From the NCBI GenBank assembly GCA_013697735.1, contig JACCWH010000055.1:1-64000 (forward strand): a DNA stretch of 64,000 nt, written 5' to 3'. The position numbers were made by a program, and so were the translations under genes. This document shows, in pieces, positions 1 to 64,000 of the stretch. Below the pieces are notes generated by a model that saw nothing but the letters and a program-made list of their open reading frames with translations, was not told where the DNA came from and searched no databases. Every line of letters begins with the position of its first letter. The stretch's first letter is position 1. The DNA is from Trueperaceae bacterium. GTDB taxonomy: Bacteria > Deinococcota > Deinococci > Deinococcales > Trueperaceae.

Positions 1-1
1 G

Positions 2-580
2 GCCACGGGAGGCCAGTTGGCGGCCGATGGTGATGACGGCGACCGCGATGACCGCGCCCCGATGGACGAGCTCTCGAGGCGACTCGAGGAGGCGCGGCGC
101 CGCGTCCGCGAGGCGATGGGCGAAGACCCGGGGAGTGCGAGGGAGGCGCCGCGGCCGCTCGTCTCCGCCCAGCCGACGTCGGCCCCGTCGTCCGCAGGGC
201 GCACCGTCGCGAGTGCGGGGATTCCGTCGGGAACCGCCCGGGGGGCGCCGCGACCCGCCACCACCGTCGCGCAGCCCGCGCAGCCCCAGACCCGCACGCC
301 ACCACCACCCGCGACCTTCAAGCGGACGGGCACCGGTACCGGGCGACGCCCCGGCCTCGCCCGGGCGACACCCGCGCTCGAAGTCGAACGATCGGCCGGC
401 CGCGGCGCGGCCGGGAGCGCGCAGGAGCGCGCGCGCCGTGCTCGCGCTCGGACCGAGTCGGCGACGCTCGTGTCGATGGACGGCGCTTCGATCCGCAAGG
501 GCATCTTGTGGCACATGATCTTGGGCCAACCGGCGGCCTATGGCCGGGGGAGGATGCGATCGCCACGACGGTCACCCTGA
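2..580 (+). CDS. Partial or unrecognised protein upstream of phoH
   Basis: The frame is open from the window edge to a stop at 580, so the gene may begin upstream; the first in-window start is TTG at 17. The N-terminal part is charged and possibly helical (DELSRRLEEARRRVREAMGE), the middle is rich in Ala, Pro, Arg and Thr and looks disordered, and the last 35 residues contain a more ordered stretch, IRKGILWHMILGQPAAYG. That tail resembles the short ILGPPRA-type C-terminal segment I associate with small conserved Deinococcus proteins, but this is only a resemblance. It ends inside the start region of phoH. Function unknown. It could also be a chance frame in G+C-rich DNA. Confidence 0.45.
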   Translation, partial: ATGGQLAADGDDGDRDDRAPMDELSRRLEEARRRVREAMGEDPGSAREAPRPLVSAQPTSAPSSAGRTVASAGIPSGTARGAPRPATTVAQPAQPQTRTPPPPATFKRTGTGTGRRPGLARATPALEVERSAGRGAAGSAQERARRARARTESATLVSMDGASIRKGILWHMILGQPAAYGRGRMRSPRRSP

Positions 581-1491
581 AGCTCCGCAGTCCGGCTGAG
601 GCCATGTCGCTCTTCGGACAGAACGATGAGAACCTCCGACTCCTTCGGGCGCGCCTCGGCGCCACCGTGGTGGCACGCGGCGACGAGCTACGCCTGACGG
701 GCGACGAGAAGGACGTCGCCGAGGCGGAACGCACGTTCAAGGCCCTGCTCGCGACCATCCGCTCGGGCGGGCGCGTGAGCGTCACCGAGCTCGAGTTCGC
801 CGACCTCGCACACATCGAGTCGGCGTCTGCCGTCGACGAGGGTGCCGACGGCGGCCTCCCTGCCCGAATCAAGCCCAAGACCGCGACGCAACGGATCTAC
901 GTCCCCGCCATCCGCGACAACCCCATCACCTTCGGGGTGGGGCCCGCCGGAACCGGTAAGACGTACCTCGCCGTCGCGATGGCGGTGCAGGCGCTCACCG
1001 CGCGGCGCGTCAAGCGCGTGATCCTCACGCGACCGGCCGTCGAGGCCGGCGAGAAGCTCGGCTTCCTACCCGGCGACCTCCAGGCGAAGATCGACCCGTA
1101 CCTCAGACCTCTCTACGACGCGCTCTACGACATGCTCCCCACCGAGCGCGTCGACCAGCTGCTCGAGCAGGGCACCATCGAGGTGGCGCCGCTCGCCTTC
1201 ATGCGTGGCCGCACGCTCAACGACGCGTTCATCATCCTCGACGAGGCGCAGAACACCACGGGCGAACAGATGAAGATGTTCCTGACGCGAATGGGGTTCA
1301 ACAGCCGCGTCGTCGTGACGGGCGACCGCACGCAGGTCGACCTGCCCGGCAACATCGAGAGCGGGCTCAAGATCGCCGAGCGGATCCTCATCGGCATCGA
1401 GGGCCTGATCTTCATCTACTTCAACGAAGGCGACGTGGTGCGGCACCCGTTGGTAGCCCGTATCATCCGGGCCTATGAGCAGCACGGCTGA
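508..1491 (+). CDS. phoH: PhoH family ATPase / RNA-binding protein
   Basis: PhoH-like P-loop ATPase. Family members have an N-terminal KH-like RNA-binding part and are linked to RNA metabolism beside ybeY. Numbered from GTG 508, Walker A is GPAGTGKT (145-152), Walker B is IILDEAQN (242-249), and TRPAVEAGEKLGFLPGD and TGDRTQVDLP are family signatures. The start is uncertain. GTG 508 overlaps the preceding frame by 73 bp. A strong Shine-Dalgarno GGGGGAGG at 546-553 is followed five bases later by ATC 559, which would give the natural N-terminus (M)ATTVTLKL. It overlaps pgpH by 17 bp and opens the phoH-pgpH-ybeY-dgkA-cdd run. Confidence 0.95.
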   Translation: MAHDLGPTGGLWPGEDAIATTVTLKLRSPAEAMSLFGQNDENLRLLRARLGATVVARGDELRLTGDEKDVAEAERTFKALLATIRSGGRVSVTELEFADLAHIESASAVDEGADGGLPARIKPKTATQRIYVPAIRDNPITFGVGPAGTGKTYLAVAMAVQALTARRVKRVILTRPAVEAGEKLGFLPGDLQAKIDPYLRPLYDALYDMLPTERVDQLLEQGTIEVAPLAFMRGRTLNDAFIILDEAQNTTGEQMKMFLTRMGFNSRVVVTGDRTQVDLPGNIESGLKIAERILIGIEGLIFIYFNEGDVVRHPLVARIIRAYEQHG

Positions 1492-3439
1492 ACGCTTCCC
1501 GAAACCGGCGCTGAGGCGCGCCGTCGGGCTCGTGGTCGTGGTCGCGACGCTCACGGGGTTGCTCTACTCGGTCTACGCCGACCGCCGCGAAGCGGCGATC
1601 GCACCAGGCGAGCCGAGTCCACAGACGTACGTCGCCCCCGTCGACCTCCAGGTGATCGACCGCATCGCCACGGAGCGCCAGCGACAGGCGGCGCGTGCGC
1701 AGGTCGAGCCGATCTACACCGCCGACACCACGCTCCAGCAGATCGTGATCGGGTCGCTCGCCGGCACTGGCCTGCCGACGGAGAGCCTCGACGTATTGAT
1801 CACGCGCTTCACCCATCCGTCCGGCGTGCGCGAGACGGAGCTGCCCATCGTGGTCGACGCCGCGGTGACCGCGGCACCCGACGCGCGGCATCGAGAGGTG
1901 CGCGTGCTGCTCGAGCGCCGACTCGTGGCCACCGCCACGCCCAGCGAGCGACTCACCGAGGCGGCCCGGAACGCCGCGGCCGGCGCCGTGGCGTTGGCCA
2001 TGCAATCGCTCGATGCCGGGCAGGTGATCGTCCGCGAAGGGGAGACCCTCAGCGAGGACCACCTGCGCACCCTCGAGAGCGCGGGCCTCTATTCACCGCG
2101 CGCGGACGCAATCGGTCGCACCATCTGGGTGATCATCGGCGGCGCCTTGCTCGCGGTCCTGCTCTCCCTCCCGGCGCTCTATGCCGGGGAGCACCTGCTG
2201 GCGGGGCTGACCCCGCGACAGCTCTCGTTCCTGGTCGGTATCACGCTCGCGGTGCTCGTGGCGCAGCGCCTCGCGCTCTCGCTCTCGCCGTCGTTCGTGT
2301 TCGTGCTCGTGGTCCCACTCCTCGTGGCGGTGCTCGCCGACGAGACGTCGGCTCTGCTGTGGGCCGTCTGGATGGCGGTGGTGACGGCGCTCCTCGTACC
2401 GGCGACGCCGCTCGTGACGCTCTTGGCGACCCTCATCGGCGCCGTGGTCGCGGTGCTCGCGGTCCGCTTCGTGCGCTCACGGTCGGCCGTCTTCCTCGCC
2501 GGACTCACGGGCGGCGCCGCCGGCGGCGTCGCACTCGTGGTCATGGTGCTCCTCGGCGGTGGGCTCTCGCCCCTCGCCACGGCGACGGCCTTCGGCATCT
2601 TCTTCGCCGGTGGCGTGCTCGCGGCCGTGGTGGTGCTGGGACTCCTCCCCCTGGGCGAATCGGTATTCGGCTTCCTCACCGATTTTCGGCTCCTCGAGCT
2701 CTCCAACCCCTCGCACCCCCTCCTGCAGCGGCTCCTGCTCGAAGCCCCCGGCTCGTACCAGCACTCCCAGATCATCGCGAATCTCGTGGAGCAGGCGGTC
2801 ACCGCGATCGGTGGCCGATCACTCCTCGCGCGCGTGGGGGCGCTCTACCACGACGTGGGCAAGATGCGGCGACCGCAGTTCTTCGTCGAGAACCAGTTCA
2901 GCGGCGACAACCCACACGACCGCATCAGCCCCCACCTCTCCTACCTCATCATCACGAGCCATGTGCGCGACGGGCTCGAACTGGTGCGCGAGTACAAGCT
3001 CCCGCGCGAACTCGAACCGTTCGTGCTCGAACACCACGGCACGGCGGTACTCCTCTACTTCTACAAGCGCGCTCTCGAAGACACCGCGAGCATCAGCGAG
3101 CTCAACTTCCGCTACCCCGGGCCGCGGCCACGCTCGAAGGAGACCGCCGTACTCATGCTCGCGGACGCCGTCGAATCGGCGTCGCGCACACTCTCCGAGC
3201 CGTCGCAGGGAAGCATCCGCGCGCTCATCGACAGGCTCATCGAGGAGCGGCTCCAAGACGACCAGCTCTCCCAGAGCCCACTCAACCTCCACGACCTCGA
3301 AGTGATCGCCAACACCTTCGAGCGCATGATGACGGCGATCCTCCACCGCCGCATCACCTACCCCACCGCTGAGGAGATGAGAGGAGCGCGAGGTGAGGGT
3401 CGAGGTCATCGACGAGACCGACCGGTTCCGGCATCCTGA
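1475..3439 (+). CDS. pgpH: 7TM-HD membrane phosphohydrolase, PgpH/YqfF family (c-di-AMP phosphodiesterase)
   Basis: Multi-pass membrane protein of 654 residues. One membrane segment lies near residues 15-33, followed by an extracytoplasmic 7TMR-HDED domain (about 45-210), a block of about seven membrane helices (about 212-400) and a cytoplasmic HD domain with H430, H459-D460 (HDVGK, 459-463) and a conserved HH further on. PgpH of this architecture degrades cyclic di-AMP. Assignment of that substrate here rests on family. ATG 1475 lies inside the end of phoH, and a TATCAT box at 1461-1466 ends eight bases before it, so an internal leaderless promoter is possible besides read-through. Its end overlaps ybeY by 47 bp. 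Confidence 0.93.
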   Translation: MSSTAERFPKPALRRAVGLVVVVATLTGLLYSVYADRREAAIAPGEPSPQTYVAPVDLQVIDRIATERQRQAARAQVEPIYTADTTLQQIVIGSLAGTGLPTESLDVLITRFTHPSGVRETELPIVVDAAVTAAPDARHREVRVLLERRLVATATPSERLTEAARNAAAGAVALAMQSLDAGQVIVREGETLSEDHLRTLESAGLYSPRADAIGRTIWVIIGGALLAVLLSLPALYAGEHLLAGLTPRQLSFLVGITLAVLVAQRLALSLSPSFVFVLVVPLLVAVLADETSALLWAVWMAVVTALLVPATPLVTLLATLIGAVVAVLAVRFVRSRSAVFLAGLTGGAAGGVALVVMVLLGGGLSPLATATAFGIFFAGGVLAAVVVLGLLPLGESVFGFLTDFRLLELSNPSHPLLQRLLLEAPGSYQHSQIIANLVEQAVTAIGGRSLLARVGALYHDVGKMRRPQFFVENQFSGDNPHDRISPHLSYLIITSHVRDGLELVREYKLPRELEPFVLEHHGTAVLLYFYKRALEDTASISELNFRYPGPRPRSKETAVLMLADAVESASRTLSEPSQGSIRALIDRLIEERLQDDQLSQSPLNLHDLEVIANTFERMMTAILHRRITYPTAEEMRGARGEGRGHRRDRPVPAS

Positions 3440-3839
3440 GGTGCTCGAGCGCGCGCTGTCGCGCCTCGGCCGCGAGCTCGGTGCCGGCGAGCGCGACGTG
3501 ACGATCGTGCTCGTCGACGACGAGACGATCGCGGCGCGAAACCTCGCCGATCGCGACGTCGAGGGGCCAACGGACGTTCTCGCGTACCCGCTCCACGAAC
3601 CCGACGACGTGGGGCTGCCGATCGTCCCGACGCTCGGCGACATCCTCATCAGCCTCGACACCGCCGAGCGCCAGGCCCCCGATCACGGGCTCGATACCCG
3701 CCAGGAGGTCCTCGTCCTCGCTGCCCACGGCCTCACGCACCTGCTCGGGCACGACCACCCAGACCCGGAATCCTGGAGTGCGTTCGAAACGGCGCAGGCG
3801 CGCGTGCTCGAGCTCACCGCCGAGGACGACCATGGCTGA
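3393..3839 (+). CDS. ybeY: Endoribonuclease YbeY (16S rRNA maturation)
   Basis: Zinc-dependent single-strand endoribonuclease involved in 16S rRNA 3' processing and ribosome quality control. It has 148 residues, normal for the family. The metal-binding motif H3xH5xH is present as H112, H116 and H122 in HGLTHLLGHDH, and the family motif TDVLAYP precedes it. GTG 3393 is preceded by GAGGAG (3381-3386) and gives the expected short N-terminus MRVEVID. The gene overlaps pgpH upstream by 47 bp and dgkA downstream by 8 bp, consistent with translational coupling in one operon. Confidence 0.96.
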   Translation: MRVEVIDETDRFRHPEVLERALSRLGRELGAGERDVTIVLVDDETIAARNLADRDVEGPTDVLAYPLHEPDDVGLPIVPTLGDILISLDTAERQAPDHGLDTRQEVLVLAAHGLTHLLGHDHPDPESWSAFETAQARVLELTAEDDHG

Positions 3840-4209
3840 CGTCGTGAGGGGCAGGGTCCTCGGCGCAGCCGTCGCCCACGCCTGGCGGGGACTGGCGGCC
3901 ACGTGGCGCGAGGAGACGACCTTCAAGGTCCAGGTGGCCGTGGGGGCCGCCGCGCTCGCGCTCAGTCTCTGGCTCGGTCAGGGGACGATCGTGGTTCTCG
4001 TATTCGCCGCGCTCGTCCTCGGCTTCGAGCTGCTGAACACGGCCCTCGAGCGTCTCGCCGACGCCGTCCATCCTGGGCACCATCCCGCGGTCGGGGCCGC
4101 CAAGGACGCCGCCGCGGGCGCCGCGCTCGTCAGCGCGATGGCCGCGCTCGGCGCCGGCCTGTTGGTGCTCGGGCCGCCACTGCTCGAGCGCCTCGCGAGG
4201 GCCTCGTGA
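3832..4209 (+). CDS. dgkA: Diacylglycerol/undecaprenol kinase
   Basis: Small integral membrane lipid kinase of 125 residues. It phosphorylates diacylglycerol or, in Gram-positive relatives, undecaprenol. The family signature FELLNTALERLADAV (65-79) and the metal-binding AKDAAAGAAL are present, and three hydrophobic helices are visible (about 33-49, 51-70, 95-118). ATG 3832 overlaps the ybeY stop (ATGGCTGA); the frame is open upstream but those residues are basic and unlike the family. The Firmicutes-like gene order favours undecaprenol kinase, which is inference. Its stop overlaps the cdd start by 4 bp. Confidence 0.93.
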   Translation: MADVVRGRVLGAAVAHAWRGLAATWREETTFKVQVAVGAAALALSLWLGQGTIVVLVFAALVLGFELLNTALERLADAVHPGHHPAVGAAKDAAAGAALVSAMAALGAGLLVLGPPLLERLARAS

Positions 4210-4649
4210 GCGGCGACGCGTCGTCGTCCGGTACGGGGCAGGAGCGACCGGCGCCGAGCGACCTCGTGATGCACGCGCGCCGCGCCTGGGAGCACGCCTA
4301 CGCCCCCTACTCGCGCTTTCGAGTGGGCGCCGCGCTGCGAGCGGACGACGGTACGATCTACGTCGGTGCGAACGTCGAGAACGCCTCGTATGGCCTCGGG
4401 CGCTGCGCCGAGCAGACCGCCGTGCAGGCGATGGCGACTGCGGGGGGCCGCTCCTTCGGCGAGTTGGTCGTGTACACCGCCGCGACGACGCCGGCGAGCC
4501 CGTGCGGCGCGTGCCGCCAGGTGCTGTTCGAATTCTCGCCCCATGCGACGGTCTGGCTCGTCGGCACGGGGGGCGAGGTCCGGATCACGACGGTCGCGTC
4601 GCTGCTCCCCGACGCGTTCTCGCTCGACCCTCTCCCGCCGACCGCCTGA
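4206..4649 (+). CDS. cdd: Cytidine deaminase
   Basis: Homotetrameric-type cytidine/deoxycytidine deaminase of pyrimidine salvage, 147 residues. Zinc and catalytic residues are visible: C67-A-E69 in GRCAEQTAVQAM and C100/C103 in PCGACRQ. The substrate loop motif YSRFRVGAAL is at about 35-44. GTG 4206 overlaps the dgkA stop (GTGA). The N-terminal 20 residues are a little longer than usual, and GTG 4266 would be an alternative start. This is the last gene of the phoH operon; era, which follows cdd in Bacillus, is absent. Confidence 0.95.
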   Translation: MSGDASSSGTGQERPAPSDLVMHARRAWEHAYAPYSRFRVGAALRADDGTIYVGANVENASYGLGRCAEQTAVQAMATAGGRSFGELVVYTAATTPASPCGACRQVLFEFSPHATVWLVGTGGEVRITTVASLLPDAFSLDPLPPTA

Positions 4650-4716
4650 CGGCGCCCGCCCGTGCGGCCGCTTGCGTCGTAGACGCGCCACCTCAGCGTT
4701 CTCACCGGTCCCACGG

Positions 4717-4722
4717 TAGACT
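4717..4722 (+). promoter_or_regulatory. -10 box TAGACT, leaderless promoter of the TPR gene
   Basis: TAGACT ends 7 nt before ATG 4730 and there is no Shine-Dalgarno. The transcript would begin at or next to the start codon. No clear -35 is visible. Confidence 0.6.
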
Positions 4723-4729
4723 CACCGCG

Positions 4730-6883
4730 ATGCAACGCCTCTACTCAATCTCCTCGGCCGCGCGAGCGATCGTCATCGTCGCCATGCTCGCCGTCGCCAT
4801 GCTCGCCGGCGCCGCCTTCGCCCAGACGTCCGTCACCCGTATCGTCTTGGTGCCCTTCGACGCCACACGCTCGGTCGAAGCGCTCGGGCTGGCCACACCC
4901 GGCGCGCTCCAACGTGCGCTCAATCAGATCGACAGCGTCTACGTCCCCCCGATCGGTGACGCCCTGATCGTGCTCCAGCGCGCGACGCAGGCCGGAGTCG
5001 ATCCGATCGCCGAGATCGAGCGTCTCTTCCTGGCCGACGCCGTCGTGCTCGGCCGCTTCTCGGGCACCACCGAGCTGGAAGTCGAACTCGTCGTGAGCCT
5101 CGCGGGCGACGATCGCACCGAAACGATACGCGGCTCCACGAACGACCTCACGGCGCTCTGGCGGACCCTCGCCGAGCGCATTGTCGCCCTGGCGAACGTG
5201 AGCGCGAGCGGCACGGAGCTCGCCGAGATGCGCGGCGCGATCGCCAGCGCCCCGGAGACGGCGGTGCTCGGTCCGCTCGGCACGGCGACCGCCCGCCTCC
5301 CCGGCGTTCGCCTCGACGACCTCGAGACCGCGTTGGCGCTCGACGACGCTTCGCCGTGGCTGCGCTCGGAGGCAGCACGCGTCGCGGCGCTCCAGGGTCA
5401 GCTCGAGCGCGCCGTGACCCTGGCGTCGGAGGCCGCTGCGGCCGCGCCGAACGAAGTCGAGATCCGCGCCATCGAGGGCGTCGTGAAGTCCGCCGCCGGC
5501 GACACTGCCGGGGCAGAGGCCGCATTCCGTGCGGCGCTCGCCTCGAACCCGGCGCACGCTATCGCGCTCGCCGGCCTCGGCGACCTCGTCGCCGAGACGA
5601 GCGAACAAGTCGCACTCCTCGAGCGGGCGATCGCGTCGTCGCCACGCCTCGTCGACGCCCACCTCGGTCTCGCAGTGCGCCAGACCACGCCGCAAGCGCG
5701 CCTCCAGGCGTTGCGGCGGGCCGCCGAGCGACTCCCCGACTCCGTCACCACCCAACGCGTACTGGTCGAAACGGTCCTGGCGTCCGGCGACGCGCGCGGC
5801 GCCCTCGCACTCCTGCGGCAGGCCGTCGGCGATCCCGTCGGTGCCTCCCCGGCACTCTACTCGCTGGCATCGCTCTTCCCGGCCAGCGTCGGAGCCGAAG
5901 CGCTCGACGTCGTGCGCGAGGGGCGCGAGCGCTTCCCAACATCGACGGCGCTGGCGATCGCCGAGGCCGAGCTGCTCGTGGGCTCCGGTGAATTCGACGC
6001 GGCCGAAGACGTACTGCGCCAGGTCGTGGACGAGAACCCCGACGCCGTGAACGTCGCGGAGGCACTCTCGACCGTCCTCGCGCGCTCGGGGCGCATCGAC
6101 GAGGCGCGCGCCGTACTCGAGGGGCTCACGACACGTCCGGACGATCTCGAAATTCGACTCATCGAACTCCAGCTCGCCGCCGGGCGCGCCCGCGTGGTGC
6201 TCGAGCAGCTCGAGCCACGCATGGCGGCCGGCGATGGCGATCTCACCGTCCGTACGCTCTACGGCGTCGCCCTCGGCCGCGTCGGCCGACTCGACGAGGC
6301 GAAGCGCGTCCTCGAGGAGGTCGTGGCCGAGGACGCCGAGAACGAGGCGGCGCTGCGCGCTCTCGACGTGCTCGAGGAGCAGCGGCTGGTCACCGGCGAC
6401 GCCGACCTCGCGCTCGAGGGGGATGCCGCCATCGCCTTCGAGCAGGGTCTGTATGCGCTCGAGGTCGGTGAGTACGCCGCCGCCGCCGAGGCGTTCGCGC
6501 GTGCGCGCAGCCTCCAAGACGCCGGGCTCCTCGCCTTCTACGAGGGGTTCGCCCGCCAGAACCACGGCGACGTCCGCGGCGCCATCACGGCCTACACGGC
6601 CGCGCGCGAGGAGCTCGCCGACAACGACGTCCTGCTCAACAACCTCGGCTTCGCCCAACTGCAGGTCGGCCGCATCGACCTCGCACTCGACGCCCTCCAA
6701 GGGGCCGTGGCCGCGAACCCGGCGAATGCCCAGGCGCAACTCAACCTCGGCCTCATCCACTACCAGGTCGGCAACTTCACCGACGCGCTCACGCGCTTCG
6801 AGGAAGCCGTACGACTCGCTCCCGAACTCGAGGAGTCGGTCGGCCCGTTCGTCGAGGAGGCGCGCCGGCGCAGCGCGCAGTGA
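4730..6883 (+). CDS. Secreted tetratricopeptide-repeat protein
   Basis: Protein of 717 residues with an N-terminal signal peptide (hydrophobic core about 13-30, ending AGAAFAQ). The next 170 residues resemble the N-terminal domain of periplasmic proteins that start with a statement such as RIVLVPFDATRS. After that come many 34-residue TPR-like units with Ala/Gly/Leu periodicity, for example LLNNLGFAQLQVGRIDLALDALQ and AQLNLGLIHYQVGNFTDALTRFEEAVRL near the C-terminus. Such repeats scaffold protein complexes. No catalytic motif is seen, and the partner is unknown. ATG 4730 is chosen because the signal peptide and the leaderless -10 box both fit it. It is transcribed separately from cdd. Confidence 0.85.
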   Translation: MQRLYSISSAARAIVIVAMLAVAMLAGAAFAQTSVTRIVLVPFDATRSVEALGLATPGALQRALNQIDSVYVPPIGDALIVLQRATQAGVDPIAEIERLFLADAVVLGRFSGTTELEVELVVSLAGDDRTETIRGSTNDLTALWRTLAERIVALANVSASGTELAEMRGAIASAPETAVLGPLGTATARLPGVRLDDLETALALDDASPWLRSEAARVAALQGQLERAVTLASEAAAAAPNEVEIRAIEGVVKSAAGDTAGAEAAFRAALASNPAHAIALAGLGDLVAETSEQVALLERAIASSPRLVDAHLGLAVRQTTPQARLQALRRAAERLPDSVTTQRVLVETVLASGDARGALALLRQAVGDPVGASPALYSLASLFPASVGAEALDVVREGRERFPTSTALAIAEAELLVGSGEFDAAEDVLRQVVDENPDAVNVAEALSTVLARSGRIDEARAVLEGLTTRPDDLEIRLIELQLAAGRARVVLEQLEPRMAAGDGDLTVRTLYGVALGRVGRLDEAKRVLEEVVAEDAENEAALRALDVLEEQRLVTGDADLALEGDAAIAFEQGLYALEVGEYAAAAEAFARARSLQDAGLLAFYEGFARQNHGDVRGAITAYTAAREELADNDVLLNNLGFAQLQVGRIDLALDALQGAVAANPANAQAQLNLGLIHYQVGNFTDALTRFEEAVRLAPELEESVGPFVEEARRRSAQ

Positions 6884-6934
6884 CGATCGCATCACCACCG
6901 GCGCACCGGACGGCGCCCTCCGTCCGGGGTGCGA

Positions 6935-6940
6935 TAGCAT
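6935..6940 (+). promoter_or_regulatory. -10 box TAGCAT, leaderless promoter of hisC
   Basis: TAGCAT ends 7 nt before ATG 6948, and no Shine-Dalgarno lies between. The ATG inside the box (6939) is in frame with hisC, three codons earlier. Confidence 0.55.
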
Positions 6941-6947
6941 GACGCCC

Positions 6948-8048
6948 ATGAGCATCCGCTCCGCCGTCACGTCGGCGCCCGGTTACCGACTCAGCGCGCG
7001 CGCCCACACGGTCAAGCTCGACCAGAACGAGAGCCCGTACGACCTACCGGACGACGTGCGCGAGCGCGCGCTGGCGCGGATCGCAGACGCCGACCTCCAC
7101 CGCTACCCCGACCTCCACGCCGACCGGGTCCGGCGACGCATCGCCGAGCTCGAGGGGTGGCCCGAGGCGGGCGTCGTCGTGGCGAGTGGCTCGAACGTCC
7201 TCATCCAGGCCCTCGTGATCGCCGGCGGGATCGGCCGCCGCGTCCTGTGCGTAGCGCCGACCTTCGCCGTCTACTCGCTCCAGGCTCGCCTCCTGGGGGC
7301 GGACCTCACGGAGGTCGCCCTCGTGGGCGAGCACGGTTCCGAGCTCCCCGAAAGGGCGCTCACCGCCGAACTCGCCAACGGCGTCGGCGTGCACTTCATG
7401 ACCGACCCGATGGCGCCCACGGGCAACGCCCTCCCCCACGGCTCCGTGGAGCGACTCATCGCTGCGGGCGGCGACCGTTGGCTGAGCGTGATCGACGAGG
7501 CCTACGGAGCGTTCGCGGGCAGCGACCACCGCGAGCTGGTTCGCCGCGCACCGAATGCGGTGAGTATCCGCACGCTCTCCAAGGCGTACGGCCTCGGCGG
7601 CGTGCGCCTCGGCTACGCCCTCGCCGCTCCGGCCGTGGCTACCGAGCTCCAGAAAGCGATCCTCCCCTTCTCCGTCTCGATCCTGCAGCTCGCCGTGGTC
7701 GAGGCGGTCCTCGACGACCCGTCGTACGTCGAGGCGCGCGTTCGCGAGAGCGTCGCCGAGCGCGAACGCGTCGCCCGTGCCTTGCGCGCGCTGCCCGGGG
7801 TCCACGTCCACCCCTCGGTGACGAACTTCCTGCTGCTCAGCGTCGGCGACGCGGAGCGCACGTACGAGCGCCTGCTCGAGGCCGGCGTGCTGGTGCGTCG
7901 TCAGGACCACCTCCCCGGGCTGCGAGGCGCGTTGCGCGTCTCGATCGGATCGCCGAGCGACAACGACGCCTTCCTGGCGGCGATGGCCTCGTCCGTCGAC
8001 CGAGAGCGTGCCGACGACCGCGAGGAGGCGCCGCATGCGACAGGCTGA
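6948..8048 (+). CDS. hisC: Histidinol-phosphate aminotransferase
   Basis: Class I/II PLP aminotransferase of 366 residues that converts imidazole-acetol phosphate and glutamate to histidinol phosphate. The N-terminus has KLDQNESPYDLP, the HisC substrate motif. The PLP lysine is K212 in RTLSKAYGLGGVRLGY, and the aspartate of DEAYGAF and the C-terminal arginine in LRVSIGSP are in place. The usual NPNNPTG loop reads TDPMAPTGN. The gene heads a run with hisB (14-bp overlap) and hisH, which supports histidine synthesis over other aminotransferase roles. Confidence 0.93.
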   Translation: MSIRSAVTSAPGYRLSARAHTVKLDQNESPYDLPDDVRERALARIADADLHRYPDLHADRVRRRIAELEGWPEAGVVVASGSNVLIQALVIAGGIGRRVLCVAPTFAVYSLQARLLGADLTEVALVGEHGSELPERALTAELANGVGVHFMTDPMAPTGNALPHGSVERLIAAGGDRWLSVIDEAYGAFAGSDHRELVRRAPNAVSIRTLSKAYGLGGVRLGYALAAPAVATELQKAILPFSVSILQLAVVEAVLDDPSYVEARVRESVAERERVARALRALPGVHVHPSVTNFLLLSVGDAERTYERLLEAGVLVRRQDHLPGLRGALRVSIGSPSDNDAFLAAMASSVDRERADDREEAPHATG

Positions 8049-8613
8049 GATCCGACGCGCGACGAGCGAGACGGACGTGCGGATCTCTCTCGACCTCGAT
8101 GCCGGCCCCACGGGTGTGGTCCGGACCGGGCACGCCTTCGTCGATCACCTGCTCGACCAGGTCGTGCGCCACGGGCGCTTCGGCCTCACGGTCGAAGCGA
8201 CGGGCGATCTCCACGTCGACGTGCACCACCTCGCGGAAGACGTCGGCATCACGCTCGGCCAGACCCTGCTCGCCGCCCTCGGCGACGCACGAGGGATCGA
8301 GCGGTACGCGAGCGCCAGCGTTCCCATGGACGAGACGCTCGTCGAGGTGGTGCTCGACCTCTCGGGGCGGCCCTATTTGGCGTTCGACCCCGAGGGTGTG
8401 CCCGGCGTCGTCTCCGGCTTCACGGCCTACCACCTGCGCGAGTTGCTCCGCGGCTTCTGCAACCACTCCCGCGCCACCGTGCACGTGCGGATCCTCGCGA
8501 TGGGCGAAGCGCACCACGTCTGCGAGGCCACGGTCAAGGCGCTCGCGCGCGCGCTCCACGCGGCGACGCGCATCACCGGCAGCGACGTCCCCTCCACGAA
8601 GGGGACGCTTTGA
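8035..8613 (+). CDS. hisB: Imidazoleglycerol-phosphate dehydratase
   Basis: Monofunctional manganese-dependent HisB of 192 residues; it makes imidazole-acetol phosphate, the HisC substrate. The two metal-binding motifs are visible as VHHLAED near 62-68 and EAHHVCEA near 161-168, and DHLLDQ near the N-terminus is typical. ATG 8035 is chosen because GAGGAGG lies at 8022-8028 and the N-terminus MRQAEIRRATSET fits the family. It overlaps hisC by 14 bp, and hisH starts 4 bp after its stop. Confidence 0.95.
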   Translation: MRQAEIRRATSETDVRISLDLDAGPTGVVRTGHAFVDHLLDQVVRHGRFGLTVEATGDLHVDVHHLAEDVGITLGQTLLAALGDARGIERYASASVPMDETLVEVVLDLSGRPYLAFDPEGVPGVVSGFTAYHLRELLRGFCNHSRATVHVRILAMGEAHHVCEATVKALARALHAATRITGSDVPSTKGTL

Positions 8614-8617
8614 AGCC

Positions 8618-9256
8618 ATGCGCACCGTTCTGATCGACTACGGCGCTGGGAACCTCCACAGCGTCGAAAAGGCCTTGCTCGCGTCGGGTCTCCCCTGCGT
8701 GCGGACCGACGACCCGGCGCTCGCCGCCGACGCCGACGCCCTCGTGCTCCCGGGCCAAGGACACTTCGGGCAGGTGATGCGATCCTTCGAAGCCTCCGGG
8801 TTCGAGGGCGTCGTCCGCGACCACATCGCGGCGGGGCGAGCGTTCCTCGGCATCTGCGTGGGCCTCCAACTCCTCTGTGCGCACTCCGAAGAGGCGCCGG
8901 ACGTTCCCGGTCTCGGCATCCTTCCCGCCACCGTGCGCCGCCTCGCCGCCGACGGCGTGAGCGTGCCACAGATGGGCTGGAACCAGATCGTGCGCGTGGG
9001 CGAGTCGCCGCTGCTCGACGGCGTCGACGATGGCGCGTTCGTCTACTTCGCGAATTCCTACGTGGTCGAGTTCGACGATGCCGACGGCCTCGTGGGCGCG
9101 GAGACGCGCTATGGCCGCACCCGATTCCTGAGCGCCGTCTCGATCGACGACCTCCACGCGACGCAGTTCCACCCCGAGAAGAGCCAGGAGGTCGGGCTGC
9201 GGATCCTGCGCAACTTCGGCCGCTCGCTGCGCGGCGCGAGCGGGAGGGCCGCGTGA
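8618..9256 (+). CDS. hisH: Imidazole glycerol phosphate synthase, glutaminase subunit
   Basis: Class I glutamine amidotransferase of 212 residues that supplies ammonia to HisF (not in this window). The oxyanion and nucleophile motif is GICVGLQ with C80. The catalytic His-Glu pair is in ATQFHPEKSQ near the C-terminus, and IDYGAGNLHSV near the N-terminus is a HisH signature. ATG 8618 starts 4 bp after hisB, and the stop overlaps the next start as GTGA. hisA, hisF and hisI are not adjacent. Confidence 0.96.
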   Translation: MRTVLIDYGAGNLHSVEKALLASGLPCVRTDDPALAADADALVLPGQGHFGQVMRSFEASGFEGVVRDHIAAGRAFLGICVGLQLLCAHSEEAPDVPGLGILPATVRRLAADGVSVPQMGWNQIVRVGESPLLDGVDDGAFVYFANSYVVEFDDADGLVGAETRYGRTRFLSAVSIDDLHATQFHPEKSQEVGLRILRNFGRSLRGASGRAA

Positions 9257-9924
9257 TCCGCTACGCCGTCGCCCTCACGCTCGTCGTGCTGACGTCGCTG
9301 GCCGGGGCCCAGCCCCACGACGACGTCTGGGCCGTGCAGATCGTCGCGCTCCGGGACTTCGGCGAGGCGCAGCACGAGGCACGGGAGCTCGGCGAGATGG
9401 GGTTCGAGGCCTACACCGAGTTCGCCATGCACGAGGGCAACCAATGGGTGCGCGTCCGGGTCGGCTGCTGGGTCGGGCGCGACGCCGCCGAGGGGATCGC
9501 CGAGATCCTCCGCGCACTCGTCACGATCGAAGCCGCCGCCGTGCCCGCGACGCCGGACGCGCCGGTCGGCTGCATCGACGTCGACATCGGCTTCCTCAAG
9601 CCCGCGCACTTCCTGCCGATCCACCTGAGCGGTGAACTGCCGACGTTCCGCGTCGAGATCTCGAACCACGTGGCGCACGTTCGGCACGACGGAGAGGGCT
9701 GGCGCGTCCTCCAGGGGGAGGAACCGGCCCCCGCCCCCGCCCCCGAGGGATCGGCGAGTTTCCGTGCCGGTGAGCTCCGCGGCTACGCCGTCGCGCTCCT
9801 CCTCGAAGAGGGCCGCTCGCGTGTCTTCTGCCCCGGTCGGCTCGTGGCGCAGGTCGGCGGCGTCGCGCTCGTGGAGTGGGCGAACGCCATCGTCGCCTGC
9901 AAGGAGGCGATCGATGGCGATTGA
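9253..9924 (+). CDS. Secreted SPOR-domain-like protein
   Basis: Protein of 223 residues with a signal peptide (about 1-19, ending LAGAQP). Residues 25-90 (VWAVQIVALRDFGEAQHEARELGEMGFEAYTEF and following) have the pattern of a SPOR peptidoglycan-binding domain: a beta strand VQIVAL, a helix, GFEAY, then the strand WVRVRVGCW. The remaining 130 residues are not recognised and include a Pro/Ala stretch (PAPAPAPEG). GTG 9253 overlaps the hisH stop by 4 bp, and its own end overlaps yvcK by 11 bp. SPOR domains usually bind denuded glycan at septa, which would suit the yvcK neighbour; this is inference. Confidence 0.75.
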   Translation: MIRYAVALTLVVLTSLAGAQPHDDVWAVQIVALRDFGEAQHEARELGEMGFEAYTEFAMHEGNQWVRVRVGCWVGRDAAEGIAEILRALVTIEAAAVPATPDAPVGCIDVDIGFLKPAHFLPIHLSGELPTFRVEISNHVAHVRHDGEGWRVLQGEEPAPAPAPEGSASFRAGELRGYAVALLLEEGRSRVFCPGRLVAQVGGVALVEWANAIVACKEAIDGD

Positions 9925-11266
9925 CGTCGACACCCCCGGCCACGCTCAGACCATGTCGCGCGAGGCGCGGCGCCGGTACTTCGCGTCGCAGCGTTTCTGG
10001 CTCGCACCCGGAATGGGCGTCAAGCGACATGCCGCGGCCGCGATCGCGGGCGGCGTCTTGCTCATGATGGGGGTCGGGATCGGTGCGCTGTGGCTCATCG
10101 GCGAGGGTCGACAAGAAGTAGCGGCCCCCCTCGAACGCGTGCTCGCCTCCGGCACCTGGGCCGCCGGAGGGGGATGGCTCGCGCTCATCGCGACCTTCGG
10201 CGGCCTCACGCTCGCGGTTGGTGCGATCGGCCGCCTGAACCGCTCGCTCCTGTCGAACTGGCTCCCGCGGCCGCACGAGGCGGCAGCGCTCCTCCACGGT
10301 CGACTCCAGCTTGCGCGTGGACCGCGCATCGTGGCGCTCGGTGGTGGTGCGGGGCTGTCGACGCTGCTCCGCGGTCTCCGCGCCTACACCTCGAACCTCA
10401 CCGCGGTGGTCGCGGTGAGCGACGACGGCGGTTCCTCGGGGCGCCTCCGCGCCGCGTTCGGCATGCCCGCTCCAGGGGATCTCGCGGATTGCCTGGCAGC
10501 GCTCTCGGGCCACGAAGCCGCCCTGGGCCGCCTACTCCAGTACCGGTTCAGTCGTGGCGCGGAGCTCCAGGGGCACACCTTCGGCAACTTGCTCATCACC
10601 ACCCTCACCGAGGTGGAGGGCGACTTCGGCGACGCCTTGCGCGCCATCAACGCCATGCTCGACCTCTCGGGTGCGGTCTATCCGGTGACGGCCGTCCCGG
10701 TCGAGCTGGTGATGACGAAATTGGACGGCAGCACGGTGGTCGGTGAGAGTCGCGTTCGCGAGCGGTCGGGCGCCATCACGTCGGTGGCGATCCGGCCGGA
10801 AGCCCCCGCCGCCCTTCCGGAGGTCGTCGCCGCCATCGCCGATGCCGATCTCGTGGTGCTCGGACCGGGGAGCCTCTTCACGTCGACGTTGCCGCCGGTG
10901 CTGGTACCCGACGTCGCCCAAGCACTGCAACGCTCCCGGGCGCGCCTGGTCTACGTGTGCAACATCATGACCGAAGACGGCGAGACGAACGGCCTCGATG
11001 CCTGGGAGCACGTCGACGTGCTCGCTCGCGCGCTCGGTCGCAGACCCGACGTCTGCGTGGTGAACGACGACCCCGTCGACGACGCCCGTCTGTCCGCGTA
11101 TCGCGCGGAGCGCGCGGACGTCGTCGCGGTCGACGTCGAGCGCTTCGCCCGCGAGGGGGTGGCCCTGGAGCGGTGGTCGCTCCTCGGCGACGGTCCGGTC
11201 GCACAGCACGATCCGGAGCGACTCGCCCGCCACATCTACGAGCTCATCGCGAAGGGGACGCCATGA
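9914..11266 (+). CDS. yvcK: YvcK/CofD-family gluconeogenesis factor, membrane-anchored
   Basis: YvcK-family protein, 450 residues. In Gram-positive bacteria it binds UDP-sugars and is needed for cell shape and growth on gluconeogenic carbon. The nucleotide-binding motif ALGGGAGLSTLLRGLR (141-156) and DDGGSSGRLR are present, as is GPGSLFTSTLP. An N-terminal extension with two membrane segments (about 39-62 and 86-106) precedes the catalytic domain, so the protein should be anchored facing the cytoplasm. AAGGAGG (9901-9907) fits ATG 9914. The stop overlaps the next gene as ATGA. Confidence 0.93.
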   Translation: MAIDVDTPGHAQTMSREARRRYFASQRFWLAPGMGVKRHAAAAIAGGVLLMMGVGIGALWLIGEGRQEVAAPLERVLASGTWAAGGGWLALIATFGGLTLAVGAIGRLNRSLLSNWLPRPHEAAALLHGRLQLARGPRIVALGGGAGLSTLLRGLRAYTSNLTAVVAVSDDGGSSGRLRAAFGMPAPGDLADCLAALSGHEAALGRLLQYRFSRGAELQGHTFGNLLITTLTEVEGDFGDALRAINAMLDLSGAVYPVTAVPVELVMTKLDGSTVVGESRVRERSGAITSVAIRPEAPAALPEVVAAIADADLVVLGPGSLFTSTLPPVLVPDVAQALQRSRARLVYVCNIMTEDGETNGLDAWEHVDVLARALGRRPDVCVVNDDPVDDARLSAYRAERADVVAVDVERFAREGVALERWSLLGDGPVAQHDPERLARHIYELIAKGTP

Positions 11267-12420
11267 TGCCGCGCGCGTTCGCGCTCGCGCTCATGCTCCT
11301 GAGCGCGCCGCACGCCGCCGCCGACGTCGCCGCGACCGTGCTCGCCCCGCCGACCTCCGTGCGCTATGGCGACGAGGCCCTCTACGACATCGTCGATGCG
11401 TCCGTGCTGGGCGGCGACCGCCTCCGACTTCGCGTGGAGATGGGAGCGATCGATCCGGTCGGCGGGTTGCCCATCGGCATCACGCAGCCCATTCTCGAGC
11501 TCTATCTCGATTCGTCGCCGGGAGGGGCGGTAGACCTCCTGCCCGGATCGGGCATGCAGATGCCCGCCGGCGAGGGGTGGAACGTCGCCGTACGGATCAC
11601 CGGCGATGGTGCGTGGGCGTGGCTCGCGGACGAGACCGGTGTGGTGGATCTCGCCGATGCGATCGAGCTCGACGCCGTGGCGAGCGGGCGTACCATCGAC
11701 GTGATCACGCCGTTCGCCCCGGTAGAGGTCGCTCGCCTCTACGCGATCAGTGGGGTCTACGATCCGTTCCGCGTGGACGGCTGGCGCCCGACCTCGCGAA
11801 CGGCGACCCCGTGGGCCTTCTCGAGCGCCGAGCCGAGCCTGCCGGTGGTCGACGTCTTCCCCGTCGCGGACGTCGCGGCGCGCGCGCGCTCTCTCGCGGA
11901 GGGTGTTCTCCCACGGCGCGCCACGAGTGGCATCGACGTGCGGACGACGCTCTGGATAGCCGTCATGCTCGCGGGTCTGGGGCTGGCGATCGCGGGGCTG
12001 TGGTGGCGCCGTGGGACGCCCACGACCGTCGTGGTGGTACCGCGCACGGTGACCGAGGAGGAGGCCACCCTGGCGGCTGCCGTACGCGCCGCATCGATCG
12101 TGCCCCCGATCCCGCCGCGGGCGCCGCCTGGAGGGGTCGCGTCACAGGGTCGGCCGATCGTCGATCCGAACGACGAACTCCTCATCGGCGAGAGCGAGAT
12201 GGACGCCGTGCTCGCCCGTCTCTCGGGGGGCCTCGAGCCAGCCGAAGGGCTCGACCCCGCGATCGCCCAGGCGCCGACCGTCGCGCCGGCAGTCGCGCCG
12301 GCCGCCCCCCGACTTGCCCTACCGGCGCCCGATCCGTTCGGCGAGTACGAGTCGGCGACGCGTGCTGCCGACGAAGCGGAGGGCCGCGACGACGACCGGC
12401 TCGAATCGTCGCGCCGCTGA
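11263..12420 (+). CDS. Secreted glucodextranase C-terminal-domain-like protein with C-terminal membrane anchor
   Basis: Protein of 385 residues with a signal peptide (ending APHAAAD), a beta-rich domain of about 190 residues, one membrane helix (about 230-247, ILE/ALA-rich WIAVMLAGLGLAIAGLWW) and a cytoplasmic low-complexity tail. The domain contains PILELYLDSSPGGAVDLLPG and GWNVAVRI followed by YDPFRVDGWRP, a pattern I recognise from the C-terminal binding module of glucodextranase (Glucodextran_C, DOMON-like). That module binds carbohydrate or the cell surface in relatives. No enzyme domain is present. ATG 11263 overlaps the yvcK stop. It ends 17 bp before the convergent murA. Confidence 0.7.
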   Translation: MMPRAFALALMLLSAPHAAADVAATVLAPPTSVRYGDEALYDIVDASVLGGDRLRLRVEMGAIDPVGGLPIGITQPILELYLDSSPGGAVDLLPGSGMQMPAGEGWNVAVRITGDGAWAWLADETGVVDLADAIELDAVASGRTIDVITPFAPVEVARLYAISGVYDPFRVDGWRPTSRTATPWAFSSAEPSLPVVDVFPVADVAARARSLAEGVLPRRATSGIDVRTTLWIAVMLAGLGLAIAGLWWRRGTPTTVVVVPRTVTEEEATLAAAVRAASIVPPIPPRAPPGGVASQGRPIVDPNDELLIGESEMDAVLARLSGGLEPAEGLDPAIAQAPTVAPAVAPAAPRLALPAPDPFGEYESATRAADEAEGRDDDRLESSRR

Positions 12421-12437
12421 GTGCGCCGACCGTTCGC

Positions 12438-13727
12438 TCAGCCGCTGCGGATCGCGACCTCCACGAGGGAGCGGCGCTCGATGTCGGCACCGAGCGCCGC
12501 GAGTCGCGGCGCGAGGTGCTCGTACCCACGATCGACGTACTCCACACCGGTGACGGTGCTCGCGCCCTCAGCCGCGAGGGTGGCGACCACCAGCGCGCCG
12601 CCCGCGCGGATGTCGGCCGCGTGCACTTCCGCACCCCGGAGCGATCCACCACGCACCACCAGCGTGCGGTCGGTCAGCTCGACCTTGGCACCCATGCGCG
12701 CGAGCTCCGCCACGTGCGTGAAGCGATCGGGATAGACCCGGTCACGCACGACGCTGACGCCCGGTAGGGTCGCGAGGTAGGCACCGAAGGGCGCCTGCAG
12801 GTCCGTGGGAATGCCCGGATACTCGCGCGCCGTCACGTCGGCCGCCGCGAGTTCGCCGGTGGCGTCGATGGTGATGCTGGTCGGCCCGTCGAGCACCACG
12901 CGCACGCCCGTCTCCACGAGCTTGTCGAGGACGGCCTGGACGTGCACGCTCCTGACGCCGTTCACCTCGACGTGGCCGCGGGTGGCGGCGGTCGCGAGCA
13001 TGAAGGTGCCGGCCTCGATCCGATCGGGCATCGGGCGGAAGCGCACGCCTCGGAGTCGATCGACGCCCGCGATGCGGATCACGGGCGAGCCGGCCCCCTC
13101 GATGGTGGCGCCCATCGCACCGAGCATGGCGGCGAGGTCGGCGACCTCGGGCTCGAGCGCAGCGTTCTCGATCGTCACGGTGCCGGAGCCGAGCGCGGCG
13201 GCGAGGATCACGTTCTGCGTTCCACCGACCGTCGGCGCTTCGAACACGACCGTCCCCTCGAGGGGGCGACGCCTGACGGCCGAGAAGTCGCCGGCACGCT
13301 CGTCGACCTCGACGCCGAGCGCCTTGAAGGCTGCGATGTGCCGGTCGACGGGACGGGGGCCGAACGCGCAGCCGCCGGGCATCGAGATGCGCGCTTCGCC
13401 GCACCGCGCGAGGAGCGCCCCCATCGCCACGAAGGAGGCACGCATCTTGCTGACGAGGCTGTAGGGGGCGCTGCAGCGTTCGATCGTCTGCGCGTGGAGG
13501 TGGAGGTCGCGCCCCTCCCAGTGCACGCGCACGCCGATGTGCTCGAGAATCTCGAGACTCACCAATACGTCGGCGAGCCGCGGGACGCCCTCGAGGACTA
13601 CGTTCTCGTCCGTGAGGAGGCTCGCGAGGATGAGGTAGAGCGCGGAGTTCTTCGCCGCGTTGACGGTGAGCTCGCCCCGCAGGGGCGTACCGCCTCGGAC
13701 CTCGAACACCGGCTTCGCTCGCTGCAT
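12438..13727 (-). CDS. murA: UDP-N-acetylglucosamine 1-carboxyvinyltransferase
   Basis: First committed enzyme of peptidoglycan synthesis: it transfers enolpyruvate from PEP to UDP-GlcNAc. It has 429 residues. The invariant lysine is in NAAKNSALYL (K26), and the PEP-binding cysteine is C120 in MPGGCAFGPR, so the fosfomycin target cysteine is present. DRIEAGTFM and TDLQAPF are further signatures. ATG 13727 has GGAGGGTG just upstream. An ATG/CTG start farther out would run into the operator. The gene is divergent from the RHH gene and has a consensus promoter with operator-like dyads. Confidence 0.97.
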   Translation of the reverse strand: MQRAKPVFEVRGGTPLRGELTVNAAKNSALYLILASLLTDENVVLEGVPRLADVLVSLEILEHIGVRVHWEGRDLHLHAQTIERCSAPYSLVSKMRASFVAMGALLARCGEARISMPGGCAFGPRPVDRHIAAFKALGVEVDERAGDFSAVRRRPLEGTVVFEAPTVGGTQNVILAAALGSGTVTIENAALEPEVADLAAMLGAMGATIEGAGSPVIRIAGVDRLRGVRFRPMPDRIEAGTFMLATAATRGHVEVNGVRSVHVQAVLDKLVETGVRVVLDGPTSITIDATGELAAADVTAREYPGIPTDLQAPFGAYLATLPGVSVVRDRVYPDRFTHVAELARMGAKVELTDRTLVVRGGSLRGAEVHAADIRAGGALVVATLAAEGASTVTGVEYVDRGYEHLAPRLAALGADIERRSLVEVAIRSG

Positions 13728-13758
13728 CGCTGCACCCTCCACCCCACCACGTGCCTGA

Positions 13759-13784
13759 TACACATGATGTGTACACGCAGTGTA
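13759..13784. promoter_or_regulatory. Two overlapping inverted repeats at the murA promoter (putative operator)
   Basis: TACACATGATGTGTA (13759-13773) is a perfect dyad. TACACGCAGTGTA (13772-13784) is a second one that contains the murA -10 box. They share two bases, and their centres are 12 bp apart, about one helical turn. Both are built from TACAC/GTGTA half-sites. Binding here would block murA transcription start. The adjacent RHH protein is the obvious candidate binder, by inference. Confidence 0.7.
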
Positions 13785-13807
13785 TGGAGCTTACGACGGC
13801 ATGTCAA
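13779..13807 (-). promoter_or_regulatory. Consensus sigma-70-type promoter of murA
   Basis: On the minus strand TTGACA (13807-13802), 17-bp spacer, TACACT (13784-13779). Start of transcription is expected near 13772, about 45 nt before the murA ATG. Confidence 0.85.
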
Positions 13808-13835
13808 CATGAGGCGCAGACGAGGCGGATGCACA

Positions 13836-13844
13836 TGCTACGAT
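13836..13844 (+). promoter_or_regulatory. Extended -10 promoter (TGC TACGAT) of the RHH gene
   Basis: TGC followed by TACGAT, an extended -10. Transcription would start near 13851, leaving about 24 nt before GTG 13875 with GGAGG at 13866-13870. No good -35. Confidence 0.5.
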
Positions 13845-13874
13845 GTCGGCATCAGACCGTCGGACGGAGGCGCA

Positions 13875-14085
13875 GGTGCCCAAGCGTGACAAGAGCAAGC
13901 GGTTGCAGGTCGTCATCTCCGAAGCCCAGGACTCACTGCTCACGAAGACGGCCTATCAGCTGTCGAACCCGGAGCGCCTGGTCTCGAAATCCGAAGTCGT
14001 CCGCCTCGGCATCGAGATGCTGAACAAGGCGGTCGAGGCGGGCCACCTCGACCCGGAGCTGCTGAAGACGCTCGAAGACGCCTAG
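13875..14085 (+). CDS. Ribbon-helix-helix (CopG/Arc-like) DNA-binding protein
   Basis: Small protein of 69 residues. The strand KRLQVVIS is followed by two helices, EAQDSLLTKTAYQL and SKSEVVRLGIEMLNKAV, the ribbon-helix-helix fold; the strand would insert into the major groove. GTG 13875 is chosen because GGAGG lies 4 nt upstream and the promoter box covers the alternative ATG 13843, which would add 11 residues. It is divergent from murA and only 4 bp upstream of the kinase gene, so it probably forms an operon with it. Autoregulation and murA control through the TACAC/GTGTA dyads are inferred. Confidence 0.8.
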
Positions 14086-14089
14086 TCGC

Positions 14090-15943
14090 GTGTTCGCGCC
14101 GGGCGAGGTCATCGACGACCGCTACGACGTGCTGGGCCTGCTGGGACAGGGGGGCATGGCGCACGTCTTCCGCGCCGCGGATCGGCACCTCGAACGAACC
14201 GTCGCCCTCAAGGTCCTCCGGCCGCACCTCACCGAGACCGACGCAGAACGCTTCCGGCGCGAGATCCGCGCACTCGCTCGCTTCAACCACCCCGGCATCG
14301 TGGCGATCTACGACCTCGGCCAGAGCGAACACGTCTACTTCGCGATGGAGCTCGTGGAGGGAGGGCCGATCACCGACCTCGGCCCCGTCGACGCCGATCC
14401 CGAGACGATCACCACGTGCCTCGGGGCGGCGATCACCGTGGCCGAAGCGCTCGGCTACGTGCACCGCCTCGGCATGGTCCATCGCGACCTCACACCGCGC
14501 AACATCCTGCTCACGCGTGACGATCACCCCAAGGTGATGGACTTCGGTCTCGTGCAACTCACCGAGACCTCGCGTGAACTCACCCGAACGGGATTCACGC
14601 TCGGCACACCGCAGTACATGGCGCCCGAGCAGGCGACGGGCGCCAGCAGCGGCTCCGCCGTCGACCTCTACGCCTTCGGCGCGGTGCTCTACAAGACGCT
14701 CACCGGCCACGCACCCTTCGACGCCGACAACGACCAGGCGGTGCTCTACCAGCACGTCTACGGCAACGCCGAGCCGGCGTCGACGCTCAATCCCGCCATC
14801 CCGGCGTCACTCTCGCACCTCGTCGGGTCGCTCCTCGCGAAGCGTCCCGAGGACCGACCGCCGTCCGCGCTCGCCGTCGCCGACGCCCTGCGCGCCATTC
14901 GGCGCGCCTGGCTCGCCGAGGCGTCGCAGGTGCCCGGCGCCGGTCCCGGCCGCCGCCACACCTATCCGGGGGGTCCGGTCGCATCGCGGCCGCTGACGCT
15001 CCGCTGGCAAGTACGCCTCGACGAGGGGCCGCAGTGGCCCGCTGGATCGTGTGCCGCACACGGCTTCGTGCTCGTCGGGCAACGCTCCGACGCACTCGCC
15101 GTACTGCGCCCGGCAGACGGCGGCCTCCACGCCACGTTCTCGCTTCGCGACGAGGTCTACGCCCCGCCGATCTACGTCGGAGGTCAGGTCATCGTGACCA
15201 CGCGCGACGGCGCGGTGCAGGCCCTGGCGTGGCCGACGGGGCGGCCGGAGTGGTCCGTCGAAGGCGTCGATGCGGCCGGTATGACCGCCCTCGGTGACGA
15301 TCTCGTGGTCGCACGCCGAGACGGACGCCTCGAGCGGTGGGACGCGAGCGCCTCCGCGCGGTGGCGCTTCGATGCCGGCGCGCCCCTCGCCACACCGCCG
15401 TGCCTCCATCGCGGGCTCGCGTTCGTGTTCGACGTCGAAGGGTGGCTCCACGCCGTGACCCTCGATCACGGCGCGCGTCGCTTCAAGGTACAGGTCGGAC
15501 ACGCCGTCGCGGGCCCCGTCGCCGCAGGCGGCGTCTTGTTGCTCCCGGCCCGCAACGGAGAACTCCACGCCTTCGACATCGCGAAGCACGAGGTGATGTG
15601 GACCTACGATCTGGAGGGGGAGCTCTGGGCCTCCCCCGCCGTCGCCGGACCCTTCGTCTACGCGGCGTCGTGGGGCACGAAGCTCCACGCCCTGTCGCTC
15701 CGCACGGGCGACGACGTCTGGAGCGTCGACATGCCGGGACCAGTGACGGCGTCGCCCGTCGTGGCCTCCGGCGCCGTTTACGTCGCTACGGAGACGGGTG
15801 AGCTCCTCGTCTTCGATGCTCGCTCGGGTCGGGCGCTCGGACGACACCTCGTCAGCCACGCCGCCATCCAGGCGAGCCCACTCCCCATCGGCGACGCCGT
15901 GCTCGTGACCGCCGTCGACGGGCAGGTCCACCTCTTCGGCTAA
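14090..15943 (+). CDS. Soluble Ser/Thr protein kinase with C-terminal PQQ-like beta-propeller
   Basis: Protein of 617 residues. The N-terminal Hanks-type kinase (about 8-275) has the glycine loop GLLGQGGMAHVF (16-27), catalytic lysine K41 (VALKV), E58, HRD 131-133, N138, DFG 151-153 and APE 178-180. The catalytic loop reads HRDLTPRN, with Thr where eukaryotic-like kinases usually have Lys; this also occurs in other bacterial kinases. Residues about 300-617 are repeated WD/PQQ-type blades (WTYDLEGELWASPAV, VWSVDMPGPVTASPVV, VLVTAVDGQVHLF). No membrane helix joins the two domains, unlike PASTA kinases. GTG 14090 lies 4 bp after the RHH gene. Target and ligand are unknown. Confidence 0.88.
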   Translation: MFAPGEVIDDRYDVLGLLGQGGMAHVFRAADRHLERTVALKVLRPHLTETDAERFRREIRALARFNHPGIVAIYDLGQSEHVYFAMELVEGGPITDLGPVDADPETITTCLGAAITVAEALGYVHRLGMVHRDLTPRNILLTRDDHPKVMDFGLVQLTETSRELTRTGFTLGTPQYMAPEQATGASSGSAVDLYAFGAVLYKTLTGHAPFDADNDQAVLYQHVYGNAEPASTLNPAIPASLSHLVGSLLAKRPEDRPPSALAVADALRAIRRAWLAEASQVPGAGPGRRHTYPGGPVASRPLTLRWQVRLDEGPQWPAGSCAAHGFVLVGQRSDALAVLRPADGGLHATFSLRDEVYAPPIYVGGQVIVTTRDGAVQALAWPTGRPEWSVEGVDAAGMTALGDDLVVARRDGRLERWDASASARWRFDAGAPLATPPCLHRGLAFVFDVEGWLHAVTLDHGARRFKVQVGHAVAGPVAAGGVLLLPARNGELHAFDIAKHEVMWTYDLEGELWASPAVAGPFVYAASWGTKLHALSLRTGDDVWSVDMPGPVTASPVVASGAVYVATETGELLVFDARSGRALGRHLVSHAAIQASPLPIGDAVLVTAVDGQVHLFG

Positions 15944-15956
15944 GGCCGCATCCGGG

Positions 15957-18014
15957 TCATTCGGTCGCCGCTTCCGCCAGCCCCGCGAGGAGATCGTCGA
16001 GCGCCTCCTGCGCGGCGCGGCGCGCCTGCACCAGCGAGTCGCGCTCGGCAGCGAGCTCGGCGAGTTCGTCCTCCTGCGACTCGAGGTCGGCGAGGTAGCG
16101 CCGGTAGAGCGTCGAGTTCCGGTCGAGCGCAGCCATGTTCTGACGGACGCGTTCCTGATCGCGGAAGAGGGCGTCGATGCGTGCTGCGACGGCTGCAGCG
16201 TCGCGAGCGAGGCCGCTCGCTCGGCGCCCGAGGGCGACGATTTCGGCCAGCACCGCGCGGTCGTCGTCGTCGAGCGTCACGTTCTCGAGGAATACGACGA
16301 GGCGCTCGCTATCGACGTTCGCGAGGGCGATCGTGCGCGACTCGACGCGCTCGAAGACGACCTCGAGGCGGCACGGAGCGTCGCCTTCGCACGTCGCGTG
16401 GGTGGGGACGGTGTCGTCGCTCGGCACAATTGCGTCGTCGCCGACGAGCGCGACGCCGAAGCGAAGGGCGGCGGCGGTCTCGGTGGGGGCGGGTTCGGGC
16501 GAGACGACGTCGTACCCCGGACGCCGCGGCAGCTCGATCACGAGGAAGCGGGACGTGGAGGGGTGGGCCACACGGACGACCGTGCGCACGCGCAGACGAT
16601 GCACCGTCTCGAGCAGACCACCGCGGAGCGACACGCCGGTGAGCTCCTCCGGCGCGGCGGCGGTCTCGACCGCGACCTGGAGCTCCTGGTCGATCGCGTA
16701 CGAGAGGAGACGCTCCTCACCTGGAGGTACGTCTCCGAGGCGGGCGTTGCCGACGAACCCTCCGGCGTCGAAGAGCGTCACCGGACCCGCGGCGAGGTGG
16801 AAGGGGGTGTCGTTGACGAGCCGAACCGCGCGCAGCGGCGAAGAGCCGGCGACGCCGGGCACGAAGAGCGACGCACGTGGCGCCGCGACGCTGGCGACGA
16901 GGACCGGGATCATCGCCGACTCGTAGCGCCCGACGCTCACGCTCCCCTGCACGACGTAGGCGAACGAGGTCCCGGTGGCGACACCCTCGGCCATCGCTGC
17001 GACGCCGGAGCCGGCGCCGAGGCGCGGCGGCGGCGCCGCTTCCGCAGCCATGTCCATCGCCAGCGGGGAGGGCGCCATCGGCAGCGAGCGCGCGAACGCG
17101 CCGCCGTCGATCGGCGGCACCACGGCGTTCGGGAGCGACGGCCCAACGCGGGGACGATCGACGTAGACCGGCGCGAAGAGCTCGCTGACGATCGAGATCG
17201 GCAGCCCGGCTACGAACGCCACCTGCACGTCGATCAGGTCGAGGTTCGTGGGATTGTCGAGGATCGCCCAGCCCTGCAGGTCGGCGCGACCATCGTCGCC
17301 GAGCACGATGCGGTAGCTCGGCTTCCACACCGGCATCTCGCGAAGGTAGCCGATCCGTACCCGTCGCTCCCCATCGCCCTCGAAGCGCAACCGCACCACG
17401 TTGGCGTCGCCGTCGCGCGAGCGTGCGATGGCGGCGAGGGCGGCGTCGAGTTCGGCGCGGAGCTCGGCGCGCTCGAACCAGACGTCGCGCACCTCGTCGA
17501 GCGGCACGCGCCGTAGGCCGCCCTCCGTCGCGAGCGTGAGGAGCGTCGATGTGCCACCCTCGGCCGTGTGCACCTGCTCGACGTTGACGAGCACCCCCTC
17601 GATGCGTTCGCTGGCCTGGAGTCGCACCGCCTCCCCACGCGCCTGGGCGAGGAGCTGCGCCAGGGTCGGATCGTGCGAGAGATCGATGGCATACGACGCG
17701 AGCACGCGCTCGAGGGGATCCCGCGCGTCGTAGCGCACCGCCTGTACGCGTCCACCGTCGAAGTCTTCGAGCACGAGGCTGCCGAGCAGGTCGTCCATGT
17801 GCTCGTGAGCGACGCGCAGTTCGATCTCGGCGTCGCCGGTGACGCTCCCGGCGTGCTCGAAGTAACCGACGCCCGTGGTGAAGAGGACCACGCGCGTGAC
17901 CGGGAGATCGGCGAGGGCCGGCTCCGGAGGCGCGCCCTGAGCGACGACGAGCGTCTGGAACCACACGACGCACAGGAGCGCGAGGAGTTGCGGAAGCGTT
18001 CGGGAGCGATTCAT
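15957..18014 (-). CDS. Secreted DUF4139-domain protein
   Basis: Protein of 685 residues with a signal peptide (about 1-26, ending VVAQGAP). The N-terminal part (VTRVVLFTTGVGYFEHAGSV) and the centre (MPVWKPSYRIVLGDDGRADLQGWAILDNPTNLDLIDVQVAFVAG split over the DUF4139 core) match the family DUF4139, sometimes called mucoidy-inhibitor-A-like. A coiled coil of about 90 residues closes the protein (residues about 590-680, EEDELAELAAERDSLVQARRAAQEAL-type heptads). Function unknown. ATG 18014 fits a leaderless promoter. Convergent with the kinase gene, 13 bp apart. Confidence 0.8.
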   Translation of the reverse strand: MNRSRTLPQLLALLCVVWFQTLVVAQGAPPEPALADLPVTRVVLFTTGVGYFEHAGSVTGDAEIELRVAHEHMDDLLGSLVLEDFDGGRVQAVRYDARDPLERVLASYAIDLSHDPTLAQLLAQARGEAVRLQASERIEGVLVNVEQVHTAEGGTSTLLTLATEGGLRRVPLDEVRDVWFERAELRAELDAALAAIARSRDGDANVVRLRFEGDGERRVRIGYLREMPVWKPSYRIVLGDDGRADLQGWAILDNPTNLDLIDVQVAFVAGLPISIVSELFAPVYVDRPRVGPSLPNAVVPPIDGGAFARSLPMAPSPLAMDMAAEAAPPPRLGAGSGVAAMAEGVATGTSFAYVVQGSVSVGRYESAMIPVLVASVAAPRASLFVPGVAGSSPLRAVRLVNDTPFHLAAGPVTLFDAGGFVGNARLGDVPPGEERLLSYAIDQELQVAVETAAAPEELTGVSLRGGLLETVHRLRVRTVVRVAHPSTSRFLVIELPRRPGYDVVSPEPAPTETAAALRFGVALVGDDAIVPSDDTVPTHATCEGDAPCRLEVVFERVESRTIALANVDSERLVVFLENVTLDDDDRAVLAEIVALGRRASGLARDAAAVAARIDALFRDQERVRQNMAALDRNSTLYRRYLADLESQEDELAELAAERDSLVQARRAAQEALDDLLAGLAEAATE

Positions 18015-18020
18015 GCGCAG

Positions 18021-18026
18021 AGCCTA
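18021..18026 (-). promoter_or_regulatory. -10 box TAGGCT, leaderless promoter of the DUF4139 gene
   Basis: On the minus strand TAGGCT is followed by 6 nt and then ATG 18014. There is no Shine-Dalgarno. Confidence 0.55.
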
Positions 18027-18072
18027 CGGCACTCCCGCGCACGGAGGTATGAGGGGTCGTGCAGCGGCGCGC

Positions 18073-22650
<4,578 letters not shown>

Positions 22651-22971
22651 GCGATCCCCTCCCGTGGGTCGAGGTGACGAGGGTCGAACGGCGTCCGCTC
22701 GCGGCGGGGCGGCGCCGTACGGTAGCGATGCACACGTGGACGACCAGTCGCTGCATTCGGGCGAACGTCGATTCGCTCGCGGCGCTCGCACAGGCGCTGG
22801 TGCGGCGGTCGTAGCGACGAGTCTAGCAGCGGCGGGCGTGACGTGTCAACGCGCGCCCTCGCTGAGAGGTCGTGCAGGACGGCATAACACGGATTCGACG
22901 CAGATGCGTCACCGTCGCTTCGAGTGGCGAGACGCCCGCCTCGGGCACGGACCGAAGGCCGGGGGCGTGCA
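22651..22971. other. Intergenic region between cimA and gltB
   Basis: 321 bp. It holds the gltB promoter (22820-22849) and a predicted 160-nt gltB leader. I found no stop-terminated leader ORF, tRNA or convincing terminator. A frame starting at ATG 22756 (minus) runs out of frame into gltB and looks accidental. Confidence 0.6.
22820..22849 (-). promoter_or_regulatory. Promoter of gltB
   Basis: Minus strand TTGACA (22849-22844), 18-bp spacer, TAGACT (22825-22820). Transcription would start near 22813, giving a leader of about 160 nt. Confidence 0.8.
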
Positions 22972-24660
22972 TCACCTTCGAGCCGTAGGCATCACGTCCG
23001 TCGGTGCACCCACCGCGTCGACGTCGTGAGCGCCCCCGGCCGGCGGGACGCCGTCGGCGTGGAGTTTCGAGTCGATCGCGTCGAGCAGCGCCTGGTAGGA
23101 GGCGTCGATGATGTTCTCCTGGGCCCCGACCGTCCCCCAGATCCGCCGCCCGTCCGTGGTTTCGACGACCACCCTGACGATGCTGGCGGTGCCGCTATCG
23201 GGCCCGCCGAGCACGCGCACCTTGTAATCGGTGAGGCGGAGCTCGGCGAGCGTCGGGTAGAAGCCCTCGAGCGCCTTGCGCAGCGCCCGGTCGAGCGCGT
23301 TGACCGGTCCGTCACCGTCGGCGGCGGTGTGCTCGAAGGCGTCGCCGACCTGCACCCGCACGCTCGCCTCGCACCGCGGTGCCACGTCGCCGTCGCGCTT
23401 GTCGATCACCACGGTGTAGCCGTGGAGGGTGAAGAACGGCCGGTGCTCGCCGCGTGCCTTGCGCGCCACGAGCTGGAACGACGCCTCGGCCCCCTCGAAC
23501 GCGAAGCCGAGATGCTCGAGTTCCTTGAGTCGGCCGACGAGTTCACCGGCGCCCTCCGCGAGTCCGCCGTCGCCGAGCTCCGTCGCCTTCGCGACGACGT
23601 TCGCGCGCCCCGACAGGTCGGAGAGCAGCACGCGCCGCACGTTGCCGACCGTTTCGGGCGGGACGTGCTCGTAGGTCTCGGGGCGCTTGTTCACGGCCGA
23701 GACGTGGATCCCGCCCTTGTGTGCGAACGCGGCCTCACCGACGTAGGGCGTGCGCGGGTTCGACACGAGGTTGGCACGATCGTCGACGAATCGCGACAGC
23801 GCCGTGAGCGCCGTGAGCGCCTGGGGCTGCACCGCACCGAGCTTGAGCACCAGCGTGCCGAGCACGGTGAGCAGATCGGCGTTGCCGCACCGCTCGCCGT
23901 AGCCGCCGATCGTCCCCTGCACGTGCCGCGCCCCCGCCTCGATGCCGGCGAGCGCATTGGCGACGGCGAGACCGGCATCGTTGTGCGTGTGTACACCGAC
24001 GATCACGTCCCAGCGCGTGCGCGTCTCGCGCACGCCGGCCGCGATCTGCGCCGGGAGCGCGCCACCGTTGGTGTCGCAGAGCACGAGCCGTTCGGCGCCG
24101 CCGCGCGCAGCCGCCGCGAGCGTCTCCAGCGCGTACTCGGCGTCGGCACGCCAGCCGTCGAAGAAGTGCTCGGCGTCGTAGATCACGCGCACCCCCTGCT
24201 CCCGGCAGTAGGCGACCGACTCCTCGATCATCCGCAGGTTCTCGTCGAGGCTCGCGCCGAGCGCCTCGATCACGTGCAGCGTCCATGACTTGCCGAAGAG
24301 CGTGACCACGGGTGTGCGCGCTCGCAGCAACGCCAGCAGATTGCCGTCGTCCTCGGGGGGTATCCCCTTTCTTCGCGTGCTCCCGAAGGAGGCTAGGGTG
24401 GCGCGTTCGAGCGGAACGTCGATCATCCGCTCGAAGAAGGCGACGTCGCGCGGATTCGACCCCGGCCAGCCCCCCTCGATCAGATCGATTCCGAAGGAGT
24501 CGAGCCGCCGCGCGATCGCGACCTTGTCGTCGCTCGTGAACGAGACCCCCTGCCCCTGCGTACCGTCGCGCAAGGTGGTGTCGTAGAGCTCCACGGTGAC
24601 GCCTCGCAGCGGGGCGTCCGTCGCGCCGGCGCCATGGGCACCCGCGGGCACCTCGTTCAC
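22972..24660 (-). CDS. cimA: (R)-citramalate synthase
   Basis: DRE-TIM metallolyase family, 562 residues. It condenses pyruvate with acetyl-CoA to citramalate, the threonine-independent entry to isoleucine synthesis. Signature DTTLRDGTQGQGVSF is near the N-terminus, HTHNDAGLAVANALAG is the metal motif, and HKGGIHVSA follows. A C-terminal LeuA dimer-type regulatory domain (about 420-535) should give isoleucine feedback control. The length and GQGVSF distinguish it from the leuA next door. GTG 24660 overlaps the leuA stop (GTGA). It is the last gene of the ilv-leu operon. Confidence 0.93.
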   Translation of the reverse strand: MNEVPAGAHGAGATDAPLRGVTVELYDTTLRDGTQGQGVSFTSDDKVAIARRLDSFGIDLIEGGWPGSNPRDVAFFERMIDVPLERATLASFGSTRRKGIPPEDDGNLLALLRARTPVVTLFGKSWTLHVIEALGASLDENLRMIEESVAYCREQGVRVIYDAEHFFDGWRADAEYALETLAAAARGGAERLVLCDTNGGALPAQIAAGVRETRTRWDVIVGVHTHNDAGLAVANALAGIEAGARHVQGTIGGYGERCGNADLLTVLGTLVLKLGAVQPQALTALTALSRFVDDRANLVSNPRTPYVGEAAFAHKGGIHVSAVNKRPETYEHVPPETVGNVRRVLLSDLSGRANVVAKATELGDGGLAEGAGELVGRLKELEHLGFAFEGAEASFQLVARKARGEHRPFFTLHGYTVVIDKRDGDVAPRCEASVRVQVGDAFEHTAADGDGPVNALDRALRKALEGFYPTLAELRLTDYKVRVLGGPDSGTASIVRVVVETTDGRRIWGTVGAQENIIDASYQALLDAIDSKLHADGVPPAGGAHDVDAVGAPTDVMPTARR

Positions 24661-26198
24661 GGCGTGGCGACGCCCGCCGCGCTCGCCCGGCCGACGCCGG
24701 CGGCGAGCTTGTTGAGGACGTCGACGTAGGCCTTGGCCGACGCCTCGACCACGTCGGTGGAGAGACCCCGCCCGTGCACGGAGCGCCCCTCACTGCTGAC
24801 GCGCACCGTGACCTCCCCGAGCGCATCCTTGCCGCTCCCCACCGAGCGGATCTCGTAGCCCTCGAGCGTGAGCGGCACCTGCGCGATCCGCTCGAGCGCC
24901 TTGTAGACGGCGTCGACGGGACCATCGCCGGTGGCTGCCTCCTCGTAGGTCCCGGTGTCGGTGGTGAGCTTGACCGTCGCCATGGGGGTCATCGCGGTGC
25001 CGGACTGGAACTGGACGGACTCGAGGAGGTACGTCTGCGGCACGCGGGCGGTCTCGACGTCGACGAGCGCGCGGATGTCGTCGCTCGTCACCGTCTGCTT
25101 CCGATCACAGAGCGACTTGAACTGCGTGAAGAGCGCGTTGAACTCGTCGTCGCCGAGCTCTTCGTACCCCATCTCGACGAGCGTCTTGCGGAAGGCGCGG
25201 CGCCCCGAGTGCTTCCCCATCACGAGCACGCCGGCGTCGCGTCCGACCGTCTCCGCCGACATGATCTCGTACGTCTCCACGGCCTTGATCACACCGTCCT
25301 GATGGATGCCAGACTCGTGCGCGAAGGCGTTGTCGCCGACCACGGCCTTGTTCGGTGGCACCATGGTGCCGGTCATCATGCTGACCATGCGGGAGGTCCG
25401 GTAGAGCTCGCGCGTGGCGATCTGCGTGGTGTGCCCCCAGAAGTCCTTGCGCGTCTCGAGTGCCATCACCACCTCCTCGAGCGAGGCGTTGCCGGCACGT
25501 TCGCCGATGCCGTTGATGGTGCACTCGACCTGGGTGGCGCCGGCGCCGACGGCGGCGAGCGAGTTCGCGACCGCCAGCCCGAGATCATCGTGGCAGTGCG
25601 TGCTCACGTGCACGCCCTCGGCGCCGGGGACGCCCTCTCGGATGGCGCGCACGAGGGTGCCGTACTCCTCGGGCATGCCGTAGCCGACCGTGTCGGGGAT
25701 GTTGATGGTGGTCGCCCCCGCCGTCACCGCGGCGGTGTAGAGCCGGATGAGGAAGCCGAGATCCGCGCGCGTGCAGTCCTGCGCCGAGAACTCGACGTCG
25801 TCGGTGTACTGGCGTGCGAGCGTCACGTTGACGGCGGTCGCCTCGAGGACCTCCGCCTCCGTCTTGCGGAGCATGTGCTCGAGGTGGATGGGCGACCCGG
25901 ACGTGAAGACGTGGATCCGTCCGGCACCGGCGTGCTCGATCGACTCCGCGGCACGCTCCACGTCGGCTCGCGCGGTGCGAGCGAGCGCGCAGATGACCGG
26001 CCCCTGCACCTCGCGCGCGATCCGACTCACGGCCTCGAAGTCACCCTGGCTGGTGATCGGGAAGCCCGCTTCGATGATGTCGACGTTCAGGCGGGCGAGT
26101 TGCTTGGCGATCTCGATCTTCTGCGCGGTGTTGAGCGCGACGCCGGGCGTCTGCTCGCCGTCGCGGAGGGTGGTGTCGAAGATGCGGACGTGCGCCAT
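24657..26198 (-). CDS. leuA: 2-isopropylmalate synthase
   Basis: First enzyme of the leucine branch, 513 residues. The N-terminal TIM barrel has [16 protein letters not shown] and the metal ligands of [23 protein letters not shown] and NGIGERAGN are further signatures. The C-terminal regulatory domain (about 395-500) is present, so leucine feedback is expected. ATG 26198 has GGAGG in its leader. It lies 105 bp after ilvC, a gap with no obvious terminator, so the operon probably continues. Confidence 0.97.
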
Positions 26199-26303
26199 GG
26201 TGGTACCTCCATGGGGGTCGTACCTGGGGGAGTGCGGGGGGTCGTGCTGCGGGCAGGGCTCAGCGGGTGCCCGCTAGTCGCCGACCCCTGCCGACGCGCA
26301 GGC

Positions 26304-27308
<1,005 letters not shown>

Positions 27309-27328
27309 GATCTCCTTGGGGGTGCGCT

Positions 27329-27889
27329 TCAGGCGGCGCGTGACGTGGTGCTGGTGACGTCGGTGGGGCGGAGGGATGCGGAGCGCGTCAGGGCGACGCG
27401 GCCCGTGCGGATCAATTCGAGGATGCCGAACTCGCGCATCTGGTCGATGAAGGCGTTCGACTTCCCCTCGTCGCCCGTGACCTCGAAGACGAGCGCGTTG
27501 CGGTCGACGTCGATGATGCGGGCACGGAAGTCCTGGGCGATCTGGCGGATCTCGACGCGGTCTTCGGGCGTGCGCACCGCGACCTTGATGAGCATGAGCT
27601 CGCGGTCGACGGACGGCCCTTCGCTGTGGTCGGTGACCTTGAGCACGTCGATCAACTTCTGCAGCTGCTTCTGGAGCTGCTCGATCGTGCCCTGCTCGCC
27701 GCTGATGACGAAGCTCGTGCGGCTGAGGCCGGGCGTCTCGGATTGCGCGACCGAGAGCGACTCGATGTTGTACCCACGGCGCGCGAAGAGTCCCGAGATG
27801 CGCGAGAGCACGCCCGGCCGATCGCGCACCGTGACGGAGAGGACGTGCCTGCGCACGCCTCCCTCGCCGGCCGTACCCTGTGCTTTCAT
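27329..27889 (-). CDS. ilvN: Acetolactate synthase, small (regulatory) subunit
   Basis: ACT-domain regulatory subunit, 186 residues, that confers valine feedback on IlvB. The first ACT domain is [30 protein letters not shown] (residues about 16-45 and on); the second, beta-rich half contains [11 protein letters not shown] and [12 protein letters not shown] 27889 overlaps the ilvB stop (ATGA), and the frame upstream of it is only the shadow of ilvB. The C-terminal 20 residues are a variable tail. Confidence 0.95.
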
Positions 27890-29589
27890 ACGCCCACCTT
27901 CTCGGCGACGCCGTCGCCCTCGTCGGGCTCCTGGTCGCCGATGACCATCTCGTCGATGCCGGCGCCCGCCGGGATCATGGGGAAGACCTTCTCGGATTCG
28001 TAGACCACGAAGTTGATCAGCACCGGCTTCTTCTTGGCGATCGCTTCGGGGATGATGCGCGCGGCGGTCTCGCGATCGAAGACGTTGTGCCCTTCGATCC
28101 CATACGCCTCCGCGAGTTTGGCGAAGTCGGGGTTGGAGTCGGCCAGGTAGACCTCGGAGTAGCGCTCGGCATGGAACATCTCCTGCCACTGGCGGACCAT
28201 GCCGAGCATGCCGTTGTTGCAGATCGCGATCACGATCGGGAGCTGGTGCTTGTAGATCGTCGCCAGCTCCTGGATGTTCATCTGGATCGAGCCGTCGCCA
28301 GCGACGCAGACGACCGTCTCGCCCGGGCGGGCGAACGAGGCGCCGATCGCGGCGGGGAGTCCGAACCCCATCGTGCCGAGCCCGCCGGAGCTGATCCACG
28401 TGCGGGGCCTCGAGGTCGGGAAGAGGCGCGCGGCGAACATCTGGTGCTGCCCCACCTCGGTGGTCACCACGCAGTCCCCGGCCGTCGCGCGTTCGAGCAT
28501 CTGGATGACCTCTTGCGACACGAGCGGCTTGTCGGTCTTGAAGCGCTCTGGGTACATATCGCGCCAGGTCCGGAGCTGCTGCCACCAGTCGTCGAGCTCG
28601 AGCCGACCGAGCAGTTCGGTGAGCCGGGGCAGCACGTCGCGCAGGTCACCGACCACCGGCACGTGCGCTTTGACGAGCTTCGAGATCTCGGCGGGGTCGA
28701 CGTCGATGTGCACGATGGTGGCGTTGGGGGCGAAGCGGCTGATCTTCCCCGTCACACGATCGTCGAAGCGCAGCCCGGCGCCCACGATCAGGTCGCAGTG
28801 GGTGATCGCCCGGTTCGCCGTGACGGTGCCGTGCATCCCGGGCATCCCCAGCGCCTGCCCGGCCCCGGCGGGATAGGCGCCGATCCCCATGAGCGTGGTG
28901 ATCACCGGGATGCCGGTCGCCTCGGCGAAGGCCATCACCTCGTCGGCTGCGACCTGGCCTCCCCCACCGACCATCAACACGGGGCGTTGCGCCGCCGCGA
29001 TCGCTTCGGCGGCGCGCTTGATCTGCCGCGCGTGGCCGACGACGGTCGGCCGGTAGCCGGGGAGGTCGATCTCGACGTCGAACGTGCCCGTGAACTCCAT
29101 CATCTGGATGTCCTTGGGGATGTCGACGAGCACCGGCCCCGGACGACCCGTGCGGGCTATGTGGAAGGCCTCGGCGATCACGCGCGGGATGTCGTCGACG
29201 TGTTGGACGAGGTAGTTGTGCTTCGTCACCGGCAACGTGATGCCGGTGACGTCGGCCTCCTGGAACGCGTCGGTACCGATGAGCGCGGAGGGGACGTTGC
29301 CGGTGATCGCGACCATGGCCGACGAGTCCATGTGCGCGGTGGCGAGGCCCGTCACGAGGTTCGTTGCACCGGGGCCGCTCGTGGCGAAGCAGACCCCCAC
29401 ACGTCCGCTGGCACGGTAGTAGGCGTCGGCGGCGTGTGCGCCCGCCTGCTCGTGCCGTACCAGCACGTGCTTGATGGGTGAGTCGTAGAGCGCGTCGTAG
29501 ACGGGCATGATGGCGCCACCCGGGTGGCCGAACACGATGGTGACCCCTTGGCGTTCGAGCGCCTTCAGGACGGCGGCTGCTCCGTTCAT
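27886..29589 (-). CDS. ilvB: Acetolactate synthase, large subunit
   Basis: ThDP enzyme of 567 residues that forms acetolactate or acetohydroxybutyrate. The catalytic glutamate is in [15 protein letters not shown]; the ThDP motif runs from [16 protein letters not shown] to ICNN. The FAD-binding middle domain is complete. ATG 29589 is chosen over an upstream start because GGAGG lies 8 nt before it and [15 protein letters not shown] is the family N-terminus. It is the first structural gene of ilvB-ilvN-ilvC-leuA-cimA and is preceded by a 190-nt leader with a terminator-like hairpin. Confidence 0.97.
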
Positions 29590-29646
29590 GCGTTCCTCCA
29601 GATGATCCGTGTGGTGCAGGTCGTGCCGATGGTGCGATCGACGCAA

Positions 29647-29690
29647 TGGAAAGACCCCGTCAGGTCCGGGACCGTGACGGGGTCTTTCCA
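29647..29690 (-). terminator. Terminator-like hairpin in the ilvB leader (putative attenuator)
   Basis: A perfect 16-bp stem (29675-29690 with 29647-29662), arms TGGAAAGACCCCGTCA and TGACGGGGTCTTTCCA, 12-nt loop. It lies between the ilv promoter and ilvB, where a terminator makes sense only as an attenuator. The U-rich part is inside the stem (TCTTTCCATT). Its GACCCCG arm resembles the terminator after the tRNA operon. Confidence 0.7.
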
Positions 29691-29691
29691 G

Positions 29692-29723
29692 GGCGTCGGC
29701 CGTGAAAACGGTGAACCGACGCC
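29692..29723 (-). repeat. Second leader hairpin of the ilv operon
   Basis: GGCGTCGG (29723-29716, minus) pairs with CCGACGCC (29699-29692), 8 bp perfect. Its first arm begins at the last base of the putative leader-peptide stop codon. The loop contains CGGTTCAC, complementary to GTGAACCG at the very start of the leader (29779-29772), so two alternative folds are possible. Confidence 0.55.
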
Positions 29724-29779
29724 TACCCCTTGGATCGACGTAGGACGTGGGACTCGTAGCTGGGGCGTGAGCGGTTCAC
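29723..29779 (-). CDS. Putative leaderless leader peptide of the ilv operon
   Basis: GTG 29779 lies 8 nt after the -10 box TATACT and opens an 18-codon frame, MNRSRPSYESHVLRRSKG, ending TAG at 29723. The Val-Leu pair is GTC-CTA, with the Leu codon CTA rare in this G+C-rich DNA. There is no run of Ile, Val or Leu codons, which weakens the attenuation reading. Confidence 0.35.
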   Translation of the reverse strand: MNRSRPSYESHVLRRSKG

Positions 29780-29787
29780 TGGCGCGG

Positions 29788-29816
29788 AGTATACGGGGTG
29801 CTATCGTGCCTGTCAA
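29788..29816 (-). promoter_or_regulatory. Consensus promoter of the ilvBNC-leuA-cimA operon
   Basis: Minus strand TTGACA (29816-29811), 17-bp spacer, TATACT (29793-29788). One of the best promoters in the window. Confidence 0.88.
29799..29807 (+). promoter_or_regulatory. Extended -10 (TGC TATCGT), possible spoVS promoter
   Basis: TGC plus TATCGT, divergent from and next to the ilv promoter. It would start transcription near 29814, about 70 nt before the spoVS start. No clear -35. Confidence 0.4.
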
Positions 29817-29884
29817 CCGGGCGAAAGCGCATCCGCGCCGTCCCCATCGAATCTCGTGGAGTCTCGTGCCTCGGAGGTCGCCCC

Positions 29885-30211
29885 ATCGAAACGCTGCGCG
29901 TCTCCGCTGTATCGAGACCGAACGCCGTCGCTGGCGCCATCGCCGCCCTCTTACGGCAGGAGGGGTCGGTGGAGGTCCAGGCGATCGGGCCGCACGCAGT
30001 CAACCAGGCAGTGAAGGCGCTCGCCGTGGCGCGCGCCTATCTCCTCGACGATGCCCTCGATCTCACCGCCGCGCCGAGTTTCGTGAAGCTCGAGCTCCAC
30101 GACGAGGAACGGACCGCCGTCCGTTTCGACGTGCGGGCGGTCACCACCGCAGCGGCCGTCGTGTCGAAGCGCGTCGCCGACGGGCACGACACCGAGCCGC
30201 CCGTCAGGTAA
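29885..30211 (+). CDS. spoVS: Stage V sporulation protein S-like (SpoVS)
   Basis: Alba-like small protein. SpoVS occurs in many non-sporulating bacteria including Deinococcota; its exact role is unclear, and nucleic acid binding is suspected from the fold. ETLRVSAVSRPNAVAGAIAALLR and IQAIGPHAVNQAVKALAVARAYL-like segments match the family (here VQAIGPHAVNQAVKALAVAR). No ATG, GTG or TTG gives the expected N-terminus. ATC 29885 does, and it follows GGAGGT (29873-29878) at 6 nt, giving (M)ETLRVSAV. The nearest canonical in-frame start, GTG 29798, would add 29 unlike residues. It is 108 residues long, with about 20 more than usual at the C-terminus. Confidence 0.85.
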   Translation: METLRVSAVSRPNAVAGAIAALLRQEGSVEVQAIGPHAVNQAVKALAVARAYLLDDALDLTAAPSFVKLELHDEERTAVRFDVRAVTTAAAVVSKRVADGHDTEPPVR

Positions 30212-30348
30212 TCTGGGAAGACCGACGTCTCCTCAGCCGAGACTCATCGAATCTGCGTACCTTGGACTCAAGTCGGCGCGCTCGCGGAGCGCGGCACCGT
30301 AGCGCTGCGCACGAGCGAGAGCGCGACCACCAGGAGGAACGAACGACC

Positions 30349-31020
30349 ATGCTGATCACCTACTACCTATTGGGCGGCGTCGCACTGCTCGGTTCGCTCG
30401 CCGTTCAGGGCTGGCTCCGAAGCACCTACGGCACCTGGAGCAAGCGACCGAACACCGCCGGTATCACCGGCGCCGAAGTGGCCACGGCGATCCTCGAAGC
30501 CAACGGCCTCTCGAACGACGTTCGCGTCGAGATGGTCAAGGGTGACCTGACCGACCACTACGACCCGGCGAAGAAGGTCGTGCGCCTCTCCGAGGCGAAC
30601 TACCGTCAGCCCAGCGTCGCCGGGATGGCCGTCGCTGCCCACGAGGTCGGGCACGCGCTGCAGCACGCCACCGCCTACGCACCCTTGCGCTGGCGGAGCG
30701 CCGTGCTTCCCGTGGCGCAGATCGGCTCCCAGTGGGGACCGATGCTCGCGGTCTTCGGGGTCATGCTCGGCGCCACCGGCCTGCTCCAGGTCGGTATCTG
30801 GCTCTTCGCCGGCGCAGTGGTCTTCCAGCTCATCACGTTGCCGGTCGAGTTCGACGCCTCGAAGCGCGCGCACGCGCAGTTGGCGAACCTCGGCCTCGTC
30901 ACCGAGCAGGACGCCGGCGGCGCCCGCGCGGTGCTCAATGCCGCTGCGATGACGTACGTGGCGGCTGCCGCGACCGCGATCATGTATCTCGTCTACTTCA
31001 TCATGGCGAGCCGCCGCTGA
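30349..31020 (+). CDS. Zinc metallopeptidase, YugP family
   Basis: Membrane zinc peptidase of 223 residues. HEVGHALQH (98-106) carries the HEXXH zinc site; membrane helices lie at about 3-20, 115-135, 140-160 and 200-220. The N-terminus MLITYYLLGG is hydrophobic and serves as an uncleaved anchor. Substrates of the family are unknown. ATG 30349 has AGGAGG at 30332-30337, 11 nt upstream. The 137 bp after spoVS show no terminator, so co-transcription is possible. Confidence 0.9.
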   Translation: MLITYYLLGGVALLGSLAVQGWLRSTYGTWSKRPNTAGITGAEVATAILEANGLSNDVRVEMVKGDLTDHYDPAKKVVRLSEANYRQPSVAGMAVAAHEVGHALQHATAYAPLRWRSAVLPVAQIGSQWGPMLAVFGVMLGATGLLQVGIWLFAGAVVFQLITLPVEFDASKRAHAQLANLGLVTEQDAGGARAVLNAAAMTYVAAAATAIMYLVYFIMASRR

Positions 31021-31121
31021 ACGACGACGATCCGGTGAAGCGTGCCCCGCGCGTCCCGCGGGCACGCCCGGCGCGCGCGGGAGAACGGAGTCGCCGCCAG
31101 CAGGTCGTTGGCGGCGACGTC

Positions 31122-32399
31122 GTGTCGGGGCCGGACGCGCACGAGGAGCGCCCCTTCGACGCCCGGGTGGTGGTGCTCCACGTGCTCGCACGCGTGCGCG
31201 GTGGTGAGCGCCTCGCGCCGACCCTCCGGAGCGAACTCGCCCGGATCGCCGAGCGACACGACCGCGCCTACGTGACCGATGTCGCCTACGGTGTCCTGCG
31301 CTGGGAGATCGCCCTCGACGCGGCGCTCCGTCCCCGTCTCGACGCCCCCGAGCGCCTGCCACCGCGCGTGCGCGACGTGCTCCTCGCCGGGACCTACGAA
31401 CGGCTGGTGCGCGCGACCCCCGACCACGCTGCGGTGCACGCGTGGGTCGACGTCGTGAAGCGCGGACCGGAGCGCGAGCAGGGTCTGGCCGGGCTCGTCA
31501 ACGCCGTCTTGCGGCGCGTCGAGCTCGGCCCCGTGAATGGAGACGAGGCGCTGGCCCTGCCGGGCTGGCTCGCCGACGAATTCCGGGCGCTCCTCGGCGC
31601 CGAGCACGCGACGAGCGCCGCCCGCGGCATGCTCGAGAGCGAGCCCCTCTGGTTGAGCGTACTCGGGCGCGAGGCCACCGCACTGCTCGAGGCCGACGGT
31701 GCGCGCGTGCTCGCGGGACCAGTGCCCGGGAGCATCGCCGTTCGAGCCCCGATCCCGCTGCCGACGCTCGCGGCGTACCGCCAGGGCCTCGTCCAAGCCC
31801 AGAACCCCGCGTCGCTCGCCGTGGTGCACGCCTGCGCCGTGAGGCGCGACGAGCGCGTCCTCGACCTCTGCGGCGGGAACGCGATCAAGGCGGCCGGCCT
31901 CGCCGCTCGCGGCGCCCGCGTCACCTCGGTCGAGCTCGACGCCGCCATCTCGGAGGCCGGCCGGCGCAATCTCGAACGGCTCGGCCTCCAGGTCGAGCAC
32001 GTGGTCGCCGACCTCCGCCACACTCCCGACCTCCCGCCGGCGCCGATCGTGCTCCTCGACGCGCCGTGTAGCGGTACCGGCACACTCCGCGGTCACCCCG
32101 AGATCAAGGCCCGCGTCACACCCGCCGCGATCGAATCGCTCGCACGTCTCCAGGCGCGCTTGCTCGACACCGCCGCGGCGCTGACCGAGGTAGGCGGGAA
32201 GCTCGTCTACGCCGTCTGCGCCCTCACCACGGCGGAAGGACCGCACCAGATCGACGCCTTCCTACGTCGCCATCCCGACTTCGTCGCCGAGACGCCCACG
32301 CTCCCGCTCGAGACGCACCCGGCCGGCGCCGGACGCGTGATCCTGCCGACCGAGGGCCTCGACGGCTTCTTCGTCGCCTCGCTCCGCCGATCGGCCTGA
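31122..32399 (+). CDS. rsmB: RsmB/NOP2-family rRNA cytosine-5 methyltransferase
   Basis: SAM-dependent m5C methyltransferase. The first about 130 residues form a NusB-like domain (ARVVVLHVLARVRGGERL and AYVTDVAYGVLRWEIALD), as in RsmB, which modifies C967 of 16S rRNA. The catalytic cysteines are in DAPCSGTGTLRGHPEIK and VYAVCALTTAEG. Motif I is unusual: VLDLCGGNAIKAAGLAA in place of the common DLCAAPGGKT. The start is uncertain: GTG 31122 (used), GTG 31035 (adds a basic tail) or GTG 31170. It stands 15-100 bp after the peptidase gene, depending on the start. Confidence 0.87.
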   Translation: MSGPDAHEERPFDARVVVLHVLARVRGGERLAPTLRSELARIAERHDRAYVTDVAYGVLRWEIALDAALRPRLDAPERLPPRVRDVLLAGTYERLVRATPDHAAVHAWVDVVKRGPEREQGLAGLVNAVLRRVELGPVNGDEALALPGWLADEFRALLGAEHATSAARGMLESEPLWLSVLGREATALLEADGARVLAGPVPGSIAVRAPIPLPTLAAYRQGLVQAQNPASLAVVHACAVRRDERVLDLCGGNAIKAAGLAARGARVTSVELDAAISEAGRRNLERLGLQVEHVVADLRHTPDLPPAPIVLLDAPCSGTGTLRGHPEIKARVTPAAIESLARLQARLLDTAAALTEVGGKLVYAVCALTTAEGPHQIDAFLRRHPDFVAETPTLPLETHPAGAGRVILPTEGLDGFFVASLRRSA

Positions 32400-32401
32400 G
32401 C

Positions 32402-32469
32402 GAGCGCCCGGCACGGGCGAGCGCCCGGCACGGGCGAGCGCCCGGCACGAGCGAGCGCCCGGCACGAGC
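32402..32469. repeat. Four tandem copies of a 17-bp unit
   Basis: The unit GAGCGCCCGGCACGGGC occurs at 32402, 32419, 32436 and 32453; copies 3 and 4 read CACGAGC at the end, and a partial fifth copy follows. Copies 1 and 2 contain the dyad GCCCG-GCA-CGGGC. The array fills the gap between the rsmB stop and the next promoter. Confidence 0.95.
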
Positions 32470-32488
32470 GAGCGCCGAGCGCGTGCGC

Positions 32489-32494
32489 TAATCT
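32489..32494 (+). promoter_or_regulatory. -10 box TAATCT, leaderless promoter
   Basis: TAATCT ends 7 nt before ATG 32502, and there is no Shine-Dalgarno. The tandem 17-bp array lies where the -35 region would be. Confidence 0.6.
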
Positions 32495-32501
32495 GCGCGC
32501 C

Positions 32502-33401
32502 ATGGCCGAACCCTGGCAGCAGCTCTCCGAACGCGTCTGGCTCGTCCCGGGCGCCGTCAACTCGGCCGTCGTGCACGGACCCGATGGCGCCGTGGTCGTC
32601 GACACGGGCGCCCATGAGGACGCCGGCAAGCGCATCCTCCGCGGCCTCCGCGAACGCGGCTGGCCCCTCGCCGCGATCGTCGTCAGCCACGCGCACGCCG
32701 ACCACTTCGGCGGGAACGCGGCCATCTTGCGGCGGGAGCGCGTCGAAGTGCTCGCACCGCCGGTCGAGGCGGAGCTGATGCGAGCACCCGTGCTCGAGCC
32801 CCACTACCTCTTCCACGGCGCCGTGCCCCCGCCGGAACTCACCGGCCGCTGGCTCCAGGCGGAGCCCTCCCCCGTCGACCGCGTGATCGACGCGGGCAGG
32901 CTCTCGCTCGCGGGCCTCGAGTTCCAGCTCGTCGACGTCTCCGGACACTCGCACCGGCAGCTCGCGCTGGCCGTCGACGACGTCTTCCTCGCCGCCGACG
33001 GCGTCTTCGGTCCGGCCGTGATCGAGCGCTACCCCATGCTCTTCACGCACGACGCCAGAGCGCAACGCCTCTCGGCCGAGCGCGTGGTGGAGGCCGCCCA
33101 GGAGTATGGGGCCCGCCTCGTGGTGCCCGGACACGGCGAACCCGCCCCCGCGGAGGACCTCGCGCGCGCCACGATCGACGCCATCGATCGTGTTCGCGCG
33201 GCGGTCACGGCGGCGGCCGACGGCGTGCTCGGCGCCGTCGTGCTCGCCCGCGTCGCTCGGGCACTCGCGATCACCATGTCCGATCTGCCGCGCTACCACC
33301 TGAACCACACCACGGTGATGGCCTACCTCTCGGGATTGCGCGCCGACGGCGCGGTGCGCGCCGAGATCGAAGAGGGGGAGTTGCGATGGTACGCGACGTG
33401 A
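32502..33401 (+). CDS. Metallo-beta-lactamase-fold hydrolase
   Basis: Protein of 299 residues with the MBL metal motif HAHADH (63-68), a second histidine in VSGHSHRQLALAVDD, an aspartate in AADGVFG and VPGHGEP as the last metal ligand. The C-terminal 70 residues (AITMSDLPRYHLNHTTVMAYLSGL) form a helical tail with a winged-helix look, as in glyoxalase II-like and thiolesterase members. The substrate cannot be read from the sequence. It is transcribed from its own leaderless promoter and followed after 81 bp by lon. Confidence 0.85.
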   Translation: MAEPWQQLSERVWLVPGAVNSAVVHGPDGAVVVDTGAHEDAGKRILRGLRERGWPLAAIVVSHAHADHFGGNAAILRRERVEVLAPPVEAELMRAPVLEPHYLFHGAVPPPELTGRWLQAEPSPVDRVIDAGRLSLAGLEFQLVDVSGHSHRQLALAVDDVFLAADGVFGPAVIERYPMLFTHDARAQRLSAERVVEAAQEYGARLVVPGHGEPAPAEDLARATIDAIDRVRAAVTAAADGVLGAVVLARVARALAITMSDLPRYHLNHTTVMAYLSGLRADGAVRAEIEEGELRWYAT

Positions 33402-33482
33402 AGTCCACGACGCTCGTGTCGAGGGGCCGCAGGCGTCAGCCACCTTACCGACCGCGCTGCGGTGCCGGTGTTCACTGACGTC

Positions 33483-35882
<2,400 letters not shown>

Positions 35883-35902
35883 ACCGCTCGACGACCCGAT
35901 CA

Positions 35903-35939
35903 CGCCCGGTGGACGCCCCTCGCAGGGTGCCACCGGGCG
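35903..35939. terminator. Bidirectional hairpin between lon and the ABC exporter gene
   Basis: CGCCCGGTGG (35903-35912) pairs with CCACCGGGCG (35930-35939), 17-nt loop. It lies between convergent stop codons and has no U-run on either side. Confidence 0.6.
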
Positions 35940-35947
35940 ATCGTCCC

Positions 35948-37795
35948 TCAGAGCGTCGTCTCCTCCGTCGCCGCGAGCCCGCGGTGCTGGATCTCGTGGA
36001 GGCGCGCGAAGCGTCCACCACTGGCGATGAGTTCGGCGTACGACCCGACCTCGACCACGCGCCCCCGCTCGACCACGGCGATGTGGTCGGCGTCGCGCAC
36101 GGTGGCGAGCCGGTGCGCGATCACGATCGACGTCATGCGGCCGTGCACGAGCCGCCCCGACAGCGCCTCTTGCACCAGCGCTTCCGACTCCGAGTCGAGG
36201 TGGGCGGTCGCCTCGTCGAGGACGAGCACCTGAGCGCCGCGGAGCAGCGCGCGGGCGATGGCGAGCCGCTGCCGCTGCCCCCCCGACAACTTGACCCCGC
36301 GCTCGCCGATCTCGGTCTCGTACGCCTGGGGGAGGTCGAGCACGAACGACTCGGCGTTGGCGAGTTCGACCGCGCGTTCGACCTCGGCGTCGGTGGCGTC
36401 TTGGCGGCCGTATCGTACGTTCTCGCGCACGCTTCCCGAGAAGAGCACGGGTTCTTGCGGCACGAGCGCGACGGCGCGGCGGAGCGCGTGGAGATCGAGT
36501 TCGCGTAGGTCGACGCCCCCGAGGCGGATCGATCCCACTTGCGGATCGTAGAGGCGTTGCAGGAGCTTGGCGACCGTGCTCTTGCCGCCGCCGGACGCGC
36601 CCACGAGTGCCACGGTCGCGCCCGGGGCGACGGTGAGTTCGAAGCCGCTGAGCGCGTCGCGTTCCGCCTCCGGATATCGGAACGACACGCCCTCGAAGGC
36701 GACGTCGGCGTGCGCCGGCACGGGTTGAACGCCACTCGGCTCGCTCGGGAGGTGCTCGAGTTCGTCGAGGCGCTCGAGGGCCGCCACCCCGGCCTGGAGC
36801 TGGTTGTTGAAGTTCAGCACGAACACGACCGGGCCCATGAGCTGCGCGAGGTAGAGCAGGAATGCCACCAGCACACCGCTCGTGAGCTCGGGGCCCGGGA
36901 CGCTCGCGAAGACGTCGCCGAGCGCCCCCGACACCAGGATGCCACCGACCACCAGCAACGCCCCACCGCCGATGCCGCTCGCCAGCCCGATCCCCCCCTG
37001 CATGAGTCCGAGGTGGCGACGCCGCTCGAGGCTGATCCGACGGTACGCTCCCGATTCGGCCGCGAAGGCAGCCGCCTCGTAGCGCTCGGCGGTGAAGCCC
37101 TTCACGGTCGCGACGTTGCCGATCGCCTCGCTCGCGACCGCAGTGATGTCGCCGACCTTGGCGCGTGTGGCCCGCGCCAGGCGCCGCAACGGCTCCTGGA
37201 AGCGCACCGTCACCGCCGCCATCACCCCCACCACGAGCACCGCCACGATCGCCAGAGGCCAGTGCATACCGAAGAGCACGATCATCACGATCACGATGCT
37301 GAAGAGCTGACCCACGATTCGTGACGCCGCCGACTGGATCATCGCTTCGAGCGCGTTCACGTCGGCCACGACCCTCGAAACGAGCGAGCCCGATCGTTCG
37401 CGCGTGAAGCGTGCCAACGGCAGCGTCAGCAGGTGGGCGTAGGCGCGCCTACGGACGTCGTCGACCACGCGCTGCGTGAAGGCGTACGAGACGTACATCG
37501 CGGCGTACTCGAGGCCCTCGCGCACCAGGTAGTACGCGAGTGCCACGAGCGCCACCCAGCCGAACAGGGCGAGGTCGGCGCGCGGGATGGCGACGTCGAG
37601 CACGTAGCGCGCGAACTGGGGGGCGATCTGCTGCACTGCCGCGGTGAACGCGATGAGGATCGAGACCGCCACTACCGAGACGCGGTACGGCGCCAACAGC
37701 GCCAGCATGCGCGGCAGGGCACGCACCGCCGGAGCGTCGCGCCCATTCGACCCACCCGGGAGGTCGGGGCCCGCGTCGCCGACGGCCATCTTCAC
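35948..37795 (-). CDS. ABC exporter half-transporter (ABCB/MsbA-like)
   Basis: Fused membrane and ATPase subunit of 615 residues. Six membrane helices occupy about 30-320. The ATPase domain has Walker A GASGGGKST, Q-loop VPQEPVLFSG, signature LSGGQRQRLAIARALL, Walker B VLVLDEATAHLD and H-loop IVIAHRLA. All catalytic residues look intact. Family members export lipids, drugs or peptides; the substrate here is unknown. GTG 37795 overlaps the manA stop (GTGA); ATG 37789 is an alternative two codons in. It is coupled to manA, but a functional link is not evident. Confidence 0.92.
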   Translation of the reverse strand: MKMAVGDAGPDLPGGSNGRDAPAVRALPRMLALLAPYRVSVVAVSILIAFTAAVQQIAPQFARYVLDVAIPRADLALFGWVALVALAYYLVREGLEYAAMYVSYAFTQRVVDDVRRRAYAHLLTLPLARFTRERSGSLVSRVVADVNALEAMIQSAASRIVGQLFSIVIVMIVLFGMHWPLAIVAVLVVGVMAAVTVRFQEPLRRLARATRAKVGDITAVASEAIGNVATVKGFTAERYEAAAFAAESGAYRRISLERRRHLGLMQGGIGLASGIGGGALLVVGGILVSGALGDVFASVPGPELTSGVLVAFLLYLAQLMGPVVFVLNFNNQLQAGVAALERLDELEHLPSEPSGVQPVPAHADVAFEGVSFRYPEAERDALSGFELTVAPGATVALVGASGGGKSTVAKLLQRLYDPQVGSIRLGGVDLRELDLHALRRAVALVPQEPVLFSGSVRENVRYGRQDATDAEVERAVELANAESFVLDLPQAYETEIGERGVKLSGGQRQRLAIARALLRGAQVLVLDEATAHLDSESEALVQEALSGRLVHGRMTSIVIAHRLATVRDADHIAVVERGRVVEVGSYAELIASGGRFARLHEIQHRGLAATEETTL

Positions 37796-38778
37796 GTCGT
37801 CGTCCGCACGAGATCGGCGCGTCCGCGCCACGAGGCGTCGCCGACGGACGCCGGAACGACCACCGTTTCGAACGGGCCGAGTGCGAGCGATCTGCCGCCG
37901 ACGACGAGCTCGGCCTCGCCAGCGAGCACGGTCCACGCTTCGAGGGACCGCTCGTCGACACGCCACGCCTGCACCTCGGGCACCGCTCCGCCGACGGACC
38001 AGCGCTCGAGCGCGAAGCTCTCCGTCCGAGCGAGCAGCGTTCTCCCCGGCGCCAGGAGGCGGGGCACGGGAGCAGGCCGGTCGCCGGGAGCGAGGCGAGC
38101 CACCGCCAGCGCTCGATCGAGGTGCAGCGTGCGCGGCCGACCGTCGGCGCCGACGCGACCGTGGTCGTAGAGCCGGTAGGTGAGATCGCTCGCTTGCTGG
38201 ATCTCGAAGAGCAGCACCCCTGCACCGACCGCGTGCACCACCCCGGCTTCGTTGACCACCACGTCACCCGGAGCGACCGGGAGGTGCCGGAGCAACGAGA
38301 GCAGGTCTCCGCCCGGAGCCGAGCGCCGAACCTCCTCGGCCGAGACGGCGCGGTCCCACCCCCACAGGACGCTCGCGCCGGGCTCCGCCGAGAGGATCAG
38401 CCAAGCCTCGTCCTTCCCCAGATGACCGCTCGCAGCCTCCTCGCGGAGCGCGTACGCGTCATCGGGGTGGACCTGCACCGAGAGGGGTTCGGCGGCGTCG
38501 AGCAGCTTCAGGAGCAGCGGCAGGCGGTCGCCGTAGCGCGCGGCCGGAGCGGTGCCCACGAAGGGCGCGCCGAAGCGATTCGCCAGCGACTCGAGCGTTG
38601 CGCCGCGCGCCGGCCCGTCGGCGACGACGGAGTCGGGCCCAGCGAGCCACGCCTCCCCTACCGGCGCGCCGGGGGCGCGCTCGAGACCGAGGAGGCTCGC
38701 CAGGCGCTCGCCCCCCCAGGGGCGTTCGACCAAGCGGGGGCGCGTGTGGTGGGGTGTGCGGGTGATGTCGGTGGTCAT
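37792..38778 (-). CDS. manA: Mannose-6-phosphate isomerase, class I
   Basis: Cupin-fold zinc enzyme that interconverts mannose 6-phosphate and fructose 6-phosphate, 328 residues, the short form. Zinc ligands are visible in SVQVHPDDAYALREE and GVVHAVGAGVLLFEIQQ; LGKDEAWLIL is a family motif, and RPWGGERL marks the N-terminus. ATG 38778 is the first sensible start, with no clear Shine-Dalgarno. It is divergent from the VTT gene, and the promoter was not identified. Confidence 0.9.
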   Translation of the reverse strand: MTTDITRTPHHTRPRLVERPWGGERLASLLGLERAPGAPVGEAWLAGPDSVVADGPARGATLESLANRFGAPFVGTAPAARYGDRLPLLLKLLDAAEPLSVQVHPDDAYALREEAASGHLGKDEAWLILSAEPGASVLWGWDRAVSAEEVRRSAPGGDLLSLLRHLPVAPGDVVVNEAGVVHAVGAGVLLFEIQQASDLTYRLYDHGRVGADGRPRTLHLDRALAVARLAPGDRPAPVPRLLAPGRTLLARTESFALERWSVGGAVPEVQAWRVDERSLEAWTVLAGEAELVVGGRSLALGPFETVVVPASVGDASWRGRADLVRTTT

Positions 38779-38838
38779 GGCAGGGGGCGCGGGGTCTCGG
38801 CGGAGTCGGCACACACCCGGCGGTGACGTCGAGCGACG

Positions 38839-38844
38839 TAGGAT
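38839..38844 (+). promoter_or_regulatory. -10 box TAGGAT upstream of the VTT gene
   Basis: TAGGAT ends 11 nt before ATG 38856, so the leader would be only a few bases. No Shine-Dalgarno is seen. Confidence 0.45.
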
Positions 38845-38855
38845 GGACCGAGTCG

Positions 38856-39665
38856 ATGACCGAAGCGCTGTCGCACTTTATCAACGATGCCGGCTTGTTC
38901 GCTCCGCTCTACTACGTGTTGTCGTTCGTGGTGACGGCATTGCTCCCGTTCATCCCGACGCCGCTCGTGGGCGCGTTGGGCGGTGCGGCGTTCGGCGTGG
39001 TACCCGCGATTCTCTACGGCATCGTCGGTATGGGGCTCGGCGCCTTCGTGGCCCTCAACCTGTCACGGCGCATCGGCCGACCGATCATCCTGAAGCTGGT
39101 GACGCCGAAGGTGTGGGCGGAGTGGGAGTCGCTGCTCGGGATCCGAAGCGTGTTCGTGTGGGGCGTCATCTTCTTCATCCTGAACGTCGACTTCGCCGTC
39201 GTCGCGGCGGGGCTCTCAGGTGTCCCGCTCGTGCCGCTGTGGATCGCGGCCATGGTGGCGCGGCTCCCGTGGCTGGTCGCCAGCGCCTGGTTCGGCGACC
39301 TGGTGTTCGTCTCCGACACCGTGATGCTGCTTGCGCTGGTCGTGATGCTCGGCATGATCGTGGTGCTGGCGAAGCTCCGCCCCCTCGTGCACCGCCAGCT
39401 CGTGCGCTGGGCGGACCGTAGCGATGGGCGCGCGGCCGCGGCGGAACGCGGCGAAGACACGGCGCGGCGCGGCTCCCGGCACGACCGCGAGGAGCGGCGG
39501 GTCGAGGAGCGACGCGCCGGCCGGCCGTCTTTCGAGCCCACCGCCGCCCCGGAGGCCACGCCTGCGAGAGAGGTGCCCGCTGCTTCGCCCGGCGACGCCC
39601 CCTCGAACGCGGCGACGCCCGCGCCCGAACGGCCGCCGCGGCACCGCTCACGTGGTGGCGTGTAG
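38856..39665 (+). CDS. VTT/DedA (TVP38/TMEM64)-family membrane protein
   Basis: Integral membrane protein of 269 residues. The VTT core (about 20-165) has FIPTPLVGALGGAAFG and a glycine-rich GIVGMGLGAFVALNLSRRIGRP, the re-entrant loop pattern of the DedA superfamily, implicated in lipid carrier scrambling. About 95 residues after the last helix are charged, then Pro/Ala-rich (AAAAERGEDTARRGSRHDREE and on), probably disordered and cytoplasmic. The start at ATG 38856 follows from the hydrophobic onset and the -10 box. The end overlaps the convergent ATPase gene by 18 bp. Confidence 0.85.
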   Translation: MTEALSHFINDAGLFAPLYYVLSFVVTALLPFIPTPLVGALGGAAFGVVPAILYGIVGMGLGAFVALNLSRRIGRPIILKLVTPKVWAEWESLLGIRSVFVWGVIFFILNVDFAVVAAGLSGVPLVPLWIAAMVARLPWLVASAWFGDLVFVSDTVMLLALVVMLGMIVVLAKLRPLVHRQLVRWADRSDGRAAAAERGEDTARRGSRHDREERRVEERRAGRPSFEPTAAPEATPAREVPAASPGDAPSNAATPAPERPPRHRSRGGV

Positions 39666-40316
39666 CGTCCCGTCCACGAGCCGGAGTCTCCGATCGGCAT
39701 CGGCGACGAGTCCTTCATCGTGCGTCACGATCACGATCGCGCTCCCGCGCTCACGAGCCAGCGCGCGTAGGAGCGCGTAGACCGCGATCGCGCTCGCACG
39801 GTCGAGGCTCCCGGTCGGTTCGTCGGCGAGCAGTACGGCGGGCCGCAGCACCATCGCCCGCGCGACCGCCACACGCTGCCGCTCGCCGCCCGAGAGTGCG
39901 TGCAGGGGCGCATCGACCCGCTCCCCGAGCCCCATGGCGACGAGCAGGTCGCGCCCCTCGCGCGACACGTCTCGACCTCGTATTCGAGCCGGCAGGGTCA
40001 CGTTCTCGAGCGCGTCGAGCTCCGCGAGGAGGTAGTGGTGCTGGAAGACGAGCCCGACGTGCTCCGCACGGCGCCGCGCGATGTCGGGGAGGGTGTGTGT
40101 AACGCGCCCCCCCGACCAGAGCACCTCGCCGTCGTCGGGCGTGTCGAGTGCCGCGAAGAGGTGGAGGAGCGTGCTCTTGCCCGAACCCGAGGGACCGAGG
40201 ATCGCGACCACTTCGCCTGCCTCGATCCGGAGGTCGACGCCGCGCAGGACGTCGACGCGCCCACGGCCCGTCGTGTAGCCGCGTCGAACGCGGAGGCTTT
40301 CGAGAACGGCTGACAC
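39648..40316 (-). CDS. LolD/MacB-type ABC transporter ATP-binding protein
   Basis: ATPase subunit of 222 residues. Walker A GPSGSGKST, Q-loop FQHHYLLAELDALENV (the LolD signature), ABC signature LSGGERQRVAVARAM, Walker B VLLADEPTGSLD and H-loop IVTHDE. Relatives pair with FtsX-like permeases in lipoprotein release or cell division. No permease is adjacent, so its partner must be elsewhere. GTG 40316 lies 7 nt after TATACT, a leaderless start; the frame is open further upstream but would cross the promoter. Confidence 0.9.
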   Translation of the reverse strand: MSAVLESLRVRRGYTTGRGRVDVLRGVDLRIEAGEVVAILGPSGSGKSTLLHLFAALDTPDDGEVLWSGGRVTHTLPDIARRRAEHVGLVFQHHYLLAELDALENVTLPARIRGRDVSREGRDLLVAMGLGERVDAPLHALSGGERQRVAVARAMVLRPAVLLADEPTGSLDRASAIAVYALLRALARERGSAIVIVTHDEGLVADADRRLRLVDGTLHATT

Positions 40317-40323
40317 AGAGGGT

Positions 40324-40351
40324 AGTATACGGACACGTCTCTGCCCGGCAA
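40324..40351 (-). promoter_or_regulatory. Promoter of the LolD-like gene; shared palindromic -10
   Basis: Minus strand TTGCCG (40351-40346), 16-bp spacer, TATACT (40329-40324), 7 nt to GTG. On the plus strand the same site reads TAGTAT (40323-40328), a possible -10 for crp with a 40-nt leader. Confidence 0.7.
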
Positions 40352-40375
40352 TCGGGCTTTGACGGAGGAGGATCG

Positions 40376-41083
40376 ATGTCCGAAACGAGCCTCGGCCCCA
40401 GCCTTCGCGCCTTCTTGTCGACGGTGCCGCTGTTCCACAACGCGCCGGAACGCGCCCTCGACGTCGCGTCGAGCGTGGTGCGCAGCCGCCGTTTCGATCC
40501 GCACACTGTCCTCTTCCAGGAGGGCGATACCGGCGACGCCCTCTATCTGCTCGCCTCTGGGCTCGTGAAGTTGTCGAAGATCGATCTCGGCGGACACGAG
40601 AAGACGCTGGCGCTCCTGCAGCCGCCCGAGTTCTTCGGCGAGATGGCCCTCCTCGGCCACGCGACGCGCAGCGCGACGGCGATGACGCTGGCACCCGTCG
40701 AAGCGCACCTGCTCTTCCAGGACGACTTCAAACGGCTGCTGGCGGAGTATCCGGCGGTCAGCCTCAACCTCACCACCACGCTCGCCAATCGCTTGCGCGG
40801 CATGGACGACGAGGCTCAGATCCTCTCCTACAAGGACGCGCAGGGGCGCGTCGCCTACGTGCTCCTGCGGCTCTACCGGAGTGGCGTGGTCGATCTCGAT
40901 GGGCCGCACGCGCTCGTCCGCCTCACGCACCAGGATCTGGCGAACCTCGCCGGCACCTCACGCGAGACCGTGACGCGCGCCCTCAAGGCGCTCGAGGGGC
41001 AGGGCGTCATCAAGACCCACCCCAAGCAAGTCTCCATCACCGATCCCGAAGGGCTCGAAGAGGTCCTGCACGGCATCCGCTGA
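40376..41083 (+). CDS. Crp/Fnr-family transcription regulator
   Basis: Protein of 235 residues. The N-terminal cyclic-nucleotide-binding beta-roll (about 15-130) contains VLFQEGDTGDALYLLASGLVKL and PPEFFGEMALLGHATRSATA; the phosphate-binding cassette GEMALLGHATRSATA keeps the R-S/T-A pattern of cAMP binders. The C-terminal winged helix is LTHQDLANLAGTSRETVTRALKAL (183-206). No cysteine cluster for an Fe-S centre, so it is closer to Crp than Fnr. GGAGGAGG lies just before ATG 40376. Targets unknown. Confidence 0.93.
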   Translation: MSETSLGPSLRAFLSTVPLFHNAPERALDVASSVVRSRRFDPHTVLFQEGDTGDALYLLASGLVKLSKIDLGGHEKTLALLQPPEFFGEMALLGHATRSATAMTLAPVEAHLLFQDDFKRLLAEYPAVSLNLTTTLANRLRGMDDEAQILSYKDAQGRVAYVLLRLYRSGVVDLDGPHALVRLTHQDLANLAGTSRETVTRALKALEGQGVIKTHPKQVSITDPEGLEEVLHGIR

Positions 41084-41116
41084 CGATGCAGTCGACGATG
41101 CACGGCGCCTGGGCCC

Positions 41117-41680
41117 TCAACGGTCGTTGACCGCCTGCGGGGGTTCCGCGGGCACGACCTCCTCCGCGCCGAGGTCGAACGGGACGATCTCCGCGTGGTC
41201 GATCGCGCGCTGGGTGCCGATCACGCTCTGGATCACGACCGCGTGCGTCACGACGATGAGTCGTTCGAATGCGACGTAGCGCATCAGCACCCGCAGCACC
41301 CGCTCGCGCACCTCGTCGATCGTCTCCCATGGTTCGCCGACGCTCGGTCCCGGCCCGAGCTTGACGGTGGCTCGCCGGAGGAGTTCGCTATCGATCTCGC
41401 CCAAGGGATCCTTCTGCGGCAACCACTCGTGGAGGTCGTACTCCACGTAGAGCGGCTTGTTCAGCGCGCGCGAGAGGAGCGCCGCGGACTCGAGTGCGCG
41501 GGCATAGGAGCTGCACACGATGGCGTCCGCCTCCTGGAGGCGGAAGTCTCGGGCGATGGTGTCGATCTGCAGGCGACCGAGCGGCGAGAGCGGCGCGAAC
41601 GAGGTGGCCCAGCCGCGGACCCCGCGGGACTGCACCACGTCGTAGTCGGTCTCACCATGTCGGACGAAGTAGACCCTCAC
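41117..41680 (-). CDS. Histidine phosphatase family protein (phosphoglycerate mutase-like)
   Basis: Branch-1 histidine phosphatase of 187 residues. The phospho-acceptor histidine is in YFVRHGETDYD (RHGE), followed by LSPLGRLQ; the second catalytic histidine is in VVTHAVVIQ, and CSSYARALESA supplies the acid/base region. The histidine after VTH is followed by A in place of the usual G. Substrate cannot be assigned. GTG 41680 has GAGGA upstream and gives the normal MRVYFVRHGE; GTG 41695 would add five residues. Convergent with crp. Confidence 0.88.
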   Translation of the reverse strand: MRVYFVRHGETDYDVVQSRGVRGWATSFAPLSPLGRLQIDTIARDFRLQEADAIVCSSYARALESAALLSRALNKPLYVEYDLHEWLPQKDPLGEIDSELLRRATVKLGPGPSVGEPWETIDEVRERVLRVLMRYVAFERLIVVTHAVVIQSVIGTQRAIDHAEIVPFDLGAEEVVPAEPPQAVNDR

Positions 41681-41844
41681 GGCTGCAGTCCTCACAGGGC
41701 AGGAGACGTCTGATGCGTCAGTGGCCCGATGTGTTCCACGCTAGCAGGGCGCATGGGGTCGAGCTGTCGAAGGTTTCACTCACCCCGAGAGACTGCGTCC
41801 CAGAGCGGTCTCACGGAAGGCGGCGTGGCACTCTCCGCGACCGG

Positions 41845-41850
41845 TAGACT
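41845..41850 (+). promoter_or_regulatory. -10 box TAGACT upstream of proline dehydrogenase
   Basis: TAGACT, with transcription expected near 41857, 40 nt before GTG 41897. No good -35, and the leader lacks a clear Shine-Dalgarno. Confidence 0.45.
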
Positions 41851-41896
41851 GGGTCGTGTCGATCCTTCGTGTGCGCCACTCGCGGCCGGTCGCGTC

Positions 41897-42829
41897 GTGC
41901 TGAGCCTGTACCGCTCGACGGTCCTGAACGTCTCCGGGTTCCCCCCCGTCGCACGCGCCGTCCGCCGCTACGGCTTCCGTCTCGGTGCTCGCCGCTTCGT
42001 TGCGGGTCACGACGTCGAAGAGGCGCTCCCGGCCCTCCGCGAGCTCGAGGGCGCGGGGCGAACCGTAATCGTCGACGTGCTCGGTGAGTACGTGTCGGAC
42101 GTCGAGCGGGCCCGGGCGATGGCGGTGGACGTCGCCGCCACCATCGACGCGCTCCACGCCGCAGGCATCCCTCCGGTCGTCAGCCTGAAGCCCACGCAGC
42201 TCGCGCTCGCGCTCGACACGCGGGTCGCGAGCGACCTCGCAATCGATCTCGCGCGACGCGCCGAGGGGCACGGCGGGCGCATCGCGCTCGACATGGAGGA
42301 CGTTCGCTACGTCGACGGCACGCTCGACCTGCTGCGCGCGCTCTGGGACGCAGGGCTCACGCGCTCCTCAGGCGTGCTCCAGGCGTACCTCCACCGCACG
42401 CCCGACGACCTCGAGGCCCTCCTCGAGGCCACCCCGGACGTCTCGAGCATGGAGCTCAGGATCGTGAAGGGGGCGTATCACGAGTCGCCAGACGTGGCGT
42501 TCCACGACGTTCCGACGATTCGCCGTGCCTACGTCGCACTCGCCGAGCGGGCGTGGCGAGCGGGGGCGAAGGTCAACGTCGCCACGCACGACGACGGGAT
42601 CATCACCGAACTCGCGGCCTACGCACGCGGCGCCGGCCTCGGCCCGGAGCGTATCGAGTTCCAACTGCTCTACGGCATGAAGCCGAAGCTGCAGGCCGAC
42701 CTCGTCCAGGCCGGCCACAGCGTTCGTATCTACGTACCCGTCGGTCGAGATTGGTACGGCTACTTCAGCCGGCGCCTCGCCGAACGCCCCGCCAACCTGG
42801 CGCTGGTCCTCCGGGGCCTCGTCCGCTAG
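41897..42829 (+). CDS. putB: Proline dehydrogenase (monofunctional)
   Basis: FAD enzyme of 310 residues oxidising proline to pyrroline-5-carboxylate. The stand-alone beta/alpha barrel matches Thermus/Deinococcus PRODH: LYRSTVLNVSG at the start, VSLKPTQLAL, LDMEDVRYVDGTLDL, RIVKGAYHE with the FAD/substrate residues, THDDGII, and FQLLYGMKPKLQ with RDWYGYFSRRLAERPAN at the end. GTG 41897 gives the usual N-terminus; the frame is open upstream but unlike the family. It stands 30 bp before pruA, and together they form a proline-to-glutamate pathway. Confidence 0.94.
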   Translation: MLSLYRSTVLNVSGFPPVARAVRRYGFRLGARRFVAGHDVEEALPALRELEGAGRTVIVDVLGEYVSDVERARAMAVDVAATIDALHAAGIPPVVSLKPTQLALALDTRVASDLAIDLARRAEGHGGRIALDMEDVRYVDGTLDLLRALWDAGLTRSSGVLQAYLHRTPDDLEALLEATPDVSSMELRIVKGAYHESPDVAFHDVPTIRRAYVALAERAWRAGAKVNVATHDDGIITELAAYARGAGLGPERIEFQLLYGMKPKLQADLVQAGHSVRIYVPVGRDWYGYFSRRLAERPANLALVLRGLVR

Positions 42830-42859
42830 AGCCTCGTCCGCCGAGAAGAAGGAGTCACC

Positions 42860-44413
42860 ATGGCTTTCGAGCCCTACCGCAACGAACCGTTCACCGATTT
42901 CGCCGACCCCGCCGCCGCCGCTGCCTACCGCGACGCGCTCGAGGAGGTTCGCGGGCGACTCGGTCGCCGGTGGCCGCTCGTGATCGGCGGCGAGCGTGTC
43001 GAGACGGGCCGCTGGCTGCAGTCGTTCGACCCGTGCGATCCGACCGTGGTCGTCGGCGAAGTCGCGATGGCCGGCCCCGACGAGATCGAGCGCGCCATGA
43101 CCGCGGCGACGGCTGCGTACACGACCTGGTCGCGCTGGCCGATGCTCTCGCGAGCCCGGGCGCTCGTTCGCCTCGCCGCGATCATGCGCCGCCGCAAACT
43201 CGAATTCTGCGCCTGGGAGACGTTCGAGGCGGCCAAGAACTGGCGCGAGGCCGACGCCGACGTCGCCGAAGCGATCGACTTCCTGGAGTACTACGCACGC
43301 GAGTCCCTCGCCCTGGCCGCGCCGCTCCGGACGCACGCGTGGCCGGGCGAGGAGAACATCACCACCTTGCAGCCGCTGGGCGTGGGGGTGGTGATCCCCC
43401 CGTGGAACTTCCTCCTCGCGATCCTCGTCGGCACCGTGGCCGCGCCGCTCGTCGTGGGCAACACCATCGTCGTGAAGCCGTCGCCGGCGACGCCGGTGAT
43501 CGCGGGCCTGTTCATGGAGTGCGTCGAGGAGGCCGGTCTGCCTGCGGGGGTGATCAATCTCCTCACCGGCGCCGACGAAGACCTCGGCGACGCGCTCGTC
43601 GACGACCCGCGCACGCGCTTCATCAACTTCACGGGGTCCATACCCACGGGCACGCGAATCCACGAGCGCGCCGCCAAGATCCAGCCCGGGCAGCGTTTCG
43701 TGAAGCGCACCATGCTCGAGATGGGCGGCAAGGACGCGCTCATCGTCGACGAGACGGCCGACCTCGAACTCGCTGCCGAGAGCGTGGTGGGGTCGGCCTT
43801 CTCCTTCAACGGCCAGAAGTGCTCGGCGCTCTCGCGCCTGATCGTGGTCGACGACGTGCACGACGACCTCATGGAACGCGTCCTGACACGCGCTCGCACG
43901 CTCACGATCGGACGCGCGACCGAGAACGCCGACGTCACGGCCGTGATCACCGAGCGGCAATTCGACCGCATCGGCGCCTATCTCGAGGCGGCGCCGAGCC
44001 AGGGCCGCGTGGTGCTCGGCGGCTCCCCGGCGAAGGGTGCCGGCGCCGGCTGGTTCATCGAGCCGACGATCGTCGACGACGTCCCCGCCGACGCCCCCAT
44101 CGCATGCGAGGAGGTGTTCGGGCCCGTTCTCGCCGTGATTCGCGCTCGCGACTTCGAGCATGCGGTCGAGATCTTCAACTCCGTCGATTATGGGCTCACT
44201 GGCGGCCTCATCAGCCGGTCGCGCGACCGGATCGAGCGCGCTCGCACCGAACTCCAGGCAGGCAATCTCTACGTGAACCGGAAGATCACGGGCGCGCTCG
44301 TCGGCGTCCAACCCTTCGGCGGCTTCAAGCTCTCGGGCACGAACAGCAAAGCCGGTGGACCCGACTACCTTCGGCTCTTCATGGAAGCGAAAACCGTGAC
44401 GGAGCGCTTCTGA
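42860..44413 (+). CDS. pruA: L-glutamate gamma-semialdehyde dehydrogenase
   Basis: NAD-dependent aldehyde dehydrogenase of 517 residues that turns pyrroline-5-carboxylate/glutamate semialdehyde into glutamate. Catalytic cysteine in FSFNGQKCSALSR, general base glutamate in LEMGGKDALIVDE, cofactor motif FTGSIPTGTRI. The N-terminal PYRNEPFTDFADPA and GWFIEPTIVDDV are typical of this group. ATG 42860 is preceded by AAGGAG. It follows proline dehydrogenase in the same operon. Confidence 0.96.
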   Translation: MAFEPYRNEPFTDFADPAAAAAYRDALEEVRGRLGRRWPLVIGGERVETGRWLQSFDPCDPTVVVGEVAMAGPDEIERAMTAATAAYTTWSRWPMLSRARALVRLAAIMRRRKLEFCAWETFEAAKNWREADADVAEAIDFLEYYARESLALAAPLRTHAWPGEENITTLQPLGVGVVIPPWNFLLAILVGTVAAPLVVGNTIVVKPSPATPVIAGLFMECVEEAGLPAGVINLLTGADEDLGDALVDDPRTRFINFTGSIPTGTRIHERAAKIQPGQRFVKRTMLEMGGKDALIVDETADLELAAESVVGSAFSFNGQKCSALSRLIVVDDVHDDLMERVLTRARTLTIGRATENADVTAVITERQFDRIGAYLEAAPSQGRVVLGGSPAKGAGAGWFIEPTIVDDVPADAPIACEEVFGPVLAVIRARDFEHAVEIFNSVDYGLTGGLISRSRDRIERARTELQAGNLYVNRKITGALVGVQPFGGFKLSGTNSKAGGPDYLRLFMEAKTVTERF

Positions 44414-44453
44414 CACCGCGACGCTGCGCGGCGACACGCGCGCTTCGTTCCGT

Positions 44454-45368
44454 TCAACGCGCCTCGATCTCGATCCAGAGGTGCAGCACGTCGGCGTCGA
44501 CCACCCCCGTGCAGCGCACACCCCAGCGGAGCGTGGCACCCGCCGCGCTCCGCGAGAGGGCGAAGGTGTCGTAGCGGATCACGCCCTCGTCGTCGATGCG
44601 GCTCGCGGTGCGATCTCCGAAGAGGACGGTCTCGGGAGAGCGCATCTGCTCGAGCATCGCCTCCTGGCAGCCAGCCACGAAGTCCTCGGCCGAGAGTCGA
44701 CCGCTCAGCGCGTAGCGCGTGCTCGCCCAATCGAGCACCTCGTCGCGAGGGGCGTCGGCCCCGGCGACGTACACGTAACCCAGCGCCACGGCTCCCTCCG
44801 GCGTCGGCCGCTCGTCGTTCGCGCCGGGAGCGGCGAGCGGGAGGGCGCGAGCATCGGTCACGGGGGCGCGCTCGGAGGCCGGCGCCGTTGCCACGGGTGC
44901 TCCCTCGGCGTCGACCGCCACGGACCCCTCACTCCCCTCCGTGTCCTGATCCGTCGCCGCGCCGACGCGCGCCACGAGGCCGCGTTCGCGAAAGAGACGG
45001 CGCACCGAATCCCCATCGGGATTTCGCCACGCCAGACCGAACATGCCCATGCCGGTCTTCGGGTTGAGGTACTGGGGATCGGCGCCCGCGTCGAGGAGCA
45101 CCGCGACGACGTCGGCCGCGTTGTAGCGCGCCGCCAGCAGGAGTGCAGTGTCGCCGGCGTCGTCGGGCGCGTCGACGCGCGCGCCGGCCGCGAGGGAGGC
45201 CCGCACCTCGTCGGCGGCGCCGCTCCGTGCGGCGTCGAAGAGGCTCTGGGCCTGCGCGCCGCCCCAGCCCAGGACCAACGCGAGACACGCGGCACCCGCG
45301 CGGAGTCGCCACCGCACGGGCCCGGCCTGGTGTCGGTCCGCTTCAGAAGCCTTCGTGATCATGCGCAT
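44454..45368 (-). CDS. Secreted ankyrin-repeat protein
   Basis: Protein of 304 residues with a signal sequence (hydrophobic about 24-38, ending GGAQAQS). Ankyrin-type repeats follow at about 40-105: SLFDAARSGAADEVRASLAAGARVDA and DTALLLAARYNAADVVAVLLDAGADPQY. A short linker precedes a C-terminal domain of about 120 residues (GYVYVAGADAPRDEVLDWAS and FVAGCQEAMLEQ) that I do not recognise. Probably exported; partner unknown. GGAGGGTGAG lies directly before ATG 45368, and a TACGCT -10 candidate is at 45401-45406. Confidence 0.78.
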   Translation of the reverse strand: MRMITKASEADRHQAGPVRWRLRAGAACLALVLGWGGAQAQSLFDAARSGAADEVRASLAAGARVDAPDDAGDTALLLAARYNAADVVAVLLDAGADPQYLNPKTGMGMFGLAWRNPDGDSVRRLFRERGLVARVGAATDQDTEGSEGSVAVDAEGAPVATAPASERAPVTDARALPLAAPGANDERPTPEGAVALGYVYVAGADAPRDEVLDWASTRYALSGRLSAEDFVAGCQEAMLEQMRSPETVLFGDRTASRIDDEGVIRYDTFALSRSAAGATLRWGVRCTGVVDADVLHLWIEIEAR

Positions 45369-45720
45369 CTCACCCTCCGACCGGACTCCGCACGGCCTCG
45401 AGCGTACCGGCTCGGCGAGGTGGGCGTGTGGAATCGATCGCGTAGGAGCTCGAGAGTCCCAGCGAAGGCGGCCCTGCCGACACCCGCGAGGGTCGCTCCG
45501 ATGCCGGGGCGGACGTTCGCGGGCGCGACAAGGCCGAGGATGATCCTGACTGATGCTACCTGGGCGAAACGATGAACGCCGGGGCGCCCTTCATCGAGGC
45601 ACGCCTCCTTCGAGCACGTGAGGCAGCGAGGATTCCTGTCGCTGGCTTGAACGAGAACCGGCGGACGTTCCCGCCGGTTCTCGTGTCCTCGCTACTGAAC
45701 GTCCTGCGTGAGTGGAGCGA
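45369..45720. other. Intergenic region
   Basis: 352 bp. It contains the ankyrin-gene promoter candidate (TACGCT, minus, 45406-45401) and a strong hairpin at 45651-45684. A 66-codon frame (45572-45772, plus) crosses the hairpin and the end of the next gene and is unlikely to be real. Otherwise nothing recognised. Confidence 0.6.
45651..45684 (-). terminator. Intrinsic-type hairpin after the sorbosone-dehydrogenase-like gene
   Basis: Perfect 14-bp stem: ACGAGAACCGGCGG (45651-45664) with CCGCCGGTTCTCGT (45671-45684), loop ACGTTC. It begins 36 nt past the stop of the minus-strand gene. U-run is poor (TTCAAG). Confidence 0.7.
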
Positions 45721-47244
45721 TTACTGCCCCGTGCGCGTCACCTTCCAGATGCTGCCGGTTCCCATCTGGTAGACGTAGGGCGGCTTGCCCTGTTGCGTGA
45801 GCGCCATATTGATGGTGACGACGCCGTAATCCACGATGTACATCGCGCCGTCGGGGCCGAACCTGACGTTGAATGGGCGCTCGATCCCCATGCCGAAGGG
45901 GTCTTGGAGCGACGCAGGCCCCGGCTGCTCGTTGCTGACGAAGGGCTCCAACGCGCCCGTTTCGGGGTCTATTCGCACCACCCGGAAGCCCGCCGGTTCC
46001 GGGCCGCGCAAGGGGTTGGTCGGCGGCGTGAGGTCGCCCCACTCCGCCACGAAGACGTGCCCGGCCCAGTCGCCCCAGGATTCAGGGGCCACGTCGAGCA
46101 TCGACGGCGAGGAGTTGAAGGGATGCCGCCCCAGCACCACCGAGGAGTCGGGCGGGGTAAGACCGCTTGCCTCGTGGTCGATGACGAAATCCAAGTCCTT
46201 GCCGAGTTCTTCCTGGCCGAGGAACACCATCGCCTGGTGCTCGTCGGGCACCTCGAACTTCTCGTCGCTCAAGGGCTCGCGGTTGGCGGAGAAGTCCGGG
46301 AAGCCGTACCACGTGCCCGCTTCGATCCGCAGCGACACGTCCATTTCGTCCAGGACCGGACGCGCGCCCCGCACGTCGTAGCCATTCTCGCCTGCGTACA
46401 GCTCGCCACTTTCAGGGTTCCAGGCCAGACCGATGAGGTTGCGGAAGCCCCAGGCATGGACCTCGAGCGTGCCTTCGGCGTCGTTCGGGTCGAAGGTGAG
46501 GATCGCGCCGCCGCACTTCGTGACGCCCGCGATGACCTGCCCAGGTTCGGTGGCCGTCCCGAAGGGAACATACGCACCGGTCATGGTCGTCTCCTCGGGC
46601 GCGTTCGGGCGAAAGTCAGGGGTCTGGAAGTTGCGGCCCACCAACGTGATGTCCTCACACGGAACCGTGTGCAAATCGGGGCTCTTCATGATCCACGGCG
46701 CCAGGTCTGGCCCCATCACGCCGGAGTTGCCTGCCGGGCCCGTCGCGAGGTACATGCGCCCGTCCGGCCCTACCCGAAGGTCGTTGACCTGGTGTTCGGA
46801 CTGGCTGTCCATGATGCCGCTCAGAATGGTGGTGACGTCCTCGCCGTCGGCGCTGACCCGCGACACCGCGCCCGAGAGGTCGCTCTTGTCGCGGTGCGTG
46901 ATGTAGAACGCTCCGTCGTGCCAGACCAACCCGATCACCGCGGCCATGACGTGGGGCGTCAACACCGCCACCACCTCGTTCTGACCTTCCTGTATACGCA
47001 GGATGCGCGAATCGGTGATCTGCTCCGGGTTGAGGCCGCCACCCGCTTCGGCGACGTACATGGTGCCGTCGTCGTCCCAAGTGAGGCCGGTGGGGTAGGT
47101 GAGTCCTTCGGTGACGAGCTCGATGTGATAGCCCTCCGGCAGCACGAAGACGCCATCCGAGGCCGGCATCGCAGCCTGAGCGAGTGCTGCCGACGCAACG
47201 AGCATGAGCAGGAACGTGAAGATCACGAGCGCAAGTTTGTTCAT
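45721..47244 (-). CDS. Secreted sorbosone/glucose dehydrogenase-like beta-propeller protein
   Basis: Exported protein of 507 residues with a clear signal peptide (about 1-23, AALAQAAMP). The mature part is a six-bladed propeller of the glucose/sorbosone dehydrogenase (GSDH) type: PTGLTWDDDGTMYVAEAG, VNDLRVGPDGRMYLATGPAGNSG, WGFRNLIGLAWNPESGELYAGENG, GHVFVAEWGD, NVRFGPDGAMYIVDYG. Relatives bind PQQ or calcium, but not all are enzymes; substrate unknown. ATG 47244 follows GGGGGT. Its coding and upstream DNA looks less G+C-biased than the neighbours, a weak hint of acquisition. Confidence 0.85.
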   Translation of the reverse strand: MNKLALVIFTFLLMLVASAALAQAAMPASDGVFVLPEGYHIELVTEGLTYPTGLTWDDDGTMYVAEAGGGLNPEQITDSRILRIQEGQNEVVAVLTPHVMAAVIGLVWHDGAFYITHRDKSDLSGAVSRVSADGEDVTTILSGIMDSQSEHQVNDLRVGPDGRMYLATGPAGNSGVMGPDLAPWIMKSPDLHTVPCEDITLVGRNFQTPDFRPNAPEETTMTGAYVPFGTATEPGQVIAGVTKCGGAILTFDPNDAEGTLEVHAWGFRNLIGLAWNPESGELYAGENGYDVRGARPVLDEMDVSLRIEAGTWYGFPDFSANREPLSDEKFEVPDEHQAMVFLGQEELGKDLDFVIDHEASGLTPPDSSVVLGRHPFNSSPSMLDVAPESWGDWAGHVFVAEWGDLTPPTNPLRGPEPAGFRVVRIDPETGALEPFVSNEQPGPASLQDPFGMGIERPFNVRFGPDGAMYIVDYGVVTINMALTQQGKPPYVYQMGTGSIWKVTRTGQ

Positions 47245-47527
47245 ACGACCCCCAGATCGAATGGTGTTTTGCAGCGATGCCAATGGCGGTGGTGTGCCAG
47301 AAATCTCTCCCTCCCCAGGTGGACTCCGGACGCTGCGGAGCGAGCTTCCCGAGTGCTCGGTCCACACTGGTTTTCGAGTCCTGCGCCGTGGAGCAGCCCT
47401 CAGCCTAGGGATTGCGTCCAATTGCACTTGGTAACCTGTCACGTCTCGCGGGCCAGACTCAGGTTTTGCCGTGAGCGTGCCCAGGCGTCCCTGCGTAGCA
47501 CTTTGTCGGCGTGGCCGCCATAAGGGA
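47245..47527. other. Intergenic region upstream of the secreted propeller gene
   Basis: About 280 bp, more A+T-rich than its surroundings in places. I see no convincing ORF, RNA gene or consensus promoter; the promoter of the minus-strand gene must lie here. Confidence 0.5.
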
Positions 47528-47551
47528 GAGACCCCGCGGAGGCGGGGTCTC
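47528..47551 (-). terminator. Rho-independent terminator of the tRNA operon
   Basis: GAGACCCCGC (47528-47537) and GCGGGGTCTC (47542-47551) pair perfectly around a 4-nt loop, 27 nt past the tRNA-Thr CCA end. Confidence 0.8.
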
Positions 47552-47578
47552 ATGTGGCCGTGCTCGACGGCGATTCTC

Positions 47579-47653
47579 TGGAGCCAATGGTCAGATTTGA
47601 ACTGACGACCTGCCGATTACGAATCGGCTGCTCTACCGCTGAGCTACATTGGC
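47579..47653 (-). tRNA. tRNA-Thr (anticodon CGT)
   Basis: Complete cloverleaf with encoded CCA. Acceptor GCCAATG/CATTGGC, D-stem GCTC/GAGC, anticodon stem GCCGA/TCGGC with loop TTCGTAA (CGT), T-arm GTCAG TTCAAAT CTGAC. Last of three tRNAs in an Asp-Phe-Thr operon. Confidence 0.97.
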
Positions 47654-47668
47654 CGACCGGTGGCGTCG

Positions 47669-47724
47669 CCACCACTTCTCGTGGTACCGCGCGAGGCGCC
47701 TCTGGGCGCCTCGCGAAGTGGTGG
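47669..47724 (-). repeat. Long hairpin in the spacer between tRNA-Phe and tRNA-Thr
   Basis: Outer arms CCACCACTTC (47669-47678) and GAAGTGGTGG (47715-47724); inner arms GCGAGGCGCC (47691-47700) and GGCGCCTCGC (47705-47714) with loop TCTG. The outer arm includes the 3' end of tRNA-Phe, so fold and tRNA compete before processing. A further dyad GGTGGCGTCGCCACC is at 47659-47673. Confidence 0.7.
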
Positions 47725-47794
47725 CCTGGGGCAGATTTGAACTGCCGACACCACGATTTTCAGTCGTGTGCTCTACCAACTGAGCTACCAGGCC
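47719..47794 (-). tRNA. tRNA-Phe (anticodon GAA)
   Basis: Complete cloverleaf with encoded CCA. Acceptor GGCCTGG/CCAGGCC, anticodon stem CACGA/TCGTG with loop CTGAAAA (GAA), T-arm GGCAG TTCAAAT CTGCC. It starts 3 nt after tRNA-Asp in transcription order. Confidence 0.97.
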
Positions 47795-47797
47795 GGA

Positions 47798-47873
47798 TGG
47801 CGGAGCCGACGGGATTCGAACCCGCGACCTTCTGCGTGACAGGCAGATATGCTAACCGCTACACTACGGCTCC
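47798..47873 (-). tRNA. tRNA-Asp (anticodon GTC)
   Basis: Complete cloverleaf with encoded CCA. Acceptor GGAGCCG/CGGCTCC, anticodon stem TCTGC/GCAGA with loop CTGTCAC (GTC), T-arm GCGGG TTCGAAT CCCGT. First gene of the tRNA operon. Confidence 0.97.
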
Positions 47874-47920
47874 GCGCAGCTCCCTCCACACGTCCCAGAC
47901 GTGTCTCGTGAGCGACGATC

Positions 47921-47950
47921 ACTATACCGATGCCGTTCGGCCCCTGTCAA
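47921..47950 (-). promoter_or_regulatory. Promoter of the tRNA-Asp-Phe-Thr operon
   Basis: Minus strand TTGACA (47950-47945), 18-bp spacer, TATAGT (47926-47921). The -35 lies in the dxs coding end, and the dxs stop TAG is part of the -10. A small hairpin ACACGTC-TGG-GACGTGT precedes tRNA-Asp. Confidence 0.85.
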
Positions 47951-49823
47951 CGACGCCCGACGCAGACGTACGCCGCGATAGCGCCGCATCCAACGCTCGC
48001 CGAATGGCGCGCGGGCCGTACCCGAGCTCTTCGTGCTGCGCCGCCGGATCGCCGTGCGGAACGTGGAGGTCGGCGATGCCGAGGCGGGTGAGGCGAGGGG
48101 CACGGCCGGCGTCGGCGAGCGCCTCGAGGATGGCCGAGCCGAAACCGCCTGGGAGCGCGTGGTCCTCGACCGTGATCAGCTCCACGCCGGCGTCGGCGAG
48201 CTCGAGGAGCATCCCCACATCGAGCGGCTTCACGAACCGCGCGTTCACGACGCCAACGCGCGGGTCGTCGCCGGCCGCCTCGAGCGCGTAGCCGACCGTG
48301 GGCCCGAAGCCGAGCACCACCACGTCGCTGCCGGGCCGCAGGAGCTCCCACGACCCCCACGCGATGGTGTCCCAGTCGCCGACGGGGGCGTCCGGGATCG
48401 GCGTGACGCCGCCGCGCGGCCAGCGCACGGCGACGGGCCCGCCGCGCTCGAGCGCCCCCTTCAGCATCGCGCGGAGCTCCCGTACGTCGCGCGGCATCGC
48501 CAGCGAGAGGTTCGGGACCGTGCGCAGATAGGCGACGTCGTAGACCCCTTGGTGCGTCATACCGTCGCCGCCCACGAGACCCGCGCGGTCGATGGCGAAC
48601 ACGACGTCGAGGCCCTCTATGGCGACGTCGTGGATGACCTGGTCGTAGCCGCGCTGGAGGAAGGTGCTGTAGATCGCGACGATCGGCTTCTCGCCCCGGA
48701 GCGCGAGCCCGGCCGCCGTCGTGACCGCGACGTCCTCGGCGATGCCGACGTCGACGTAGCGCGTCGGGTGGGCACGGCTGTAGCCGACGAGCCCGGATCC
48801 CTCGCGCATGGCGGGCGTGATCACCCAGACGCGGTCGTCGACCGACGCGAGATCGGTGGCCGCCGCGCCGAACGCGTCGGACCAGCCGTACCCCTTGCCC
48901 GCCGCCATGGGGTCATCGCGGTCGAACCGCGAGGCGCCGTGCCAGGTGATCGGATCGGCCTCCGCCACCTCGTACCCCTTCCCCTTGCGCGTCACGATGT
49001 GCAGCATCGTCGGACCCTCGAGCTGCCTGATGTGCTCGAGGTAGTAGACGAGCGCCCCCACGTCGTGACCATCCACCGGTCCGACGTAGCGCACGCCCAT
49101 GGCGTGGAACGGGTTGGCCGAGGCGGGATCGAAGAAGCGGCGTGCCGCCTTCTTGGCGCGGCTGCCGACGTCGGCGAGCGGCCGCCAGAGGTCGTTCAGC
49201 GCCTCCTTGCCGTGCCGCTCTGCCCTCTGGAACCAGGGCTGCACCTGGAGCTGGCGCATGAAGGTGTTGAGCGCACCGACGTTCTCGCTGATCGACATCT
49301 CGTTGTCGTTGAGCACGATGGTCATGCGCGGCTTCACATGGCCGATCTGGTTCAAGGCGGCGAGTGCCATGCCACCGGTGAGCGCGCCGTCGCCGATCAC
49401 CGCGACCACGTCGTGCGGCGCCGAGCGAGCGTCGCGCGACAGCGCCATGCCGAAGGCTGCCGCCAGGCTGGTGCTGGCATGACCCACGGTGAGCGCGTCG
49501 TGCGGCGACTCGCTCGAGGTGGTGAAGCCGGCGAGCCCGCCGGGACGACGGATGGAGCGCATGCGGTCGCGTCGGCCGGTGAGGATCTTGTGCCCGTACG
49601 TCTGATGACCGACGTCCCACACGACTCGGTCGCGACTGGTGTCGTAGAGGTGGTGGAGGGCGACGGTCAGCTCCACGGCGCCGAGACTCGACGCGAGGTG
49701 CCCGCCCGTTTCGGAGCAGACGTCGATGATCTCGCTGCGTAGCTCGCGCGCGAGCAGCGGCAACTGGTCGCGCCGGAGCCGCATCGCGTCGCCGGGCTCA
49801 CTGATGTGATCGAGCAACCGCAT
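47922..49823 (-). CDS. dxs: 1-deoxy-D-xylulose-5-phosphate synthase
   Basis: First enzyme of the MEP isoprenoid pathway, 633 residues, joining pyruvate and glyceraldehyde 3-phosphate with ThDP. WDVGHQTYGHKILTGRRD and HASTSLAAAFG carry active-site histidines. The ThDP motif is GDGALTGGMALAALN...LNDNEMSI, and the transketolase pyrimidine part has DVGIAEDVAVTTAAGLA. The C-terminal domain is complete. ATG 49823 is preceded by GGAG; a frame reaching further upstream is a shadow. It ends inside the promoter of the tRNA operon downstream. Confidence 0.97.
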   Translation of the reverse strand: MRLLDHISEPGDAMRLRRDQLPLLARELRSEIIDVCSETGGHLASSLGAVELTVALHHLYDTSRDRVVWDVGHQTYGHKILTGRRDRMRSIRRPGGLAGFTTSSESPHDALTVGHASTSLAAAFGMALSRDARSAPHDVVAVIGDGALTGGMALAALNQIGHVKPRMTIVLNDNEMSISENVGALNTFMRQLQVQPWFQRAERHGKEALNDLWRPLADVGSRAKKAARRFFDPASANPFHAMGVRYVGPVDGHDVGALVYYLEHIRQLEGPTMLHIVTRKGKGYEVAEADPITWHGASRFDRDDPMAAGKGYGWSDAFGAAATDLASVDDRVWVITPAMREGSGLVGYSRAHPTRYVDVGIAEDVAVTTAAGLALRGEKPIVAIYSTFLQRGYDQVIHDVAIEGLDVVFAIDRAGLVGGDGMTHQGVYDVAYLRTVPNLSLAMPRDVRELRAMLKGALERGGPVAVRWPRGGVTPIPDAPVGDWDTIAWGSWELLRPGSDVVVLGFGPTVGYALEAAGDDPRVGVVNARFVKPLDVGMLLELADAGVELITVEDHALPGGFGSAILEALADAGRAPRLTRLGIADLHVPHGDPAAQHEELGYGPRAIRRALDAALSRRTSASGVVDRGRTASV

Positions 49824-49912
49824 CCCTACTCCACCGCCCTTCGCTCCCTCGCACGGTAGCAAGGAAGCTCCGTTCGCGATGGTGCGCCTCCCCCCGGTCT
49901 CTCGACCCCGCT

Positions 49913-50614
49913 CTACTGCACCACGTCGCCCGCTCCGAAGTTCGTGTCGACGAGGAACCAATCGTTCTCGTGCCGCACCACGCCGACGTTCGGGGCGAAC
50001 CACGTGGTGCGGGAGAGCTCCTCGGCGATCGCACCAGCGGTGTCGTATTGGCGAACGGTGCGATCGATCACGAAGACCTCGAAGCTTCGACCTCCGACCG
50101 ATACCTGGCGCCGATCGACCACCGTGTAGACGTACTCCACCGACCACGACTGGACGCGTAGGTCGGGCGCGGCCGACGGGAAGCGGCCGTTCGCCGTCGT
50201 GTCGCCGCGCCAGGTGAGGCCGACGCGAAGTTCGGCGGGCGCCGGATACTCACGCATGGGCGGATCGAAGGTGATCGTGGCACCGGGGCGGATCTGGCGC
50301 TTGAGGAAGACGCCGTCGGGGCGGTACTGCCGGTACGTCAGTACGTCCTGCCCGCCACCGACGAGGTGCGAGACGATCCAGATGTCGCCGTCGATGACCG
50401 CCGGCCCCTCGATCATCTCGATGTAGCGCACGCCGTCGAGTGTGGACCCGTCGCGGATGTACTCCCAGCGCGCACCGGTCTGCTGTGGGTAGAACGAGAT
50501 CGGTTCGGCGAGTTGGGTGACCTCGAGTCGCGGCGATTCGCTCGCAGCGGGCGCGCAGGCCGCGAGGACGGCGATGAGCGCCGCCAGGCACGTCGAAGCA
50601 ATGATCCGTGGCAT
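49913..50614 (-). CDS. Putative lipoprotein of unknown function
   Basis: Protein of 233 residues with a type II signal sequence: hydrophobic stretch about 4-19 and lipobox LAAC with C20. The mature part is beta-rich (GARWEYIRDGS, DIWIVSHLVGGGQDVLTYRQYRPDGVFLKR-type strands, FEVFVIDRTVRQYD, TTWFAPNVGVVRHEND). The WFAPNVGVVRHE end resembles lipoproteins that report outer-surface processing, but I do not recognise a named family. It stands 90 bp upstream of dxs and has its own leaderless promoter. Confidence 0.75.
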   Translation of the reverse strand: MPRIIASTCLAALIAVLAACAPAASESPRLEVTQLAEPISFYPQQTGARWEYIRDGSTLDGVRYIEMIEGPAVIDGDIWIVSHLVGGGQDVLTYRQYRPDGVFLKRQIRPGATITFDPPMREYPAPAELRVGLTWRGDTTANGRFPSAAPDLRVQSWSVEYVYTVVDRRQVSVGGRSFEVFVIDRTVRQYDTAGAIAEELSRTTWFAPNVGVVRHENDWFLVDTNFGAGDVVQ

Positions 50615-50619
50615 GGGGA

Positions 50620-50625
50620 ACGATA
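50620..50625 (-). promoter_or_regulatory. -10 box TATCGT, leaderless promoter of the lipoprotein gene
   Basis: Minus strand TATCGT, then 5 nt, then ATG 50614. No Shine-Dalgarno. Confidence 0.5.
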
Positions 50626-50697
50626 CCGCGCCCGACGCGGCGGCCGATGTGAACGTCCATGCGTCGACGCCTCCGGGCGCTCGGAGCGACGCCCGCC

Positions 50698-51945
50698 TCA
50701 GGCCTTGCGTTCGTCGAGGCGACCGCCGATGTCGCGCCGCACGTGCGCGCCGGCGAAGCCGATCCGGTCGACGGCGGCGTACGCGCGGCGCACGGCGTCG
50801 GCGCGATCGCTCCCGAGTGCGCTCACCCCCAGCACGCGCCCGCCGGCACTCACGAGCCGCCCGCGCTCGAGCGCGGTGCCGGCGTGGAACACGAGCACAT
50901 CCCGTCCGAGGTCGTCGGGCACGTCGAGCGCGATGCCGACGGGGTGAGGCCCCGGATAGCCCGGCGCCGCCATCACCACGCAGGCGGCCGCACCTCCGCG
51001 CCAGCGGAGGTCGATGGCGTGCAAGCCCCCCGTGGCGGCGGCGTGCAGCAATTCGTAGAGGTCGGTCTCCAAGAGTGGCAGCACCACCTGTGCCTCGGGG
51101 TCGCCGAAGCGGACGTTGTACTCGAGCACCATCGGCCCCCCCGCGGTGAGCATCAGGCCGATGAAGAGCGTCCCCACGAACGGCGCGCCCTCGGCGCGCA
51201 CGCCCGCGAGCGTCGGCTCCACGATGCGCCGCATCACGTCGGCCACGCCATCTTCATCGAGCAGATCGACGGGCGCAATCGTACCCATGCCGCCGGTCAT
51301 CGGCCCGACGTCGCCGTCGAAGGCCTGTTTGTGGTCCTGCGCCAGCCGCAGGGGCAGCGCGGTACGACCATCGCACACCACCAGGAGACTCACCTCCTGC
51401 CCGACCAGGAAGCCTTCGACCACCACCTCGTCGTGCCCGGCGTCGAAAGCCGCGTCGACGGCGCGCACCGCAGCCGCCACGTCGTGCGCGACGTGCACCC
51501 CCTTCCCCCCCGCCAGCCCGGAGACCTTGATCACCACGGGAGCGCCGTGCGCCTCCACGTGGGCGCGCGCCACGGCCGCGTGGCGGAAGATCCGGAAGGG
51601 GGCGGTCGGCACACCGTGGCGCGCCATGAAGTCCTTGGAATAGGCCTTCGACGCCTCGAGCCGGGCCGCGGCCGCGCTCGGACCGTAGACCGCCAGGCCG
51701 AGCGCGGTGCATGCGTCTGCCAGGCCGGCCACGAGCGGGGCCTCGGGGCCGATCACCACGAGGTCGACGCGTTCGCGTACCGCCATGGCCGCCACCGCGT
51801 GGACGTCGTCGGGGAGCGCCAGGAGGCGCGCGACCCGGGCGATTCCGGCGTTGCCGGGCGCAGCGAGTACCTCTTCCACGTGCGGGGAGAGCGCCAGGGC
51901 CCAGGCGAGCACGTGCTCGCGTCCGCCGCCGCCGATCACCAGCAC
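50698..51945 (-). CDS. purD: Phosphoribosylamine-glycine ligase
   Basis: ATP-grasp enzyme for step two of purine synthesis, 415 residues from GTG 51945. The N-terminal VIGGGGREHVLAWAL, the ATP-grasp part GLAGGKGVHVAHD and KQAFDGDVGPMTGGMGTIAP, and VLEYNVRFGDPEAQ for metal binding are all clear. The start is in doubt: CTG 51957 overlaps the purN stop (CTGA), has GAGGT upstream and would give (M)SARVLVIGGG, the normal family N-terminus. It is the last gene of FAH-MBL-purN-purD. Confidence 0.95.
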   Translation of the reverse strand: MLVIGGGGREHVLAWALALSPHVEEVLAAPGNAGIARVARLLALPDDVHAVAAMAVRERVDLVVIGPEAPLVAGLADACTALGLAVYGPSAAAARLEASKAYSKDFMARHGVPTAPFRIFRHAAVARAHVEAHGAPVVIKVSGLAGGKGVHVAHDVAAAVRAVDAAFDAGHDEVVVEGFLVGQEVSLLVVCDGRTALPLRLAQDHKQAFDGDVGPMTGGMGTIAPVDLLDEDGVADVMRRIVEPTLAGVRAEGAPFVGTLFIGLMLTAGGPMVLEYNVRFGDPEAQVVLPLLETDLYELLHAAATGGLHAIDLRWRGGAAACVVMAAPGYPGPHPVGIALDVPDDLGRDVLVFHAGTALERGRLVSAGGRVLGVSALGSDRADAVRRAYAAVDRIGFAGAHVRRDIGGRLDERKA

Positions 51946-51953
51946 GCGCGCGC

Positions 51954-52574
51954 TCAGGGCGAGACCTCGCCGCGCAGCACGAGTCGCACCGCCTCGGGGT
52001 AGGCGACGTGCTCCTCCGCCAGGATCCTGCCGGCGAGCGCCGTGGCGTCGTCGCCGGGCTCGAGGCGCACGCGCCGCTGCACGATGGCGCGACCGGTGTC
52101 GACGCCAGCGTCGACGAAGTGCACGGTGCAGCCCGATACGCTCACGCCCGCGGCGATCGCCTGCTCGGGCGCGCGGAGCCCGCGAAAGGCGGGGAGGAGG
52201 CTCGGGTGCACGTTCAGGAGGCGACCGTGCCAGCGCTCTGCGAACCCGGGCGAGAGCACGCGCATGAAGCCGGCGAGGCAGACCAGGTCGATGGCGTGGA
52301 GGCGGAGCAGCTCCTCGGCTCGCTCCTCGAAGCTGGCGCGCTGCCGGCCGAACGGAACGTGCTCGGCCGGCAGGCTCGCCTCGGCCCCTCGCTCGAGCGC
52401 CGGCGCCCCATCGCGGTCGCTCACCACCAGCCGGATCGAGGCGAGCGGCTCCTCACCGGTGGACGGGAAGGCTTCGAGGAGCGAGCCGAGATTCGATCCT
52501 CGCCCGGACGCGAAGACGGCGAGCCGCGCCTGCCGCCGGATCGGGAAGGGGGGCGCGGATCGTGCGTCCCTCAT
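51954..52574 (-). CDS. purN: Phosphoribosylglycinamide formyltransferase
   Basis: Folate-dependent GAR transformylase, 206 residues. LAVFASGRGSNLGSLLEA is the phosphate-binding start, LAGFMRVLSPGFAERW and LNVHPSLLPAFRGLRAPEQAI contain the catalytic Asn-His, and the Asp is in VDAGVDTGRAI. ATG 52574 overlaps the MBL stop (ATGA) upstream. It is joined to purD, which makes its substrate, glycinamide ribonucleotide. Confidence 0.96.
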   Translation of the reverse strand: MRDARSAPPFPIRRQARLAVFASGRGSNLGSLLEAFPSTGEEPLASIRLVVSDRDGAPALERGAEASLPAEHVPFGRQRASFEERAEELLRLHAIDLVCLAGFMRVLSPGFAERWHGRLLNVHPSLLPAFRGLRAPEQAIAAGVSVSGCTVHFVDAGVDTGRAIVQRRVRLEPGDDATALAGRILAEEHVAYPEAVRLVLRGEVSP

Positions 52575-53551
52575 GAAAGGGCCAGTCGCTCGGGATGCTG
52601 GGTGGTCCAGTAGCGCACGAGGCCGGACGTGGTCATGGCGGCGTCGCTGGTCACGAGGTGCCGCGCGACGGTGTCGGCGTCGGCGCCAGCTGCCTCGAGC
52701 TCGGCAGTGGCCAGGCGGTCGAGCTCGAGCGCGATGGAGCGCTCGTCGGCGCCGGCCCGGAGGGAGGCGAGTACGGTGTCGGCCCACACCCGGTTGCGGC
52801 GACCGACCTCGGCGAGATGATCGAGCGCCCCCGCTACCTCGCCGTAGTGGGTGAGGAGGAGTCGACTCGGGCGGGTCGCCGCGAGCGCCGCGAGCGTCTC
52901 GTCCCACGCCTCGAGGTCGACCTCCGGTGGCGGCAGCGCGGGCCGGATCACATCGCTACCCGGCAGCCGGACACCGGCGGCGTCACCGACGAAGAGCGAT
53001 CCATCGGGCCAGGCGAAGGCAGCGTGATGCCGGGCGTGGCCCGGCGTGGCGTGGACGCGCACGCTGCGGCCACCGAGCTCGAGGTGGTCGCCATCGTCGA
53101 CGCTCACGAGGCGTTCGCTCGGCACGGGCTCCATGCCGCCCCAGCGAGCCTCGAGCGCATCGCCATAGACGCGTCGAGCACTCGCAAGGAGCCGACCGGG
53201 ATCGGCGAGGTGGGGTGCGCCGCGCGCGTGCGCGACCACGCGGCAGCCGAAACGCGCCGCGAAGGCGCCGGCAGCGCCCGCGTGGTCGAGGTGGACGTGC
53301 GTCACGAGTAGGGTGTCGAGGCCTTCGGGCGCGAAGCCCGCCTCGCGAATGGCCGCGAGCACCCCTTCGAACGTGATCGCCGGTCCCGCCTCGACGAGGT
53401 CGAAGCGGCCGGCCCGACCGTCGGCATGGGCGTGCGGCACGAGGTAGACGCCGACCGTCTTCGAGCGCCCGTCGAAGCGGGTGTCGAGTAGCACGACGCC
53501 GCCATCGAGTGGCGTGACCGCCGCATCGACGCCGTCGCGCGCGTCAGGCAC
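52571..53551 (-). CDS. Metallo-beta-lactamase-fold hydrolase
   Basis: Protein of 326 residues with [14 protein letters not shown] as metal motif, [20 protein letters not shown] and LLTHYGE as further ligands. It carries a C-terminal helical region (about 230-320). The pattern [24 protein letters not shown] at the N-terminus is typical of the glyoxalase II-like subgroup. Substrate unknown. It is a different subgroup from the MBL gene at 32502. GTG 53551 overlaps the upstream FAH gene by 8 bp. Confidence 0.87.
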
Positions 53552-54302
53552 CGGCGATACCGACGGTCAGGGTCCCGATCGCGTCGATCGTCACCTCGAC
53601 CACGTCGCCGCGTTGGAGCGGGCCGACGCCGTCGGGGGTTCCGGTGAGCACCACGTCACCCGGTCCGAGCGTCATGAAGCGACTGACGTAGGCGAGCACG
53701 TCGGCGACCGGGAAGAGCAGGTCGCTCGTGTGCCCGTCTTGCTTCAGATCGCCGTTCACGCGCGTCTGCACGCGCACGTCCGTCGGGTCGAGGTCGGTCT
53801 CGAGCCACGGCCCGATAGGACAGAACCCATCGCTCGACTTGGCGCGGACCCATTGGAGGTCGCGCCGTTGCGCGTCGCGCGCGGTGACGTCGAGGGCGCA
53901 GGTGTAGCCGAGGACGTGATCGAGGGCGTCCTCGCGAGCGACGTTTCGCATCTCTCGGGCGATCACCACCGCGAGCTCCCCCTCGTAGTGCAACTCGTTC
54001 GTCCACGACGGGTAGTCGACGTCGTCGCCGGGGTCGGCGAGCGTATTGAGGCCCTTCAGGAAGAGCCCGGGCTCGCCCGGCAGGTCGTCGCCGCTGCCGC
54101 CCATCTCGATCACGTGTCGGACGTAGTTCTTACCCACGCAGACGATGAGCCGAGGGTCGCACGGCGCGAGCAGGGTGACGTCGGTGAGGTCGACGATCTC
54201 ACCCGTCGGCCGGCCGAGCATGCCCGAGAGGACGTGGATGCGACCTCCGGAGACCTCGCCCCAGTAGATGCCTTCGACGGTTCGGTAGCGGACGCGTTGC
54301 AC
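53544..54302 (-). CDS. Fumarylacetoacetate hydrolase-family protein
   Basis: FAH-fold enzyme of 252 residues. [30 protein letters not shown] and [26 protein letters not shown] and [11 protein letters not shown] are the family motifs; the metal acids lie in EGELAVV. Members act as acylpyruvases, oxaloacetate decarboxylases or hydratases in aromatic catabolism; which applies here cannot be told. GTG 54302 sits 6 nt after TAGACT, so it is leaderless and heads the FAH-MBL-purN-purD run. Confidence 0.9.
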
Positions 54303-54308
54303 GCGCCC

Positions 54309-54314
54309 AGTCTA
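54309..54314 (-). promoter_or_regulatory. -10 box TAGACT, leaderless promoter of the FAH gene
   Basis: Minus strand TAGACT, 6 nt, then GTG 54302. No Shine-Dalgarno and no clear -35. Confidence 0.6.
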
Positions 54315-54332
54315 CCGGGACCGCAGCGCGCT

Positions 54333-56279
54333 TCAGGCGTCGCGACGCCGGCGGAGGAGCTCGTCGAGGCTGGTCCAGCGAGCCATCGCTTCGAGCAGCT
54401 CTCGTTCGAGACGCTCGAAGCGCTCACCGACCTCCGCGAGCCGCACGTGGTCGGCGTCAGGATCGGCGGCCGCTTCCTCGACCTCGAGCCGCGCCGCTTC
54501 GAGCACCCCCTCGAGGCGCGCCACCTCCCCCTCGGACGCGACCTGGTCGCGCTCGAGGCGCCAAGTGCTGCGTCCATCGCGCCCGTCCGAAGCGTCATCG
54601 CCGTCGTCCGCCCGGGATCCGGCGGCGCCCTGGCCTCGCGCCCGACCCGGGGCCACAGCGATGGGCGGCGACGCCTCCCCGCGACGCTCGCGCCGCTTGC
54701 GCTCGTAGAACGCCCAGTCCCCCTCGTACTCCTCGAACGTGCCCCCCTCGATCTCCCAGACCCGCGTCGCGAGGCGCGAGAGGAGGCGCCGATCGTGCGA
54801 CACCACGAGGAGCGTCCCCTCGTAGGCCTCGAGCGCCGCCTCGAGCGCCTCGATCATCTCGAGATCGAGGTGGTTGGTCGGTTCGTCGAGTACGAGGACG
54901 TTCGCCTCGCTGAGCGTCAGCTCGAGCAGCGCCAGGCGAGCTCGCTCGCCCCCCGAGAGATCCTTGACCTGCTTGTACTGCGCTTCGAACGGGAACATGA
55001 AGCGCCCGAGCAGATCGTGGGCGCGGCGGTCGCCGACGAGCCGGATGAGCGTCTCGACGAGCGTCGCCTCGGGATCGAAGCGCGAGAGCGTCTGGTCGTA
55101 GTACGCCACCCGCACGCGCGCGCCCCACTCGATCGAAGCGCGCGGGTCGTCGGAGGGGCGCTCGCCCGTCACGATCCGCAGGAGCGTCGTCTTCCCCGCC
55201 CCGTTCGGGCCGACGAGCACCGCTCGGTCGTGCCGCCGTAGCGTGAGCTGCACGTCGCGGAAGAGCGTCTCGCCGTACGACGCCGAGAGGTGGCGTGCGA
55301 TCAGCGCGATCTCGACGGACGGTGGCGCGGGGAATGCGAAGCGCGTCGTTCCCTCCGGCCCCGCGAGCTCCTCGACCATCTCCGACTCGTAGCGCTCGGC
55401 GCGTCGTTCCATCGCCTTGAAGCGGCGGGCGAGTTTCTCGTTCTGCCCGGCCCAGCGCTTCATCTGCAGTGCCGCAGCCTCGAGCCGCGCATGCTCGCGC
55501 TCCTGGTTGGCGCGCGTCGCGGCGTCGATCCGCCGCCGCTCGGCGTCGGCTTCGCGATAGGCGGTCGGCGCGAGGGGGCGTACCCGGATCTCGCCGCGAG
55601 TGACTTCGGCGGTGCGATCGCAGGCAGCGTCGAGGAAGGCGCGATCGTGCGACACCAGCACCACCGCGCCGGGGTAGGAGCGGAGGAAGCCTTCGAGCCA
55701 GGTCCGCATGCGGAGATCGAGGTGGTTGGTGGGCTCGTCGAGGAGCGCGACGTCGGGCTGGGACATCAGCAGCTGCGCGAGGCCGAGGCGCGTGACCTCG
55801 CCGCCTGAGAGCGCCATCGCCGGGTCGCCCTCGCGCCCTGCGAAACCGAGCGCATGGAGCACCGCATCGCGACGCGCGCGGCGCACGTACCCGCCGCGCC
55901 GCTCGAACACGCCGTGGAGGTCCTCCCAGCGCTCGTAGGTCTCCGGATCGTCGAGCCCGCGCGCCTCGAGGGCGACGAGTTGCCCCTCGAGGGCGTCGAG
56001 CTCCGCGAAGGATTCGTCGGCCACCCTGCCGACGGTCGCTCCCGGCTCGAAGGTGGGCGCCTGGTCGAGCACGCCGACGCTCACACCCGGCCGGATGTAG
56101 ACCGTGCCGCCGTCGGCCACTTCGCTCCGGGCGAGCAGCCGCAGGACCGTCGATTTGCCGGCGCCGTTTCGCCCGATGAGCGCGAGCCGCTCCTCGGGAC
56201 GGAGCTCGAGGGTGACGCCGTCGAGCACCGTCTGCTCGCCGTACCATTTCTCGACCTGCTGGAGGGACGCCAGGATCAC
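54333..56279 (-). CDS. ABC-F family ATPase (Uup/EttA-like)
   Basis: Soluble protein of 648 residues with two ABC domains and no membrane part. Walker A sites GRNGAGKST and GPNGAGKTT; signatures LSGGEVTRLGLA and LSGGERARLALLEL; Walker B VALLDEPTNHLD and VLVLDEPTNHLD. The linker between domains is charged and helical (RRIDAATRANQEREHARLE), and the C-terminal 80 residues form a coiled coil as in Uup. ABC-F proteins act on stalled ribosomes. GTG 56279 lies 8 nt after TACGCT; TTG 56288 is an alternative that would overlap the box. Confidence 0.93.
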   Translation of the reverse strand: MILASLQQVEKWYGEQTVLDGVTLELRPEERLALIGRNGAGKSTVLRLLARSEVADGGTVYIRPGVSVGVLDQAPTFEPGATVGRVADESFAELDALEGQLVALEARGLDDPETYERWEDLHGVFERRGGYVRRARRDAVLHALGFAGREGDPAMALSGGEVTRLGLAQLLMSQPDVALLDEPTNHLDLRMRTWLEGFLRSYPGAVVLVSHDRAFLDAACDRTAEVTRGEIRVRPLAPTAYREADAERRRIDAATRANQEREHARLEAAALQMKRWAGQNEKLARRFKAMERRAERYESEMVEELAGPEGTTRFAFPAPPSVEIALIARHLSASYGETLFRDVQLTLRRHDRAVLVGPNGAGKTTLLRIVTGERPSDDPRASIEWGARVRVAYYDQTLSRFDPEATLVETLIRLVGDRRAHDLLGRFMFPFEAQYKQVKDLSGGERARLALLELTLSEANVLVLDEPTNHLDLEMIEALEAALEAYEGTLLVVSHDRRLLSRLATRVWEIEGGTFEEYEGDWAFYERKRRERRGEASPPIAVAPGRARGQGAAGSRADDGDDASDGRDGRSTWRLERDQVASEGEVARLEGVLEAARLEVEEAAADPDADHVRLAEVGERFERLERELLEAMARWTSLDELLRRRRDA

Positions 56280-56287
56280 GACTCGCA

Positions 56288-56293
56288 AGCGTA
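56288..56293 (-). promoter_or_regulatory. -10 box TACGCT, leaderless promoter of the ABC-F gene
   Basis: Minus strand TACGCT, 8 nt, then GTG 56279. The box overlaps the alternative TTG start at 56288. Confidence 0.45.
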
Positions 56294-56348
56294 CACCCGG
56301 ACCGGCGCACTGGGCGTCGATCCGGGTGTGGCCGCTGCGCCGAACGAG

Positions 56349-57446
56349 CTAGGCGAAGCGGAGGTTGCGCTCGTGCTCGAGATCGAAGGCGTGGAGGAAG
56401 CCGAGGTCGGCGAGGAGCTCGATCGAGTCGCCGGCTTGCACTTGCGCGTGCGGATCCACGCGCGCGACGACCGTCTGGTCGCCCCCGACCGAGGCGAGGA
56501 TGTGCGTCTCGGCGCCGAGCGGCTCGACGACCTCGACCTGGGCCTTGATGATGTTGTCGCCCTCGGGGATCGAAGTAGAACCGCGGAGCCCGAGGTTCTC
56601 GGGGCGGATCCCGACGTAGACCTTCTTGCCGCTCTCCGCGACGAGCTTCTGCGAGAGCTCACCGCCCGGCTTGAGGTCGAACTGCGGGCTGGTGATCCTG
56701 CCGTTCTGGGCCGTCCCGATCAGGAAGTTCATGGCGGGAGAGCCCATGAATCCAGCCACGAAACGGTTTCGCGGCCGATCGTAGAGATTGATCGGCGTGT
56801 CGACCTGCTGGATGAGGCCGTCCTTCATCACCACGATGCGGGTGCCCATCGTCATCGCTTCGACCTGGTCGTGCGTGACGTAGACCGTGGTGACGCCCAG
56901 GCGCCGGTGGAGCTTGCTGATCGAGGCGCGCATCTTGACGCGAAGCTTGGCGTCGAGGTTCGACAGCGGCTCGTCCATCAGGAAGACCTTCGGCTCGCGC
57001 ACGATCGCCCGACCGAGCGCCACGCGCTGCCGCTGACCGCCCGAGAGCTCGCGCGGTCGGCGATCGAGGAGGTGATCGATCTGGAGGAGCTTCGCGGCGT
57101 CGCCGACGCGGCGCTCGATATCGGCCTTCGGCGTCTTGCGGAGCCGCAGCCCGAACGACATGTTCTGGTGCACGTTCATGTGCGGATAGAGGGCGTAGTT
57201 CTGGAAGACCATGGCGATGTCGCGGTCTTTCGGCGGTACGTCGTTCACGACCCGTTCGCCGATCCGCAACGTGCCTTCGCTGATCTCCTCGAGCCCGGCG
57301 ATCATCCGTAGCGTGGTGGTCTTGCCGCACCCGGAGGGTCCGACGAACACCATGAACTCCTCGTCTTTGATGTGCAGAGAGAAGTCCTCGACTGCGGTGA
57401 TGGATCCGAACCGCTTGTAGACGCTCTCCAGGATGACCTCAGCCAC
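56349..57446 (-). CDS. ugpC: Sugar ABC transporter ATP-binding protein, UgpC/MsmK family
   Basis: ATPase of 365 residues for carbohydrate importers. Walker A GPSGCGKTT, Q-loop VFQNYALYPHM, signature [19 protein letters not shown], Walker B VFLMDEPLSNLD, H-loop VYVTHDQ. The C-terminal 130 residues are the OB-type regulatory TOBE domain. No permease or binding protein is near; MsmK-type ATPases are known to serve several sugar importers, so a shared role is likely. AGGAGGAGAG precedes GTG 57446. A TGC-TATGCT extended -10 lies upstream. Confidence 0.95.
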   Translation of the reverse strand: MAEVILESVYKRFGSITAVEDFSLHIKDEEFMVFVGPSGCGKTTTLRMIAGLEEISEGTLRIGERVVNDVPPKDRDIAMVFQNYALYPHMNVHQNMSFGLRLRKTPKADIERRVGDAAKLLQIDHLLDRRPRELSGGQRQRVALGRAIVREPKVFLMDEPLSNLDAKLRVKMRASISKLHRRLGVTTVYVTHDQVEAMTMGTRIVVMKDGLIQQVDTPINLYDRPRNRFVAGFMGSPAMNFLIGTAQNGRITSPQFDLKPGGELSQKLVAESGKKVYVGIRPENLGLRGSTSIPEGDNIIKAQVEVVEPLGAETHILASVGGDQTVVARVDPHAQVQAGDSIELLADLGFLHAFDLEHERNLRFA

Positions 57447-57495
57447 GCTCTCTCCTCCTAGGGCCGTGCTCGATGGCAGTGCGTTGATCCCCGCG

Positions 57496-57504
57496 AGCAT
57501 AGCA
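57496..57504 (-). promoter_or_regulatory. Extended -10 (TGC TATGCT) of ugpC
   Basis: Minus strand TGCTATGCT, transcription near 57489, about 43 nt before GTG. The same nonamer occurs upstream of ssrA. Confidence 0.6.
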
Positions 57505-57622
57505 CGAGGCGCCCGCCGTGACCAGCCGCCGGGAGCGGCTCCTGGACGGCCGAAGTCACACGCGGAGCCGCGGGCCCCCTACGACGAGGCCGCGCGCCGA
57601 TGGTGGTCGGCGCGCGGCGGCG

Positions 57623-57978
57623 TGGTGGAGGCGGCGGGAGTCGAACCCGCGTCCGAGACTCCGTCGAACGGGCGTCTACGCGTGTATCCGTCGATCGATT
57701 GTCGGCGCGCGGCAGGCTCGACGGCCGGCGACACCGCGCGCGTACGCGCCTATCGGTTCGGAGCGGGGCGGACGCTAGCACCCCGGCCCTAGCCTACTTC
57801 AGGTCGTCAGAACCGGCGAACCGCAGGCGGGGTTTCCGGGTGACGTCGCGGGTATTACGCCGCGAGAGCGTAGTTCTGGTTGCCAGGTAAGTGGCGTTGC
57901 AGCTTGATGACGCGGCCAGCTGCGTCCGCGACGCGCAACCTCGTTCTCGGTAAGCCCCGTCGAAACCGTGTCGCCCCC
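57623..57978 (-). ncRNA. ssrA: Transfer-messenger RNA (tmRNA)
   Basis: 356 nt. The 5' end GGGGGCGACACGGTTTCGACG and the 3' end CGGGTTCGACTCCCGCCGCC plus CCTCCACCA form the tRNA-Ala-like part; GGGGGCG pairs with CGCCTCC. The tag frame is at 57884-57855: GGC AAC CAG AAC TAC GCT CTC GCG GCG TAA, GNQNYALAA. I recall the same tag from Deinococcus and a related one (ANTNYALAA) from Thermus. It releases stalled ribosomes with SmpB. Confidence 0.97.
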
Positions 57979-58061
57979 GAAAAGGGTGCTCCGTGCCGTG
58001 CCAGGGCGTGCCGATCGTTCACGAGCGTTACCCCACGGGGCTACCTCCCCATGGGCGCCGT

Positions 58062-58070
58062 AGCATAGCA
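58062..58070 (-). promoter_or_regulatory. Possible ssrA promoter, extended -10 TGC TATGCT
   Basis: Minus strand TGCTATGCT, identical to the ugpC box. Transcription near 58055 would leave a 5' precursor of about 77 nt for RNase P. Confidence 0.5.
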
Positions 58071-58104
58071 CGCAACGGCGGGCTCGACGTCGTCTGGGGC
58101 GTGA

Positions 58105-58110
58105 TATCGT
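58105..58110 (+). promoter_or_regulatory. -10 box TATCGT, leaderless promoter
   Basis: TATCGT ends 6 nt before ATG 58117; no Shine-Dalgarno. Divergent from ssrA. Confidence 0.6.
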
Positions 58111-58116
58111 CGCGCC

Positions 58117-59652
58117 ATGCAGAGCGAGAGCGCCGTGCGTATGCAGGGCATCACGAAGCGGTTCCCGCTCGTGCTCGCGAACGACGACGTCGACTTCGAC
58201 CTTCATTGGGGCGAGATCCACGCGCTCATCGGCGAGAACGGGGCCGGCAAGAGCACGCTCATGAAGGTGCTCTACGGCCTCCAGCAAGCCGACGAGGGCA
58301 CGATCGCGTTCGACGGCCGCCCCACGCAGATCCGCTCCGCTCGCGACGCGATCGCGCTCGGGATCGGTATGGTCCATCAGCACTTCATGCTCGTCGAACC
58401 CCTCACCGTGACCGAGAACCTCGTGCTCGGCTCGGAGCCCCGTCGTGGCGCCGGCATCGACTACCGCCGCGCCCGCCGACGGGCGAAGGAGCTCATCGAC
58501 CGCTTCCGCTTCGACCTCGATCCCGACGCCCGGATCGACGAGCTCCCGGTCGGCTTGCAGCAACAGGTCGAGATCCTCAAGACGCTCTACCGCGAGGCGC
58601 GCGTACTCGTCATGGACGAGCCGACCGCGGTCCTCACCCCGCAGGAGACGCACGGCCTCTTCGAATTCCTGCGCGAGTTCGCGCGCTCCGGGAACGCGGT
58701 GGTGTTCATCTCGCACAAGCTCGACGAAGTCATGGCGCTCTGCGACCGAATGAGCGTGATGCGCGACGGTCGCATGATCGGCACGGTGGAGCGCGCAGAG
58801 ACCGACGTCCGCCACCTGGCCACCATGATGGTCGGCCGCGACGTACTCCTACGCGTGGAGAAGGGCGAGGCGAACACCGGCGACGTACGCCTCGAAGTCG
58901 ACGACCTGCAGTTGCGCCACGGCGTGAAGCACCACCCGCTCCTCGATCACGTCTCCTTCGAGGTCCGCGCGGGCGAGATCCTCGGCGTGGCCGGAATCGA
59001 GGGGAACGGGCAGACGGAGCTCGTCGAGGTCATCACCGGCCTCCGCAGCGCGGACGCCGGCCGCGTCCTCCTCGATGGCGTCGACGTGAGCGCCCTCGAC
59101 GCGCGTAAGCGCCGCGAGCGCGGCCTCAGTCACGTGCCCGAGGACCGCAACGAGCGCGGGCTCGTGCGCCCCTTCTCGGCTGCCATGAACGCGGTGCTGG
59201 GCGACCACCATCGGCCGCCGTTCGCCGGCGCATTCGGCCTCCTCGACCAGGGAGCGATCGAAGCGCACGCACGGCGGCTCACGGAGGAGTACGACGTCCG
59301 TCCGCGTGCCACGCACGTGCTCGCCGCGAGCTACTCCGGGGGGAACGCTCAGAAGCTGATCGTGGCGCGCGAGCTCGAGCGGGGGCCGCACGTGCTGATG
59401 TTGGCGCAGCCGACGCGCGGCGTCGACATCGGCGCGATCGAATTCATCCACCGGCAGATCGTCCGCGCGCGCGACCTCGGGCTCGCGGTCGTGCTCGTCT
59501 CCGCCGACCTGAACGAGATCATGAGCTTGTCGGACCGCATCATCGTGCTGAACGAAGGGCGCGTGATGGGGGAGCTCACGCAGGCGGACGCGACGGCCGA
59601 GCGCCTCGGACTGCTGATGTCGGGCGCCGACCTGGGTGACGCGGCCGCGTGA
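58117..59652 (+). CDS. Nucleoside/simple-sugar ABC transporter ATPase (two ABC domains)
   Basis: Double ATPase of 511 residues of the YufO/NupA/RbsA group. First domain: Walker A GENGAGKST, LPVGLQQQVEILKTL signature, Walker B VLVMDEPTAVLTP. Second domain: the P-loop is degenerate (GIEGNGQTEL), as in the family, with SYSGGNAQKLIVARE and LMLAQPTRGVDIGA. VHQHFMLVEPLTVTENLVLG is typical of BMP-linked nucleoside importers. No permease or binding protein lies next to it, and the following genes are on the other strand, so the partner subunits are elsewhere. Confidence 0.93.
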   Translation: MQSESAVRMQGITKRFPLVLANDDVDFDLHWGEIHALIGENGAGKSTLMKVLYGLQQADEGTIAFDGRPTQIRSARDAIALGIGMVHQHFMLVEPLTVTENLVLGSEPRRGAGIDYRRARRRAKELIDRFRFDLDPDARIDELPVGLQQQVEILKTLYREARVLVMDEPTAVLTPQETHGLFEFLREFARSGNAVVFISHKLDEVMALCDRMSVMRDGRMIGTVERAETDVRHLATMMVGRDVLLRVEKGEANTGDVRLEVDDLQLRHGVKHHPLLDHVSFEVRAGEILGVAGIEGNGQTELVEVITGLRSADAGRVLLDGVDVSALDARKRRERGLSHVPEDRNERGLVRPFSAAMNAVLGDHHRPPFAGAFGLLDQGAIEAHARRLTEEYDVRPRATHVLAASYSGGNAQKLIVARELERGPHVLMLAQPTRGVDIGAIEFIHRQIVRARDLGLAVVLVSADLNEIMSLSDRIIVLNEGRVMGELTQADATAERLGLLMSGADLGDAAA

Positions 59653-59671
59653 CGGGCGCATACCGCTCCCG

Positions 59672-60862
59672 TCACGCGTCGACCTCGCCCAGGAACCGCC
59701 GGAGGTGCGCGGCGAGCTGCACGAACTCGATGAGGAACCCATCGTGCCCGTGCGGCGACGACAGACGAACGTAGCGAGCGTTCGACAGCGACTCGACGAG
59801 GCGCCGCTGCTCCGTCTCCGGATAGAGGACGTCGGACGGGATCCCCATCACCAGCGCACGCTGCCGCACCCCAGCGAGTACCTCGTCGAGGCGGCCGCGT
59901 CCCTCGGCGACGTCGAAGTCGTCCATCGCTCGCGTGAGCGCGATGTAGGTGTTGGCGTCGAACCGGCGCACCAGCTTCACGCCGTGGTACTCGAGGTAGG
60001 AGGCGATCTCGAAGCTCGAGGCGAGGCTCGCGTCGTCACTCGCACGCCGTTCGCGACCGAAACGCGCCTCGAGCGAGTCGAAGGAGCGGTACGAGAGCAT
60101 CGCGATCGCGCGCGCCAATCCCAGGCCCGTCTCGGGTTGCTCCGTAGCGGCGTAGCGCCCGCCTGCCCAGCGCGGATCGGCCATGATGGCGCGCCGTGCG
60201 ACCTCGTTGAGGCCGATCGCCCACGCGCTGTGGCGGGCGCCGACAGCGATCGCCACCACCGATCGCACGAGCTCCGGGTGGCGCACGACCCACTCGAGCG
60301 CCTGCATGCCCCCCATGCTCCCGCCGATCACCGCCTTGAGCGAGCGTATGCCGAGCGCCCGCACGAGGCGCCGCTGCACCTCGACCACGTCGCGTATCCC
60401 GAAGCGTGGGAAGTCCGGACCGTACGGGTGCCCGGTGCTCGGGTCGAGGCTCGTGGGTCCGGTCGTGCCGTAGCACCCGCCGAGCACGTTGGCACAGACC
60501 ACGAAGTGTCCCTGCGTGTCGATCGCCTTCGCCGGGCCGATGAGCGGATCCCACCACCCGGGCACGTCTTCCCTGCGGTGCCGCCCCGCCGCATGCGCCG
60601 AGCCGGTGAGTGCGTGGCAGACCAGCACAGCGTTGCGCCCGGCGGCGTCGATCTCGCCGTAGGTCTCGTATGCCACCGCCACGTGCCGGAGCACGCCGCC
60701 TGCCTCGAGGTGCAGCGGATCGTTCGGTGTGGCCACGTCGATCACGTGCGACTCGACCAGTCCCACGCTCCCGTCGCGCCCCTGGTCGCTGCGCGCGAGG
60801 AGTGCCGCGTGGTCGCCCCAGGTCTCGTGGACGAGGCGCCGCCCCCCTTCGCCCCCCGTCAC
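59672..60862 (-). CDS. metX: Homoserine O-acetyltransferase
   Basis: Alpha/beta-hydrolase-fold acyltransferase of 396 residues that activates homoserine for homocysteine synthesis. Nucleophile serine in VIGGSMGGMQALEWV, catalytic Asp in IPSDVLYPETEQR and His in SPHGHDGFLIE. NVLGGCYGTTGPTSLDP and VCHALTGSAHAAG are typical. The acyl donor (acetyl or succinyl) cannot be judged by eye. GTG 60862 overlaps the metY stop (GTGA). It is translationally coupled to metY. Confidence 0.95.
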   Translation of the reverse strand: MTGGEGGRRLVHETWGDHAALLARSDQGRDGSVGLVESHVIDVATPNDPLHLEAGGVLRHVAVAYETYGEIDAAGRNAVLVCHALTGSAHAAGRHRREDVPGWWDPLIGPAKAIDTQGHFVVCANVLGGCYGTTGPTSLDPSTGHPYGPDFPRFGIRDVVEVQRRLVRALGIRSLKAVIGGSMGGMQALEWVVRHPELVRSVVAIAVGARHSAWAIGLNEVARRAIMADPRWAGGRYAATEQPETGLGLARAIAMLSYRSFDSLEARFGRERRASDDASLASSFEIASYLEYHGVKLVRRFDANTYIALTRAMDDFDVAEGRGRLDEVLAGVRQRALVMGIPSDVLYPETEQRRLVESLSNARYVRLSSPHGHDGFLIEFVQLAAHLRRFLGEVDA

Positions 60863-62124
60863 GCCGCCCCCGCGAGCGCCTGCACCAGGTCACGCTCCAC
60901 GTCAGCGACGTCCTCGAGCCCGACCGATAGACGCACCAGACCGGGCGTGACCCCGGCTGCGCGGCGAGCCTCCTCCGAGAGGCCCTGGTGCGTCGTGGTC
61001 CAGGGGTGGATGGCGACCGACTTGGCGTCGCCGATGTTGGCGAGATGCGACACGAGGCGGAGGCGGTCGATGAAGGCGTGCGCCCCCGCCACGTCGCCGA
61101 GGTCGATCCCGAGCACGGCGCCGAAGCCCCCGCGGAGCACGCGCGAGGCGACGGCGAAGCTCGGGTGCTCCTCGAGGCCGGGGTAGACCACGCCGCGCAC
61201 GCCGGGGCGACCACGCAGCGAGCGCGCCAGGGTCAGTGCACTCGCACAGCTCCGATCGACGCGGAGCGAGAGCGTCTCGAGCCCCTGGAGGGCGAGGAAC
61301 GATGCGAACGGCGACAGCGTCGCGCCGATCGTGAAGAGGCCCAGATCGAAGACGCGGCCGGCGAGCGCGGTGGCCCCGAAGCGCTCGAGTGGCGTTCGGC
61401 CCTTGGCGTCGGGCACCAGGAGCGCCGGAACACGTCCGGCCGACCAGTCGAAGCGACCGGCGTCGATCATCGCGCCGGCCACCACCGTCCCGTGACCACC
61501 GATCCACTTCGTGGCGGAGTGCACCACCACGTCGGCGCCGTGATCGAAGGGGCGGCAGAGGTACCCAGCGCAGCCCCAGGTGTTGTCGACCACGAAGGGT
61601 GCACCGGCAGCGTGGGCGGCCTCAGCCACCGCCGCTAGGTCGGGGACGCTCCCGCTCGGGTTGGCGATCGTCTCGACCCAGACGGCGACGGTCGTCTCGT
61701 CGGCGGCCGCGCGCACGGCCTCGGCGGTCGGCGCCACCGTGATCAGGCGAACGCCCCACGGCTCGAGCCACTTCCGGAAGAGCGCGTAGGTGCCGCCGAA
61801 GACTTCGCTCGACATCACCACCGAAGCCCCTGGCGCGGCCAGCGCCAAGAGCGTGGCGGCACTCGCCGCCTGTCCGGACGCGAGCGCCACGCCGGCTGCT
61901 CCCCCCTCGAGCGCCGTGAGTCGCTGCGCCAGCACCTCCGTCGTCGGGTTGTGCATACGCGCGTACTGATTCCCCTCGCGCTCGCCGCCGAAGAGCTCGG
62001 CCGCCTCGGCGGCGCTCGAGAAGACGTAGGAACTCGTGGCGTAGATGGGTACGGCGCGAGCACCGGTGGTCGGGTCGGGCGCCGTGCCGGCGTGGATCTG
62101 CAGGGTGTCGAAGGCGTCAGACAT
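60859..62124 (-). CDS. metY: O-acetylhomoserine aminocarboxypropyltransferase / sulfhydrylase
   Basis: PLP enzyme of 421 residues of the Cys/Met metabolism family that makes homocysteine from O-acylhomoserine and sulfide. The PLP lysine is in VVVHSATKWIGGHGT; SSYVFSSAAEAAELFGGEREGNQYARMHNPT and FVVDNTWGCAGYLCRP match MetY. ATG 62124 gives the normal SDAFDTLQIHAG start. No Shine-Dalgarno precedes it. A perfect hairpin CGCGGG-A-CCCGCG does, and a short upstream ORF ends across the start codon. Confidence 0.95.
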   Translation of the reverse strand: MSDAFDTLQIHAGTAPDPTTGARAVPIYATSSYVFSSAAEAAELFGGEREGNQYARMHNPTTEVLAQRLTALEGGAAGVALASGQAASAATLLALAAPGASVVMSSEVFGGTYALFRKWLEPWGVRLITVAPTAEAVRAAADETTVAVWVETIANPSGSVPDLAAVAEAAHAAGAPFVVDNTWGCAGYLCRPFDHGADVVVHSATKWIGGHGTVVAGAMIDAGRFDWSAGRVPALLVPDAKGRTPLERFGATALAGRVFDLGLFTIGATLSPFASFLALQGLETLSLRVDRSCASALTLARSLRGRPGVRGVVYPGLEEHPSFAVASRVLRGGFGAVLGIDLGDVAGAHAFIDRLRLVSHLANIGDAKSVAIHPWTTTHQGLSEEARRAAGVTPGLVRLSVGLEDVADVERDLVQALAGAA

Positions 62125-62182
62125 CGCGGGACCCGCGCTGCGGGCGAGCGCTGGCGGACGTGGGCGTGGTGATTCGGGACAT
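62117..62182 (-). CDS. Short leader ORF overlapping the metY start
   Basis: ATG 62182, preceded by GGAG at a good distance (GGAGTGACATG), opens a 21-codon frame beginning MSRITTPTSASARPQ. Its TGA stop (62119-62117) lies inside the metY start ATGTCTGA. Thr, Ser and Arg are frequent; Met or Cys codons are absent apart from the start. Translation through it would open the hairpin that covers the metY start. Confidence 0.5.
   Translation of the reverse strand: MSRITTPTSASARPQRGSRDV
62125..62137 (-). repeat. Perfect hairpin immediately before the metY start codon
   Basis: CGCGGG-A-CCCGCG directly abuts ATG 62124 and would occlude initiation in the mRNA. Confidence 0.7.
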
Positions 62183-62200
62183 GTCACTCCAAATCTGTCC

Positions 62201-62230
62201 GGCCAGGTCCCGTCGACCGCTCTCGATGGT
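62201..62230 (-). promoter_or_regulatory. S-box-like sequence fragment in the metY leader
   Basis: On the minus strand ATCGAGAGCGGTCGACGGGA followed by CCTGGCC resembles the 5' part of SAM-I riboswitches (AGAG, GGAGGGA, GGCC elements). The diagnostic GGCAACC and kink-turn partner are not found downstream, so this is only a fragment or chance. Confidence 0.2.
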
Positions 62231-62350
62231 GATCGACCGTGCTCGCGCTCTGCACGACGCACTTCAGTGAAGCACGCGCGCCGACGCCCGCGCAACCGCC
62301 GCCACCGGTCGGCTCGGCGCGCCCCGGCGCGCCTGATAGCATGCCGTCGG

Positions 62351-62356
62351 TACCCT
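62351..62356 (+). promoter_or_regulatory. -10 box TACCCT, possible leaderless promoter of the DegT gene
   Basis: TACCCT ends 6 nt before ATG 62363. An alternative box TAGCAT is at 62337-62342. No Shine-Dalgarno. Confidence 0.4.
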
Positions 62357-62362
62357 CCACAC

Positions 62363-63532
62363 ATGACCAGACATCGCCACGTCCCACTCCTCGACCTCGC
62401 CTCCGAGCTCGCCCCGCTTCGTGCCGAGCTCGACGCCGCGTGGGCGCGGGTGCTCGATTCGAGCCAGTTCGTCCTCGGCCCCGAGGTCGAGGCGTTCGAG
62501 CACGAGGTCGCCCAGGCGCTCGACGTGCGCCACGCGGTGGCGCTCAACTCCGGCACGGATGCACTCCTCATCGCGCTGCGGGCGCTCGGCGTCGGCCCCG
62601 GCGACGAGGTGATCACGTCGCCGTTCTCCTTCTTCGCGACGAGCGAGGTGGTGCAGACGCTCGGCGCGACGCCCGTCTTCGTCGACATCGCCGACGACGG
62701 CTTCGCCATCGACGCCGACCTCGTCGAGGGCGCGATCACGGCGCGGACGAAGGCGCTGCTCCCCGTCCACCTCTACGGTGCCAGCGCGCCCATGACGCGA
62801 CTGCTCGGCGTCGCCGCTCGGCACGGCCTCGTCGTGCTCGAGGACGCCGCCCAGGCCTTCGGGGCGCACTACGCGTGTGCCTGCGCCGCCTGTCGCGACA
62901 CAGGCGCGTGTGCCGGGGGCGGTGGCGCCGACTCCCTCGCGGGCCGCGCTCTCGGCACACTCGGCGACGCGGGCGCCTTCTCCTTCTACCCGACCAAGAA
63001 CCTCGGCGCCTACGGCGACGGCGGCATGCTCGTCACACCGCGCGACGACGTCGCCGCGGCCGCGCGACGACTCCGCAACCACGGCGGCGTGGGCCGTTAT
63101 CAGCACGAGTCCACCGGCTACAACTCTCGACTCGACGCCCTGCAGGCGGCGATCCTGCGGGTGAAGCTCCCGCACCTCCCGACATGGGTCCGTGCTCGGC
63201 GGCGTCTCGCAGCGCGCTACGACGACCTCCTCGACGGCCTCCCCGGAGTGCGCGCCCCGAAGGCGACGATCGACCACGTCTACCACCAGTACACGGTGCT
63301 CGTGGGCGAGGGGCGGCGAGACGGTGTCGCCGAGGCACTCCGCGCCGACGGCGTCGACACGATGGTCTACTACCCCCGCACCCTCGAAACCTACGGTGGG
63401 CGCGTTTCGGGCGACCTTCGGCGCGCCCACGCCGCCGCCGCTGGCGTCCTCTCACTGCCGATCCACCCGACGCTCGACGAACGCGATCAGGACCACGTCG
63501 TCGCCTCGCTCCGGCGAGCGCTGGGAGTTTGA
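62363..63532 (+). CDS. DegT/DnrJ/EryC1 sugar aminotransferase
   Basis: PLP aminotransferase of 389 residues, making amino sugars on nucleotide sugars for surface polysaccharide or lipid. N-terminus VPLLDLASELAPLRAEL, SGTDALLIALRALGVGPGDEVI, EDAAQAFGAHY, FYPTKNLGAYGDGGM with PLP lysine K212, and YNSRLDALQAAIL. Between residues 171 and 194 sits a Cys/Gly-rich insertion (ACACAACRDTGACAGGGG) with C172, C174, C177 and C183 that typical family members lack. No sugar pathway genes are near. ATG 62363 is set by the family N-terminus. Confidence 0.93.
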   Translation: MTRHRHVPLLDLASELAPLRAELDAAWARVLDSSQFVLGPEVEAFEHEVAQALDVRHAVALNSGTDALLIALRALGVGPGDEVITSPFSFFATSEVVQTLGATPVFVDIADDGFAIDADLVEGAITARTKALLPVHLYGASAPMTRLLGVAARHGLVVLEDAAQAFGAHYACACAACRDTGACAGGGGADSLAGRALGTLGDAGAFSFYPTKNLGAYGDGGMLVTPRDDVAAAARRLRNHGGVGRYQHESTGYNSRLDALQAAILRVKLPHLPTWVRARRRLAARYDDLLDGLPGVRAPKATIDHVYHQYTVLVGEGRRDGVAEALRADGVDTMVYYPRTLETYGGRVSGDLRRAHAAAAGVLSLPIHPTLDERDQDHVVASLRRALGV

Positions 63533-63560
63533 AGTGGCCCTCCGAGCGTGCGCCCGCCCC

Positions 63561-63589
63561 TTGCGGCGCGCGCTCGCATGTGGTGTCAT
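63561..63589 (+). promoter_or_regulatory. Promoter of the SRP RNA gene
   Basis: TTGCGG (63561-63566), 17-bp spacer, TGTCAT (63584-63589). The predicted start, 63596, coincides with the first base of the SRP RNA helix. Confidence 0.6.
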
Positions 63590-63595
63590 GACGTC

Positions 63596-63700
63596 GCCCC
63601 GTCGGACCAGCGCGGTGGCGACCCCCGAACCAGGTCAGATCGGAAGAAGCAGCCTTAAGGGGTGATCGTCAGGTGCCGCTGCCATCTGGCGGGGCACTTT
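63596..63700 (+). ncRNA. ffs: Signal recognition particle RNA, small bacterial type (4.5S)
   Basis: The universal apical motif CCAGGTCAGATCGGAAGAAG with GCAGCC lies at about 63630-63655 in a CCCC...GGGG stem. The ends close with an 11-bp helix, GCCCCGTCGGA (63596-63606) with TCTGGCGGGGC (63685-63695). An ACTTTT tail follows. Length about 100 nt fits the small SRP RNA that binds Ffh. Exact 3' end uncertain. Confidence 0.93.
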
Positions 63701-63703
63701 TCG

Positions 63704-64000
63704 TCACCCCGACCCCTCGCGCCCCGAATCCTCGTGACCCGACCGCTCCTGAGCGTCCCGGTCACGCGAGAGCCGCCGGCCGATCTCCGCCACCCACGAA
63801 TCCGCTCCCGTCTCGATCATGTCGAGCACGCGCTCGAACGCGGCGTCGGGTGCCCCGTAGGGATCGGGCACTTCGCGCGCGCCCCGCTCGTCGTCGAGGA
63901 AGAGGCCGATGCCCGGATGGTCCTCGCCCACCACCCGTTTGGCCAGTCGGAGGTTGGCGCGATCCATCGTCAGGATGAGGTCGAAGTCCCGGTCGGCCTC
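63704..64000 (-). CDS. Low-molecular-weight protein-tyrosine phosphatase-like, C-terminal part
   Basis: The frame is open to the window edge, so the start and the CX5R active-site loop lie outside. The visible 98 residues start in FDLILTMDRANLRLAK, a typical internal motif, and include VPDPYGAPDAAFERVLDMIETG with the catalytic acid Asp in DPY. Such enzymes dephosphorylate tyrosine on proteins or act in arsenate/other detoxification branches; no further call is possible. It ends 9 bp from the SRP RNA helix on the opposite strand. Confidence 0.85.
   Translation of the reverse strand, partial: EADRDFDLILTMDRANLRLAKRVVGEDHPGIGLFLDDERGAREVPDPYGAPDAAFERVLDMIETGADSWVAEIGRRLSRDRDAQERSGHEDSGREGSG

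Follow-up and report, generated by a model that had tools for sequence, protein, structure and literature searches.

A direct-repeat operator shared by murA, murF and ddl, and a neighbouring small RHH-type protein as its probable user

How is the first step of peptidoglycan synthesis set at a locus where murA stands back to back with the gene of a small DNA-binding protein? The question was raised by a 64-kb stretch of DNA (the window), which is part of a contig in the 3.5-Mb draft genome of a Trueperaceae bacterium (phylum Deinococcota). The murA gene (UDP-N-acetylglucosamine 1-carboxyvinyltransferase; 12438-13727, minus strand) starts with an ATG at 13727, has a GAGGG ribosome site 5' of this ATG, and encodes a product that matched TIGR01072 at 475 bits, above the cut-off. 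Divergent from it on the plus strand lies the gene for a small RHH-type DNA-binding protein of 69 amino acids (13876-14085), with a ribosome site GGAGG at 13866-13870 and a GTG start at 13876 that is conserved in relatives. The promoter of this gene has a probable extended -10, TGCTACGAT (13836-13844, plus strand), recognised from its sequence, and the pattern TGCTAnnnT is conserved in relatives. The gene of a soluble Ser/Thr kinase with C-terminal PQQ/BamB-like repeats (14090-15943, plus strand; Pfam Pkinase 3.2e-45, PQQ_2 3.1e-29) begins 4 bp past the RHH stop codon. MurA opens the peptidoglycan precursor pathway and is the target of the antibiotic fosfomycin, while Ddl makes and MurF adds D-Ala-D-Ala. 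The transcriptional setting of these precursor genes in bacteria is poorly known.

A sequence-only reading of the window had placed two overlapping inverted repeats, with centres 12 bp apart, over the -10 and start point of murA, about 90 bp from the divergent RHH gene. Both repeats are present. Dyad 1, TACACATGATGTGTA at 13759-13773, is a perfect 7-1-7 palindrome with its centre at 13766, and dyad 2, TACACGCAGTGTA at 13772-13784, is a 5-3-5 repeat with its centre at 13778; the GTG of the RHH gene lies 92 nt from the dyads. The murA promoter on the minus strand is near-consensus, consisting of a -35 box TTGACA (13807-13802; TTGACAA is kept in most relatives), a 17-nt spacer and a -10 box TACACT (13784-13779). 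With the predicted start point at about 13772, dyad 2 therefore spans the -10 and dyad 1 spans about +1 to +14, which agrees with the placement proposed. The pattern TACAC-N0-7-GTGTA was seen twice in the 64 kb, as these two dyads, compared to 0.02 expected when the window is modelled as a first-order Markov chain. Generic 7-1-7 palindromes were not rare (17 seen, 13 expected), as would suit chance dyads over an ordinary promoter, so the significance of dyad 1 rests on its sequence, position and conservation rather than on symmetry alone. Conservation, fixed position and recurrence before murF and ddl, all described below, refute the chance explanation, to which we give a negligible probability.

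A set of 65 non-redundant murA/RHH spacers was searched de novo by EM with the window's genus left out. The top motif, TTACACAtCATgCTCAa, carried 19.3 bits and scored 507 compared to 317 for the -35 motif in the same spacers. Using the matrix trained without this genus, the best site in the 64 kb was 13758-13774 (plus strand; 17.2 bits), which includes dyad 1, and the next unrelated site reached 9.2 bits. A clear site (11 bits or more) was detected in 61 of the 65 spacers. Its centre falls exactly at +7 relative to the predicted start point of murA in 50 of these, and its orientation is identical in 58/61 and opposite in 3/61. Where murA adjoins the RHH gene, dyad 1 is thus conserved, and it alone: dyad 2 is made up of the -10 hexamer, which forms its right arm, plus the end of dyad 1, and this hexamer varies among relatives (TACACT, TATGCT, TATCCT, TAGACT) while the heptads of the operator stay. 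The description of the dyads as twins was accordingly dropped and dyad 2 was rejected as an element.

The conserved form also differs from the pair of inverted repeats first envisaged. The operator is built of two WTRCWCA heptads in direct orientation with a 9-bp period, represented in the window by ATACACA (13758-13764) and ATGTGTA (13767-13773), and the halves of the matrix had a similarity of 0.87 as direct repeats compared to 0.76 as inverted repeats, for which the inverted-repeat model was discarded. The perfect palindrome is peculiar to the window's genus and results from the looseness of the second heptad, which ATGTGTA also matches. The location of the element within the initially transcribed region would be compatible with an activator site or a 5' RNA element of murA. 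We regard this as very improbable. A near-consensus promoter can do without an activator, and positions +1 to +14 are seldom used by activators; what has been conserved is two heptads in direct repeat and not a stem, and the opposite orientation at some loci (the three murA spacers and several ddl and murF sites) is unsuited to an RNA element. With the operator covering the start point of a promoter close to consensus, a repressor site is the simplest reading. In one genome (G026, spacer of L026) the murA operator and the RHH gene are separated by transposon-like DNA of about 2.3 kb.

The small RHH gene was found in 106 of 111 genomes of the phylum, covering all 31 genera, and was nearly always divergent from murA; among the first 40 relatives, 38 showed this divergent pair. 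The genus Deinococcus was not among the genomes with a match. Four of the five genomes lacking the gene had no murA match in the assembly and the fifth had only part of murA, at the end of a contig; these five absences may be assembly gaps. With the RHH gene near-universal and the exceptions having no murA or only part of it, motif loss with gene loss gives no information. A search for plasmid-borne homologs yielded none. The sole close solved relative of the protein is TTHA0139 of Thermus thermophilus HB8 (PDB 5YTP, 5YTQ; L34A variant; E=7.6e-33), an ortholog by both sequence and fold, as the predicted monomer matches 5YTP/5YTQ. For TTHA0139 the literature found consists of structures alone and describes no function, target or operator, and a literature search covering TTHA0139, TTHA0138 and murA repressors of this kind returned no report. 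The protein had no Pfam match and no NCBIfam match of note, and other fold matches were weak (the best beyond TTHA0139 was the ParD2 antitoxin, E=1.4, probability 0.63). The RHH assignment rests instead on topology, tandem sub-sites and an invariant segment: the predicted monomer shows a strand-helix-helix order over about 45 residues (extended 9-14, helices 16-29 and 38-55; core pLDDT 92-97), the predicted operator has two sub-sites 9 bp apart, as expected of an RHH repressor, and the strand-forming KRLQVVI segment is, like the operator, nearly invariant.

Two known classes of RHH protein were considered and rejected. An antitoxin of a type II toxin-antitoxin pair does not agree with a downstream gene that is a Ser/Thr kinase (43/65 loci) or with a nearly universal, single-copy chromosomal locus. 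The Omega repressor of pSM19035 is an RHH protein that acts on short non-palindromic heptads, 5'-WATCACW-3', over promoters in either orientation (PMC9499535). The operator described here is alike in having heptads over promoters in mixed orientation, whereas Omega (ParB) uses contiguous 7-bp heptads in arrays of 7-10 and serves plasmid partition, compared to a 9-bp period, two or three copies and chromosomal cell-wall genes here. The neighbours of the RHH gene are murA and the kinase, with no ParA, and no sequence match between Omega and the RHH protein was reported.

The operator is not confined to murA. In the window's own genome the TACACATGATGTGTA pattern was perfect at murA alone, and two-mismatch sites were present just upstream of murF (C75:1932) and 35 nt upstream of ddl (C223:6067), the families of both genes being confirmed by TIGR01143 and TIGR01205, respectively; neither a further two-mismatch site (C88:2446) nor any three-mismatch site of this genome showed a link to the cell wall. 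We then scored positions -160 to +30 relative to the start codon across genomes with a matrix built from murA spacers alone, with the window held out, at a threshold of 14 bits; starts of ddl and murF were taken from tblastn alignments and may be off by some codons. Sites of at least 14 bits were detected at ddl in 14 of 30 genomes and at murF in 18 of 29, compared to 1/1048 control windows elsewhere in the same loci (Fisher 7e-23 for ddl and 1e-30 for murF, values that overstate independence as the genomes are related). Because these control windows were mostly coding, recA upstream regions were added as a control, and 0 of 27 had a site. Although the genomes are related, the sites vary in sequence from genus to genus and belong to unrelated genes. 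At ddl and murF they are weak or absent in some genera, and several have the opposite orientation. The murF sites are often perfect direct repeats, e.g., TTACACATCTTACACATC. An exact TTACACATNNTACACA occurred 15 times in the 111 genomes, with at least eight of the matches preceding murF or murA, and allowing one mismatch brought in further copies of murF and ddl, among them the ddl of G099, an assembly without murA and the RHH gene. The same operator at murF and ddl indicates a regulon and not a murA-only switch. The earlier proposal that murA, as the first peptidoglycan step, is the target thus holds for the conserved murA site, and it had missed the other two genes. Matches inside the coding sequences of cytochrome b (L233), an alaS-like gene (L254) and a dihydroorotase-like gene (L269/L274) looked like chance and were set aside.

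Two Trueperaceae genomes, G003 and G004, the two exceptions among the first 40 relatives, have lost the murA beside the RHH gene (L144, L145, L146, L147) and carry a murA elsewhere, adjoining a thymidine-kinase-like gene. This murA has 45-47% identity to that of the window and is apparently a replacement. The DNA upstream of the relocated genes has the operator (TTACACATATTACACAA, 20.6 bits; TTACGCAAATTACACAA, 14.4 bits), so the operator goes with murA as a function and is not a mere neighbour of the RHH gene. The spacer beside the RHH gene in G004 retains a 19.8-bit site although murA is gone, which leaves room for autoregulation, and in the window a weak half-site-like sequence, GATGCACATG, overlaps the 5' side of the RHH extended -10 as a weak repeat of 13749-13766. 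It follows from neither that the RHH protein mainly controls its own gene and the kinase, with the effect on murA a by-product of the shared spacer. The position of the site is fixed relative to the murA promoter (+7) while the RHH side varies, it recurs far from the RHH gene at murF, ddl and the relocated murA, and the RHH spacer of G003 is down to 12.8 bits at a different position. A mainly autoregulatory role is therefore quite unlikely, and autoregulation in addition to control of murA is weakly supported. A YvcK/CofD-like ORF lies upstream of murA in the window (9632-11266) and a similar ORF is found near the RHH gene in G003 and G004, so the neighbourhood is conserved; the RHH-kinase pair has also stayed together in both genomes.

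The operator is thus a conserved, position-locked element before murA, murF and ddl, and the remaining question is which protein uses it. Adjacency of the RHH gene to murA is by itself no proof of binding, and TGTGNA/TNCACA half-sites resemble CRP-type sites, which would allow another conserved factor (e.g., of the CRP/FNR type) to act at all three genes with the RHH protein a bystander or active elsewhere. The Thermus CRP-type consensus (TTHA1359) is AWTGTRA-N6-TYACAWT (PMC8465061). In such sites the half-sites point outward with a fixed gap of 6 bp between them, unlike the direct heptads with a 9-bp period seen here, RHH repressors typically use short tandem sub-sites, and the RHH gene is tied to murA across families while no other regulator gene was seen to be so. 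A different binder is for these reasons unlikely, albeit the least unlikely of the alternatives. The divergent adjacency and the conservation make the RHH protein the probable binder. Direct repression of murA by this protein, as first suggested, is accordingly well founded as regards the operator on the murA start point and the phylum-wide divergent neighbour, and its binding step is deduced from this genomic context.

Dyad 1 is most likely one copy of a phylum-wide DNA switch before murA, murF and ddl, used by the neighbouring small protein in turning down cell-wall synthesis, and it is probable that the RHH protein represses precursor synthesis at the three genes through the shared operator, both the binder and the sign of the effect being drawn from context. 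RHH dimers would bind the WTRCWCA heptads 9 bp apart cooperatively and would sit across the start points of murA, murF and ddl, blocking RNA polymerase. The protein would in this way set precursor flow at MurA, the first committed step, and at the synthesis and addition of D-Ala-D-Ala by Ddl and MurF. MraZ is a conserved DNA-binding protein that represses the cluster of division and cell-wall genes, uses short direct-repeat sites and targets its own mraZ-mraW/dcw operon. The RHH protein is similar in having direct-repeat sites before cell-wall genes and differs from MraZ, which has an unrelated fold, in targeting murA, ddl and murF. If the reading holds, an uncharacterised protein that a deep-branching phylum with unusual envelopes has conserved gains a function. 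The question also becomes open to experiment in a tractable laboratory organism, given a single small repressor whose Thermus ortholog has been crystallised, together with a defined operator and three defined targets.

Relief of repression would probably require a signal, possibly phosphorylation by the downstream Ser/Thr kinase. The kinase has intact catalytic motifs (VALK, HRD, DFG and APE) with no clear membrane segment seen, and may supply the signal to the RHH regulator. Linkage to the RHH gene was seen at 43 of the 65 loci that could be tested; at the other 22, including all Meiothermus and Calidithermus loci tested, the kinase was not found, so it is a plausible but dispensable input. 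In mycobacteria the MurA step is governed post-translationally by a Ser/Thr kinase through PknB-CwlM-MurA; the likeness is a Ser/Thr kinase at the MurA step, the difference being that here the kinase gene is linked to that of a transcription factor and the role of the kinase is putative. We suggest only tentatively that the soluble PQQ-repeat kinase phosphorylates the RHH protein and thereby releases murA, murF and ddl together, along with envelope genes such as that of a TIGR03788 protein in some lineages. Were such a kinase-RHH circuit true, precursor supply would be set transcriptionally at the first step and the D-Ala-D-Ala branch, phylum-wide.

The operator was also observed before other genes in some lineages. 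It precedes a TIGR03788-family gene (sortase-target, VIT-domain) in four genomes of two families (G030, G038, G042, G009; L224, L246, L229, L265) and an MNIO/DUF692-like gene in four genomes of several families (G029, G036, G040, G061; L315, L317, L320, L270). An exact TTACACATNNTACACA stands before function-unassigned genes in G011, G022 and G020 (L251, L253, L236), which are possible lineage-specific targets.
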